64,000 nucleotides of DNA from Mytilisepta virgata (lineage: Eukaryota; Mollusca; Bivalvia; Mytilida; Mytilidae), in assembly GCA_028015205.1 (NCBI GenBank), contig CM051519.1, positions 85,953,539-86,017,538 of the forward strand. Reading direction: 5' to 3'. The notes beneath the pieces were generated by a model, which made no database searches, was not told the DNA's origin, and was given only the letters and a program-made list of their open reading frames with translations. Positions 1 through 64,000 of the stretch are shown here, one piece after another (positions within the stretch are counted from its first letter, which is position 1; the number at the start of each line of letters is the position of its first letter). A program made the position numbers and the translations under genes.

Positions 1-3000
1 CTTTACTAACTGTTCTTGCATGTTGGGGTTCATGTGACTTATCCGTAAGAATATGTGACACAAGAATGTCGCATAAATGTGTCTCTATAATTCAGATTCA
101 TGCAAGTCTGGTGATCAGATAATAAATGAAAATCGTTTCGAATTAATTTTGCGGTACACTTCTGGGTCACTTAAATTTTGGATTCATACAAGTATGATAG
201 TCACATAATAAATGAAAATTGCGTCGCATAAATTTTGCCAGTAAATGGCTGGGTCACTTAAATTTTGGATTCACAAGTCTGGTGGTCACACAATAAGGGA
301 TGTTGTGTCACATAAATTTTGCCAGTAAACAGCTGAGTCACTTAAATTTTGGATTCATACAAGTCTGGTTGGTGTCACACAATAAATGGATATTGTGTCA
401 AAAAAATTTAACCACTTAACTGCTGTCACTTTAATTTTGGATTCATACAAGTCTGATGGTCACATCATAAAAGTATATTGTGTCACATAAATTCTACCAG
501 TAAACTGCTGGGTCACTTAAATTTTGGATTCATAGAAGTCTGGTGGTCACACAATAAACGGGATATTGTGTCACATAAATTTTGCCAGTAAACGGCTGGG
601 TCACTTAAATTTTGGATTCATATAAGTCTGGTGGTCACACAATAAATGGGATATTGTGTCACATAAATTTTGAGAGTATACGGCTCAGTCACTTAAAATT
701 TGGATTCATAGAAGTCTGGTGGTCACATCAAAAAAGGATATTGTGTCACATAAATTTTACCAGTAAACTGCTCCTTCACTTAAATTTTGGATTCATACAA
801 GTTGGGTGGTCACACAATAATTGGATATTGTGTCACATAAATTTTAACACTAAATTGCTGGGTCACTTGAATTTTGGATTCATACAAGTCGAGTGGTCAC
901 ACAATAAATGGATATTGTATCACATAAATTTTGCCAGTAAACTGCTGGGTCACTTAAATTTTGGATTCATAGAAGTCTGGTGGTCACACAATCAATGGGA
1001 TATTCTGTCACATAAATTATGCGAGTAAATGGCTAGGTCACTTAAAATTTGGATTCATAGAAGTCTGGTGGTCACACAATAAATAAATATTGTGTCACAA
1101 ATTTTGCCAGTAAACATGCTTGGTCACTTAAATTTTGGATTCATATAAGTCTGAAGGTCATACAATAAATGGATATTATGTCATATTTTAGCAGTAAACT
1201 GCTGGGGGTCACTTAAATCTTGGATTCATACAAGTCTGTTTGGTGTCACACAATAAATGGATATTGTGTCACATAAATTTAACCACTTAACTACTGTCAC
1301 TTAAATTTTGGATTCATACAAGTCTGGTGGTCACATCATAAAAGGATATTGTGTCACATAAATTCTACCAGTAAACTGCTGGGTCACTTAAATTTTGGAT
1401 TCATAGAAGTCTGGTGGTCACACAATAAACGGGATATTGTGTCACATAAATTTTGCGAGTAAACGGCTGGGTCACTTAAATTTTGGATTCATATAAGTCT
1501 GGTGGTCACACAATCAATGGGATATTCTGTCACATAAATTTTGCCAGTAAACTGCTGGGTCACTTAAATTTTGGATTCATATAAGTCTGGTGGTCACACA
1601 ATAAATGGGATATTGTGTCACATAAATTGTGAGAGTATACGGCTCGGTCACTTAAAATTTGGATTCATAGAAGTCTGGTGGTCACATCAAAAAAGGATAT
1701 TGTGTCACATAAATTTTACCAGTAAACTGCTCCTTCACTTAAATTTTGGATTCATACAAGTCTGATGGTCACATCATAAAAGTATATTGTGTCACATAAA
1801 TTCTACCAGTAAACTGCTGGGTCACTTAAATTTTGGATTCATAGAAGTCTGGTGGTCACACAATAAACGGGATATTGTGTCACATAAATTTTGCCAGTAA
1901 ACGGCTGGGTCACTTAAATTTTGGATTCATATAAGTCTGGTGGTCACACAATAAGCGGGATATTGTGTCACATAAATTTTGCGAGTAAACGGCTGGGTCA
2001 CTTAAATTTTGGATTCATATAAGTCTGGTGGTCACACAATAAATGGGATATTGTGTCACATAAATTTTGAGAGTATACGGCTGGGTCACTTAAATTTGGA
2101 TTCATAGAAGTCTGGTGGTCACATCAAAAAAGGATATTGTGTCACATAAATTTTACCAGTAAACTGCTCCTTCACTTAAATTTTGGATTCATACAAGTTG
2201 GGTGGTCACACAATAATTGGATATTGTGTCACATAAATTTTGCCAGTAAACTGCTGGGTCACTTAAATTTTGGATTCATATAAGTCTGGTGGTCACACAA
2301 TAAATGGGATATTGTGTCACATAAATTTTGAGAGTATACGGCTCGGTCACTTAAAATTTGGATTCATAGAAGTCTGGTGGTCACATCAAAAAAGGATATT
2401 GTGTCATAAATTTTACCAGTAAACTGCTCCTTCACTTAAATTTTGGATTCATACAAGTTGGGTGGTCACACAATAATTGGATATTGTGTAACATAAATTT
2501 GAACACTAAATTGCTGGGTCACTTAAATTTTGGATTCATACAAGTCGAGTGGTCACACAAGAAATGGATATTGTATCACATAAATTTTGCCAGTAAACTG
2601 CTGGGTCACTTAAATTTTGGATTCATACAAGTCTGGTGGTCACACAATAAATGGGATATTGTGTCACATAAATCTGTCGAGTAAACGGCTGGGTCAATGA
2701 AAATTTGGATTCATAGACCGTCTGGTGGTCACATCAAAAGGGATATTTTGTCACATAAATTTTACCAGTAAACTGCTCCTTCACTTAAATTTTGGATTCA
2801 TACAAGTTGGGTGGTCACACAATAATTAGATATTGTGTAACATAAATTTGAACACTAAATTGCTGGGTCACTTAAATTTTGGATTCATACAAGTCGAGTG
2901 GTCACACAAGAAATGGATATTGTATCACATAAATTTTGCCAGTAAACTGCTGGGTCACTTAAGTTTTGGATTCATACAAGTCGCCGGTAAGATATTAGAT

Positions 3001-3063
3001 GGATATCATTTAATTCACTTAAATTTTGGATTCATACAAGTTTGCTTGTCACATAAGGAATGA
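1..3063. repeat. 87-88 bp minisatellite array, about 35 units
   Basis: The phrase ggattcatacaagtctgg recurs with starts near 180, 267, 351, 439, 526, 614 and 702, giving a period of 84-88 bp with a mode of 87-88. Each unit carries ggtcacttaaattttgg, ggtcacacaata, tattgtgtcacataaatttt and a variable gccagtaaactgctg segment. Units at both edges (1-300 and 2980-3063) are the most diverged and the middle is more uniform, as expected for an array homogenised from its centre. Larger blocks are also duplicated, at spacings of about 959 bp (11 units; 612 versus 1571) and 349 bp (4 units; 2484 versus 2833). Because 87 is a multiple of 3, some stretches stay open as 29-residue peptide repeats. I treat these as non-coding. 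Confidence 0.95.
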
Positions 3064-3539
3064 AAATCATGCTGTGTAAATTCTTAAATAATCAGGTAAA
3101 CACACATTAGTATATCAAGTAAGGGAAATTAGAACCATCTTTTTTAATATGCTTTCAAGCAGTGAACATTCATGTAAACTACTTCCAGTTCAGGGTGTGG
3201 CTGCATCTTAAATGAGTGATTTGGGAGTTCCAGTTTGAATGGACCGAAATGCTGGGGCATTTTTACATTATTGATCAAGTGTGGAGGCACTTCATTGTAA
3301 AAAATGTGCTCCGTCACTGTCTTTCATATTGGTTGAAACTAACAATCACTGCATTTAATTCTGATAATTACATATTTAAAAGGTAGGCCAGAGAACAAAT
3401 GAGTGTGGTTTCTATGGAAAGGCAGGCAGGTTAACTATACATGCAACATTTTTGCAATTCAAAATCTCTTGTCATTTTTTGAAATATACTGTATAAGCAA
3501 CTTAAATGCTGATTTTGAAAGATATACCAATTCAAAACT
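3064..3539. other. AT-rich non-coding stretch
   Basis: No convincing exon, repeat unit or RNA gene is visible here. The minisatellite fades out at the left edge and a dispersed repeat begins at the right. The short ORF crossing 3403-3606 runs into that repeat and has no recognisable protein pattern. Confidence 0.5.
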
Positions 3540-3775
3540 AGATGTGACAGTACGACACGAATGTCCAAACCCGTCAATTTCAACAAAAATCAGCAGAGCT
3601 GAATGAAACATAAACATGAACTGTAAGTCATCATGGTAGACTCACATACCAAAAATCAGCTCAATATCTCAAGCCGTTTAGAAAAAAAGTCTGGAAAACT
3701 GTTTGTTGCGGAATGACGGACAAGGGTAAAACTATATGTCCCCTCCACTTTGTGGCAGGGACATAAAAAAAAATA
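3540..3775 (+). repeat. Dispersed bivalve-type repeat, 3' tail
   Basis: The segment holds the phrases atcagctcaatatctcaagc and gacggacaagggtaaaac, then a short inverted pair built on gtcccctcc...gcagggac, then poly-A. I recall this arrangement (a 'gacggacaagg' motif, a C-rich/G-rich pair, and A-rich DNA) at the ends of common bivalve interspersed repeats. A related tail lies at about 8810-8871. Boundaries are approximate and the family is not named. Confidence 0.55.
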
Positions 3776-5345
3776 TTATGTCATTCTGAAAGCCAAATGG
3801 ACTGGCACATGAGGTCAAGGTCATGAGACTTGTGGGAAGATAATCCTATGTACTCAAGAGATTGACAAGTAGATCATATTTGACACGTCATCTATGGTTA
3901 CTGGGAAATGTCATATTATGAAAACATTAATTCAACAAAATGATTTTTATTTACAAAGTCATACACAAAAAAAAAAACCCATCAGAGACGCCAGATCCAA
4001 CCAACAACTAAATCTGGACTAGTTTTGTTACAGGGATTCATCACAAAATAAGTGAACAGTGTACAGTACTAATACAGTATAAATGCAAATAAAATATCAA
4101 AATATATTGCATGGAGATGTCTCTCATTTTATTGACATTATTTTTTAAAAGATAAGTAAACAGAAACCTGAAAATGTCATATCTCTCTTACTGATGATTG
4201 GATTAAGTTACTATATCATTTCAACTTTTACTGTCTGACCTGTAGTCGTATGAAAAAATGGTTATTTTTGTGAAAAATTATAATTCTGGTGGGTAGCAAA
4301 ATAATGTACTTTTAAAACATCCATAGCAAATTTCTAAAATTGATATTAAGCACATATATGTGACCAATTAAAATCGAGCATCATATAGGATTATTCCAAC
4401 CAAATTAAAAAAGTAAAATAGGCTCAATGGGAAAAGACAAAACTTCACCATTTTTTTTTTGTAAATGAGAACAGCAAAAACAAGAAGAGTCACAACAATT
4501 CAGAAATATACAGTCATAATTAAAAGTAAATAAAAGTTGACAGTAATTTTGTCTATTCAGTTTTATATATTGTGTGTTTATTTCCATAGTAATTGTAAAA
4601 CCATGTGAAATGCAAGTGACTACCCGTCTTTTCAGCCTTACAGTACATGTTTTAACCTATTTTTTTCTTAATCATTATGAACATTTTATAACTGGAGGCT
4701 CCTAGGAGCTTGTAATTGCTCACCTGGCTCAAAGCTGCCCTGTCCATAGACCTGTAATTAGGAAATCATTTCAGTTCCCAAACAATTTAATGCTTAATTC
4801 CCATTGGTTTTTTCATCTTCATTTACATAATTTTAATGAGCTTTTCATACAATGTAATTTTTTTTTCTTTTAAATCTTTACCTTTCCAAAAACTATAAAA
4901 TTACCCCTTTTAGTAGGTAAAGGTGACCTTTCTAAAATGATTTTGTTTCTACATTTAAATTCTTATTACATGTCATTTAATGTGCAACAACTCCAGCTAA
5001 CCTTATAATATAAGATAAATTTCAAATATTGACATCCAACCATGACACTCATTCAAAACTCCCACTTTTCAATGCTAAATTATCTATAAATACAGTCATA
5101 TTTGCATTAATCTGCAGTGAAAATTTCATTTCAGAATCGTAGCAAAATAAAAATAGTAATTTAAATGAAATAATTCAATAACAACTTGTCAAAAGCTCAA
5201 CTCATAAGAGTTGATAACCTGATTAAACAAAATTGGCACTCTCTGCACACAATTCTGTTTAAAAATGACTAAGTTCAAAAGAAAGTTAAAATTAAAATTC
5301 AAATCCCTCCACAATTCTTTAATTGGAGGGGAGAGGAATTACACA
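3776..5345. other. AT-rich non-coding DNA with small repeat fragments
   Basis: No supportable gene is visible. At 3810-3835 there is a ggtcaaggtcatgag fragment resembling the AGGTCA-rich repeats further right, and at about 4693-4735 a short fragment of the 'gctcacctgg' element. The rest is A/T-rich with homopolymer runs. The 60-codon minus-strand ORF at 4405-4587 is low-complexity and has no family signature. Confidence 0.5.
4693..4735 (+). repeat. Fragment of the 'gctcacctgg' bivalve repeat
   Basis: The sequence ggaggctcctaggagcttg followed by attgctcacctggctc matches the left end of the longer element at 11346-12385 (gaggctcataggagcctg, then tcgctcacctgg). Only the end is recognisable, so this looks like a truncated copy. 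Confidence 0.65.
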
Positions 5346-5349
5346 AAGC

Positions 5350-5930
5350 ATTCTTTTTGCTATTAAAGATATAACTGAGGTGCTTAAAAAGTCAATTCTT
5401 TGGGGCATGGCCCCCTTTGGCCCCTTATAATTTGAAAACTATAAGAGATAACTGAAATCTGATTGAAAAACACAAACAGGCATTTTCATAAGGAATCTAA
5501 TTAAAAAAAAAATTTCAAAATCAGACCAGAAATAAAAAAAGTAGATTTTTTTGGGTGTGGCCCCACTTTGGCCCCCCATAGACTGACAATGATCAATGCT
5601 ATTTAAAATCTGTTAAATACTTTTAAAACAGAATTTTATAAGAAACAAATTAAAAAAATAATTGCCAAAATTGAATGAGAAGTAAACCTTTTACATCAAT
5701 TTTAAATAAACACCTATTTTACCCCTTATGGCCCCTTTTTGGCAAAACGGTAGGGGCAAGTGACCCCATTTTAAATAGCAAGCTTCCTCAAGCAGCAAGT
5801 AACAATATATCAATATTTCTTGACATTTGGTTCACTGCAACTAAAGTTTTTGCACAGAATCTAAAAAATTAACTTAGACGAGGACGACATCATAACATAA
5901 TACAACCACAATTTTTTGCGGTTGTATAAA
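5350..5930 (+). repeat. Degenerate 'ggcccc' tandem repeat with hairpin end
   Basis: Two to three imperfect units of about 150 bp carry the phrases ggggcatggccccctttggc, gtggccccactttggccccc and tatggcccctttttggc, separated by an aattaaaaaaa stretch. The segment ends in an inverted repeat at 5901-5926 (tacaaccac...gcggttgta), followed by poly-A. The layout matches the better preserved tail at 14395-14942, so this is probably an older relative of that element. Confidence 0.6.
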
Positions 5931-6040
5931 AAAAAACCTTTCAAAATTGGATGCAAAAAAAAGAAAAAAAAATACCCCCAAAATGGTATGGGCTAGAACC
6001 CCCAAAATCAATCCCATACCATAAATCATACTAGCTATCA

Positions 6041-6120
6041 TTATGTTAAAATATCATAATGATCTGTTCACTATAACAAATTATGTTAAAATATCATAAT
6101 GATCTGTTCACTATAACAAA
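6041..6120 (+). repeat. Exact 40 bp tandem duplication
   Basis: The unit starting ttatgttaaaatatcataat occurs twice back to back (6041-6080 and 6081-6120) with no mismatch that I can see. It is a recent local duplication or polymerase slippage in non-coding DNA just 3' of the recombinase-like gene. Confidence 0.95.
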
Positions 6121-6308
6121 AGATAAGTTGCTGAAACCTTTGTGTTCACACACAGAAGATGCCACCAATGAAGACATGGCAATAACATTGTACAGCAAAA
6201 TTTTGCAGTCGTATAAAAACAAAATGCTTATCAGAGTCTACATCACTCACTTGTGAAAATAAAACAGTTTTGTTCAAATAAGTCTGTCAGTAGTATTCAA
6301 TGCAAAAA

Positions 6309-6627
6309 CTAGCGTTTTGCATGATTCATATTAGAAATCTTTTTGATAATTAGATGATTTTCTCTCAAGTGGATGCATCCATGATTCTTTTTGCTTTTTT
6401 TCTTCACTTCGTCTATAAAGGCAGATCTTGGTGTTGTGCCTGACTGCAAAAATTCATTAAAATAACGTTTTAGTTCTTTTACTTCAGCATCTGTCCATCT
6501 TTTCCTGGTAACTTTTTTTGCAATTTGCACTTCTTCCTCTTCTTCCATATCTTCCTCCTCATCCTCCTTTTCTGCCTCTTCCGCATATAGGTTCTCCTCA
6601 ATGTCAACGGTTTCTTCTGGAATTGAG
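6309..6627 (-). CDS. Exon E of the recombinase-like gene (last exon, SANT-like tail)
   Basis: The acceptor is tttcttcattttag. The one base before the first full codon completes a Leu, then 105 codons and TAG follow. A long Glu/Asp-rich run of about 30 residues is followed by basic KKVTRKRWTDAEVKELKRYF and a C-terminal helix ending ISNMNHAKR. The Trp-Thr-x-x-Glu start and spaced helices suggest a Myb/SANT-type DNA- or chromatin-binding tail, and I recall a comparable C-terminal Trp-containing module in related fish and mollusc proteins. An ATG at 6644 lies inside the intron and should not be taken as a start. No clear polyadenylation signal was spotted in the 300 bp downstream. Confidence 0.75.
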
Positions 6628-9600
6628 CTAAAATGAAGAAACACTTTATTTAGGGACTATTTATAAACTAAGATTTCCTGAACATAACAAGTGAAAGAGG
6701 ATCTTCCATTCTAGAAATTCAATTAATTTGAGTTTCTTTCAAATTCATTGTTAGGCCAACTTGATCATTTTCTCAGACGAAAAACAGTGGCAAACAAGCA
6801 AATCTTTTAATTTTATTAACATTTTTCTCTTTTGGGTGTTGCTTAAAAAAAATCCTCTTTTCAACTGGCGATTTAATTTTTTTTTAGTTAAAATCATTTA
6901 AAGTAATTAAAATGGAGCAGAATTTCAAATAGGTAAATGAAAATCCAAAGAGCTAGAATCAAATTAGCCTTGCCTTAACATTTGATATCCATTATCGCAG
7001 GCGAGACAAAACTGTCATGTAACAGAATGCATAGCACAGACTTTGGGTTGAAGGCTGAGGAAGATAAAAGGTACTGTAACGAATTTTTAACTGTCTAGCG
7101 GCAAAAAAAAAGTATTTCTGAAAAATTTCTTTCCAGACATTGCAAGACAAACAGTAGACTGTATACATGTGTGTTTCACTATAAAACCCCTTATGTATTT
7201 ACCATGAACCAACACAATTTTCAAACTTTTGATAATGACTGAATTATTAGAAATATTATTTGAAGTTTTTCACCAAGGCCTCACAACCTGAATGAAATTA
7301 AAAGTACATATGCTAATGCAATATCATATCAAGCATTATTGACCTATGATAAGTAGTCCCCATTACAGAATTTTTGACACTAAACTTGTTCCTTCTGGAC
7401 AAAAATGTTACTAACTGTGAGAGGAATAAGTTGGATAAAAGATTTGAAAGATTTAAAATTGAAGTCATTTAGTCTGAGGATGTTTCCGTTTCATGGCTTG
7501 CCGCTTATTGATTTTGATGAGTTGTTGAATGTGTTCCTTAAAAGTCAGACTGGCTTACGTGAAGTGTCAATCAGTACGAGAGAGACGATAAGAGATAGAA
7601 CGTTCTTAGATTTATTCCATCACTGTCCATATCTGTCTTAAATCAACATTGATTTACATGGGGTGTCCGATGCCTTGTTGACATCTATAGATACAAAATG
7701 TATACCGCTTGCTTTAGAAGAATTCGTCATAACAGAGAGTAGTGAACTCACAGACGACGGAATATTAGTTCTTATCGAGAAATGTCCCAAGCTAACTAGT
7801 CTCCTTCTCTACTGACGTGTCTAAACATCACAGAGGTAGGATTCTCACATATTTCAAAACACTGTCCAAATCTGCAAAAATTGTCTTTTGAAATAAATAA
7901 TGAGGACGAAGTACGAGGCACAGGTTTGAATTATATCGGACCCTGATGTTTCACATTGCCAATAATTGTGAACTCATAAAAGACGCATCATTCTCTGAGA
8001 ATGACAATATTACAATGTATGGTGTTCTGGCCATGATTCTTGGAGACCTTGAGTTTTGATAGCTGTGATGATATAGAATTCCTTAAAGAATTGAACGACC
8101 CTGAAGATAAGGACAAGGACACCTCAGCATTGAGTGAAATAGTCAAGCAACAACATGATATCATCCAGAAATACCGTCAAAGAATCGTTGACATTCAAAC
8201 AAACAAACCAAAACAGAGATTTTCACGTCTAACCAGGCTTGATATTCATTGTGGACCGACAACTGTCAAGAGGTGCTCCAAATTAAATATGGTGAAAGGG
8301 AGATTATTCAATTTGAACAGTCCATGCAAGTCCATGGTCCATGGACATTATACTGTCTTCGACTTGGGAGTTTTTTTTAACACAGTTTAAATAACCACCT
8401 AGGCATTGTCTGGACACAATATTTTGTAAGATTTATGAGCTTAGCTCATAATCCTTGGATAGCTCATAATTCCTGTTGAGACCAACAAGAATGTGCCTGT
8501 CCCAAGTCAGGAGCCTGTAATTCAATGGTTGTCGTTTGTTGCTGTGTTACATATTTGTTTTTCGTTCATTATTTTGTACATAAATTAGGCCGTTAGTTTT
8601 CTCGTTTGAATTGTTTTACATTTGTCATTTCGGGGCCTTTTATAGCTGACTATGCGGTATGGGCTTTGCTCATTGTTGAAGGCCATACGGTGACCTATAG
8701 TTGTTAATTTCTGTGTCATTTGGTCTCTTGTGAAGAGTTGTCTCATTGGCAATCATACCACATTTTCTTTTTTATAAGAAACCACATAAGCCTCAATTCT
8801 TTTAACGGACAGACAGACGGACAGAGTGATTCCCATATACCCCCCCTGAACTTTGTATGCAGGGGTATAATAACTGCAAATCAATACGAGACAGCAAATT
8901 TTATTCTTAATTTCCTCAAAATTTGCTCCAGGGAAGTTTAGTTTGCTCTTTATATTATATATTAATATATTAATACATGTGTGGTGGGTATTTTCAAACA
9001 TTCACCAGATTCTTTTAACTGAAATTTAATTGTAAACTGTATAGATAGTGGGTCTGACCTTCTAACTCCCCAACCCCCATTCACGTTTTTTCTGGAATAG
9101 CCTTCCCTTAAAGGTATTTTAAAGAAATTAAATCTTACAGATTCTCTGTAAAAATAACGTCAGTTTCATCTTCGTCAACAGATGTATTACCATCATCATT
9201 TGGGAAGACTACATCTGCAATGAAGAAGTAACATTTAATTTGATTGTTCAAAAAGATAGTTGATTTAAATTAAATCAAACTTTACCATCTGTCAGTAGGG
9301 TACATAGTTTTTTCAAAATTCAAAATATTTTATTGGATAATGCACAGATGAATATAGCATAATCCAATCACAATACAAGATTAAATATATGTAAGACAAT
9401 TAACATAAATACATGCATCAATGATGTCTATATTAAAGAACATGACAATGGATAAATATATTTTTGTCACTTATTATTCTGCTGACATACAATTTGATTA
9501 TCAAATTTCAAAGGCTTGTCTGAGAAAAGAACAAATTTCTTTTGATGTTGAATATTTCAATGGATTTAACAAATTATTTAGTGACTGAATATCATTTTTT

Positions 9601-12600
9601 AATATTTAATTTTTCTCTAAAGGGATTTATGAGGTGGACAGCTTAAAATAAAAAGACTCTCATCCTCTACAGTATTTTTGCAATGTTTTACACATTTGTG
9701 TATCACCCGATATTTATTTCTGTTAAATATTATTCTATTCAAATTAAAAAATATAATACATTGGTTAGGATTTGCATCTTACAAAATGTAATCAGTTTCT
9801 CTTAATAAATGTTCCCATCTTTATTATTATAACAGTAACAATTTCAAACTATTAACATGAAAAAGATAACGGCCCGAATATAGCTGCCTCCCTAACAGGA
9901 CTTCAATAGAAAAAATGTCATAATTTGAATGTAAAACTGCAAAGGGTCACCATTTCAATTCCAATTTTCCAGAACGTTAATTTTTTGTTTTTATTTTTTT
10001 CTTGTGGGGGGGATTAAAAATCAGGAAAGGAGAAGGGGCGATAAAGGCTCTTATTGGCCTAAAATACAAGTGAAAATTAATCATCAAGTGTTAAAAGTGT
10101 TAATTGCGAATTTGGAATCTTAAATCCATAACAACGAAGAAAATATAAGGACTTCTGAAAATTCTTGCATAAAAAGAACAAAATAATTGCTTGAAGTTTA
10201 CAAAAATTCAGATATTTAGTTCATTTTGTACTTTTTGGTCACTTTCCGGTCATATTTCTGGTAAGGAAATGGTGTCCAAACCCAAGAAACAACTTCATAT
10301 TTAGAGATTACATTCATTATTACATAGTTTATCATATGTGAAAATATAAAGATGTTTCTTGGGTGTGGACATAGATTTCTAGATGTAAATATGTGAGAAA
10401 AAACAACAAAATTTACTATTTTCAGCAGTTTTTGCTAAATGACATATAATTGTGACACTGTTGTGACGTCATTACAATGAACTAAAGCCATAAAACATTG
10501 ATTTTCCTAATATTTACATATTTTACTATGTTTCGAACATTTTTTTATGTTATAACAACAAAGTTGATATTTTTGGGCCATATTCATAGCCTAATGCCCC
10601 TACACCTTTTCCCAATTAGGAACTCCTTAAGATCAGAAAATTTTTTGACAGGTGTTGACACAAGAAACAGTCTTGCCTGTTAAACAACTAACCCACGAAA
10701 GATGTGGACGCAATAATGGTTTAATGACAAAGACAATACATCATAACAAGAATCAATACACATGTACCCATTTGTCAAGGTGTAATAATAATGAAGATAT
10801 GTTAAAAGTAACTCACTAATGAAATTTAGGTCGACTGGTGAAGTGTTTAAATGTCCAGTATGCACTAAGATTGACCAACAGACCAAATATCATTGTCACT
10901 CACTAATGAAATTTAGGTCAAAGACAGGTGAAAAGTGTTTAAATGTCAAGTATGTACTAAGATTTACCATCAGACCAAATATCATTGTTAGAGATATAAT
11001 ATAAATGAAGAAATGCTAAAAGTCATCCAACCTTGAAAATGAGGTCAAGGTCAGGTGACAAGTGACAGACAGACAAGTATCTACCAAAAAACTTTTTAAC
11101 CAAATAATGCGGATATAGATATAATAGATATTGATAAAAGCACTTAAATTTGAAACATTTTGAAAGTCATTCAACCATGAAATTGAGGTTAAGGTCAGAT
11201 GACAAGTATTGGACTGCCAATACTTATATTCAGACCAAAGATAGGGAGTCTAGCTAATCACTTGCAGAAAAGGGAACTTGAATGCAAAAATATGACTTCA
11301 GTTATTGAAGCATAAAATGGAGGTCAAGTCGCAAAGTTTACATAACTAGAGGCTCATAGGAGCCTGAATCGCTCACCTGGAAACCTAGACTTATTTCTGT
11401 TATGCAATTAAGGGTGCAACCAGAAATAGACTGTGTCCTTCTGATCATTTCTGCAACTCATATTTTTTTTACATATTTCTATAGGTTAGAAATAATGACC
11501 TTAAAATTGGCAGATAGATATATTTTGTCCTTCTGGTAATTTTGGAAAAAAAAGTCGTTTCAGAGGCAATAACTCCTAAATCGGTTAACAGACTTTTCTA
11601 AAATTTTGCAGGTACATAGATTTTGCACATCTGATCATTTTTGCTAATCAAACTTTTCATCTATCTTTTTGGAGATAATTGCCAAAAACCTCAAAAAATG
11701 TGTTTTCAGGGGCAATAATTCCTAAAGGGGTCGACTGCTTTTTTAAAAATTTTACAGGTAGATAGAATTTGACCTTCTGATCACTTTTGCTAATCAAACT
11801 TCTCATCTATTTTCTAGTTTCGGTGATAACAGCCAAAAACCTTAAAAAAATTCATTTCAGGGTCAATAACTCTTAACTTGGTTGTCCGATTTTTCTGAAA
11901 TTTGGCATACAGAGATAATGTCCTTCTTGTCATTTTTGCAACTCATACCATTCATCAATCTTCTATAGTTTTCCAAACAATAGCAAAAAACTGCAAAATT
12001 CTGTCAAATTTACATTTCAGGGGCAATAACTCCAAAACGGGGAATCCAATTAATCTGAAAATTTCAGGGTAGATAGATCTTGACCTTCTGATCAGTTTAA
12101 CCCTGCCAGATTTGCTCTATCTGCTTTAGTTTTTGAGTTATAACCTAAAAAATGCAGTTTTACCCTATTTTCTATTTTTAGCCCTGGTGGCCATGTTTGT
12201 CGACGAATCAGGATCTAGGATATAATTTATAAACTAGATGCCCCAAGGAACATTCACACTGAATTTTATTCAATTCTGTTCAGTGGTTTCAGAGGAGAAA
12301 GTTTTTAAAAATGTTAACGACGAACGACGACGGACGCCAAGTGATGACAATAGCTCACATGGCCCTGTGGGCCAGGTGAGCTAAAAAGTCATTGCACAAT
12401 GAAAATGAGGTCAAAGTCACATGACATATTATCTGCCTAAAGTTTTGATCATGAGGTACATGAAACCAAAAAATCTAGTCGCTAGGTACTAGTTTCAAAG
12501 TTATTAACAATTTGAAAAAGTTTACGCGGCCTGAAAGAAAACCTATGTCTCGCTTTTCGCGACTTTTCCACGCAGAGGAGACAAAAATCAGGAGTTGCTT

Positions 12601-15600
12601 GACAGACTGCTTACACAATATTATATGATCACAAAATTTTTGCTGTTGTGTAAAAATTGAAGGCTGATTCAAGGAAACAAAAAATAGAAGGCCTGACGTC
12701 AAAAGTTGAAGATGACGACCCATTCCATAATGTGAAAACATTTTTCTTTTGTCAAACAAAAATCATACCTTTTATGTCCATGTCCTCTAACTTTTTTCCT
12801 TTAAATTTGGAAGTCAAGTTCAAATCTTGAATGAGAAGAAGTTTACTAATTTGAGTCCTCTCCAATAACCCACTCATTTGTCTGTAATGTTCTTTGTGAA
12901 CAGAACGGGTATGCCCTAGGTGATTGCATACCCAATCCAGCTGGTATTTATCAAGGTTAAGCATCTGTAAAATCATACACATTATCTAACATTATGTACT
13001 TATACAACCCCTCTGAAAAATCAAGTATGCACAACTTTAAAGAAACTTTCTGATTCAATTTATTAACAGATTAATTCAGGGAAGATTAAAGTATTTGTGA
13101 TGACAACTTTTAATAAAATGCTCCGCAGGGCTCAGCTTGATACGACCGCAGAGGTCGAACCCTGAACAGTTGGGGCAAGTATGGACACAACATTCAAGCT
13201 TGATACAGCTCTGAATTTGGATTGTGATTAAATATTTGACACAGCATAGGTTTCTGATACAGAATGAATGTGGTCAAAGAACTTAAAATTTTGAAATTGG
13301 ACATTACCTATTATGGTCCAATATCCAAAATCTAAATACATGGTTAGATTCACCAGAATTCAATTTTTGATGAAATCAAACAAAGTTTAATTTTGGACCC
13401 TTTGGATCTCAACGTGGACCAATTTGATAACGGGGCCCCAAATCCAAAATCTAAATACACAGTTAGATTCAGCATATCAAAATACCCAATACATTCAATT
13501 TTTGTTAAAATCAAACAAAGTTTAATTTTGGACCCCGATTTGGACCAACTCAAAAACTGGGCCCAAAATCAAAAATCTAAATACATGTTTAGATTCAGGA
13601 TATCAAAGAACCCCAAGAATTCAATTTTTGTTAAAATCAAACTAAGTTAAATTTTGGACCCTATGGACCTCAATGTGGACCAATTTGAAAACAGGGCCCA
13701 AAAACAAAAATAGATATACATGGTTAGATTCGGCATATCAAAAAACCCCAAGAATTCAATTTTTTGTTGAAATCAACAAAGTTTAATTTTGGACCCCGAT
13801 TTGGACCAACTTGAAAACCAGGCCCAATATCAAAAATCTAAAAACACAGTTAGATTTAGCATATCGAAGAACCCCGAGAAATGAGTTTTTGTTGAAATCA
13901 AACAAAGTTTAATTTTGGACCCTTTGGACCTTAATATGGACTAATTTGAAGACGGGGCCCAAAATTAAAAATCCAAATACACGGTTAGATTCAGCATATC
14001 ATAGAACCACAAATATTCAGTTTTTGATGAAATCAAACAAAGTTTAATTTTGGACCCTTTGGACCTCAATGTGGACCAATTTAAAACGGGGCCCAATATC
14101 CAAATCTAAATACACGGTAAGAACCCCAACAATTCAAGTCTTTAAATTAATCCCCATTGAAATTGGTTAAGAGATTTGTATTTATTTTCAATTTAAGATT
14201 TCTTGCTGTTGCGCAATACCGTGCTGTTGCGCAATACTGAGTAAATCAGTTTTCAGACTATATATACTAATTTACACACCCTTTTCATTTAATCAAACTG
14301 TTTGGTGCTATATCAGTATTTGTTGATCAGAAATAATTTATGTTCAAAGGAGCATAGCAAGAGAACATATAAGCAATTTATACAAAGTATTAGAAAAGTC
14401 TTGTTTTTGGCCCCTTTTTGGCCTCTAATTCCTAAACAGTTAGGGCCATAACCCCCAAAATCGATCCCAACCTTCCTTTTTTGGTATGGAACCTTGTGGT
14501 ACAATTTCATAGAGATCCATAGACTTATACTCAAGTTATTGTCCGGAAACCAGAAAATCCTTGTTTTTTGGCCCCTAATTCCTAAACGGTTTGGGCCATA
14601 ACCCCAAAAATCAATCACAACCTTCCTTTTGAGGTATGGAACCTTGTGGTACAATTTCATAGAGATCCATACACTGATACACAAGTTATTGTCCTGAAAC
14701 AAGAAAAATGCTTGCTTTTGGACCCTTTTTGGCCCCTAATTCCTAAACAGTTGGGACCATAACCCCCAAAATCAATCCCAACCTTCCTTTTGTGGTATTA
14801 AACCTTGTGTTTAAATTTCATACATTTCTATTAACTTATACTAAAGTTATAGTGTGAAAACCAAATGTCTTCGGATGCCGCTGACGCCGCCGACGCCAAC
14901 GTCATACCAATATACGACTGCAAAAATTTTTGCGGTCGTATAAAAACAGTGCTTTTAAAGTAAAATTCATCATAGAATCATATCTATAAGTCTGAAAACA
15001 GCCCACTATTTGTGTATGATAAATAAGTATAGCAATAATCATTAACAGTTTGGAAAATAACCAATCTACAAGTTAATAAAGACTCTCTTATACATTGTAG
15101 CTTAAAATTGATTTTTAAGGCACATAACCTTAAATTAAAAAAGAAATACCAGTAAACACTTAAATGATCAATATTATTGTTCAATAGTATAAAAGTGTGT
15201 AATACTACTAAATAATAATTTTAAAATAATTGATTATTTCTGATTAATTGATTAACAATTTCATAATAGATTAGTAGCATCGGAAGCCCATTTCGATTAC
15301 ATAAACCGATTAATTGATAAATCACTTCTCCTACAATTTTGACATATCAACCTTTCATTATGCTTTAGTAGATGCTACTATAAATTTTTTTCAAAAAGTC
15401 AAGTATTATTATCAATTTGTTAACTCCCAAATGGTAAAAGATAGCCCCTCCGTGCAAAATGGTAGGGGCTAAAACCTCAACAGTGAATATAAATCCTTAT
15501 CTAGTACAAAGTTTCAAAACATCAAAAGAATTAGATCACCGAAACAAAAGTTATTGTGCGGAAACCTACATATCTACAGACAGCTAAGCCAACGTCATAC

Positions 15601-17313
15601 TGTAACACAAACAATTTTTTGTGGTCGTTTAAACAACTATAAACCGTACATTTTCCCTCTTCCTATCAAATATGAAACTGTAACAGATGCTTAAAATCTG
15701 TCTCAGCATTTAGTTAATAAAAGATGTCACAATTTTACTGATCCTATATTATTTTACCTGTGTAAGGGTGGCCATGTATTTTCTCATGGAAACGGAAGTG
15801 ATTCTATGAGGTGATACCAGCTGCAGTTCATTACAGATTTTCTTTACTGAATCATATGCCCTTGCATAATAGTTCACTGAAAAAGAGGAATTCATATACG
15901 TACATCAGCTACTCAATGATATATAGGAAGTAACAATTAAGAAATAAGTGCCACTGTAATGCTAACGCACAAGAGAAGCACTGGCATGCAAATACCACAT
16001 TTTAATAGTGCTTTTATATACAGGACCAGTTAAAGTTCATATGTTACAAAGTTGAAGTGCTATTCCCATGACACCAGCTCCCTCCCCTGTTTCTATATAC
16101 TGTCATAATCGACTACACCAATGTCATCAGGCACCAATATTCATTCAATTACTTACAGTAAATCAACGTTTGTTTTTTGTACATATAAAAAATTTCAAAG
16201 TTTTTGGCAAAAATTGTATTTAAATTGATAGATGTACTTATGGCCCTTGACAAGATGTACAATGTAAAGAAATCACCGTTGTCTAAATACAAAAGAAATC
16301 ATAGAGACAGGTCAAATAGAATAAAAGATATATCCATTGTCTATCTCTGTGATTTATCACTGTATGTCTCTTGCTTTACTATATGTAAACAACTAGCATA
16401 AGTACAAAGGTTGTTTGAATTCAGCTTTGTGGTTACAGAGGAAAAGCCTTTAAGAACAGGTTTCCTATATTAAAACTTAAGTTTTGCAGTGGCAGCTATC
16501 TTGGACTTTGGAATAACACTGATTAGATTTGCAGAGGACCATCCAATAAACATTCATGTACATTTCGATTCAATCAGCTTTGTAGTTTCTGAGAAGGCCT
16601 TTGAACACTGCCAATAAGGTTTTATGATGTTAAGGAGGAAGGAGAAACATATTTTTAAATGTGACCCAAGGATAAATATTAATCTAAGATCTATGCTGGC
16701 AGCCATTTTGAATTTCCAATTGGCATAAAAAACATAACTTTGCAAAGGACACATTTAGAAAGTGACCATCCTAGTAAACTTTCAATTTTTTTGTTAGTTT
16801 CGCACAAAATTTGTTAATTTGCATATAGAAAAAATTGGCAATGACTATTCTGGTAAGCTTGGTTTCAAATGGTTAAGAGGTTTCACAGACATGGCCTTTT
16901 TAAAACATTTCCACATAGTGTCATATTTTCATTTTTTTTTTTAAATTATCGATTTTATATGGCAGACATCTTGGATTTCTGATCTGAGCAAAACCAAACT
17001 TTGTAGAAGACAATCCAATGAACATTACAACCACCTTTTGTTTCGATTGGCCCAGTAGTTTCAGAGAAGGTTGAAATGTAAGTCTACAGATGAAAACAAA
17101 CGCACAAGTGTTGACAATAATTCGCATGACCCTTTGGGTCAAGTGAGCTAAAAATTTAGCAACCATTGTATATAATGTATGCATACCAGAATTTGGAAAC
17201 AGGTACGGATTTCCCTGGACTATTTTTGCTTGTTTTCTTTGCTCATTATTAGCAAGAAAAGAGAGAGCTCTTCTACAATCTGGTGGAATAATTACTGGAA
17301 CCGGTCTTCCTCT
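6309..17313 (-). CDS. Tyrosine-recombinase-like protein with acidic linker and SANT-like tail, five exons, 5' incomplete
   Basis: Joining minus-strand exons 17313-17187, 15876-15758, 12964-12769, 9214-9139 and 6627-6309 gives 837 bp with no internal stop: 278 residues plus TAG. Every intron is GT-AG and the phases fit (1, 0, 1, 2). Residues 1-42 read like the strand and helix after the beta-lysine of tyrosine recombinases (RGRPVPVIIP, then NPYLFPNS). Residues 68-82 resemble the second-arginine box (R74, K75). H97-L-G-H100 and Y109 match the LGH and nucleophile-Tyr motifs; the nine-residue His-to-Tyr spacing equals XerD as I remember it. V71 sits where a His is usual. Residues about 150-206 are acidic, and 212-278 (W217) look Myb/SANT-like. 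Similar uncharacterised proteins are, from memory, numerous in fish and molluscs. Arg I and the beta-lysine would lie in missing upstream exons. A Crypton- or DIRS-derived host gene is possible; activity is unknown. Confidence 0.7.
6628..7383. other. Intron sequence, no further feature seen
   Basis: This is the 3' part of the intron between exons D and E. It is AT-rich with homopolymer runs. I see no additional exon, repeat family or RNA gene. Confidence 0.5.
7384..8280 (+). pseudogene. Decayed leucine-rich-repeat (F-box/LRR-like) gene fragment
   Basis: The plus-strand frames show a run of LRR-like motifs broken by stops and frameshifts. The first frame (from about 7384) has LREVSISTRETIRDRTFLDL then FHHCPYLS and a TAA at about 7639. 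It continues past the stop with LALEEFVITESSELTDDGIL and IEKCPKLTSLLLY. After a frameshift near 7813 come LTCLNITEVGFSHISKHCPN and LQKLSFE. Another shift near 8040 gives METLSFDSCDDIEFL, an Asp/Glu-rich insert, and RLTRLDIHCG. The alternating 'CPxL..L.L' and 'L.DDG' spacing is typical of the cysteine-containing LRRs in FBXL/AMN1-type proteins. It lies antisense inside an intron of the recombinase-like gene. Several disruptions argue against function, though undetected introns could explain some breaks. Confidence 0.65.
8480..8776 (+). repeat. High-copy mussel interspersed repeat, 3' end
   Basis: The block runs from about tgtgcctgtcccaagtcagg through tttatagctgactatgcggt and ggccatacggtgacctatag to ggcaatcataccacattttc. 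I recognise this order of phrases from memory as an extremely common sequence in Mytilus genomes and transcripts, usually at the 3' end of a retroelement-like unit. It directly follows the LRR pseudogene in the same orientation. No protein is encoded in the block itself. Confidence 0.7.
8790..8871 (+). repeat. Repeat tail with C-rich/G-rich inverted pair
   Basis: The segment contains ggacagacagacggacagag, then tataccccccctg...gcaggggtataa, an imperfect inverted pair separated by aactttgtat. It resembles the tail at 3700-3770 and, from memory, common bivalve repeat ends. Confidence 0.6.
9139..9214 (-). CDS. Exon D of the recombinase-like gene (acidic linker)
   Basis: The acceptor is cttcttcattgcag and the donor is gaatct|gtaaga. 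The exon is 76 bp: two bases completing an Asp codon, 24 codons, and two bases of a Leu codon completed by the next exon. It encodes a linker rich in Asp, Glu and Thr (for example NTSVDEDETDVIF). It is too short and compositionally biased to identify alone, but both splice sites are good and both phases match the neighbouring exons. Confidence 0.7.
9308..9709 (-). pseudogene. Dead LINE (non-LTR retrotransposon) 3' end
   Basis: Read on the minus strand from 9709, the frame gives RVIHKCVKHCKNTVEDESLF then ILSCPPHKSL and a stop. It resumes after a shift as LNNLLNPLKYSTSKEICSFL and RQAFEI before TGA at 9503-9501. The C-x3-C...VEDE...F.L.CP pattern is the hallmark of the extreme C-terminus of LINE ORF2 proteins, downstream of the reverse transcriptase. 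About 190 bp of A/T-rich 3' UTR follow, ending with a caataaaat polyadenylation-like signal near 9325. The copy is 5'-truncated and frameshifted, so it is inactive. It lies in the intron between exons C and D, in the same orientation as the host gene. Confidence 0.7.
9710..10805. other. Intron sequence, nothing identifiable
   Basis: This is AT-rich DNA within the intron between exons C and D. The short ORFs here (for example 10498-10683) are Phe/Ile/Leu-rich by base composition alone. No exon with good splice sites was found. Confidence 0.5.
10806..11345 (+). repeat. Degenerate AGGTCA-containing minisatellite (left part)
   Basis: About four imperfect units of roughly 88-180 bp start near 10810, 10898, 11024 and 11168. 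Each has a phrase like actcactaatgaaatttagg or cattcaaccatgaaattgag followed by ggtcaaggtcaggtgacaag, and the first two also share gaccaaatatcattgt. The array is cut by the element at 11346-12385 and resumes on the other side. Confidence 0.75.
11346..12385 (+). mobile_element. Bivalve interspersed element with hairpin ends, inserted in a minisatellite
   Basis: The left end is gaggctcataggagcctg then tcgctcacctgg. The right end is a hairpin at 12353-12381, gctcacatggccc-tgt-gggccaggtgagc, with 12 of 13 arm bases pairing. The gctcacctgg near the left end is the reverse complement of the right-end ccaggtgagc, giving partial inverted ends. Inside are about four related segments with recurring phrases such as ggggcaataactcc and tagatttgaccttctgatca-like text. 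No ORF of note is present, so it is non-autonomous. Short ctag/cta matches at the borders do not establish a target duplication. I recall the same end motifs as very common in mussel genomes. Confidence 0.75.
12386..12475 (+). repeat. Degenerate AGGTCA-containing minisatellite (right part)
   Basis: The text aaaagtcattgcacaatgaa, then aatgaggtcaaagtcacatg, matches the unit starts at 11024 and 11168. It looks like the continuation of the interrupted array on the far side of the inserted element. Confidence 0.7.
12769..12964 (-). CDS. Exon C of the recombinase-like gene (LGH and Tyr motifs)
   Basis: The acceptor is atgattttacag and the donor is aaaag|gtatga. The exon is 196 bp, giving 65 codons plus one base, starting in phase 0. 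It encodes LDWVCNHLGHTRSVHKEHYR, which carries the His of the LGH motif and a Tyr nine residues later, the expected spacing for the tyrosine-recombinase nucleophile. A helix with ERTQISKLLLIQD follows, as in uncharacterised fish and mollusc relatives, then a basic stretch. This is the most diagnostic exon. Confidence 0.8.
13380..14110 (+). repeat. Tandem repeat of about 131 bp alternating between two unit types
   Basis: The phrase tttaattttggaccc starts near 13386, 13521, 13648, 13782, 13908 and 14043. Spacings alternate between about 135 and 127 bp, so every second unit is about 261 bp apart. Units at 13386, 13648, 13908 and 14043 carry ctttggacctcaatgtggac, with small changes. Those at 13521 and 13782 carry cgatttggaccaac. 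The result is an A-B-A-B-A-A order. Both strands contain short ORFs by chance of period, which I do not annotate. Confidence 0.85.
14395..14880 (+). repeat. Three tandem units of about 150-160 bp, 'ggcccctaattcctaaacag' type
   Basis: Units begin near 14399, 14561 and 14711. Shared phrases are ggcccctaattcctaaac, gggccataacccccaaaatc, cccaaccttccttttg and ggaaccttgtggtacaattt. The third unit is more diverged at its end and runs into the CG-rich tail (gccgctgacgccgccgacgc) and the terminal palindrome. The 129-codon minus-strand ORF through this region follows from the repeat and is not a gene. Confidence 0.8.
14943..15757. other. Intron sequence with one degraded repeat copy
   Basis: This is AT-rich intron DNA. 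At about 15425-15640 there is a worn relative of the 14395-14942 unit: caaaatggtaggggctaaaa, later gccaacgtcatac, and a degenerate end caattttttgtggtcgttta. The rest has no identifiable feature. Confidence 0.55.
15758..15876 (-). CDS. Exon B of the recombinase-like gene (second-Arg box)
   Basis: The acceptor is ttcctctttttcag and the donor is acacag|gtaaaa. The exon is 119 bp, made of two bases that complete a Val codon plus 39 codons, and it ends in phase 0. It encodes a helix (ARAYDSVKKICNELQL) followed by SPHRITSVSMRKYMATLTQ. The MRKYMATL segment aligns by eye with the LRHTFATHL box of phage-type integrases. The Arg is kept and the following position is Lys. The His three residues before the Arg is replaced by Val. 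Confidence 0.75.
15877..16485. other. Intron sequence, nothing identifiable
   Basis: This is intron DNA between exons A and B. The 65-codon ORF at 16204-16401 lacks a family signature and splice context. Confidence 0.45.
16488..17152 (+). repeat. Degenerate interspersed repeat ending in the 'gtgagcta' motif
   Basis: Three imperfect units of about 205-265 bp begin near 16490, 16695 and 16960 with ggcagctatcttggactttg, ggcagccattttgaatttcc and ggcagacatcttggatttct. Each is followed by an 'aactttgcaaaggaccat...aacattca' type phrase. The right end (17113-17152) reads gacaataattcgcatgaccc then gggtcaagtgagctaaaaa. It is a diverged version of the right end of the 11346-12385 element, so both belong to one superfamily. 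Confidence 0.7.
17187..17313 (-). CDS. Exon A of the recombinase-like gene (first visible exon)
   Basis: The acceptor is ttaatcttttgcag and the donor is tctg|gtatgc. The exon is 127 bp, giving 42 codons plus one base, and starts in phase 0. It encodes RGRPVPVIIP, a helix rich in Arg/Ala/Leu, then NPYLFPNS. This resembles the beta-hairpin and following helix of the tyrosine-recombinase catalytic core. By spacing to the later Arg, the catalytic beta-lysine should sit one or two residues before this exon, in an exon not seen in this window. Confidence 0.75.
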
Positions 17314-17567
17314 CTGCAAAAGATTAATGGTCATGAAGGTCTAAAATATACAGCTAATAAATTAAAGGTCAATATAACAAACTTTTCTTGAAGACTTTGA
17401 AAAGCAAAGGACTAGAAAGTGAATATAAACCAGTCTCTCATTAGCCACTTTGGCTCCCTTTCTTAACTGTTTCCTCATTGATATGAAAGCCACCTTCTTA
17501 TTCAATAGACATGAAAAAGATGAAGTTGTGTGACAAAAACATTCACAGGCTGATAGCTACTTATAAT
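17314..17567. other. Intron or flank up to the assembly gap
   Basis: On the minus strand this is where the next upstream exon of the recombinase-like gene would be sought. A short open stretch (about 17420-17495, reading SMRKQLRKGAKVAN) exists, but it has no good acceptor and the donor is unclear, so I do not call it an exon. Confidence 0.4.
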
Positions 17568-17667
17568 NNNNNNNNNNNNNNNNNNNNNNNNNNNNNNNNN
17601 NNNNNNNNNNNNNNNNNNNNNNNNNNNNNNNNNNNNNNNNNNNNNNNNNNNNNNNNNNNNNNNNNNN
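17568..17667. other. Assembly gap of exactly 100 N
   Basis: There are 100 consecutive N. Fixed-length runs of 100 are the usual placeholder for a gap of unknown size. It separates the gene-bearing part from the 1.5 kb satellite, so the real left border of the satellite is not visible and the adjacency is not proven. Confidence 0.95.
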
Positions 17668-17741
17668 CATTACATTTTATCAGCTATCTTCTACCGTTTC
17701 AGAGGAGATCTGATAACAAGGAAATTTCAAAAATTAGACCG

Positions 17742-17766
17742 TGACCTTGACCTTTGACCTTGACCT
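17742..17766 (-). promoter_or_regulatory. Cluster of four AGGTCA half-sites (repeated in every unit)
   Basis: TGACCT occurs at 17742-17747, 17748-17753, 17755-17760 and 17761-17766. On the minus strand this is AGGTCA four times with spacers of 0, 1 and 0 bp. AGGTCA direct repeats are the binding motif of nuclear receptors (a 1 bp spacer suits RXR/HNF4/COUP-type dimers; TCAAGGTCA suits ERR/SF-1-type monomers). The sequence match is direct. Any binding is inference, and such phrases are common in mollusc repeats. Confidence 0.5.
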
Positions 17767-18067
17767 AATTTTACTTGGTACAAAAAATGATGCCTAAATA
17801 TGAAGGCTCATGTATGTATCTTAACTCAAACTTAATATTTGCCTGAAAAATCAAAAGTGAAACTTATATAAAGGGAAATAACTCTTATAAGATGTCGTCA
17901 GATCCTTTTCGGCAGATGTGATTAATGTGCGCACAGATGAACCAAAGAAATTGCAAAAGGTTTCATGTCGATATCTCTTACGGGTTTTGAGGAGATCTGA
18001 TAACAGGCATAACTGTAACAAGGGAGGAAACTCTTATAAGGTACATGGGAACCCTTAGCGGCCTCAC

Positions 18068-18073
18068 CACGTG
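18068..18073. promoter_or_regulatory. CACGTG E-box (repeated in every unit)
   Basis: The palindromic CACGTG lies in cctcaccacgtgatagc and recurs once per satellite unit. It matches bHLH-type E-boxes, but a six-base match in non-coding repeat DNA is weak evidence of function. Confidence 0.25.
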
Positions 18074-18168
18074 ATAGCTTATGTCTGACTGATACTTGGT
18101 GCCAAATTTCATGTCAATATGTCTAAAAACTTTTCCGACAAATTTATTTGAATTTTGGCAGGAGAAAG

Positions 18169-18192
18169 AATAATAATAATAATAATAATAAT
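18169..18192 (+). repeat. (AAT)8 microsatellite inside the satellite unit
   Basis: There are eight AAT repeats followed by cataagaaatacag. The tract keeps the same length in the other units I inspected, which is unusual for a microsatellite and points to very recent amplification of the whole unit, or copying by the assembler. Confidence 0.9.
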
Positions 18193-18206
18193 CATAAGAA
18201 ATACAG

Positions 18207-18238
18207 TAAGGACTTTCCTTTGTAAAGGAAAGACCTTA
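18207..18238. repeat. 32 bp near-perfect palindrome in each satellite unit
   Basis: The arms taaggactttccttt and aaaggaaagacctta are separated by gt, with one mispair (A opposite A) in 15. It lies just after the (AAT)8 tract and recurs every 1,499 bp. It could be a terminal hairpin of an ancestral element or the junction of two inverted ends brought together by tandem joining. Confidence 0.85.
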
Positions 18239-18951
18239 ATAATCATGCGAAAAAGAGACAGATCTTTCTCAAAACTTCAACAAATTGATAAAGAGTGAAC
18301 TTATGTTGAATTAGATCATTTTTAAGCAATTTTTACCACATTCCCCCCCATTTTGTAAAATTGAAAAATTGCTTCAATCAAGCATATATGGATATTTTTG
18401 AAATCTTATCATCACTGTCATCAATTTGCCACACTTTTTAAGTTGATATCATGAAAAAAAATCACTTCCGGTTGATATTTTTAAATTTTCAATTTTTGAA
18501 AGGCCAGAACTCTTACTATATTAAATCAGATTTAAAACTCTTCATAGTTTTGAGATGTGCCAAGACCCATTCTACCTCCCAGTACCCATTTTATATCTAT
18601 AAAAACAATGTTTTCTAATTATTAGAAAAAAAGTTTACCTCAACATATGTTGGAAATCTATAATTTTAAGAGATACAGCTAAAAGTTGAGGTAATTCTAG
18701 AAGTACTATAAAATACCAAAATGCTGCATCAAACACAAATATGAAATACTGCCAAAACAATTTTGCGCCAAGAAAAAAAGTTTTTTTTTTCAAATTTTTC
18801 AATCTTCAAATATTTTTCTTTTTTTTTTCATTTTTTGTCTTACGAAAATGGATAATAACATATTTTAAATGATTCCTATTAAAAAAAATGCATTTTTGAA
18901 CAAATTCCATGTATTACACTTCAAATATGAAAAAAATCATTTTCTAGAACA

Positions 18952-18990
18952 TGACCTTGACCTTTGACCTTGACACCATTTTGAAGGTCA
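18952..18990. promoter_or_regulatory. Second AGGTCA/TGACCT half-site cluster (repeated in every unit)
   Basis: TGACCT occurs at 18952-18957, 18958-18963 and 18965-18970, a degenerate TGACAC follows, and an opposite-strand AGGTCA lies at 18985-18990. The cluster copies the layout of 17742-17766. It lies about 290 bp before the first cluster of the next unit, so the array alternates spacings of about 290 and 1,210 bp. Binding by nuclear receptors is conjecture. Confidence 0.45.
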
Positions 18991-19102
18991 CTTGTCCCTG
19001 GTGTCAAAACAAAAGACCCCATGCCTCTATCTTGTACCATTATTAAGTTATTAGCCAAAAACCGTAAATTTAAGCGTTCAAAGGCCAATAACTCATAGAA
19101 GA

Positions 19103-19110
19103 TGACGTCA
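19103..19110. promoter_or_regulatory. TGACGTCA CRE-type palindrome (repeated in every unit)
   Basis: The full consensus cAMP-response/bZIP palindrome TGACGTCA occurs once per unit, in gaagatgacgtcatacgac. The match is exact, but its role is unproven in an untranscribed-looking repeat. Confidence 0.3.
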
Positions 19111-22100
19111 TACGACTTGACTTAAGAAAAACTATGTATTGTCTCGATGTCCCCGACATTTTGCCCATTACATTTTATCAGCTATCTTCTACCGTTTCAG
19201 AGGAGATCTGATAACAAGGAAATTTCAAAAATTAGACCGTGACCTTGACCTTTGACCTTGACCTAATTTTACTTGGTACAAAAAATGATGCCTAAATATG
19301 AAGGCTCATGTATGTATCTTAACTCAAACTTAATATTTGCCTGAAAAATCAAAAGTGAAACTTATATAAAGGGAAATAACTCTTATAAGATGTCGTCAGA
19401 TCCTTTTCGGCAGATGTGATTAATGTGCGCACAGATGAACCAAAGAAATTGCAAAAGGTTTCATGTCGATATCTCTTACGGGTTTTGAGGAGATCTGATA
19501 ACAGGCATAACTGTAACAAGGGAGGAAACTCTTATAAGGTACATGGGAACCCTTAGCGGCCTCACCACGTGATAGCTTATGTCTGACTGATACTTGGTGC
19601 CAAATTTCATGTCAATATGTCTAAAAACTTTTCCGACAAATTTATTTGAATTTTGGCAGGAGAAAGAATAATAATAATAATAATAATAATCATAAGAAAT
19701 ACAGTAAGGACTTTCCTTTGTAAAGGAAAGACCTTAATAATCATGCGAAAAAGAGACAGATCTTTCTCAAAACTTCAACAAATTGATAAAGAGTGAACTT
19801 ATGTTGAATTAGATCATTTTTAAGCAATTTTTACCACATTCCCCCCCATTTTGTAAAATTGAAAAATTGCTTCAATCAAGCATATATGGATATTTTTGAA
19901 ATCTTATCATCACTGTCATCAATTTGCCACACTTTTTAAGTTGATATCATGAAAAAAAATCACTTCCGGTTGATATTTTTAAATTTTCAATTTTTGAAAG
20001 GCCAGAACTCTTACTATATTAAATCAGATTTAAAACTCTTCATAGTTTTGAGATGTGCCAAGACCCATTCTACCTCCCAGTACCCATTTTATATCTATAA
20101 AAACAATGTTTTTCTAATTATTAGAAAAAAAGTTTACCTCAACATATGTTGGAAATCTATAATTTTAAGAGATACAGCTAAAAGTTGAGGTAATTCTAGA
20201 AGTACTATAAAATACCAAAATGCTGCATCAAACACAAATATGAAATACTGCCAAAACAATTTTGCGCCAAGAAAAAAAGTTTTTTTTTTCAAATTTTTCA
20301 ATCTTCAAATATTTTTCTTTTTTTTTTCATTTTTTGTCTTACGAAAATGGATAATAACATATTTTAAATGATTCCTATTAAAAAAAATGCATTTTTGAAC
20401 AAATTCCATGTATTACACTTCAAATATGAAAAAAATCATTTTCTAGAACATGACCTTGACCTTTGACCTTGACACCATTTTGAAGGTCACTTGTCCCTGG
20501 TGTCAAAACAAAAGACCCCATGCCTCTATCTTGTACCATTATTAAGTTATTAGCCAAAAACCGTAAATTTAAGCGTTCAAAGGCCAATAACTCATAGAAG
20601 ATGACGTCATACGACTTGACTTAAGAAAAACTATGTATTGTCTCGATGTCCCCGACATTTTGCCCATTACATTTTATCAGCTATCTTCTACCGTTTCAGA
20701 GGAGATCTGATAACAAGGAAATTTCAAAAATTAGACCGTGACCTTGACCTTTGACCTTGACCTAATTTTACTTGGTACAAAAAATGATGCCTAAATATGA
20801 AGGCTCATGTATGTATCTTAACTCAAACTTAATATTTGCCTGAAAAATCAAAAGTGAAACTTATATAAAGGGAAATAACTCTTATAAGATGTCGTCAGAT
20901 CCTTTTCGGCAGATGTGATTAATGTGCGCACAGATGAACCAAAGAAATTGCAAAAGGTTTCATGTCGATATCTCTTACGGGTTTTGAGGAGATCTGATAA
21001 CAGGCATAACTGTAACAAGGGAGGAAACTCTTATAAGGTACATGGGAACCCTTAGCGGCCTCACCACGTGATAGCTTATGTCTGACTGATACTTGGTGCC
21101 AAATTTCATGTCAATATGTCTAAAAACTTTTCCGACAAATTTATTTGAATTTTGGCAGGAGAAAGAATAATAATAATAATAATAATAATCATAAGAAATA
21201 CAGTAAGGACTTTCCTTTGTAAAGGAAAGACCTTAATAATCATGCGAAAAAGAGACAGATCTTTCTCAAAACTTCAACAAATTGATAAAGAGTGAACTTA
21301 TGTTGAATTAGATCATTTTTAAGCAATTTTTACCACATTCCCCCCCATTTTGTAAAATTGAAAAATTGCTTCAATCAAGCATATATGGATATTTTTGAAA
21401 TCTTATCATCACTGTCATCAATTTGCCACACTTTTTAAGTTGATATCATGAAAAAAAATCACTTCCGGTTGATATTTTTAAATTTTCAATTTTTGAAAGG
21501 CCAGAACTCTTACTATATTAAATCAGATTTAAAACTCTTCATAGTTTTGAGATGTGCCAAGACCCATTCTACCTCCCAGTACCCATTTTATATCTATAAA
21601 AACAATGTTTTTCTAATTATTAGAAAAAAAGTTTACCTCAACATATGTTGGAAATCTATAATTTTAAGAGATACAGCTAAAAGTTGAGGTAATTCTAGAA
21701 GTACTATAAAATACCAAAATGCTGCATCAAACACAAATATGAAATACTGCCAAAACAATTTTGCGCCAAGAAAAAAAGTTTTTTTTTTCAAATTTTTCAA
21801 TCTTCAAATATTTTTCTTTTTTTTTTCATTTTTTGTCTTACGAAAATGGATAATAACATATTTTAAATGATTCCTATTAAAAAAAATGCATTTTTGAACA
21901 AATTCCATGTATTACACTTCAAATATGAAAAAAATCATTTTCTAGAACATGACCTTGACCTTTGACCTTGACACCATTTTGAAGGTCACTTGTCCCTGGT
22001 GTCAAAACAAAAGACCCCATGCCTCTATCTTGTACCATTATTAAGTTATTAGCCAAAAACCGTAAATTTAAGCGTTCAAAGGCCAATAACTCATAGAAGA

Positions 22101-22163
22101 TGACGTCATACGACTTGACTTAAGAAAAACTATGTATTGTCTCGATGTCCCCGACATTTTGCC

Positions 22164-23664
22164 CATTACATTTTATCAGCTATCTTCTACCGTTTCAGAG
22201 GAGATCTGATAACAAGGAAATTTCAAAAATTAGACCGTGACCTTGACCTTTGACCTTGACCTAATTTTACTTGGTACAAAAAATGATGCCTAAATATGAA
22301 GGCTCATGTATGTATCTTAACTCAAACTTAATATTTGCCTGAAAAATCAAAAGTGAAACTTATATAAAGGGAAATAACTCTTATAAGATGTCGTCAGATC
22401 CTTTTCGGCAGATGTGATTAATGTGCGCACAGATGAACCAAAGAAATTGCAAAAGGTTTCATGTCGATATCTCTTACGGGTTTTGAGGAGATCTGATAAC
22501 AGGCATAACTGTAACAAGGGAGGAAACTCTTATAAGGTACATGGGAACCCTTAGCGGCCTCACCACGTGATAGCTTATGTCTGACTGATACTTGGTGCCA
22601 AATTTCATGTCAATATGTCTAAAAACTTTTCCGACAAATTTATTTGAATTTTGGCAGGAGAAAGAATAATAATAATAATAATAATAATCATAAGAAATAC
22701 AGTAAGGACTTTCCTTTGTAAAGGAAAGACCTTAATAATCATGCGAAAAAGAGACAGATCTTTCTCAAAACTTCAACAAATTGATAAAGAGTGAACTTAT
22801 GTTGAATTAGATCATTTTTAAGCAATTTTTACCACATTCCCCCCCCCATTTTGTAAAATTGAAAAATTGCTTCAATCAAGCATATATGGATATTTTTGAA
22901 ATCTTATCATCACTGTCATCAATTTGCCACACTTTTTAAGTTGATATCATGAAAAAAAATCACTTCCGGTTGATATTTTTAAATTTTCAATTTTTGAAAG
23001 GCCAGAACTCTTACTATATTAAATCAGATTTAAAACTCTTCATAGTTTTGAGATGTGCCAAGACCCATTCTACCTCCCAGTACCCATTTTATATCTATAA
23101 AAACAATGTTTTTCTAATTATTAGAAAAAAAGTTTACCTCAACATATGTTGGAAATCTATAATTTTAAGAGATACAGCTAAAAGTTGAGGTAATTCTAGA
23201 AGTACTATAAAATACCAAAATGCTGCATCAAACACAAATATGAAATACTGCCAAAACAATTTTGCGCCAAGAAAAAAAGTTTTTTTTTTCAAATTTTTCA
23301 ATCTTCAAATATTTTTCTTTTTTTTTTCATTTTTTGTCTTACGAAAATGGATAATAACATATTTTAAATGATTCCTATTAAAAAAAATGCATTTTTGAAC
23401 AAATTCCATGTATTACACTTCAAATATGAAAAAAATCATTTTCTAGAACATGACCTTGACCTTTGACCTTGACACCATTTTGAAGGTCACTTGTCCCTGG
23501 TGTCAAAACAAAAGACCCCATGCCTCTATCTTGTACCATTATTAAGTTATTAGCCAAAAACCGTAAATTTAAGCGTTCAAAGGCCAATAACTCATAGAAG
23601 ATGACGTCATACGACTTGACTTAAGAAAAACTATGTATTGTCTCGATGTCCCCGACATTTTGCC
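22164..23664 (+). repeat. Satellite unit 4, with an expanded C run
   Basis: The C run at 22839-22847 has nine C, where the other inspected units have seven, making the unit 1,501 bp. Otherwise no difference was noted. Homopolymer length is the least reliable kind of variant. Confidence 0.85.
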
Positions 23665-26600
23665 CATTACATTTTATCAGCTATCTTCTACCGTTTCAGA
23701 GGAGATCTGATAACAAGGAAATTTCAAAAATTAGACCGTGACCTTGACCTTTGACCTTGACCTAATTTTACTTGGTACAAAAAATGATGCCTAAATATGA
23801 AGGCTCATGTATGTATCTTAACTCAAACTTAATATTTGCCTGAAAAATCAAAAGTGAAACTTATATAAAGGGAAATAACTCTTATAAGATGTCGTCAGAT
23901 CCTTTTCGGCAGATGTGATTAATGTGCGCACAGATGAACCAAAGAAATTGCAAAAGGTTTCATGTCGATATCTCTTACGGGTTTTGAGGAGATCTGATAA
24001 CAGGCATAACTGTAACAAGGGAGGAAACTCTTATAAGGTACATGGGAACCCTTAGCGGCCTCACCACGTGATAGCTTATGTCTGACTGATACTTGGTGCC
24101 AAATTTCATGTCAATATGTCTAAAAACTTTTCCGACAAATTTATTTGAATTTTGGCAGGAGAAAGAATAATAATAATAATAATAATAATCATAAGAAATA
24201 CAGTAAGGACTTTCCTTTGTAAAGGAAAGACCTTAATAATCATGCGAAAAAGAGACAGATCTTTCTCAAAACTTCAACAAATTGATAAAGAGTGAACTTA
24301 TGTTGAATTAGATCATTTTTAAGCAATTTTTACCACATTCCCCCCCATTTTGTAAAATTGAAAAATTGCTTCAATCAAGCATATATGGATATTTTTGAAA
24401 TCTTATCATCACTGTCATCAATTTGCCACACTTTTTAAGTTGATATCATGAAAAAAAATCACTTCCGGTTGATATTTTTAAATTTTCAATTTTTGAAAGG
24501 CCAGAACTCTTACTATATTAAATCAGATTTAAAACTCTTCATAGTTTTGAGATGTGCCAAGACCCATTCTACCTCCCAGTACCCATTTTATATCTATAAA
24601 AACAATGTTTTTCTAATTATTAGAAAAAAAGTTTACCTCAACATATGTTGGAAATCTATAATTTTAAGAGATACAGCTAAAAGTTGAGGTAATTCTAGAA
24701 GTACTATAAAATACCAAAATGCTGCATCAAACACAAATATGAAATACTGCCAAAACAATTTTGCGCCAAGAAAAAAAGTTTTTTTTTTCAAATTTTTCAA
24801 TCTTCAAATATTTTTCTTTTTTTTTTCATTTTTTGTCTTACGAAAATGGATAATAACATATTTTAAATGATTCCTATTAAAAAAAATGCATTTTTGAACA
24901 AATTCCATGTATTACACTTCAAATATGAAAAAAATCATTTTCTAGAACATGACCTTGACCTTTGACCTTGACACCATTTTGAAGGTCACTTGTCCCTGGT
25001 GTCAAAACAAAAGACCCCATGCCTCTATCTTGTACCATTATTAAGTTATTAGCCAAAAACCGTAAATTTAAGCGTTCAAAGGCCAATAACTCATAGAAGA
25101 TGACGTCATACGACTTGACTTAAGAAAAACTATGTATTGTCTCGATGTCCCCGACATTTTGCCCATTACATTTTATCAGCTATCTTCTACCGTTTCAGAG
25201 GAGATCTGATAACAAGGAAATTTCAAAAATTAGACCGTGACCTTGACCTTTGACCTTGACCTAATTTTACTTGGTACAAAAAATGATGCCTAAATATGAA
25301 GGCTCATGTATGTATCTTAACTCAAACTTAATATTTGCCTGAAAAATCAAAAGTGAAACTTATATAAAGGGAAATAACTCTTATAAGATGTCGTCAGATC
25401 CTTTTCGGCAGATGTGATTAATGTGCGCACAGATGAACCAAAGAAATTGCAAAAGGTTTCATGTCGATATCTCTTACGGGTTTTGAGGAGATCTGATAAC
25501 AGGCATAACTGTAACAAGGGAGGAAACTCTTATAAGGTACATGGGAACCCTTAGCGGCCTCACCACGTGATAGCTTATGTCTGACTGATACTTGGTGCCA
25601 AATTTCATGTCAATATGTCTAAAAACTTTTCCGACAAATTTATTTGAATTTTGGCAGGAGAAAGAATAATAATAATAATAATAATAATCATAAGAAATAC
25701 AGTAAGGACTTTCCTTTGTAAAGGAAAGACCTTAATAATCATGCGAAAAAGAGACAGATCTTTCTCAAAACTTCAACAAATTGATAAAGAGTGAACTTAT
25801 GTTGAATTAGATCATTTTTAAGCAATTTTTACCACATTCCCCCCCATTTTGTAAAATTGAAAAATTGCTTCAATCAAGCATATATGGATATTTTTGAAAT
25901 CTTATCATCACTGTCATCAATTTGCCACACTTTTTAAGTTGATATCATGAAAAAAAATCACTTCCGGTTGATATTTTTAAATTTTCAATTTTTGAAAGGC
26001 CAGAACTCTTACTATATTAAATCAGATTTAAAACTCTTCATAGTTTTGAGATGTGCCAAGACCCATTCTACCTCCCAGTACCCATTTTATATCTATAAAA
26101 ACAATGTTTTTCTAATTATTAGAAAAAAAGTTTACCTCAACATATGTTGGAAATCTATAATTTTAAGAGATACAGCTAAAAGTTGAGGTAATTCTAGAAG
26201 TACTATAAAATACCAAAATGCTGCATCAAACACAAATATGAAATACTGCCAAAACAATTTTGCGCCAAGAAAAAAAGTTTTTTTTTTCAAATTTTTCAAT
26301 CTTCAAATATTTTTCTTTTTTTTTTCATTTTTTGTCTTACGAAAATGGATAATAACATATTTTAAATGATTCCTATTAAAAAAAATGCATTTTTGAACAA
26401 ATTCCATGTATTACACTTCAAATATGAAAAAAATCATTTTCTAGAACATGACCTTGACCTTTGACCTTGACACCATTTTGAAGGTCACTTGTCCCTGGTG
26501 TCAAAACAAAAGACCCCATGCCTCTATCTTGTACCATTATTAAGTTATTAGCCAAAAACCGTAAATTTAAGCGTTCAAAGGCCAATAACTCATAGAAGAT

Positions 26601-29600
26601 GACGTCATACGACTTGACTTAAGAAAAACTATGTATTGTCTCGATGTCCCCGACATTTTGCCCATTACATTTTATCAGCTATCTTCTACCGTTTCAGAGG
26701 AGATCTGATAACAAGGAAATTTCAAAAATTAGACCGTGACCTTGACCTTTGACCTTGACCTAATTTTACTTGGTACAAAAAATGATGCCTAAATATGAAG
26801 GCTCATGTATGTATCTTAACTCAAACTTAATATTTGCCTGAAAAATCAAAAGTGAAACTTATATAAAGGGAAATAACTCTTATAAGATGTCGTCAGATCC
26901 TTTTCGGCAGATGTGATTAATGTGCGCACAGATGAACCAAAGAAATTGCAAAAGGTTTCATGTCGATATCTCTTACGGGTTTTGAGGAGATCTGATAACA
27001 GGCATAACTGTAACAAGGGAGGAAACTCTTATAAGGTACATGGGAACCCTTAGCGGCCTCACCACGTGATAGCTTATGTCTGACTGATACTTGGTGCCAA
27101 ATTTCATGTCAATATGTCTAAAAACTTTTCCGACAAATTTATTTGAATTTTGGCAGGAGAAAGAATAATAATAATAATAATAATAATCATAAGAAATACA
27201 GTAAGGACTTTCCTTTGTAAAGGAAAGACCTTAATAATCATGCGAAAAAGAGACAGATCTTTCTCAAAACTTCAACAAATTGATAAAGAGTGAACTTATG
27301 TTGAATTAGATCATTTTTAAGCAATTTTTACCACATTCCCCCCCATTTTGTAAAATTGAAAAATTGCTTCAATCAAGCATATATGGATATTTTTGAAATC
27401 TTATCATCACTGTCATCAATTTGCCACACTTTTTAAGTTGATATCATGAAAAAAAATCACTTCCGGTTGATATTTTTAAATTTTCAATTTTTGAAAGGCC
27501 AGAACTCTTACTATATTAAATCAGATTTAAAACTCTTCATAGTTTTGAGATGTGCCAAGACCCATTCTACCTCCCAGTACCCATTTTATATCTATAAAAA
27601 CAATGTTTTTCTAATTATTAGAAAAAAAGTTTACCTCAACATATGTTGGAAATCTATAATTTTAAGAGATACAGCTAAAAGTTGAGGTAATTCTAGAAGT
27701 ACTATAAAATACCAAAATGCTGCATCAAACACAAATATGAAATACTGCCAAAACAATTTTGCGCCAAGAAAAAAAGTTTTTTTTTTCAAATTTTTCAATC
27801 TTCAAATATTTTTCTTTTTTTTTTCATTTTTTGTCTTACGAAAATGGATAATAACATATTTTAAATGATTCCTATTAAAAAAAATGCATTTTTGAACAAA
27901 TTCCATGTATTACACTTCAAATATGAAAAAAATCATTTTCTAGAACATGACCTTGACCTTTGACCTTGACACCATTTTGAAGGTCACTTGTCCCTGGTGT
28001 CAAAACAAAAGACCCCATGCCTCTATCTTGTACCATTATTAAGTTATTAGCCAAAAACCGTAAATTTAAGCGTTCAAAGGCCAATAACTCATAGAAGATG
28101 ACGTCATACGACTTGACTTAAGAAAAACTATGTATTGTCTCGATGTCCCCGACATTTTGCCCATTACATTTTATCAGCTATCTTCTACCGTTTCAGAGGA
28201 GATCTGATAACAAGGAAATTTCAAAAATTAGACCGTGACCTTGACCTTTGACCTTGACCTAATTTTACTTGGTACAAAAAATGATGCCTAAATATGAAGG
28301 CTCATGTATGTATCTTAACTCAAACTTAATATTTGCCTGAAAAATCAAAAGTGAAACTTATATAAAGGGAAATAACTCTTATAAGATGTCGTCAGATCCT
28401 TTTCGGCAGATGTGATTAATGTGCGCACAGATGAACCAAAGAAATTGCAAAAGGTTTCATGTCGATATCTCTTACGGGTTTTGAGGAGATCTGATAACAG
28501 GCATAACTGTAACAAGGGAGGAAACTCTTATAAGGTACATGGGAACCCTTAGCGGCCTCACCACGTGATAGCTTATGTCTGACTGATACTTGGTGCCAAA
28601 TTTCATGTCAATATGTCTAAAAACTTTTCCGACAAATTTATTTGAATTTTGGCAGGAGAAAGAATAATAATAATAATAATAATAATCATAAGAAATACAG
28701 TAAGGACTTTCCTTTGTAAAGGAAAGACCTTAATAATCATGCGAAAAAGAGACAGATCTTTCTCAAAACTTCAACAAATTGATAAAGAGTGAACTTATGT
28801 TGAATTAGATCATTTTTAAGCAATTTTTACCACATTCCCCCCCATTTTGTAAAATTGAAAAATTGCTTCAATCAAGCATATATGGATATTTTTGAAATCT
28901 TATCATCACTGTCATCAATTTGCCACACTTTTTAAGTTGATATCATGAAAAAAAATCACTTCCGGTTGATATTTTTAAATTTTCAATTTTTGAAAGGCCA
29001 GAACTCTTACTATATTAAATCAGATTTAAAACTCTTCATAGTTTTGAGATGTGCCAAGACCCATTCTACCTCCCAGTACCCATTTTATATCTATAAAAAC
29101 AATGTTTTTCTAATTATTAGAAAAAAAGTTTACCTCAACATATGTTGGAAATCTATAATTTTAAGAGATACAGCTAAAAGTTGAGGTAATTCTAGAAGTA
29201 CTATAAAATACCAAAATGCTGCATCAAACACAAATATGAAATACTGCCAAAACAATTTTGCGCCAAGAAAAAAAGTTTTTTTTTTCAAATTTTTCAATCT
29301 TCAAATATTTTTCTTTTTTTTTTCATTTTTTGTCTTACGAAAATGGATAATAACATATTTTAAATGATTCCTATTAAAAAAAATGCATTTTTGAACAAAT
29401 TCCATGTATTACACTTCAAATATGAAAAAAATCATTTTCTAGAACATGACCTTGACCTTTGACCTTGACACCATTTTGAAGGTCACTTGTCCCTGGTGTC
29501 AAAACAAAAGACCCCATGCCTCTATCTTGTACCATTATTAAGTTATTAGCCAAAAACCGTAAATTTAAGCGTTCAAAGGCCAATAACTCATAGAAGATGA

Positions 29601-29660
29601 CGTCATACGACTTGACTTAAGAAAAACTATGTATTGTCTCGATGTCCCCGACATTTTGCC

Positions 29661-31159
29661 CATTACATTTTATCAGCTATCTTCTACCGTTTCAGAGGAG
29701 ATCTGATAACAAGGAAATTTCAAAAATTAGACCGTGACCTTGACCTTTGACCTTGACCTAATTTTACTTGGTACAAAAAATGATGCCTAAATATGAAGGC
29801 TCATGTATGTATCTTAACTCAAACTTAATATTTGCCTGAAAAATCAAAAGTGAAACTTATATAAAGGGAAATAACTCTTATAAGATGTCGTCAGATCCTT
29901 TTCGGCAGATGTGATTAATGTGCGCACAGATGAACCAAAGAAATTGCAAAAGGTTTCATGTCGATATCTCTTACGGGTTTTGAGGAGATCTGATAACAGG
30001 CATAACTGTAACAAGGGAGGAAACTCTTATAAGGTACATGGGAACCCTTAGCGGCCTCACCACGTGATAGCTTATGTCTGACTGATACTTGGTGCCAAAT
30101 TTCATGTCAATATGTCTAAAAACTTTTCCGACAAATTTATTTGAATTTTGGCGGGAGAAAGAATAATAATAATAATAATAATAATCATAAGAAATACAGT
30201 AAGGACTTTCCTTTGTAAAGGAAAGACCTTAATAATCATGCGAAAAAGAGACAGATCTTTCTCAAAACTTCAACAAATTGATAAAGAGTGAACTTATGTT
30301 GAATTAGATCATTTTTAAGCAATTTTTACCACATTCCCCCCCATTTTGTAAAATTGAAAAATTGCTTCAATCAAGCATATATGGATATTTTTGAAATCTT
30401 ATCATCACTGTCATCAATTTGCCACACTTTTTAAGTTGATATCATGAAAAAAAATCACTTCCGGTTGATATTTTTAAATTTTCAATTTTTGAAAGGCCAG
30501 AACTCTTACTATATTAAATCAGATTTAAAACTCTTCATAGTTTTGAGATGTGCCAAGACCCATTCTACCTCCCAGTACCCATTTTATATCTATAAAAACA
30601 ATGTTTTTCTAATTATTAGAAAAAAAGTTTACCTCAACATATGTTGGAAATCTATAATTTTAAGAGATACAGCTAAAAGTTGAGGTAATTCTAGAAGTAC
30701 TATAAAATACCAAAATGCTGCATCAAACACAAATATGAAATACTGCCAAAACAATTTTGCGCCAAGAAAAAAAGTTTTTTTTTTCAAATTTTTCAATCTT
30801 CAAATATTTTTCTTTTTTTTTTCATTTTTTGTCTTACGAAAATGGATAATAACATATTTTAAATGATTCCTATTAAAAAAAATGCATTTTTGAACAAATT
30901 CCATGTATTACACTTCAAATATGAAAAAAATCATTTTCTAGAACATGACCTTGACCTTTGACCTTGACACCATTTTGAAGGTCACTTGTCCCTGGTGTCA
31001 AAACAAAAGACCCCATGCCTCTATCTTGTACCATTATTAAGTTATTAGCCAAAAACCGTAAATTTAAGCGTTCAAAGGCCAATAACTCATAGAAGATGAC
31101 GTCATACGACTTGACTTAAGAAAAACTATGTATTGTCTCGATGTCCCCGACATTTTGCC
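29661..31159 (+). repeat. Satellite unit 9, carrying the ggcGgg variant
   Basis: At 30153 the unit has G where most have A (ggcgggagaaag versus ggcaggagaaag). The same base change at offset 492 is found in units 12 (34650), 17 (42144) and 19 (45142) only, spaced 3, 5 and 2 units apart. This is the one shared substitution that I found among the copies. Confidence 0.85.
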
Positions 31160-34100
31160 CATTACATTTTATCAGCTATCTTCTACCGTTTCAGAGGAGA
31201 TCTGATAACAAGGAAATTTCAAAAATTAGACCGTGACCTTGACCTTTGACCTTGACCTAATTTTACTTGGTACAAAAAATGATGCCTAAATATGAAGGCT
31301 CATGTATGTATCTTAACTCAAACTTAATATTTGCCTGAAAAATCAAAAGTGAAACTTATATAAAGGGAAATAACTCTTATAAGATGTCGTCAGATCCTTT
31401 TCGGCAGATGTGATTAATGTGCGCACAGATGAACCAAAGAAATTGCAAAAGGTTTCATGTCGATATCTCTTACGGGTTTTGAGGAGATCTGATAACAGGC
31501 ATAACTGTAACAAGGGAGGAAACTCTTATAAGGTACATGGGAACCCTTAGCGGCCTCACCACGTGATAGCTTATGTCTGACTGATACTTGGTGCCAAATT
31601 TCATGTCAATATGTCTAAAAACTTTTCCGACAAATTTATTTGAATTTTGGCAGGAGAAAGAATAATAATAATAATAATAATAATCATAAGAAATACAGTA
31701 AGGACTTTCCTTTGTAAAGGAAAGACCTTAATAATCATGCGAAAAAGAGACAGATCTTTCTCAAAACTTCAACAAATTGATAAAGAGTGAACTTATGTTG
31801 AATTAGATCATTTTTAAGCAATTTTTACCACATTCCCCCCCATTTTGTAAAATTGAAAAATTGCTTCAATCAAGCATATATGGATATTTTTGAAATCTTA
31901 TCATCACTGTCATCAATTTGCCACACTTTTTAAGTTGATATCATGAAAAAAAATCACTTCCGGTTGATATTTTTAAATTTTCAATTTTTGAAAGGCCAGA
32001 ACTCTTACTATATTAAATCAGATTTAAAACTCTTCATAGTTTTGAGATGTGCCAAGACCCATTCTACCTCCCAGTACCCATTTTATATCTATAAAAACAA
32101 TGTTTTTCTAATTATTAGAAAAAAAGTTTACCTCAACATATGTTGGAAATCTATAATTTTAAGAGATACAGCTAAAAGTTGAGGTAATTCTAGAAGTACT
32201 ATAAAATACCAAAATGCTGCATCAAACACAAATATGAAATACTGCCAAAACAATTTTGCGCCAAGAAAAAAAGTTTTTTTTTTCAAATTTTTCAATCTTC
32301 AAATATTTTTCTTTTTTTTTTCATTTTTTGTCTTACGAAAATGGATAATAACATATTTTAAATGATTCCTATTAAAAAAAATGCATTTTTGAACAAATTC
32401 CATGTATTACACTTCAAATATGAAAAAAATCATTTTCTAGAACATGACCTTGACCTTTGACCTTGACACCATTTTGAAGGTCACTTGTCCCTGGTGTCAA
32501 AACAAAAGACCCCATGCCTCTATCTTGTACCATTATTAAGTTATTAGCCAAAAACCGTAAATTTAAGCGTTCAAAGGCCAATAACTCATAGAAGATGACG
32601 TCATACGACTTGACTTAAGAAAAACTATGTATTGTCTCGATGTCCCCGACATTTTGCCCATTACATTTTATCAGCTATCTTCTACCGTTTCAGAGGAGAT
32701 CTGATAACAAGGAAATTTCAAAAATTAGACCGTGACCTTGACCTTTGACCTTGACCTAATTTTACTTGGTACAAAAAATGATGCCTAAATATGAAGGCTC
32801 ATGTATGTATCTTAACTCAAACTTAATATTTGCCTGAAAAATCAAAAGTGAAACTTATATAAAGGGAAATAACTCTTATAAGATGTCGTCAGATCCTTTT
32901 CGGCAGATGTGATTAATGTGCGCACAGATGAACCAAAGAAATTGCAAAAGGTTTCATGTCGATATCTCTTACGGGTTTTGAGGAGATCTGATAACAGGCA
33001 TAACTGTAACAAGGGAGGAAACTCTTATAAGGTACATGGGAACCCTTAGCGGCCTCACCACGTGATAGCTTATGTCTGACTGATACTTGGTGCCAAATTT
33101 CATGTCAATATGTCTAAAAACTTTTCCGACAAATTTATTTGAATTTTGGCAGGAGAAAGAATAATAATAATAATAATAATAATCATAAGAAATACAGTAA
33201 GGACTTTCCTTTGTAAAGGAAAGACCTTAATAATCATGCGAAAAAGAGACAGATCTTTCTCAAAACTTCAACAAATTGATAAAGAGTGAACTTATGTTGA
33301 ATTAGATCATTTTTAAGCAATTTTTACCACATTCCCCCCCATTTTGTAAAATTGAAAAATTGCTTCAATCAAGCATATATGGATATTTTTGAAATCTTAT
33401 CATCACTGTCATCAATTTGCCACACTTTTTAAGTTGATATCATGAAAAAAAATCACTTCCGGTTGATATTTTTAAATTTTCAATTTTTGAAAGGCCAGAA
33501 CTCTTACTATATTAAATCAGATTTAAAACTCTTCATAGTTTTGAGATGTGCCAAGACCCATTCTACCTCCCAGTACCCATTTTATATCTATAAAAACAAT
33601 GTTTTTCTAATTATTAGAAAAAAAGTTTACCTCAACATATGTTGGAAATCTATAATTTTAAGAGATACAGCTAAAAGTTGAGGTAATTCTAGAAGTACTA
33701 TAAAATACCAAAATGCTGCATCAAACACAAATATGAAATACTGCCAAAACAATTTTGCGCCAAGAAAAAAAGTTTTTTTTTTCAAATTTTTCAATCTTCA
33801 AATATTTTTCTTTTTTTTTTCATTTTTTGTCTTACGAAAATGGATAATAACATATTTTAAATGATTCCTATTAAAAAAAATGCATTTTTGAACAAATTCC
33901 ATGTATTACACTTCAAATATGAAAAAAATCATTTTCTAGAACATGACCTTGACCTTTGACCTTGACACCATTTTGAAGGTCACTTGTCCCTGGTGTCAAA
34001 ACAAAAGACCCCATGCCTCTATCTTGTACCATTATTAAGTTATTAGCCAAAAACCGTAAATTTAAGCGTTCAAAGGCCAATAACTCATAGAAGATGACGT

Positions 34101-35656
34101 CATACGACTTGACTTAAGAAAAACTATGTATTGTCTCGATGTCCCCGACATTTTGCCCATTACATTTTATCAGCTATCTTCTACCGTTTCAGAGGAGATC
34201 TGATAACAAGGAAATTTCAAAAATTAGACCGTGACCTTGACCTTTGACCTTGACCTAATTTTACTTGGTACAAAAAATGATGCCTAAATATGAAGGCTCA
34301 TGTATGTATCTTAACTCAAACTTAATATTTGCCTGAAAAATCAAAAGTGAAACTTATATAAAGGGAAATAACTCTTATAAGATGTCGTCAGATCCTTTTC
34401 GGCAGATGTGATTAATGTGCGCACAGATGAACCAAAGAAATTGCAAAAGGTTTCATGTCGATATCTCTTACGGGTTTTGAGGAGATCTGATAACAGGCAT
34501 AACTGTAACAAGGGAGGAAACTCTTATAAGGTACATGGGAACCCTTAGCGGCCTCACCACGTGATAGCTTATGTCTGACTGATACTTGGTGCCAAATTTC
34601 ATGTCAATATGTCTAAAAACTTTTCCGACAAATTTATTTGAATTTTGGCGGGAGAAAGAATAATAATAATAATAATAATAATCATAAGAAATACAGTAAG
34701 GACTTTCCTTTGTAAAGGAAAGACCTTAATAATCATGCGAAAAAGAGACAGATCTTTCTCAAAACTTCAACAAATTGATAAAGAGTGAACTTATGTTGAA
34801 TTAGATCATTTTTAAGCAATTTTTACCACATTCCCCCCCATTTTGTAAAATTGAAAAATTGCTTCAATCAAGCATATATGGATATTTTTGAAATCTTATC
34901 ATCACTGTCATCAATTTGCCACACTTTTTAAGTTGATATCATGAAAAAAAATCACTTCCGGTTGATATTTTTAAATTTTCAATTTTTGAAAGGCCAGAAC
35001 TCTTACTATATTAAATCAGATTTAAAACTCTTCATAGTTTTGAGATGTGCCAAGACCCATTCTACCTCCCAGTACCCATTTTATATCTATAAAAACAATG
35101 TTTTTCTAATTATTAGAAAAAAAGTTTACCTCAACATATGTTGGAAATCTATAATTTTAAGAGATACAGCTAAAAGTTGAGGTAATTCTAGAAGTACTAT
35201 AAAATACCAAAATGCTGCATCAAACACAAATATGAAATACTGCCAAAACAATTTTGCGCCAAGAAAAAAAGTTTTTTTTTTCAAATTTTTCAATCTTCAA
35301 ATATTTTTCTTTTTTTTTTCATTTTTTGTCTTACGAAAATGGATAATAACATATTTTAAATGATTCCTATTAAAAAAAATGCATTTTTGAACAAATTCCA
35401 TGTATTACACTTCAAATATGAAAAAAATCATTTTCTAGAACATGACCTTGACCTTTGACCTTGACACCATTTTGAAGGTCACTTGTCCCTGGTGTCAAAA
35501 CAAAAGACCCCATGCCTCTATCTTGTACCATTATTAAGTTATTAGCCAAAAACCGTAAATTTAAGCGTTCAAAGGCCAATAACTCATAGAAGATGACGTC
35601 ATACGACTTGACTTAAGAAAAACTATGTATTGTCTCGATGTCCCCGACATTTTGCC

Positions 35657-37154
35657 CATTACATTTTATCAGCTATCTTCTACCGTTTCAGAGGAGATCT
35701 GATAACAAGGAAATTTCAAAAATTAGACCGTGACCTTGACCTTTGACCTTGACCTAATTTTACTTGGTACAAAAAATGATGCCTAAATATGAAGGCTCAT
35801 GTATGTATCTTAACTCAAACTTAATATTTGCCTGAAAAATCAAAAGTGAAACTTATATAAAGGGAAATAACTCTTATAAGATGTCGTCAGATCCTTTTCG
35901 GCAGATGTGATTAATGTGCGCACAGATGAACCAAAGAAATTGCAAAAGGTTTCATGTCGATATCTCTTACGGGTTTTGAGGAGATCTGATAACAGGCATA
36001 ACTGTAACAAGGGAGGAAACTCTTATAAGGTACATGGGAACCCTTAGCGGCCTCACCACGTGATAGCTTATGTCTGACTGATACTTGGTGCCAAATTTCA
36101 TGTCAATATGTCTAAAAACTTTTCCGACAAATTTATTTGAATTTTGGCAGGAGAAAGAATAATAATAATAATAATAATAATCATAAGAAATACAGTAAGG
36201 ACTTTCCTTTGTAAAGGAAAGACCTTAATAATCATGCGAAAAAGAGACAGATCTTTCTCAAAACTTCAACAAATTGATAAAGAGTGAACTTATGTTGAAT
36301 TAGATCATTTTTAAGCAATTTTTACCACATTCCCCCCCATTTTGTAAAATTGAAAAATTGCTTCAATCAAGCATATATGGATATTTTTGAAATCTTATCA
36401 TCACTGTCATCAATTTGCCACACTTTTTAAGTTGATATCATGAAAAAAAATCACTTCCGGTTGATATTTTTAAATTTTCAATTTTTGAAAGGCCAGAACT
36501 CTTACTATATTAAATCAGATTTAAAACTCTTCATAGTTTTGAGATGTGCCAAGACCCATTCTACCTCCCAGTACCCATTTTATATCTATAAAAACAATAT
36601 TTTTCTAATTATTAGAAAAAAAGTTTACCTCAACATATGTTGGAAATCTATAATTTTAAGAGATACAGCTAAAAGTTGAGGTAATTCTAGAAGTACTATA
36701 AAATACCAAAATGCTGCATCAAACACAAATATGAAATACTGCCAAAACAATTTTGCGCCAAGAAAAAAAGTTTTTTTTTCAAATTTTTCAATCTTCAAAT
36801 ATTTTTCTTTTTTTTTTCATTTTTTGTCTTACGAAAATGGATAATAACATATTTTAAATGATTCCTATTAAAAAAAATGCATTTTTGAACAAATTCCATG
36901 TATTACACTTCAAATATGAAAAAAATCATTTTCTAGAACATGACCTTGACCTTTGACCTTGACACCATTTTGAAGGTCACTTGTCCCTGGTGTCAAAACA
37001 AAAGACCCCATGCCTCTATCTTGTACCATTATTAAGTTATTAGCCAAAAACCGTAAATTTAAGCGTTCAAAGGCCAATAACTCATAGAAGATGACGTCAT
37101 ACGACTTGACTTAAGAAAAACTATGTATTGTCTCGATGTCCCCGACATTTTGCC
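35657..37154 (+). repeat. Satellite unit 13, with one substitution and one T-run deletion
   Basis: At 36599 the usual G is A (aacaatattttt), and the later T run before caaatttttc has nine T instead of ten. It is the only unit in which I noted two private differences. Confidence 0.85.
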
Positions 37155-40100
37155 CATTACATTTTATCAGCTATCTTCTACCGTTTCAGAGGAGATCTGA
37201 TAACAAGGAAATTTCAAAAATTAGACCGTGACCTTGACCTTTGACCTTGACCTAATTTTACTTGGTACAAAAAATGATGCCTAAATATGAAGGCTCATGT
37301 ATGTATCTTAACTCAAACTTAATATTTGCCTGAAAAATCAAAAGTGAAACTTATATAAAGGGAAATAACTCTTATAAGATGTCGTCAGATCCTTTTCGGC
37401 AGATGTGATTAATGTGCGCACAGATGAACCAAAGAAATTGCAAAAGGTTTCATGTCGATATCTCTTACGGGTTTTGAGGAGATCTGATAACAGGCATAAC
37501 TGTAACAAGGGAGGAAACTCTTATAAGGTACATGGGAACCCTTAGCGGCCTCACCACGTGATAGCTTATGTCTGACTGATACTTGGTGCCAAATTTCATG
37601 TCAATATGTCTAAAAACTTTTCCGACAAATTTATTTGAATTTTGGCAGGAGAAAGAATAATAATAATAATAATAATAATCATAAGAAATACAGTAAGGAC
37701 TTTCCTTTGTAAAGGAAAGACCTTAATAATCATGCGAAAAAGAGACAGATCTTTCTCAAAACTTCAACAAATTGATAAAGAGTGAACTTATGTTGAATTA
37801 GATCATTTTTAAGCAATTTTTACCACATTCCCCCCCATTTTGTAAAATTGAAAAATTGCTTCAATCAAGCATATATGGATATTTTTGAAATCTTATCATC
37901 ACTGTCATCAATTTGCCACACTTTTTAAGTTGATATCATGAAAAAAAATCACTTCCGGTTGATATTTTTAAATTTTCAATTTTTGAAAGGCCAGAACTCT
38001 TACTATATTAAATCAGATTTAAAACTCTTCATAGTTTTGAGATGTGCCAAGACCCATTCTACCTCCCAGTACCCATTTTATATCTATAAAAACAATGTTT
38101 TTCTAATTATTAGAAAAAAAGTTTACCTCAACATATGTTGGAAATCTATAATTTTAAGAGATACAGCTAAAAGTTGAGGTAATTCTAGAAGTACTATAAA
38201 ATACCAAAATGCTGCATCAAACACAAATATGAAATACTGCCAAAACAATTTTGCGCCAAGAAAAAAAGTTTTTTTTTTCAAATTTTTCAATCTTCAAATA
38301 TTTTTCTTTTTTTTTTCATTTTTTGTCTTACGAAAATGGATAATAACATATTTTAAATGATTCCTATTAAAAAAAATGCATTTTTGAACAAATTCCATGT
38401 ATTACACTTCAAATATGAAAAAAATCATTTTCTAGAACATGACCTTGACCTTTGACCTTGACACCATTTTGAAGGTCACTTGTCCCTGGTGTCAAAACAA
38501 AAGACCCCATGCCTCTATCTTGTACCATTATTAAGTTATTAGCCAAAAACCGTAAATTTAAGCGTTCAAAGGCCAATAACTCATAGAAGATGACGTCATA
38601 CGACTTGACTTAAGAAAAACTATGTATTGTCTCGATGTCCCCGACATTTTGCCCATTACATTTTATCAGCTATCTTCTACCGTTTCAGAGGAGATCTGAT
38701 AACAAGGAAATTTCAAAAATTAGACCGTGACCTTGACCTTTGACCTTGACCTAATTTTACTTGGTACAAAAAATGATGCCTAAATATGAAGGCTCATGTA
38801 TGTATCTTAACTCAAACTTAATATTTGCCTGAAAAATCAAAAGTGAAACTTATATAAAGGGAAATAACTCTTATAAGATGTCGTCAGATCCTTTTCGGCA
38901 GATGTGATTAATGTGCGCACAGATGAACCAAAGAAATTGCAAAAGGTTTCATGTCGATATCTCTTACGGGTTTTGAGGAGATCTGATAACAGGCATAACT
39001 GTAACAAGGGAGGAAACTCTTATAAGGTACATGGGAACCCTTAGCGGCCTCACCACGTGATAGCTTATGTCTGACTGATACTTGGTGCCAAATTTCATGT
39101 CAATATGTCTAAAAACTTTTCCGACAAATTTATTTGAATTTTGGCAGGAGAAAGAATAATAATAATAATAATAATAATCATAAGAAATACAGTAAGGACT
39201 TTCCTTTGTAAAGGAAAGACCTTAATAATCATGCGAAAAAGAGACAGATCTTTCTCAAAACTTCAACAAATTGATAAAGAGTGAACTTATGTTGAATTAG
39301 ATCATTTTTAAGCAATTTTTACCACATTCCCCCCCATTTTGTAAAATTGAAAAATTGCTTCAATCAAGCATATATGGATATTTTTGAAATCTTATCATCA
39401 CTGTCATCAATTTGCCACACTTTTTAAGTTGATATCATGAAAAAAAATCACTTCCGGTTGATATTTTTAAATTTTCAATTTTTGAAAGGCCAGAACTCTT
39501 ACTATATTAAATCAGATTTAAAACTCTTCATAGTTTTGAGATGTGCCAAGACCCATTCTACCTCCCAGTACCCATTTTATATCTATAAAAACAATGTTTT
39601 TCTAATTATTAGAAAAAAAGTTTACCTCAACATATGTTGGAAATCTATAATTTTAAGAGATACAGCTAAAAGTTGAGGTAATTCTAGAAGTACTATAAAA
39701 TACCAAAATGCTGCATCAAACACAAATATGAAATACTGCCAAAACAATTTTGCGCCAAGAAAAAAAGTTTTTTTTTTCAAATTTTTCAATCTTCAAATAT
39801 TTTTCTTTTTTTTTTCATTTTTTGTCTTACGAAAATGGATAATAACATATTTTAAATGATTCCTATTAAAAAAAATGCATTTTTGAACAAATTCCATGTA
39901 TTACACTTCAAATATGAAAAAAATCATTTTCTAGAACATGACCTTGACCTTTGACCTTGACACCATTTTGAAGGTCACTTGTCCCTGGTGTCAAAACAAA
40001 AGACCCCATGCCTCTATCTTGTACCATTATTAAGTTATTAGCCAAAAACCGTAAATTTAAGCGTTCAAAGGCCAATAACTCATAGAAGATGACGTCATAC

Positions 40101-43100
40101 GACTTGACTTAAGAAAAACTATGTATTGTCTCGATGTCCCCGACATTTTGCCCATTACATTTTATCAGCTATCTTCTACCGTTTCAGAGGAGATCTGATA
40201 ACAAGGAAATTTCAAAAATTAGACCGTGACCTTGACCTTTGACCTTGACCTAATTTTACTTGGTACAAAAAATGATGCCTAAATATGAAGGCTCATGTAT
40301 GTATCTTAACTCAAACTTAATATTTGCCTGAAAAATCAAAAGTGAAACTTATATAAAGGGAAATAACTCTTATAAGATGTCGTCAGATCCTTTTCGGCAG
40401 ATGTGATTAATGTGCGCACAGATGAACCAAAGAAATTGCAAAAGGTTTCATGTCGATATCTCTTACGGGTTTTGAGGAGATCTGATAACAGGCATAACTG
40501 TAACAAGGGAGGAAACTCTTATAAGGTACATGGGAACCCTTAGCGGCCTCACCACGTGATAGCTTATGTCTGACTGATACTTGGTGCCAAATTTCATGTC
40601 AATATGTCTAAAAACTTTTCCGACAAATTTATTTGAATTTTGGCAGGAGAAAGAATAATAATAATAATAATAATAATCATAAGAAATACAGTAAGGACTT
40701 TCCTTTGTAAAGGAAAGACCTTAATAATCATGCGAAAAAGAGACAGATCTTTCTCAAAACTTCAACAAATTGATAAAGAGTGAACTTATGTTGAATTAGA
40801 TCATTTTTAAGCAATTTTTACCACATTCCCCCCCATTTTGTAAAATTGAAAAATTGCTTCAATCAAGCATATATGGATATTTTTGAAATCTTATCATCAC
40901 TGTCATCAATTTGCCACACTTTTTAAGTTGATATCATGAAAAAAAATCACTTCCGGTTGATATTTTTAAATTTTCAATTTTTGAAAGGCCAGAACTCTTA
41001 CTATATTAAATCAGATTTAAAACTCTTCATAGTTTTGAGATGTGCCAAGACCCATTCTACCTCCCAGTACCCATTTTATATCTATAAAAACAATGTTTTT
41101 CTAATTATTAGAAAAAAAGTTTACCTCAACATATGTTGGAAATCTATAATTTTAAGAGATACAGCTAAAAGTTGAGGTAATTCTAGAAGTACTATAAAAT
41201 ACCAAAATGCTGCATCAAACACAAATATGAAATACTGCCAAAACAATTTTGCGCCAAGAAAAAAAGTTTTTTTTTTCAAATTTTTCAATCTTCAAATATT
41301 TTTCTTTTTTTTTTCATTTTTTGTCTTACGAAAATGGATAATAACATATTTTAAATGATTCCTATTAAAAAAAATGCATTTTTGAACAAATTCCATGTAT
41401 TACACTTCAAATATGAAAAAAATCATTTTCTAGAACATGACCTTGACCTTTGACCTTGACACCATTTTGAAGGTCACTTGTCCCTGGTGTCAAAACAAAA
41501 GACCCCATGCCTCTATCTTGTACCATTATTAAGTTATTAGCCAAAAACCGTAAATTTAAGCGTTCAAAGGCCAATAACTCATAGAAGATGACGTCATACG
41601 ACTTGACTTAAGAAAAACTATGTATTGTCTCGATGTCCCCGACATTTTGCCCATTACATTTTATCAGCTATCTTCTACCGTTTCAGAGGAGATCTGATAA
41701 CAAGGAAATTTCAAAAATTAGACCGTGACCTTGACCTTTGACCTTGACCTAATTTTACTTGGTACAAAAAATGATGCCTAAATATGAAGGCTCATGTATG
41801 TATCTTAACTCAAACTTAATATTTGCCTGAAAAATCAAAAGTGAAACTTATATAAAGGGAAATAACTCTTATAAGATGTCGTCAGATCCTTTTCGGCAGA
41901 TGTGATTAATGTGCGCACAGATGAACCAAAGAAATTGCAAAAGGTTTCATGTCGATATCTCTTACGGGTTTTGAGGAGATCTGATAACAGGCATAACTGT
42001 AACAAGGGAGGAAACTCTTATAAGGTACATGGGAACCCTTAGCGGCCTCACCACGTGATAGCTTATGTCTGACTGATACTTGGTGCCAAATTTCATGTCA
42101 ATATGTCTAAAAACTTTTCCGACAAATTTATTTGAATTTTGGCGGGAGAAAGAATAATAATAATAATAATAATAATCATAAGAAATACAGTAAGGACTTT
42201 CCTTTGTAAAGGAAAGACCTTAATAATCATGCGAAAAAGAGACAGATCTTTCTCAAAACTTCAACAAATTGATAAAGAGTGAACTTATGTTGAATTAGAT
42301 CATTTTTAAGCAATTTTTACCACATTCCCCCCCATTTTGTAAAATTGAAAAATTGCTTCAATCAAGCATATATGGATATTTTTGAAATCTTATCATCACT
42401 GTCATCAATTTGCCACACTTTTTAAGTTGATATCATGAAAAAAAATCACTTCCGGTTGATATTTTTAAATTTTCAATTTTTGAAAGGCCAGAACTCTTAC
42501 TATATTAAATCAGATTTAAAACTCTTCATAGTTTTGAGATGTGCCAAGACCCATTCTACCTCCCAGTACCCATTTTATATCTATAAAAACAATGTTTTTC
42601 TAATTATTAGAAAAAAAGTTTACCTCAACATATGTTGGAAATCTATAATTTTAAGAGATACAGCTAAAAGTTGAGGTAATTCTAGAAGTACTATAAAATA
42701 CCAAAATGCTGCATCAAACACAAATATGAAATACTGCCAAAACAATTTTGCGCCAAGAAAAAAAGTTTTTTTTTTCAAATTTTTCAATCTTCAAATATTT
42801 TTCTTTTTTTTTTCATTTTTTGTCTTACGAAAATGGATAATAACATATTTTAAATGATTCCTATTAAAAAAAATGCATTTTTGAACAAATTCCATGTATT
42901 ACACTTCAAATATGAAAAAAATCATTTTCTAGAACATGACCTTGACCTTTGACCTTGACACCATTTTGAAGGTCACTTGTCCCTGGTGTCAAAACAAAAG
43001 ACCCCATGCCTCTATCTTGTACCATTATTAAGTTATTAGCCAAAAACCGTAAATTTAAGCGTTCAAAGGCCAATAACTCATAGAAGATGACGTCATACGA

Positions 43101-46100
43101 CTTGACTTAAGAAAAACTATGTATTGTCTCGATGTCCCCGACATTTTGCCCATTACATTTTATCAGCTATCTTCTACCGTTTCAGAGGAGATCTGATAAC
43201 AAGGAAATTTCAAAAATTAGACCGTGACCTTGACCTTTGACCTTGACCTAATTTTACTTGGTACAAAAAATGATGCCTAAATATGAAGGCTCATGTATGT
43301 ATCTTAACTCAAACTTAATATTTGCCTGAAAAATCAAAAGTGAAACTTATATAAAGGGAAATAACTCTTATAAGATGTCGTCAGATCCTTTTCGGCAGAT
43401 GTGATTAATGTGCGCACAGATGAACCAAAGAAATTGCAAAAGGTTTCATGTCGATATCTCTTACGGGTTTTGAGGAGATCTGATAACAGGCATAACTGTA
43501 ACAAGGGAGGAAACTCTTATAAGGTACATGGGAACCCTTAGCGGCCTCACCACGTGATAGCTTATGTCTGACTGATACTTGGTGCCAAATTTCATGTCAA
43601 TATGTCTAAAAACTTTTCCGACAAATTTATTTGAATTTTGGCAGGAGAAAGAATAATAATAATAATAATAATAATCATAAGAAATACAGTAAGGACTTTC
43701 CTTTGTAAAGGAAAGACCTTAATAATCATGCGAAAAAGAGACAGATCTTTCTCAAAACTTCAACAAATTGATAAAGAGTGAACTTATGTTGAATTAGATC
43801 ATTTTTAAGCAATTTTTACCACATTCCCCCCCATTTTGTAAAATTGAAAAATTGCTTCAATCAAGCATATATGGATATTTTTGAAATCTTATCATCACTG
43901 TCATCAATTTGCCACACTTTTTAAGTTGATATCATGAAAAAAAATCACTTCCGGTTGATATTTTTAAATTTTCAATTTTTGAAAGGCCAGAACTCTTACT
44001 ATATTAAATCAGATTTAAAACTCTTCATAGTTTTGAGATGTGCCAAGACCCATTCTACCTCCCAGTACCCATTTTATATCTATAAAAACAATGTTTTTCT
44101 AATTATTAGAAAAAAAGTTTACCTCAACATATGTTGGAAATCTATAATTTTAAGAGATACAGCTAAAAGTTGAGGTAATTCTAGAAGTACTATAAAATAC
44201 CAAAATGCTGCATCAAACACAAATATGAAATACTGCCAAAACAATTTTGCGCCAAGAAAAAAAGTTTTTTTTTTCAAATTTTTCAATCTTCAAATATTTT
44301 TCTTTTTTTTTTCATTTTTTGTCTTACGAAAATGGATAATAACATATTTTAAATGATTCCTATTAAAAAAAATGCATTTTTGAACAAATTCCATGTATTA
44401 CACTTCAAATATGAAAAAAATCATTTTCTAGAACATGACCTTGACCTTTGACCTTGACACCATTTTGAAGGTCACTTGTCCCTGGTGTCAAAACAAAAGA
44501 CCCCATGCCTCTATCTTGTACCATTATTAAGTTATTAGCCAAAAACCGTAAATTTAAGCGTTCAAAGGCCAATAACTCATAGAAGATGACGTCATACGAC
44601 TTGACTTAAGAAAAACTATGTATTGTCTCGATGTCCCCGACATTTTGCCCATTACATTTTATCAGCTATCTTCTACCGTTTCAGAGGAGATCTGATAACA
44701 AGGAAATTTCAAAAATTAGACCGTGACCTTGACCTTTGACCTTGACCTAATTTTACTTGGTACAAAAAATGATGCCTAAATATGAAGGCTCATGTATGTA
44801 TCTTAACTCAAACTTAATATTTGCCTGAAAAATCAAAAGTGAAACTTATATAAAGGGAAATAACTCTTATAAGATGTCGTCAGATCCTTTTCGGCAGATG
44901 TGATTAATGTGCGCACAGATGAACCAAAGAAATTGCAAAAGGTTTCATGTCGATATCTCTTACGGGTTTTGAGGAGATCTGATAACAGGCATAACTGTAA
45001 CAAGGGAGGAAACTCTTATAAGGTACATGGGAACCCTTAGCGGCCTCACCACGTGATAGCTTATGTCTGACTGATACTTGGTGCCAAATTTCATGTCAAT
45101 ATGTCTAAAAACTTTTCCGACAAATTTATTTGAATTTTGGCGGGAGAAAGAATAATAATAATAATAATAATAATCATAAGAAATACAGTAAGGACTTTCC
45201 TTTGTAAAGGAAAGACCTTAATAATCATGCGAAAAAGAGACAGATCTTTCTCAAAACTTCAACAAATTGATAAAGAGTGAACTTATGTTGAATTAGATCA
45301 TTTTTAAGCAATTTTTACCACATTCCCCCCCATTTTGTAAAATTGAAAAATTGCTTCAATCAAGCATATATGGATATTTTTGAAATCTTATCATCACTGT
45401 CATCAATTTGCCACACTTTTTAAGTTGATATCATGAAAAAAAATCACTTCCGGTTGATATTTTTAAATTTTCAATTTTTGAAAGGCCAGAACTCTTACTA
45501 TATTAAATCAGATTTAAAACTCTTCATAGTTTTGAGATGTGCCAAGACCCATTCTACCTCCCAGTACCCATTTTATATCTATAAAAACAATGTTTTTCTA
45601 ATTATTAGAAAAAAAGTTTACCTCAACATATGTTGGAAATCTATAATTTTAAGAGATACAGCTAAAAGTTGAGGTAATTCTAGAAGTACTATAAAATACC
45701 AAAATGCTGCATCAAACACAAATATGAAATACTGCCAAAACAATTTTGCGCCAAGAAAAAAAGTTTTTTTTTTCAAATTTTTCAATCTTCAAATATTTTT
45801 CTTTTTTTTTTCATTTTTTGTCTTACGAAAATGGATAATAACATATTTTAAATGATTCCTATTAAAAAAAATGCATTTTTGAACAAATTCCATGTATTAC
45901 ACTTCAAATATGAAAAAAATCATTTTCTAGAACATGACCTTGACCTTTGACCTTGACACCATTTTGAAGGTCACTTGTCCCTGGTGTCAAAACAAAAGAC
46001 CCCATGCCTCTATCTTGTACCATTATTAAGTTATTAGCCAAAAACCGTAAATTTAAGCGTTCAAAGGCCAATAACTCATAGAAGATGACGTCATACGACT

Positions 46101-46148
46101 TGACTTAAGAAAAACTATGTATTGTCTCGATGTCCCCGACATTTTGCC

Positions 46149-47646
46149 CATTACATTTTATCAGCTATCTTCTACCGTTTCAGAGGAGATCTGATAACAA
46201 GGAAATTTCAAAAATTAGACCGTGACCTTGACCTTTGACCTTGACCTAATTTTACTTGGTACAAAAAATGATGCCTAAATATGAAGGCTCATGTATGTAT
46301 CTTAACTCAAACTTAATATTTGCCTGAAAAATCAAAAGTGAAACTTATATAAAGGGAAATAACTCTTATAAGATGTCGTCAGATCCTTTTCGGCAGATGT
46401 GATTAATGTGCGCACAGATGAACCAAAGAAATTGCAAAAGGTTTCATGTCGATATCTCTTACGGGTTTTGAGGAGATCTGATAACAGGCATAACTGTAAC
46501 AAGGGAGGAAACTCTTATAAGGTACATGGGAACCCTTAGCGGCCTCACCACGTGATAGCTTATGTCTGACTGATACTTGGTGCCAAATTTCATGTCAATA
46601 TGTCTAAAAACTTTTCCGACAAATTTATTTGAATTTTGGCAGGAGAAAGAATAATAATAATAATAATAATAATCATAAGAAATACAGTAAGGACTTTCCT
46701 TTGTAAAGGAAAGACCTTAATAATCATGCGAAAAAGAGACAGATCTTTCTCAAAACTTCAACAAATTGATAAAGAGTGAACTTATGTTGAATTAGATCAT
46801 TTTTAAGCAATTTTTACCACATTCCCCCCCATTTTGTAAAATTGAAAAATTGCTTCAATCAAGCATATATGGATATTTTTGAAATCTTATCATCACTGTC
46901 ATCAATTTGCCACACTTTTTAAGTTGATATCATGAAAAAAAATCACTTCCGGTTGATATTTTTAAATTTTCAATTTTTGAAAGGCCAGAACTCTTACTAT
47001 ATTAAATCAGATTTAAAACTCTTCATAGTTTTGAGATGTGCCAAGACCCATTCTACCTCCCAGTACCCATTTTATATCTATAAAAACAATGTTTTTCTAA
47101 TTATTAGAAAAAAAGTTTACCTCAACATATGTTGGAAATCTATAATTTTAAGAGATACAGCTAAAAGTTGAGGTAATTCTAGAAGTACTATAAAATACCA
47201 AAATGCTGCATCAAACACAAATATGAAATACTGCCAAAACAATTTTGCGCCAAGAAAAAAAGTTTTTTTTTCAAATTTTTCAATCTTCAAATATTTTTCT
47301 TTTTTTTTTCATTTTTTGTCTTACGAAAATGGATAATAACATATTTTAAATGATTCCTATTAAAAAAAATGCATTTTTGAACAAATTCCATGTATTACAC
47401 TTCAAATATGAAAAAAATCATTTTCTAGAACATGACCTTGACCTTTGACCTTGACACCATTTTGAAGGTCACTTGTCCCTGGTGTCAAAACAAAAGACCC
47501 CATGCCTCTATCTTGTACCATTATTAAGTTATTAGCCAAAAACCGTAAATTTAAGCGTTCAAAGGCCAATAACTCATAGAAGATGACGTCATACGACTTG
47601 ACTTAAGAAAAACTATGTATTGTCTCGATGTCCCCGACATTTTGCC
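46149..47646 (+). repeat. Satellite unit 20, with a T-run deletion
   Basis: The T run at 47263-47271 has nine T instead of ten, the same length change as in unit 13, giving a 1,498 bp unit. It could be shared ancestry, recurrent slippage or base-calling error. Confidence 0.8.
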
Positions 47647-50644
47647 CATTACATTTTATCAGCTATCTTCTACCGTTTCAGAGGAGATCTGATAACAAGG
47701 AAATTTCAAAAATTAGACCGTGACCTTGACCTTTGACCTTGACCTAATTTTACTTGGTACAAAAAATGATGCCTAAATATGAAGGCTCATGTATGTATCT
47801 TAACTCAAACTTAATATTTGCCTGAAAAATCAAAAGTGAAACTTATATAAAGGGAAATAACTCTTATAAGATGTCGTCAGATCCTTTTCGGCAGATGTGA
47901 TTAATGTGCGCACAGATGAACCAAAGAAATTGCAAAAGGTTTCATGTCGATATCTCTTACGGGTTTTGAGGAGATCTGATAACAGGCATAACTGTAACAA
48001 GGGAGGAAACTCTTATAAGGTACATGGGAACCCTTAGCGGCCTCACCACGTGATAGCTTATGTCTGACTGATACTTGGTGCCAAATTTCATGTCAATATG
48101 TCTAAAAACTTTTCCGACAAATTTATTTGAATTTTGGCAGGAGAAAGAATAATAATAATAATAATAATAATCATAAGAAATACAGTAAGGACTTTCCTTT
48201 GTAAAGGAAAGACCTTAATAATCATGCGAAAAAGAGACAGATCTTTCTCAAAACTTCAACAAATTGATAAAGAGTGAACTTATGTTGAATTAGATCATTT
48301 TTAAGCAATTTTTACCACATTCCCCCCCATTTTGTAAAATTGAAAAATTGCTTCAATCAAGCATATATGGATATTTTTGAAATCTTATCATCACTGTCAT
48401 CAATTTGCCACACTTTTTAAGTTGATATCATGAAAAAAAATCACTTCCGGTTGATATTTTTAAATTTTCAATTTTTGAAAGGCCAGAACTCTTACTATAT
48501 TAAATCAGATTTAAAACTCTTCATAGTTTTGAGATGTGCCAAGACCCATTCTACCTCCCAGTACCCATTTTATATCTATAAAAACAATGTTTTTCTAATT
48601 ATTAGAAAAAAAGTTTACCTCAACATATGTTGGAAATCTATAATTTTAAGAGATACAGCTAAAAGTTGAGGTAATTCTAGAAGTACTATAAAATACCAAA
48701 ATGCTGCATCAAACACAAATATGAAATACTGCCAAAACAATTTTGCGCCAAGAAAAAAAGTTTTTTTTTTCAAATTTTTCAATCTTCAAATATTTTTCTT
48801 TTTTTTTTCATTTTTTGTCTTACGAAAATGGATAATAACATATTTTAAATGATTCCTATTAAAAAAAATGCATTTTTGAACAAATTCCATGTATTACACT
48901 TCAAATATGAAAAAAATCATTTTCTAGAACATGACCTTGACCTTTGACCTTGACACCATTTTGAAGGTCACTTGTCCCTGGTGTCAAAACAAAAGACCCC
49001 ATGCCTCTATCTTGTACCATTATTAAGTTATTAGCCAAAAACCGTAAATTTAAGCGTTCAAAGGCCAATAACTCATAGAAGATGACGTCATACGACTTGA
49101 CTTAAGAAAAACTATGTATTGTCTCGATGTCCCCGACATTTTGCCCATTACATTTTATCAGCTATCTTCTACCGTTTCAGAGGAGATCTGATAACAAGGA
49201 AATTTCAAAAATTAGACCGTGACCTTGACCTTTGACCTTGACCTAATTTTACTTGGTACAAAAAATGATGCCTAAATATGAAGGCTCATGTATGTATCTT
49301 AACTCAAACTTAATATTTGCCTGAAAAATCAAAAGTGAAACTTATATAAAGGGAAATAACTCTTATAAGATGTCGTCAGATCCTTTTCGGCAGATGTGAT
49401 TAATGTGCGCACAGATGAACCAAAGAAATTGCAAAAGGTTTCATGTCGATATCTCTTACGGGTTTTGAGGAGATCTGATAACAGGCATAACTGTAACAAG
49501 GGAGGAAACTCTTATAAGGTACATGGGAACCCTTAGCGGCCTCACCACGTGATAGCTTATGTCTGACTGATACTTGGTGCCAAATTTCATGTCAATATGT
49601 CTAAAAACTTTTCCGACAAATTTATTTGAATTTTGGCAGGAGAAAGAATAATAATAATAATAATAATAATCATAAGAAATACAGTAAGGACTTTCCTTTG
49701 TAAAGGAAAGACCTTAATAATCATGCGAAAAAGAGACAGATCTTTCTCAAAACTTCAACAAATTGATAAAGAGTGAACTTATGTTGAATTAGATCATTTT
49801 TAAGCAATTTTTACCACATTCCCCCCCATTTTGTAAAATTGAAAAATTGCTTCAATCAAGCATATATGGATATTTTTGAAATCTTATCATCACTGTCATC
49901 AATTTGCCACACTTTTTAAGTTGATATCATGAAAAAAAATCACTTCCGGTTGATATTTTTAAATTTTCAATTTTTGAAAGGCCAGAACTCTTACTATATT
50001 AAATCAGATTTAAAACTCTTCATAGTTTTGAGATGTGCCAAGACCCATTCTACCTCCCAGTACCCATTTTATATCTATAAAAACAATGTTTTTCTAATTA
50101 TTAGAAAAAAAGTTTACCTCAACATATGTTGGAAATCTATAATTTTAAGAGATACAGCTAAAAGTTGAGGTAATTCTAGAAGTACTATAAAATACCAAAA
50201 TGCTGCATCAAACACAAATATGAAATACTGCCAAAACAATTTTGCGCCAAGAAAAAAAGTTTTTTTTTTCAAATTTTTCAATCTTCAAATATTTTTCTTT
50301 TTTTTTTCATTTTTTGTCTTACGAAAATGGATAATAACATATTTTAAATGATTCCTATTAAAAAAAATGCATTTTTGAACAAATTCCATGTATTACACTT
50401 CAAATATGAAAAAAATCATTTTCTAGAACATGACCTTGACCTTTGACCTTGACACCATTTTGAAGGTCACTTGTCCCTGGTGTCAAAACAAAAGACCCCA
50501 TGCCTCTATCTTGTACCATTATTAAGTTATTAGCCAAAAACCGTAAATTTAAGCGTTCAAAGGCCAATAACTCATAGAAGATGACGTCATACGACTTGAC
50601 TTAAGAAAAACTATGTATTGTCTCGATGTCCCCGACATTTTGCC

Positions 50645-52140
50645 CATTACATTTTATCAGCTATCTTCTACCGTTTCAGAGGAGATCTGATAACAAGGAA
50701 ATTTCAAAAATTAGACCGTGACCTTGACCTTTGACCTTGACCTAATTTTACTTGGTACAAAAAATGATGCCTAAATATGAAGGCTCATGTATGTATCTTA
50801 ACTCAAACTTAATATTTGCCTGAAAAATCAAAAGTGAAACTTATATAAAGGGAAATAACTCTTATAAGATGTCGTCAGATCCTTTTCGGCAGATGTGATT
50901 AATGTGCGCACAGATGAACCAAAGAAATTGCAAAAGGTTTCATGTCGATATCTCTTACGGGTTTTGAGGAGATCTGATAACAGGCATAACTGTAACAAGG
51001 GAGGAAACTCTTATAAGGTACATGGGAACCCTTAGCGGCCTCACCACGTGATAGCTTATGTCTGACTGATACTTGGTGCCAAATTTCATGTCAATATGTC
51101 TAAAAACTTTTCCGACAAATTTATTTGAATTTTGGCAGGAGAAAGAATAATAATAATAATAATAATAATCATAAGAAATACAGTAAGGACTTTCCTTTGT
51201 AAAGGAAAGACCTTAATAATCATGCGAAAAAGAGACAGATCTTTCTCAAAACTTCAACAAATTGATAAAGAGTGAACTTATGTTGAATTAGATCATTTTT
51301 AAGCAATTTTTACCACATTCCCCCCCATTTTGTAAAATTGAAAAATTGCTTCAATCAAGCATATATGGATATTTTTGAAATCTTATCATCACTGTCATCA
51401 ATTTGCCACACTTTTTAAGTTGATATGAAAAAAAATCACTTCCGGTTGATATTTTTAAATTTTCAATTTTTGAAAGGCCAGAACTCTTACTATATTAAAT
51501 CAGATTTAAAACTCTTCATAGTTTTGAGATGTGCCAAGACCCATTCTACCTCCCAGTACCCATTTTATATCTATAAAAACAATGTTTTTCTAATTATTAG
51601 AAAAAAAGTTTACCTCAACATATGTTGGAAATCTATAATTTTAAGAGATACAGCTAAAAGTTGAGGTAATTCTAGAAGTACTATAAAATACCAAAATGCT
51701 GCATCAAACACAAATATGAAATACTGCCAAAACAATTTTGCGCCAAGAAAAAAAGTTTTTTTTTTCAAATTTTTCAATCTTCAAATATTTTTCTTTTTTT
51801 TTTCATTTTTTGTCTTACGAAAATGGATAATAACATATTTTAAATGATTCCTATTAAAAAAAATGCATTTTTGAACAAATTCCATGTATTACACTTCAAA
51901 TATGAAAAAAATCATTTTCTAGAACATGACCTTGACCTTTGACCTTGACACCATTTTGAAGGTCACTTGTCCCTGGTGTCAAAACAAAAGACCCCATGCC
52001 TCTATCTTGTACCATTATTAAGTTATTAGCCAAAAACCGTAAATTTAAGCGTTCAAAGGCCAATAACTCATAGAAGATGACGTCATACGACTTGACTTAA
52101 GAAAAACTATGTATTGTCTCGATGTCCCCGACATTTTGCC
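50645..52140 (+). repeat. Satellite unit 23, with a 3 bp deletion
   Basis: At about 51426 the unit reads gttgatatgaaaaaaaatc where the others read gttgatatcatgaaaaaaa, a loss of cat. An ATG is kept by chance of sequence, so the short ORF still appears. This non-homopolymer deletion is a good anchor for testing the assembly. Confidence 0.9.
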
Positions 52141-55100
52141 CATTACATTTTATCAGCTATCTTCTACCGTTTCAGAGGAGATCTGATAACAAGGAAATTT
52201 CAAAAATTAGACCGTGACCTTGACCTTTGACCTTGACCTAATTTTACTTGGTACAAAAAATGATGCCTAAATATGAAGGCTCATGTATGTATCTTAACTC
52301 AAACTTAATATTTGCCTGAAAAATCAAAAGTGAAACTTATATAAAGGGAAATAACTCTTATAAGATGTCGTCAGATCCTTTTCGGCAGATGTGATTAATG
52401 TGCGCACAGATGAACCAAAGAAATTGCAAAAGGTTTCATGTCGATATCTCTTACGGGTTTTGAGGAGATCTGATAACAGGCATAACTGTAACAAGGGAGG
52501 AAACTCTTATAAGGTACATGGGAACCCTTAGCGGCCTCACCACGTGATAGCTTATGTCTGACTGATACTTGGTGCCAAATTTCATGTCAATATGTCTAAA
52601 AACTTTTCCGACAAATTTATTTGAATTTTGGCAGGAGAAAGAATAATAATAATAATAATAATAATCATAAGAAATACAGTAAGGACTTTCCTTTGTAAAG
52701 GAAAGACCTTAATAATCATGCGAAAAAGAGACAGATCTTTCTCAAAACTTCAACAAATTGATAAAGAGTGAACTTATGTTGAATTAGATCATTTTTAAGC
52801 AATTTTTACCACATTCCCCCCCATTTTGTAAAATTGAAAAATTGCTTCAATCAAGCATATATGGATATTTTTGAAATCTTATCATCACTGTCATCAATTT
52901 GCCACACTTTTTAAGTTGATATCATGAAAAAAAATCACTTCCGGTTGATATTTTTAAATTTTCAATTTTTGAAAGGCCAGAACTCTTACTATATTAAATC
53001 AGATTTAAAACTCTTCATAGTTTTGAGATGTGCCAAGACCCATTCTACCTCCCAGTACCCATTTTATATCTATAAAAACAATGTTTTTCTAATTATTAGA
53101 AAAAAAGTTTACCTCAACATATGTTGGAAATCTATAATTTTAAGAGATACAGCTAAAAGTTGAGGTAATTCTAGAAGTACTATAAAATACCAAAATGCTG
53201 CATCAAACACAAATATGAAATACTGCCAAAACAATTTTGCGCCAAGAAAAAAAGTTTTTTTTTTCAAATTTTTCAATCTTCAAATATTTTTCTTTTTTTT
53301 TTCATTTTTTGTCTTACGAAAATGGATAATAACATATTTTAAATGATTCCTATTAAAAAAAATGCATTTTTGAACAAATTCCATGTATTACACTTCAAAT
53401 ATGAAAAAAATCATTTTCTAGAACATGACCTTGACCTTTGACCTTGACACCATTTTGAAGGTCACTTGTCCCTGGTGTCAAAACAAAAGACCCCATGCCT
53501 CTATCTTGTACCATTATTAAGTTATTAGCCAAAAACCGTAAATTTAAGCGTTCAAAGGCCAATAACTCATAGAAGATGACGTCATACGACTTGACTTAAG
53601 AAAAACTATGTATTGTCTCGATGTCCCCGACATTTTGCCCATTACATTTTATCAGCTATCTTCTACCGTTTCAGAGGAGATCTGATAACAAGGAAATTTC
53701 AAAAATTAGACCGTGACCTTGACCTTTGACCTTGACCTAATTTTACTTGGTACAAAAAATGATGCCTAAATATGAAGGCTCATGTATGTATCTTAACTCA
53801 AACTTAATATTTGCCTGAAAAATCAAAAGTGAAACTTATATAAAGGGAAATAACTCTTATAAGATGTCGTCAGATCCTTTTCGGCAGATGTGATTAATGT
53901 GCGCACAGATGAACCAAAGAAATTGCAAAAGGTTTCATGTCGATATCTCTTACGGGTTTTGAGGAGATCTGATAACAGGCATAACTGTAACAAGGGAGGA
54001 AACTCTTATAAGGTACATGGGAACCCTTAGCGGCCTCACCACGTGATAGCTTATGTCTGACTGATACTTGGTGCCAAATTTCATGTCAATATGTCTAAAA
54101 ACTTTTCCGACAAATTTATTTGAATTTTGGCAGGAGAAAGAATAATAATAATAATAATAATAATCATAAGAAATACAGTAAGGACTTTCCTTTGTAAAGG
54201 AAAGACCTTAATAATCATGCGAAAAAGAGACAGATCTTTCTCAAAACTTCAACAAATTGATAAAGAGTGAACTTATGTTGAATTAGATCATTTTTAAGCA
54301 ATTTTTACCACATTCCCCCCCATTTTGTAAAATTGAAAAATTGCTTCAATCAAGCATATATGGATATTTTTGAAATCTTATCATCACTGTCATCAATTTG
54401 CCACACTTTTTAAGTTGATATCATGAAAAAAAATCACTTCCGGTTGATATTTTTAAATTTTCAATTTTTGAAAGGCCAGAACTCTTACTATATTAAATCA
54501 GATTTAAAACTCTTCATAGTTTTGAGATGTGCCAAGACCCATTCTACCTCCCAGTACCCATTTTATATCTATAAAAACAATGTTTTTCTAATTATTAGAA
54601 AAAAAGTTTACCTCAACATATGTTGGAAATCTATAATTTTAAGAGATACAGCTAAAAGTTGAGGTAATTCTAGAAGTACTATAAAATACCAAAATGCTGC
54701 ATCAAACACAAATATGAAATACTGCCAAAACAATTTTGCGCCAAGAAAAAAAGTTTTTTTTTTCAAATTTTTCAATCTTCAAATATTTTTCTTTTTTTTT
54801 TCATTTTTTGTCTTACGAAAATGGATAATAACATATTTTAAATGATTCCTATTAAAAAAAATGCATTTTTGAACAAATTCCATGTATTACACTTCAAATA
54901 TGAAAAAAATCATTTTCTAGAACATGACCTTGACCTTTGACCTTGACACCATTTTGAAGGTCACTTGTCCCTGGTGTCAAAACAAAAGACCCCATGCCTC
55001 TATCTTGTACCATTATTAAGTTATTAGCCAAAAACCGTAAATTTAAGCGTTCAAAGGCCAATAACTCATAGAAGATGACGTCATACGACTTGACTTAAGA

Positions 55101-58100
55101 AAAACTATGTATTGTCTCGATGTCCCCGACATTTTGCCCATTACATTTTATCAGCTATCTTCTACCGTTTCAGAGGAGATCTGATAACAAGGAAATTTCA
55201 AAAATTAGACCGTGACCTTGACCTTTGACCTTGACCTAATTTTACTTGGTACAAAAAATGATGCCTAAATATGAAGGCTCATGTATGTATCTTAACTCAA
55301 ACTTAATATTTGCCTGAAAAATCAAAAGTGAAACTTATATAAAGGGAAATAACTCTTATAAGATGTCGTCAGATCCTTTTCGGCAGATGTGATTAATGTG
55401 CGCACAGATGAACCAAAGAAATTGCAAAAGGTTTCATGTCGATATCTCTTACGGGTTTTGAGGAGATCTGATAACAGGCATAACTGTAACAAGGGAGGAA
55501 ACTCTTATAAGGTACATGGGAACCCTTAGCGGCCTCACCACGTGATAGCTTATGTCTGACTGATACTTGGTGCCAAATTTCATGTCAATATGTCTAAAAA
55601 CTTTTCCGACAAATTTATTTGAATTTTGGCAGGAGAAAGAATAATAATAATAATAATAATAATCATAAGAAATACAGTAAGGACTTTCCTTTGTAAAGGA
55701 AAGACCTTAATAATCATGCGAAAAAGAGACAGATCTTTCTCAAAACTTCAACAAATTGATAAAGAGTGAACTTATGTTGAATTAGATCATTTTTAAGCAA
55801 TTTTTACCACATTCCCCCCCATTTTGTAAAATTGAAAAATTGCTTCAATCAAGCATATATGGATATTTTTGAAATCTTATCATCACTGTCATCAATTTGC
55901 CACACTTTTTAAGTTGATATCATGAAAAAAAATCACTTCCGGTTGATATTTTTAAATTTTCAATTTTTGAAAGGCCAGAACTCTTACTATATTAAATCAG
56001 ATTTAAAACTCTTCATAGTTTTGAGATGTGCCAAGACCCATTCTACCTCCCAGTACCCATTTTATATCTATAAAAACAATGTTTTTCTAATTATTAGAAA
56101 AAAAGTTTACCTCAACATATGTTGGAAATCTATAATTTTAAGAGATACAGCTAAAAGTTGAGGTAATTCTAGAAGTACTATAAAATACCAAAATGCTGCA
56201 TCAAACACAAATATGAAATACTGCCAAAACAATTTTGCGCCAAGAAAAAAAGTTTTTTTTTTCAAATTTTTCAATCTTCAAATATTTTTCTTTTTTTTTT
56301 CATTTTTTGTCTTACGAAAATGGATAATAACATATTTTAAATGATTCCTATTAAAAAAAATGCATTTTTGAACAAATTCCATGTATTACACTTCAAATAT
56401 GAAAAAAATCATTTTCTAGAACATGACCTTGACCTTTGACCTTGACACCATTTTGAAGGTCACTTGTCCCTGGTGTCAAAACAAAAGACCCCATGCCTCT
56501 ATCTTGTACCATTATTAAGTTATTAGCCAAAAACCGTAAATTTAAGCGTTCAAAGGCCAATAACTCATAGAAGATGACGTCATACGACTTGACTTAAGAA
56601 AAACTATGTATTGTCTCGATGTCCCCGACATTTTGCCCATTACATTTTATCAGCTATCTTCTACCGTTTCAGAGGAGATCTGATAACAAGGAAATTTCAA
56701 AAATTAGACCGTGACCTTGACCTTTGACCTTGACCTAATTTTACTTGGTACAAAAAATGATGCCTAAATATGAAGGCTCATGTATGTATCTTAACTCAAA
56801 CTTAATATTTGCCTGAAAAATCAAAAGTGAAACTTATATAAAGGGAAATAACTCTTATAAGATGTCGTCAGATCCTTTTCGGCAGATGTGATTAATGTGC
56901 GCACAGATGAACCAAAGAAATTGCAAAAGGTTTCATGTCGATATCTCTTACGGGTTTTGAGGAGATCTGATAACAGGCATAACTGTAACAAGGGAGGAAA
57001 CTCTTATAAGGTACATGGGAACCCTTAGCGGCCTCACCACGTGATAGCTTATGTCTGACTGATACTTGGTGCCAAATTTCATGTCAATATGTCTAAAAAC
57101 TTTTCCGACAAATTTATTTGAATTTTGGCAGGAGAAAGAATAATAATAATAATAATAATAATCATAAGAAATACAGTAAGGACTTTCCTTTGTAAAGGAA
57201 AGACCTTAATAATCATGCGAAAAAGAGACAGATCTTTCTCAAAACTTCAACAAATTGATAAAGAGTGAACTTATGTTGAATTAGATCATTTTTAAGCAAT
57301 TTTTACCACATTCCCCCCCATTTTGTAAAATTGAAAAATTGCTTCAATCAAGCATATATGGATATTTTTGAAATCTTATCATCACTGTCATCAATTTGCC
57401 ACACTTTTTAAGTTGATATCATGAAAAAAAATCACTTCCGGTTGATATTTTTAAATTTTCAATTTTTGAAAGGCCAGAACTCTTACTATATTAAATCAGA
57501 TTTAAAACTCTTCATAGTTTTGAGATGTGCCAAGACCCATTCTACCTCCCAGTACCCATTTTATATCTATAAAAACAATGTTTTTCTAATTATTAGAAAA
57601 AAAGTTTACCTCAACATATGTTGGAAATCTATAATTTTAAGAGATACAGCTAAAAGTTGAGGTAATTCTAGAAGTACTATAAAATACCAAAATGCTGCAT
57701 CAAACACAAATATGAAATACTGCCAAAACAATTTTGCGCCAAGAAAAAAAGTTTTTTTTTTCAAATTTTTCAATCTTCAAATATTTTTCTTTTTTTTTTC
57801 ATTTTTTGTCTTACGAAAATGGATAATAACATATTTTAAATGATTCCTATTAAAAAAAATGCATTTTTGAACAAATTCCATGTATTACACTTCAAATATG
57901 AAAAAAATCATTTTCTAGAACATGACCTTGACCTTTGACCTTGACACCATTTTGAAGGTCACTTGTCCCTGGTGTCAAAACAAAAGACCCCATGCCTCTA
58001 TCTTGTACCATTATTAAGTTATTAGCCAAAAACCGTAAATTTAAGCGTTCAAAGGCCAATAACTCATAGAAGATGACGTCATACGACTTGACTTAAGAAA

Positions 58101-61100
58101 AACTATGTATTGTCTCGATGTCCCCGACATTTTGCCCATTACATTTTATCAGCTATCTTCTACCGTTTCAGAGGAGATCTGATAACAAGGAAATTTCAAA
58201 AATTAGACCGTGACCTTGACCTTTGACCTTGACCTAATTTTACTTGGTACAAAAAATGATGCCTAAATATGAAGGCTCATGTATGTATCTTAACTCAAAC
58301 TTAATATTTGCCTGAAAAATCAAAAGTGAAACTTATATAAAGGGAAATAACTCTTATAAGATGTCGTCAGATCCTTTTCGGCAGATGTGATTAATGTGCG
58401 CACAGATGAACCAAAGAAATTGCAAAAGGTTTCATGTCGATATCTCTTACGGGTTTTGAGGAGATCTGATAACAGGCATAACTGTAACAAGGGAGGAAAC
58501 TCTTATAAGGTACATGGGAACCCTTAGCGGCCTCACCACGTGATAGCTTATGTCTGACTGATACTTGGTGCCAAATTTCATGTCAATATGTCTAAAAACT
58601 TTTCCGACAAATTTATTTGAATTTTGGCAGGAGAAAGAATAATAATAATAATAATAATAATCATAAGAAATACAGTAAGGACTTTCCTTTGTAAAGGAAA
58701 GACCTTAATAATCATGCGAAAAAGAGACAGATCTTTCTCAAAACTTCAACAAATTGATAAAGAGTGAACTTATGTTGAATTAGATCATTTTTAAGCAATT
58801 TTTACCACATTCCCCCCCATTTTGTAAAATTGAAAAATTGCTTCAATCAAGCATATATGGATATTTTTGAAATCTTATCATCACTGTCATCAATTTGCCA
58901 CACTTTTTAAGTTGATATCATGAAAAAAAATCACTTCCGGTTGATATTTTTAAATTTTCAATTTTTGAAAGGCCAGAACTCTTACTATATTAAATCAGAT
59001 TTAAAACTCTTCATAGTTTTGAGATGTGCCAAGACCCATTCTACCTCCCAGTACCCATTTTATATCTATAAAAACAATGTTTTTCTAATTATTAGAAAAA
59101 AAGTTTACCTCAACATATGTTGGAAATCTATAATTTTAAGAGATACAGCTAAAAGTTGAGGTAATTCTAGAAGTACTATAAAATACCAAAATGCTGCATC
59201 AAACACAAATATGAAATACTGCCAAAACAATTTTGCGCCAAGAAAAAAAGTTTTTTTTTTCAAATTTTTCAATCTTCAAATATTTTTCTTTTTTTTTTCA
59301 TTTTTTGTCTTACGAAAATGGATAATAACATATTTTAAATGATTCCTATTAAAAAAAATGCATTTTTGAACAAATTCCATGTATTACACTTCAAATATGA
59401 AAAAAATCATTTTCTAGAACATGACCTTGACCTTTGACCTTGACACCATTTTGAAGGTCACTTGTCCCTGGTGTCAAAACAAAAGACCCCATGCCTCTAT
59501 CTTGTACCATTATTAAGTTATTAGCCAAAAACCGTAAATTTAAGCGTTCAAAGGCCAATAACTCATAGAAGATGACGTCATACGACTTGACTTAAGAAAA
59601 ACTATGTATTGTCTCGATGTCCCCGACATTTTGCCCATTACATTTTATCAGCTATCTTCTACCGTTTCAGAGGAGATCTGATAACAAGGAAATTTCAAAA
59701 ATTAGACCGTGACCTTGACCTTTGACCTTGACCTAATTTTACTTGGTACAAAAAATGATGCCTAAATATGAAGGCTCATGTATGTATCTTAACTCAAACT
59801 TAATATTTGCCTGAAAAATCAAAAGTGAAACTTATATAAAGGGAAATAACTCTTATAAGATGTCGTCAGATCCTTTTCGGCAGATGTGATTAATGTGCGC
59901 ACAGATGAACCAAAGAAATTGCAAAAGGTTTCATGTCGATATCTCTTACGGGTTTTGAGGAGATCTGATAACAGGCATAACTGTAACAAGGGAGGAAACT
60001 CTTATAAGGTACATGGGAACCCTTAGCGGCCTCACCACGTGATAGCTTATGTCTGACTGATACTTGGTGCCAAATTTCATGTCAATATGTCTAAAAACTT
60101 TTCCGACAAATTTATTTGAATTTTGGCAGGAGAAAGAATAATAATAATAATAATAATAATCATAAGAAATACAGTAAGGACTTTCCTTTGTAAAGGAAAG
60201 ACCTTAATAATCATGCGAAAAAGAGACAGATCTTTCTCAAAACTTCAACAAATTGATAAAGAGTGAACTTATGTTGAATTAGATCATTTTTAAGCAATTT
60301 TTACCACATTCCCCCCCATTTTGTAAAATTGAAAAATTGCTTCAATCAAGCATATATGGATATTTTTGAAATCTTATCATCACTGTCATCAATTTGCCAC
60401 ACTTTTTAAGTTGATATCATGAAAAAAAATCACTTCCGGTTGATATTTTTAAATTTTCAATTTTTGAAAGGCCAGAACTCTTACTATATTAAATCAGATT
60501 TAAAACTCTTCATAGTTTTGAGATGTGCCAAGACCCATTCTACCTCCCAGTACCCATTTTATATCTATAAAAACAATGTTTTTCTAATTATTAGAAAAAA
60601 AGTTTACCTCAACATATGTTGGAAATCTATAATTTTAAGAGATACAGCTAAAAGTTGAGGTAATTCTAGAAGTACTATAAAATACCAAAATGCTGCATCA
60701 AACACAAATATGAAATACTGCCAAAACAATTTTGCGCCAAGAAAAAAAGTTTTTTTTTTCAAATTTTTCAATCTTCAAATATTTTTCTTTTTTTTTTCAT
60801 TTTTTGTCTTACGAAAATGGATAATAACATATTTTAAATGATTCCTATTAAAAAAAATGCATTTTTGAACAAATTCCATGTATTACACTTCAAATATGAA
60901 AAAAATCATTTTCTAGAACATGACCTTGACCTTTGACCTTGACACCATTTTGAAGGTCACTTGTCCCTGGTGTCAAAACAAAAGACCCCATGCCTCTATC
61001 TTGTACCATTATTAAGTTATTAGCCAAAAACCGTAAATTTAAGCGTTCAAAGGCCAATAACTCATAGAAGATGACGTCATACGACTTGACTTAAGAAAAA

Positions 61101-64000
61101 CTATGTATTGTCTCGATGTCCCCGACATTTTGCCCATTACATTTTATCAGCTATCTTCTACCGTTTCAGAGGAGATCTGATAACAAGGAAATTTCAAAAA
61201 TTAGACCGTGACCTTGACCTTTGACCTTGACCTAATTTTACTTGGTACAAAAAATGATGCCTAAATATGAAGGCTCATGTATGTATCTTAACTCAAACTT
61301 AATATTTGCCTGAAAAATCAAAAGTGAAACTTATATAAAGGGAAATAACTCTTATAAGATGTCGTCAGATCCTTTTCGGCAGATGTGATTAATGTGCGCA
61401 CAGATGAACCAAAGAAATTGCAAAAGGTTTCATGTCGATATCTCTTACGGGTTTTGAGGAGATCTGATAACAGGCATAACTGTAACAAGGGAGGAAACTC
61501 TTATAAGGTACATGGGAACCCTTAGCGGCCTCACCACGTGATAGCTTATGTCTGACTGATACTTGGTGCCAAATTTCATGTCAATATGTCTAAAAACTTT
61601 TCCGACAAATTTATTTGAATTTTGGCAGGAGAAAGAATAATAATAATAATAATAATAATCATAAGAAATACAGTAAGGACTTTCCTTTGTAAAGGAAAGA
61701 CCTTAATAATCATGCGAAAAAGAGACAGATCTTTCTCAAAACTTCAACAAATTGATAAAGAGTGAACTTATGTTGAATTAGATCATTTTTAAGCAATTTT
61801 TACCACATTCCCCCCCATTTTGTAAAATTGAAAAATTGCTTCAATCAAGCATATATGGATATTTTTGAAATCTTATCATCACTGTCATCAATTTGCCACA
61901 CTTTTTAAGTTGATATCATGAAAAAAAATCACTTCCGGTTGATATTTTTAAATTTTCAATTTTTGAAAGGCCAGAACTCTTACTATATTAAATCAGATTT
62001 AAAACTCTTCATAGTTTTGAGATGTGCCAAGACCCATTCTACCTCCCAGTACCCATTTTATATCTATAAAAACAATGTTTTTCTAATTATTAGAAAAAAA
62101 GTTTACCTCAACATATGTTGGAAATCTATAATTTTAAGAGATACAGCTAAAAGTTGAGGTAATTCTAGAAGTACTATAAAATACCAAAATGCTGCATCAA
62201 ACACAAATATGAAATACTGCCAAAACAATTTTGCGCCAAGAAAAAAAGTTTTTTTTTTCAAATTTTTCAATCTTCAAATATTTTTCTTTTTTTTTTCATT
62301 TTTTGTCTTACGAAAATGGATAATAACATATTTTAAATGATTCCTATTAAAAAAAATGCATTTTTGAACAAATTCCATGTATTACACTTCAAATATGAAA
62401 AAAATCATTTTCTAGAACATGACCTTGACCTTTGACCTTGACACCATTTTGAAGGTCACTTGTCCCTGGTGTCAAAACAAAAGACCCCATGCCTCTATCT
62501 TGTACCATTATTAAGTTATTAGCCAAAAACCGTAAATTTAAGCGTTCAAAGGCCAATAACTCATAGAAGATGACGTCATACGACTTGACTTAAGAAAAAC
62601 TATGTATTGTCTCGATGTCCCCGACATTTTGCCCATTACATTTTATCAGCTATCTTCTACCGTTTCAGAGGAGATCTGATAACAAGGAAATTTCAAAAAT
62701 TAGACCGTGACCTTGACCTTTGACCTTGACCTAATTTTACTTGGTACAAAAAATGATGCCTAAATATGAAGGCTCATGTATGTATCTTAACTCAAACTTA
62801 ATATTTGCCTGAAAAATCAAAAGTGAAACTTATATAAAGGGAAATAACTCTTATAAGATGTCGTCAGATCCTTTTCGGCAGATGTGATTAATGTGCGCAC
62901 AGATGAACCAAAGAAATTGCAAAAGGTTTCATGTCGATATCTCTTACGGGTTTTGAGGAGATCTGATAACAGGCATAACTGTAACAAGGGAGGAAACTCT
63001 TATAAGGTACATGGGAACCCTTAGCGGCCTCACCACGTGATAGCTTATGTCTGACTGATACTTGGTGCCAAATTTCATGTCAATATGTCTAAAAACTTTT
63101 CCGACAAATTTATTTGAATTTTGGCAGGAGAAAGAATAATAATAATAATAATAATAATCATAAGAAATACAGTAAGGACTTTCCTTTGTAAAGGAAAGAC
63201 CTTAATAATCATGCGAAAAAGAGACAGATCTTTCTCAAAACTTCAACAAATTGATAAAGAGTGAACTTATGTTGAATTAGATCATTTTTAAGCAATTTTT
63301 ACCACATTCCCCCCCATTTTGTAAAATTGAAAAATTGCTTCAATCAAGCATATATGGATATTTTTGAAATCTTATCATCACTGTCATCAATTTGCCACAC
63401 TTTTTAAGTTGATATCATGAAAAAAAATCACTTCCGGTTGATATTTTTAAATTTTCAATTTTTGAAAGGCCAGAACTCTTACTATATTAAATCAGATTTA
63501 AAACTCTTCATAGTTTTGAGATGTGCCAAGACCCATTCTACCTCCCAGTACCCATTTTATATCTATAAAAACAATGTTTTTCTAATTATTAGAAAAAAAG
63601 TTTACCTCAACATATGTTGGAAATCTATAATTTTAAGAGATACAGCTAAAAGTTGAGGTAATTCTAGAAGTACTATAAAATACCAAAATGCTGCATCAAA
63701 CACAAATATGAAATACTGCCAAAACAATTTTGCGCCAAGAAAAAAAGTTTTTTTTTTCAAATTTTTCAATCTTCAAATATTTTTCTTTTTTTTTTCATTT
63801 TTTGTCTTACGAAAATGGATAATAACATATTTTAAATGATTCCTATTAAAAAAAATGCATTTTTGAACAAATTCCATGTATTACACTTCAAATATGAAAA
63901 AAATCATTTTCTAGAACATGACCTTGACCTTTGACCTTGACACCATTTTGAAGGTCACTTGTCCCTGGTGTCAAAACAAAAGACCCCATGCCTCTATCTT

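Follow-up and report, generated by a model that had tools for sequence, protein, structure and literature searches.

Last exons of a probable resident tyrosine-recombinase gene, from a family without the HxxR histidine, in the mussel Mytilisepta virgata

Five minus-strand exons in a 64,000-nucleotide stretch of Mytilisepta virgata contig CM051519.1 (the window) are best explained as the 3′-terminal exons of a tyrosine-recombinase gene resident in a bivalve genome and belonging to a family without the HxxR histidine, a reading to which we assign a probability of about 0.55. Judged from sequence comparison, the locus is most likely a resident, intron-split gene of a Crypton-like recombinase lineage that has kept its predicted strand-cleavage chemistry. 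The exons join to 837 coding nucleotides (127+119+196+76+319), encoding 278 residues and a stop; their splice borders have AG acceptors and GT donors, and there is no internal stop over the 278 codons. An earlier note, made from the sequence alone, had described these exons, and their number, splice sites, length and open frame were all located as it claimed, as were the residues it had singled out: R74 in MRKYMATL, H100 in HLGH, Y109 nine residues past H100, and valine at the position of the HxxR histidine. The features are as follows.

17187..17313, minus strand: exon 1 of the window, internal, from RGRPVPV... to ...LFPNS, starting just past the Lys-beta position; tblastn match
15758..15876, minus strand: exon 2, with V71 at the HxxR position (15793-15791) and R74, Arg II (15784-15782); tblastn match
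12769..12964, minus strand: exon 3, with H100 of HLGH, His III (12913-12911), and the nucleophile Y109 (12886-12884); tblastn match
9139..9214, minus strand: exon 4, acidic linker; evidence from frame, splice signals and alignment to P0001 and P0002
6309..6627, minus strand: exon 5, remaining acidic linker, C-terminal helical domain and stop; tblastn match
6312..6527, minus strand: C-terminal helical domain, 72 residues modelled alone, weakly homeodomain/Myb-like
17568..17667, no strand: 100-N assembly gap, interrupting the gene upstream

The scallop protein P0001, used as a tblastn query, matched exons 1, 2, 3 and 5 once each with E values from 2.4e-11 to 1.2e-33, and P0004 likewise gave one match to each of these four exons, in order; the acidic exon 4 had no tblastn match of its own when relatives served as queries. 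The window protein is 54% identical to P0001, from the scallop Ylistrum, across all 278 residues (E = 7.8e-94), and their alignment in the spliced form is gap-free at all four junctions. The exon 3-4 and 4-5 junctions are supported by frame, splice signals and the P0001 alignment. Gene models of other molluscs bear on the remaining borders. The Pecten model P0005 joins VRGK (before exon 1) directly to MLNLDKYQ, the start of exon 3; the Lottia model P0012 has a join immediately ahead of RCKPVPV, where exon 1 opens; Mya P0018 diverges from P0008 past FANK, where exon 1 closes; the P0003 model runs on into intron sequence on either side of exons 1 and 2; and Mizuhopecten P0002 begins with MLNLDK, as exon 3 does. 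These breaks in scallop, clam and limpet relatives indicate that three intron positions (before exon 1, between exons 1 and 2, and between exons 2 and 3) are shared between the window gene and relatives in named molluscs.

The locus looks like the 3′ half of a bivalve recombinase-family gene. Since exon 1 opens at a splice acceptor, it is internal and the gene extends upstream. Only 254 bases separate exon 1 from the 100-N gap, after which a tandem array runs to the window end, and tblastn with 14 relatives at E up to 10 found no upstream exon beyond 17400 in the window. The N-terminal half is hidden by the assembly break, which is no sign that the gene has lost it; the Arg I and Lys-beta positions of this gene would fall upstream of exon 1, in the missing part. 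The array itself (17668-64000) begins directly after the gap and has a 1499-base unit (1496-1501) containing an AAT run and TGACCTTGACCTT; 30 whole units are at least 99.8% identical to the first, its GC content is 31%, and no Rfam families or tRNAs were found within it.

The window holds several further features. A second tandem array, at 95-2982, consists of about 33 copies of an 87-base unit (or about 17 of a 175-base unit) with long open frames. Within the introns lie short tandem repeats, their units roughly 90 to 150 bases long, at 10811-10988, 11547-11907, 13355-14122 and 14413-14822, and within the exon 4-5 intron the plus strand at 7423-8390 carries broken leucine-rich frames that resemble, by eye, a decayed leucine-rich-repeat gene. 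Pfam gave just DUF3294, below cut-off, for the frame at 8037-8387 and nothing for that at 7423-7639. No RNA families or tRNAs were found in the window.

A protein search with the 278 residues returned three proteins, one of which (Ylistrum) gave full coverage. A search tuned to longer proteins yielded 17 matches of 512 to 1224 residues, including scallops, Dreissena, Mya, Mytilus, Lottia, Littorina, Priapulus and a moth, and part of the moth protein as query gave 372 matches at E up to 0.001, of which 120 (query included) were listed and used. The species-named proteins among the moth-query matches listed are from insects, save the fish Dissostichus. The large mollusc and fish family suggested by the earlier note was borne out, and a priapulid and insects belong to it as well. 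At least three members occur in Pecten maximus. Both the Pecten P0005 and the Dissostichus P0058 models contain two consecutive recombinase units, so copies may be tandem and fused by gene prediction. For prokaryotic or viral relatives, two sets of 55 and 33 pattern matches were obtained, and none was confirmed. The family is not described in the literature covered, which was mostly titles and abstract openings and took in few subscription journals and neither preprints nor Repbase reports; members could have been entered in Repbase as Cryptons, CryptonV being one candidate.

Full-length relatives have two zinc-type motifs followed by a helical and then the catalytic region, with an acidic linker leading on to a helical tail. 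In the A3 alignment, which covers 38 of 139 proteins and omits fragments, irregular gene models, the fish and the majority of insect rows, the C-x2-C...H-x3-H motif is conserved in 26/27 to 28/29 readable members and the C-x2-C...H-x3-C motif in 29/30 to 31/32. The linker and separate C-terminal domain reported earlier are present in the window protein, and the tail has a Trp and a Pro conserved in 20 aligned members. Modelled alone, the 72 C-terminal residues form a predicted small helical domain (pLDDT 93.3). The description of this tail as SANT-like is so far not supported: Pfam gave nothing above cut-off, and the predicted fold is weakly nearest to homeodomains, then to a Myb domain. At the other end, Lottia P0013 weakly matches PWWP (E 0.0035, below Pfam's cut-off), and PWWP is also its name in one source. 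By eye, the N-termini of Priapulus P0011 and Lottia P0013 have a PWWP-like start followed by TLxxFxxDxxWA, a motif also seen in Dreissena, Mya and Pecten P0005.

The active site was surveyed in 139 relatives (molluscs, a priapulid, insects, a fish and others), with unalignable positions set aside; these proteins were recruited by similarity to the catalytic region, which biases the set toward conserved members. Arg II is kept in 137/137 readable relatives, His III in 137/138 and Tyr in 138/138, so the conservation of H100 and Y109, on which the earlier recombinase assignment hung, is confirmed in the family. Arg I (133/134) and Lys-beta (136/137), both named in the same note as residues to look for, were found in full-length relatives. 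Three proteins depart in letter: P0048 at Arg I, P0003 where its model runs into an intron next to Lys-beta, and P0018, whose model skips the exon. The Tyr sits nine residues past the LGH His, the spacing expected of superfamily members. An active site of this composition forms, in the superfamily, a 3′-phosphotyrosyl intermediate.

The position of the HxxR histidine differs from the rest. Of 137 readable relatives, 119 have Thr there, 14 have Val, 3 have Ser, one has Arg and none has His, and the window gene has V71 beside R74 (Arg II), H100 (His III) and Y109. As none of these relatives has the histidine, its loss is a family trait and not decay of the window copy. The valine had been taken as a reason to doubt catalysis, a doubt weakened by this family-wide loss and by the Cre H289A mutant, which still recombines (PMC4381057, partial text), so that a missing HxxR histidine need not mean lost catalysis. 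Flp H305A cleaves but does not complete recombination (same partial text), and the position is variable in tyrosine recombinases (available parts of PMC4381057 and PMC8138268), with Tyr or weak conservation in some bacterial subgroups (PMC8138268, as available). Taken with the lysine that type IB topoisomerases have there, the Cre and Flp mutants and this bacterial variation suggest that the HxxR histidine is the least needed catalytic residue. Because the other positions are kept across a wide animal range, selection for DNA cleavage and rejoining would best explain the pattern of conservation, as we infer from the alignment.

The predicted structure of the full-length scallop protein P0004, 60% identical to the window protein, has its best PDB matches among recombinases and type IB topoisomerases. 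This supports a tyrosine-recombinase fold for the family, as read from the P0004 model rather than from the window protein, and agrees with the fold earlier proposed for the core. A viral structure library gave four matches with probability of at least 0.97 (best E 0.0087): one Integrase, one DNA_BRE_C protein and two without a name. Alignment by hhalign to four phage recombinases was not significant (E 0.01, probability 4%); in it, Val/Thr stood at the HxxR histidine, and Arg I, Lys-beta and LGH lined up. Profile libraries were silent on recombinases. In Pfam, the 278-residue translation matched no recombinase family at E up to 10, nor did 20 relatives, nor any of the 38 A3 members at E up to 0.01. 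NCBIfam gave no recombinase family for 7 proteins, and PHROGs gave 6 proteins only weak families of unknown function, none a recombinase. In the PDB sequence search, the 278 residues found no recombinase and the A3 profile had no match. A match of P0058 to NanR in NCBIfam (25.5 bits against a cut-off of 260) and two calbindin matches on the linker side in the PDB sequence search (E about 0.06) were taken as chance.

Several known systems resemble the family in part. Like the animal Cryptons (CryptonA, CryptonI), it is a eukaryotic tyrosine-recombinase family with mollusc (Lottia), insect and fish hosts and is multi-copy in some species. Of the Crypton R-H-R-Y tetrad, whose H we take to be the HxxR histidine, the family has R, R and Y and lacks that histidine. 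Animal Cryptons have no C-terminal domain, and Lottia gigantea is among the species listed (Kojima and Jurka 2011, PMC3212892, as partly available); the helical tail thus sets the family apart from CryptonA and CryptonI, compared by their description in that source only. Descent from Cryptons is a lead that rests on published descriptions.

The earlier note had also pointed to QRICH1/ZMYM-type genes. As in the DUF3504 genes (KCTD1, KIAA1958, QRICH1, ZMYM2-4, WOC), we see recombinase derivation, introns and added zinc or other domains. The DUF3504 profile, assumed present in the Pfam copy used, matched none of the 38 A3 members at E up to 0.01, and every readable relative keeps the catalytic Tyr and second Arg that DUF3504 genes lost (PMC3212892, available part), which together leave that kinship unsupported. 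XerH, XerD and Cre share the predicted fold with the family, and their Arg I, Lys-beta, Arg II, His III and Tyr follow one another in the same order and at like distances; they have the HxxR histidine where the family has Val/Thr, and they lack its zinc motifs, its acidic linker and its helical tail. Type IB topoisomerases have the superfamily fold, no HxxR histidine and a His at the last pentad position, as does the family; at the HxxR position they have Lys (PMC2747268, partial text), whereas the family has Val, Thr, Ser or Arg. A C2H2 zinc motif and multi-exon genes are also found in nimavirus-type recombinases and their decapod relatives, a likeness by description; for these recombinases five of seven key residues are reported, and the authors consider them distinct from Cryptons and DIRS (PMC10871703, in the part available).

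Copies within species were compared in 19 species with at least two listed members. Insect pairs at 97% identity lie on different contigs in Diatraea, Rhamnusium and Eumeta, where unmerged haplotypes are possible; the Parnassius pair is 79% identical and the remaining insect pairs 44-67%, a pattern that suits a mobile or often duplicated family in insects. Copies without introns are probable as well, since short or metagenomic contigs encode several proteins of the insect type that are about 700 residues long. Mollusc conspecific pairs (Pecten, Mizuhopecten, Lottia) are 42-72% identical. A tree of 36 rows and 174 columns has a branch (100/100) separating molluscs, Priapulus and three further rows from a side made up of insects and the fish; the latter is a long branch of unsure placement. 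Mytilus P0016 pairs with Argopecten P0017 (99/97), a mussel-scallop lineage, and the window protein groups with P0004 and P0001 (97/88); its 70% identity to a Mizuhopecten (scallop) protein over 157 core columns suggests that this group, too, is a mussel-scallop lineage. The old lineages, the introns across 11 kb and the shared intron positions favour a resident gene.

These data bear on whether the window copy could instead be a still or lately mobile, intron-bearing recombinase transposon of Crypton-like type and not a host gene. The multi-copy insect branch with its 97% pairs on different contigs, the three or more members in Pecten maximus, the double units in P0005 and P0058, and the retained catalytic set all suit such an element; five exons spread over 11 kb with introns full of repeats, mollusc conspecific pairs of just 42-72% identity and the old paired lineages in the tree do not. 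Element ends did not come to notice in the part of the gene that is present, and we regard mobility of this copy as somewhat unlikely. The same retained catalytic set argues against a host gene that has lost catalysis and acts in DNA binding or as a scaffold, as is thought for DUF3504 genes. Valine in the window and the absence of His in all 137 readable relatives at the HxxR position would fit that role, as would the zinc motifs, the helical tail and the weak PWWP match in the Lottia relative. Nevertheless, the five other catalytic positions are near-invariant, with Tyr in 138/138, whereas Tyr and the second Arg are gone from the DUF3504 genes (PMC3212892, partial), and Cre H289A recombines (PMC4381057, partial), making this account quite improbable. 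An artefactual exon join, in which the assembly gap would flank no more than a remnant or a piece of a pseudogene, is suggested by the presence of the 3′ half alone, ending 254 bases from the 100-N gap and the near-identical tandem array; in view of 278 open codons, intact splice signals, conserved catalytic residues and 70% identity to the scallop protein over 157 core columns, we hold it to be very improbable.

If the locus is indeed part of a resident recombinase gene, the full protein would bind DNA through its zinc motifs, helical region and tail, and the Tyr would attack the scissile phosphate to give a 3′-phosphotyrosine; catalysis would fall to Arg I, Lys-beta, Arg II and His III, without the HxxR histidine. 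The family would derive from recombinase-bearing transposons like Cryptons; insects would retain recently copied members, and vertical descent would have preserved the mollusc lineage as a gene split by introns, which may serve the host in DNA rearrangement, relaxation or binding. A stronger joint claim, which we advance tentatively and consider unlikely to hold in full, would make this an animal-wide R-K-R-H-Y family, devoid of the HxxR histidine in all its members and separate from described Cryptons and from the catalytically dead DUF3504 genes, with the mollusc member a vertically kept, domesticated recombinase still cutting host DNA in a putative rearrangement or swivelling role.

Unlike the DUF3504 genes, the family has retained five of the six catalytic positions in nearly every member, and its mollusc genes are split by introns. 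DNA cleavage by a member would demonstrate that recombinase chemistry can persist in an animal gene, and would reveal how it proceeds in an enzyme that lacks the HxxR histidine. Should all copies prove mobile, a large family with no entry in the domain libraries searched deserves a name.
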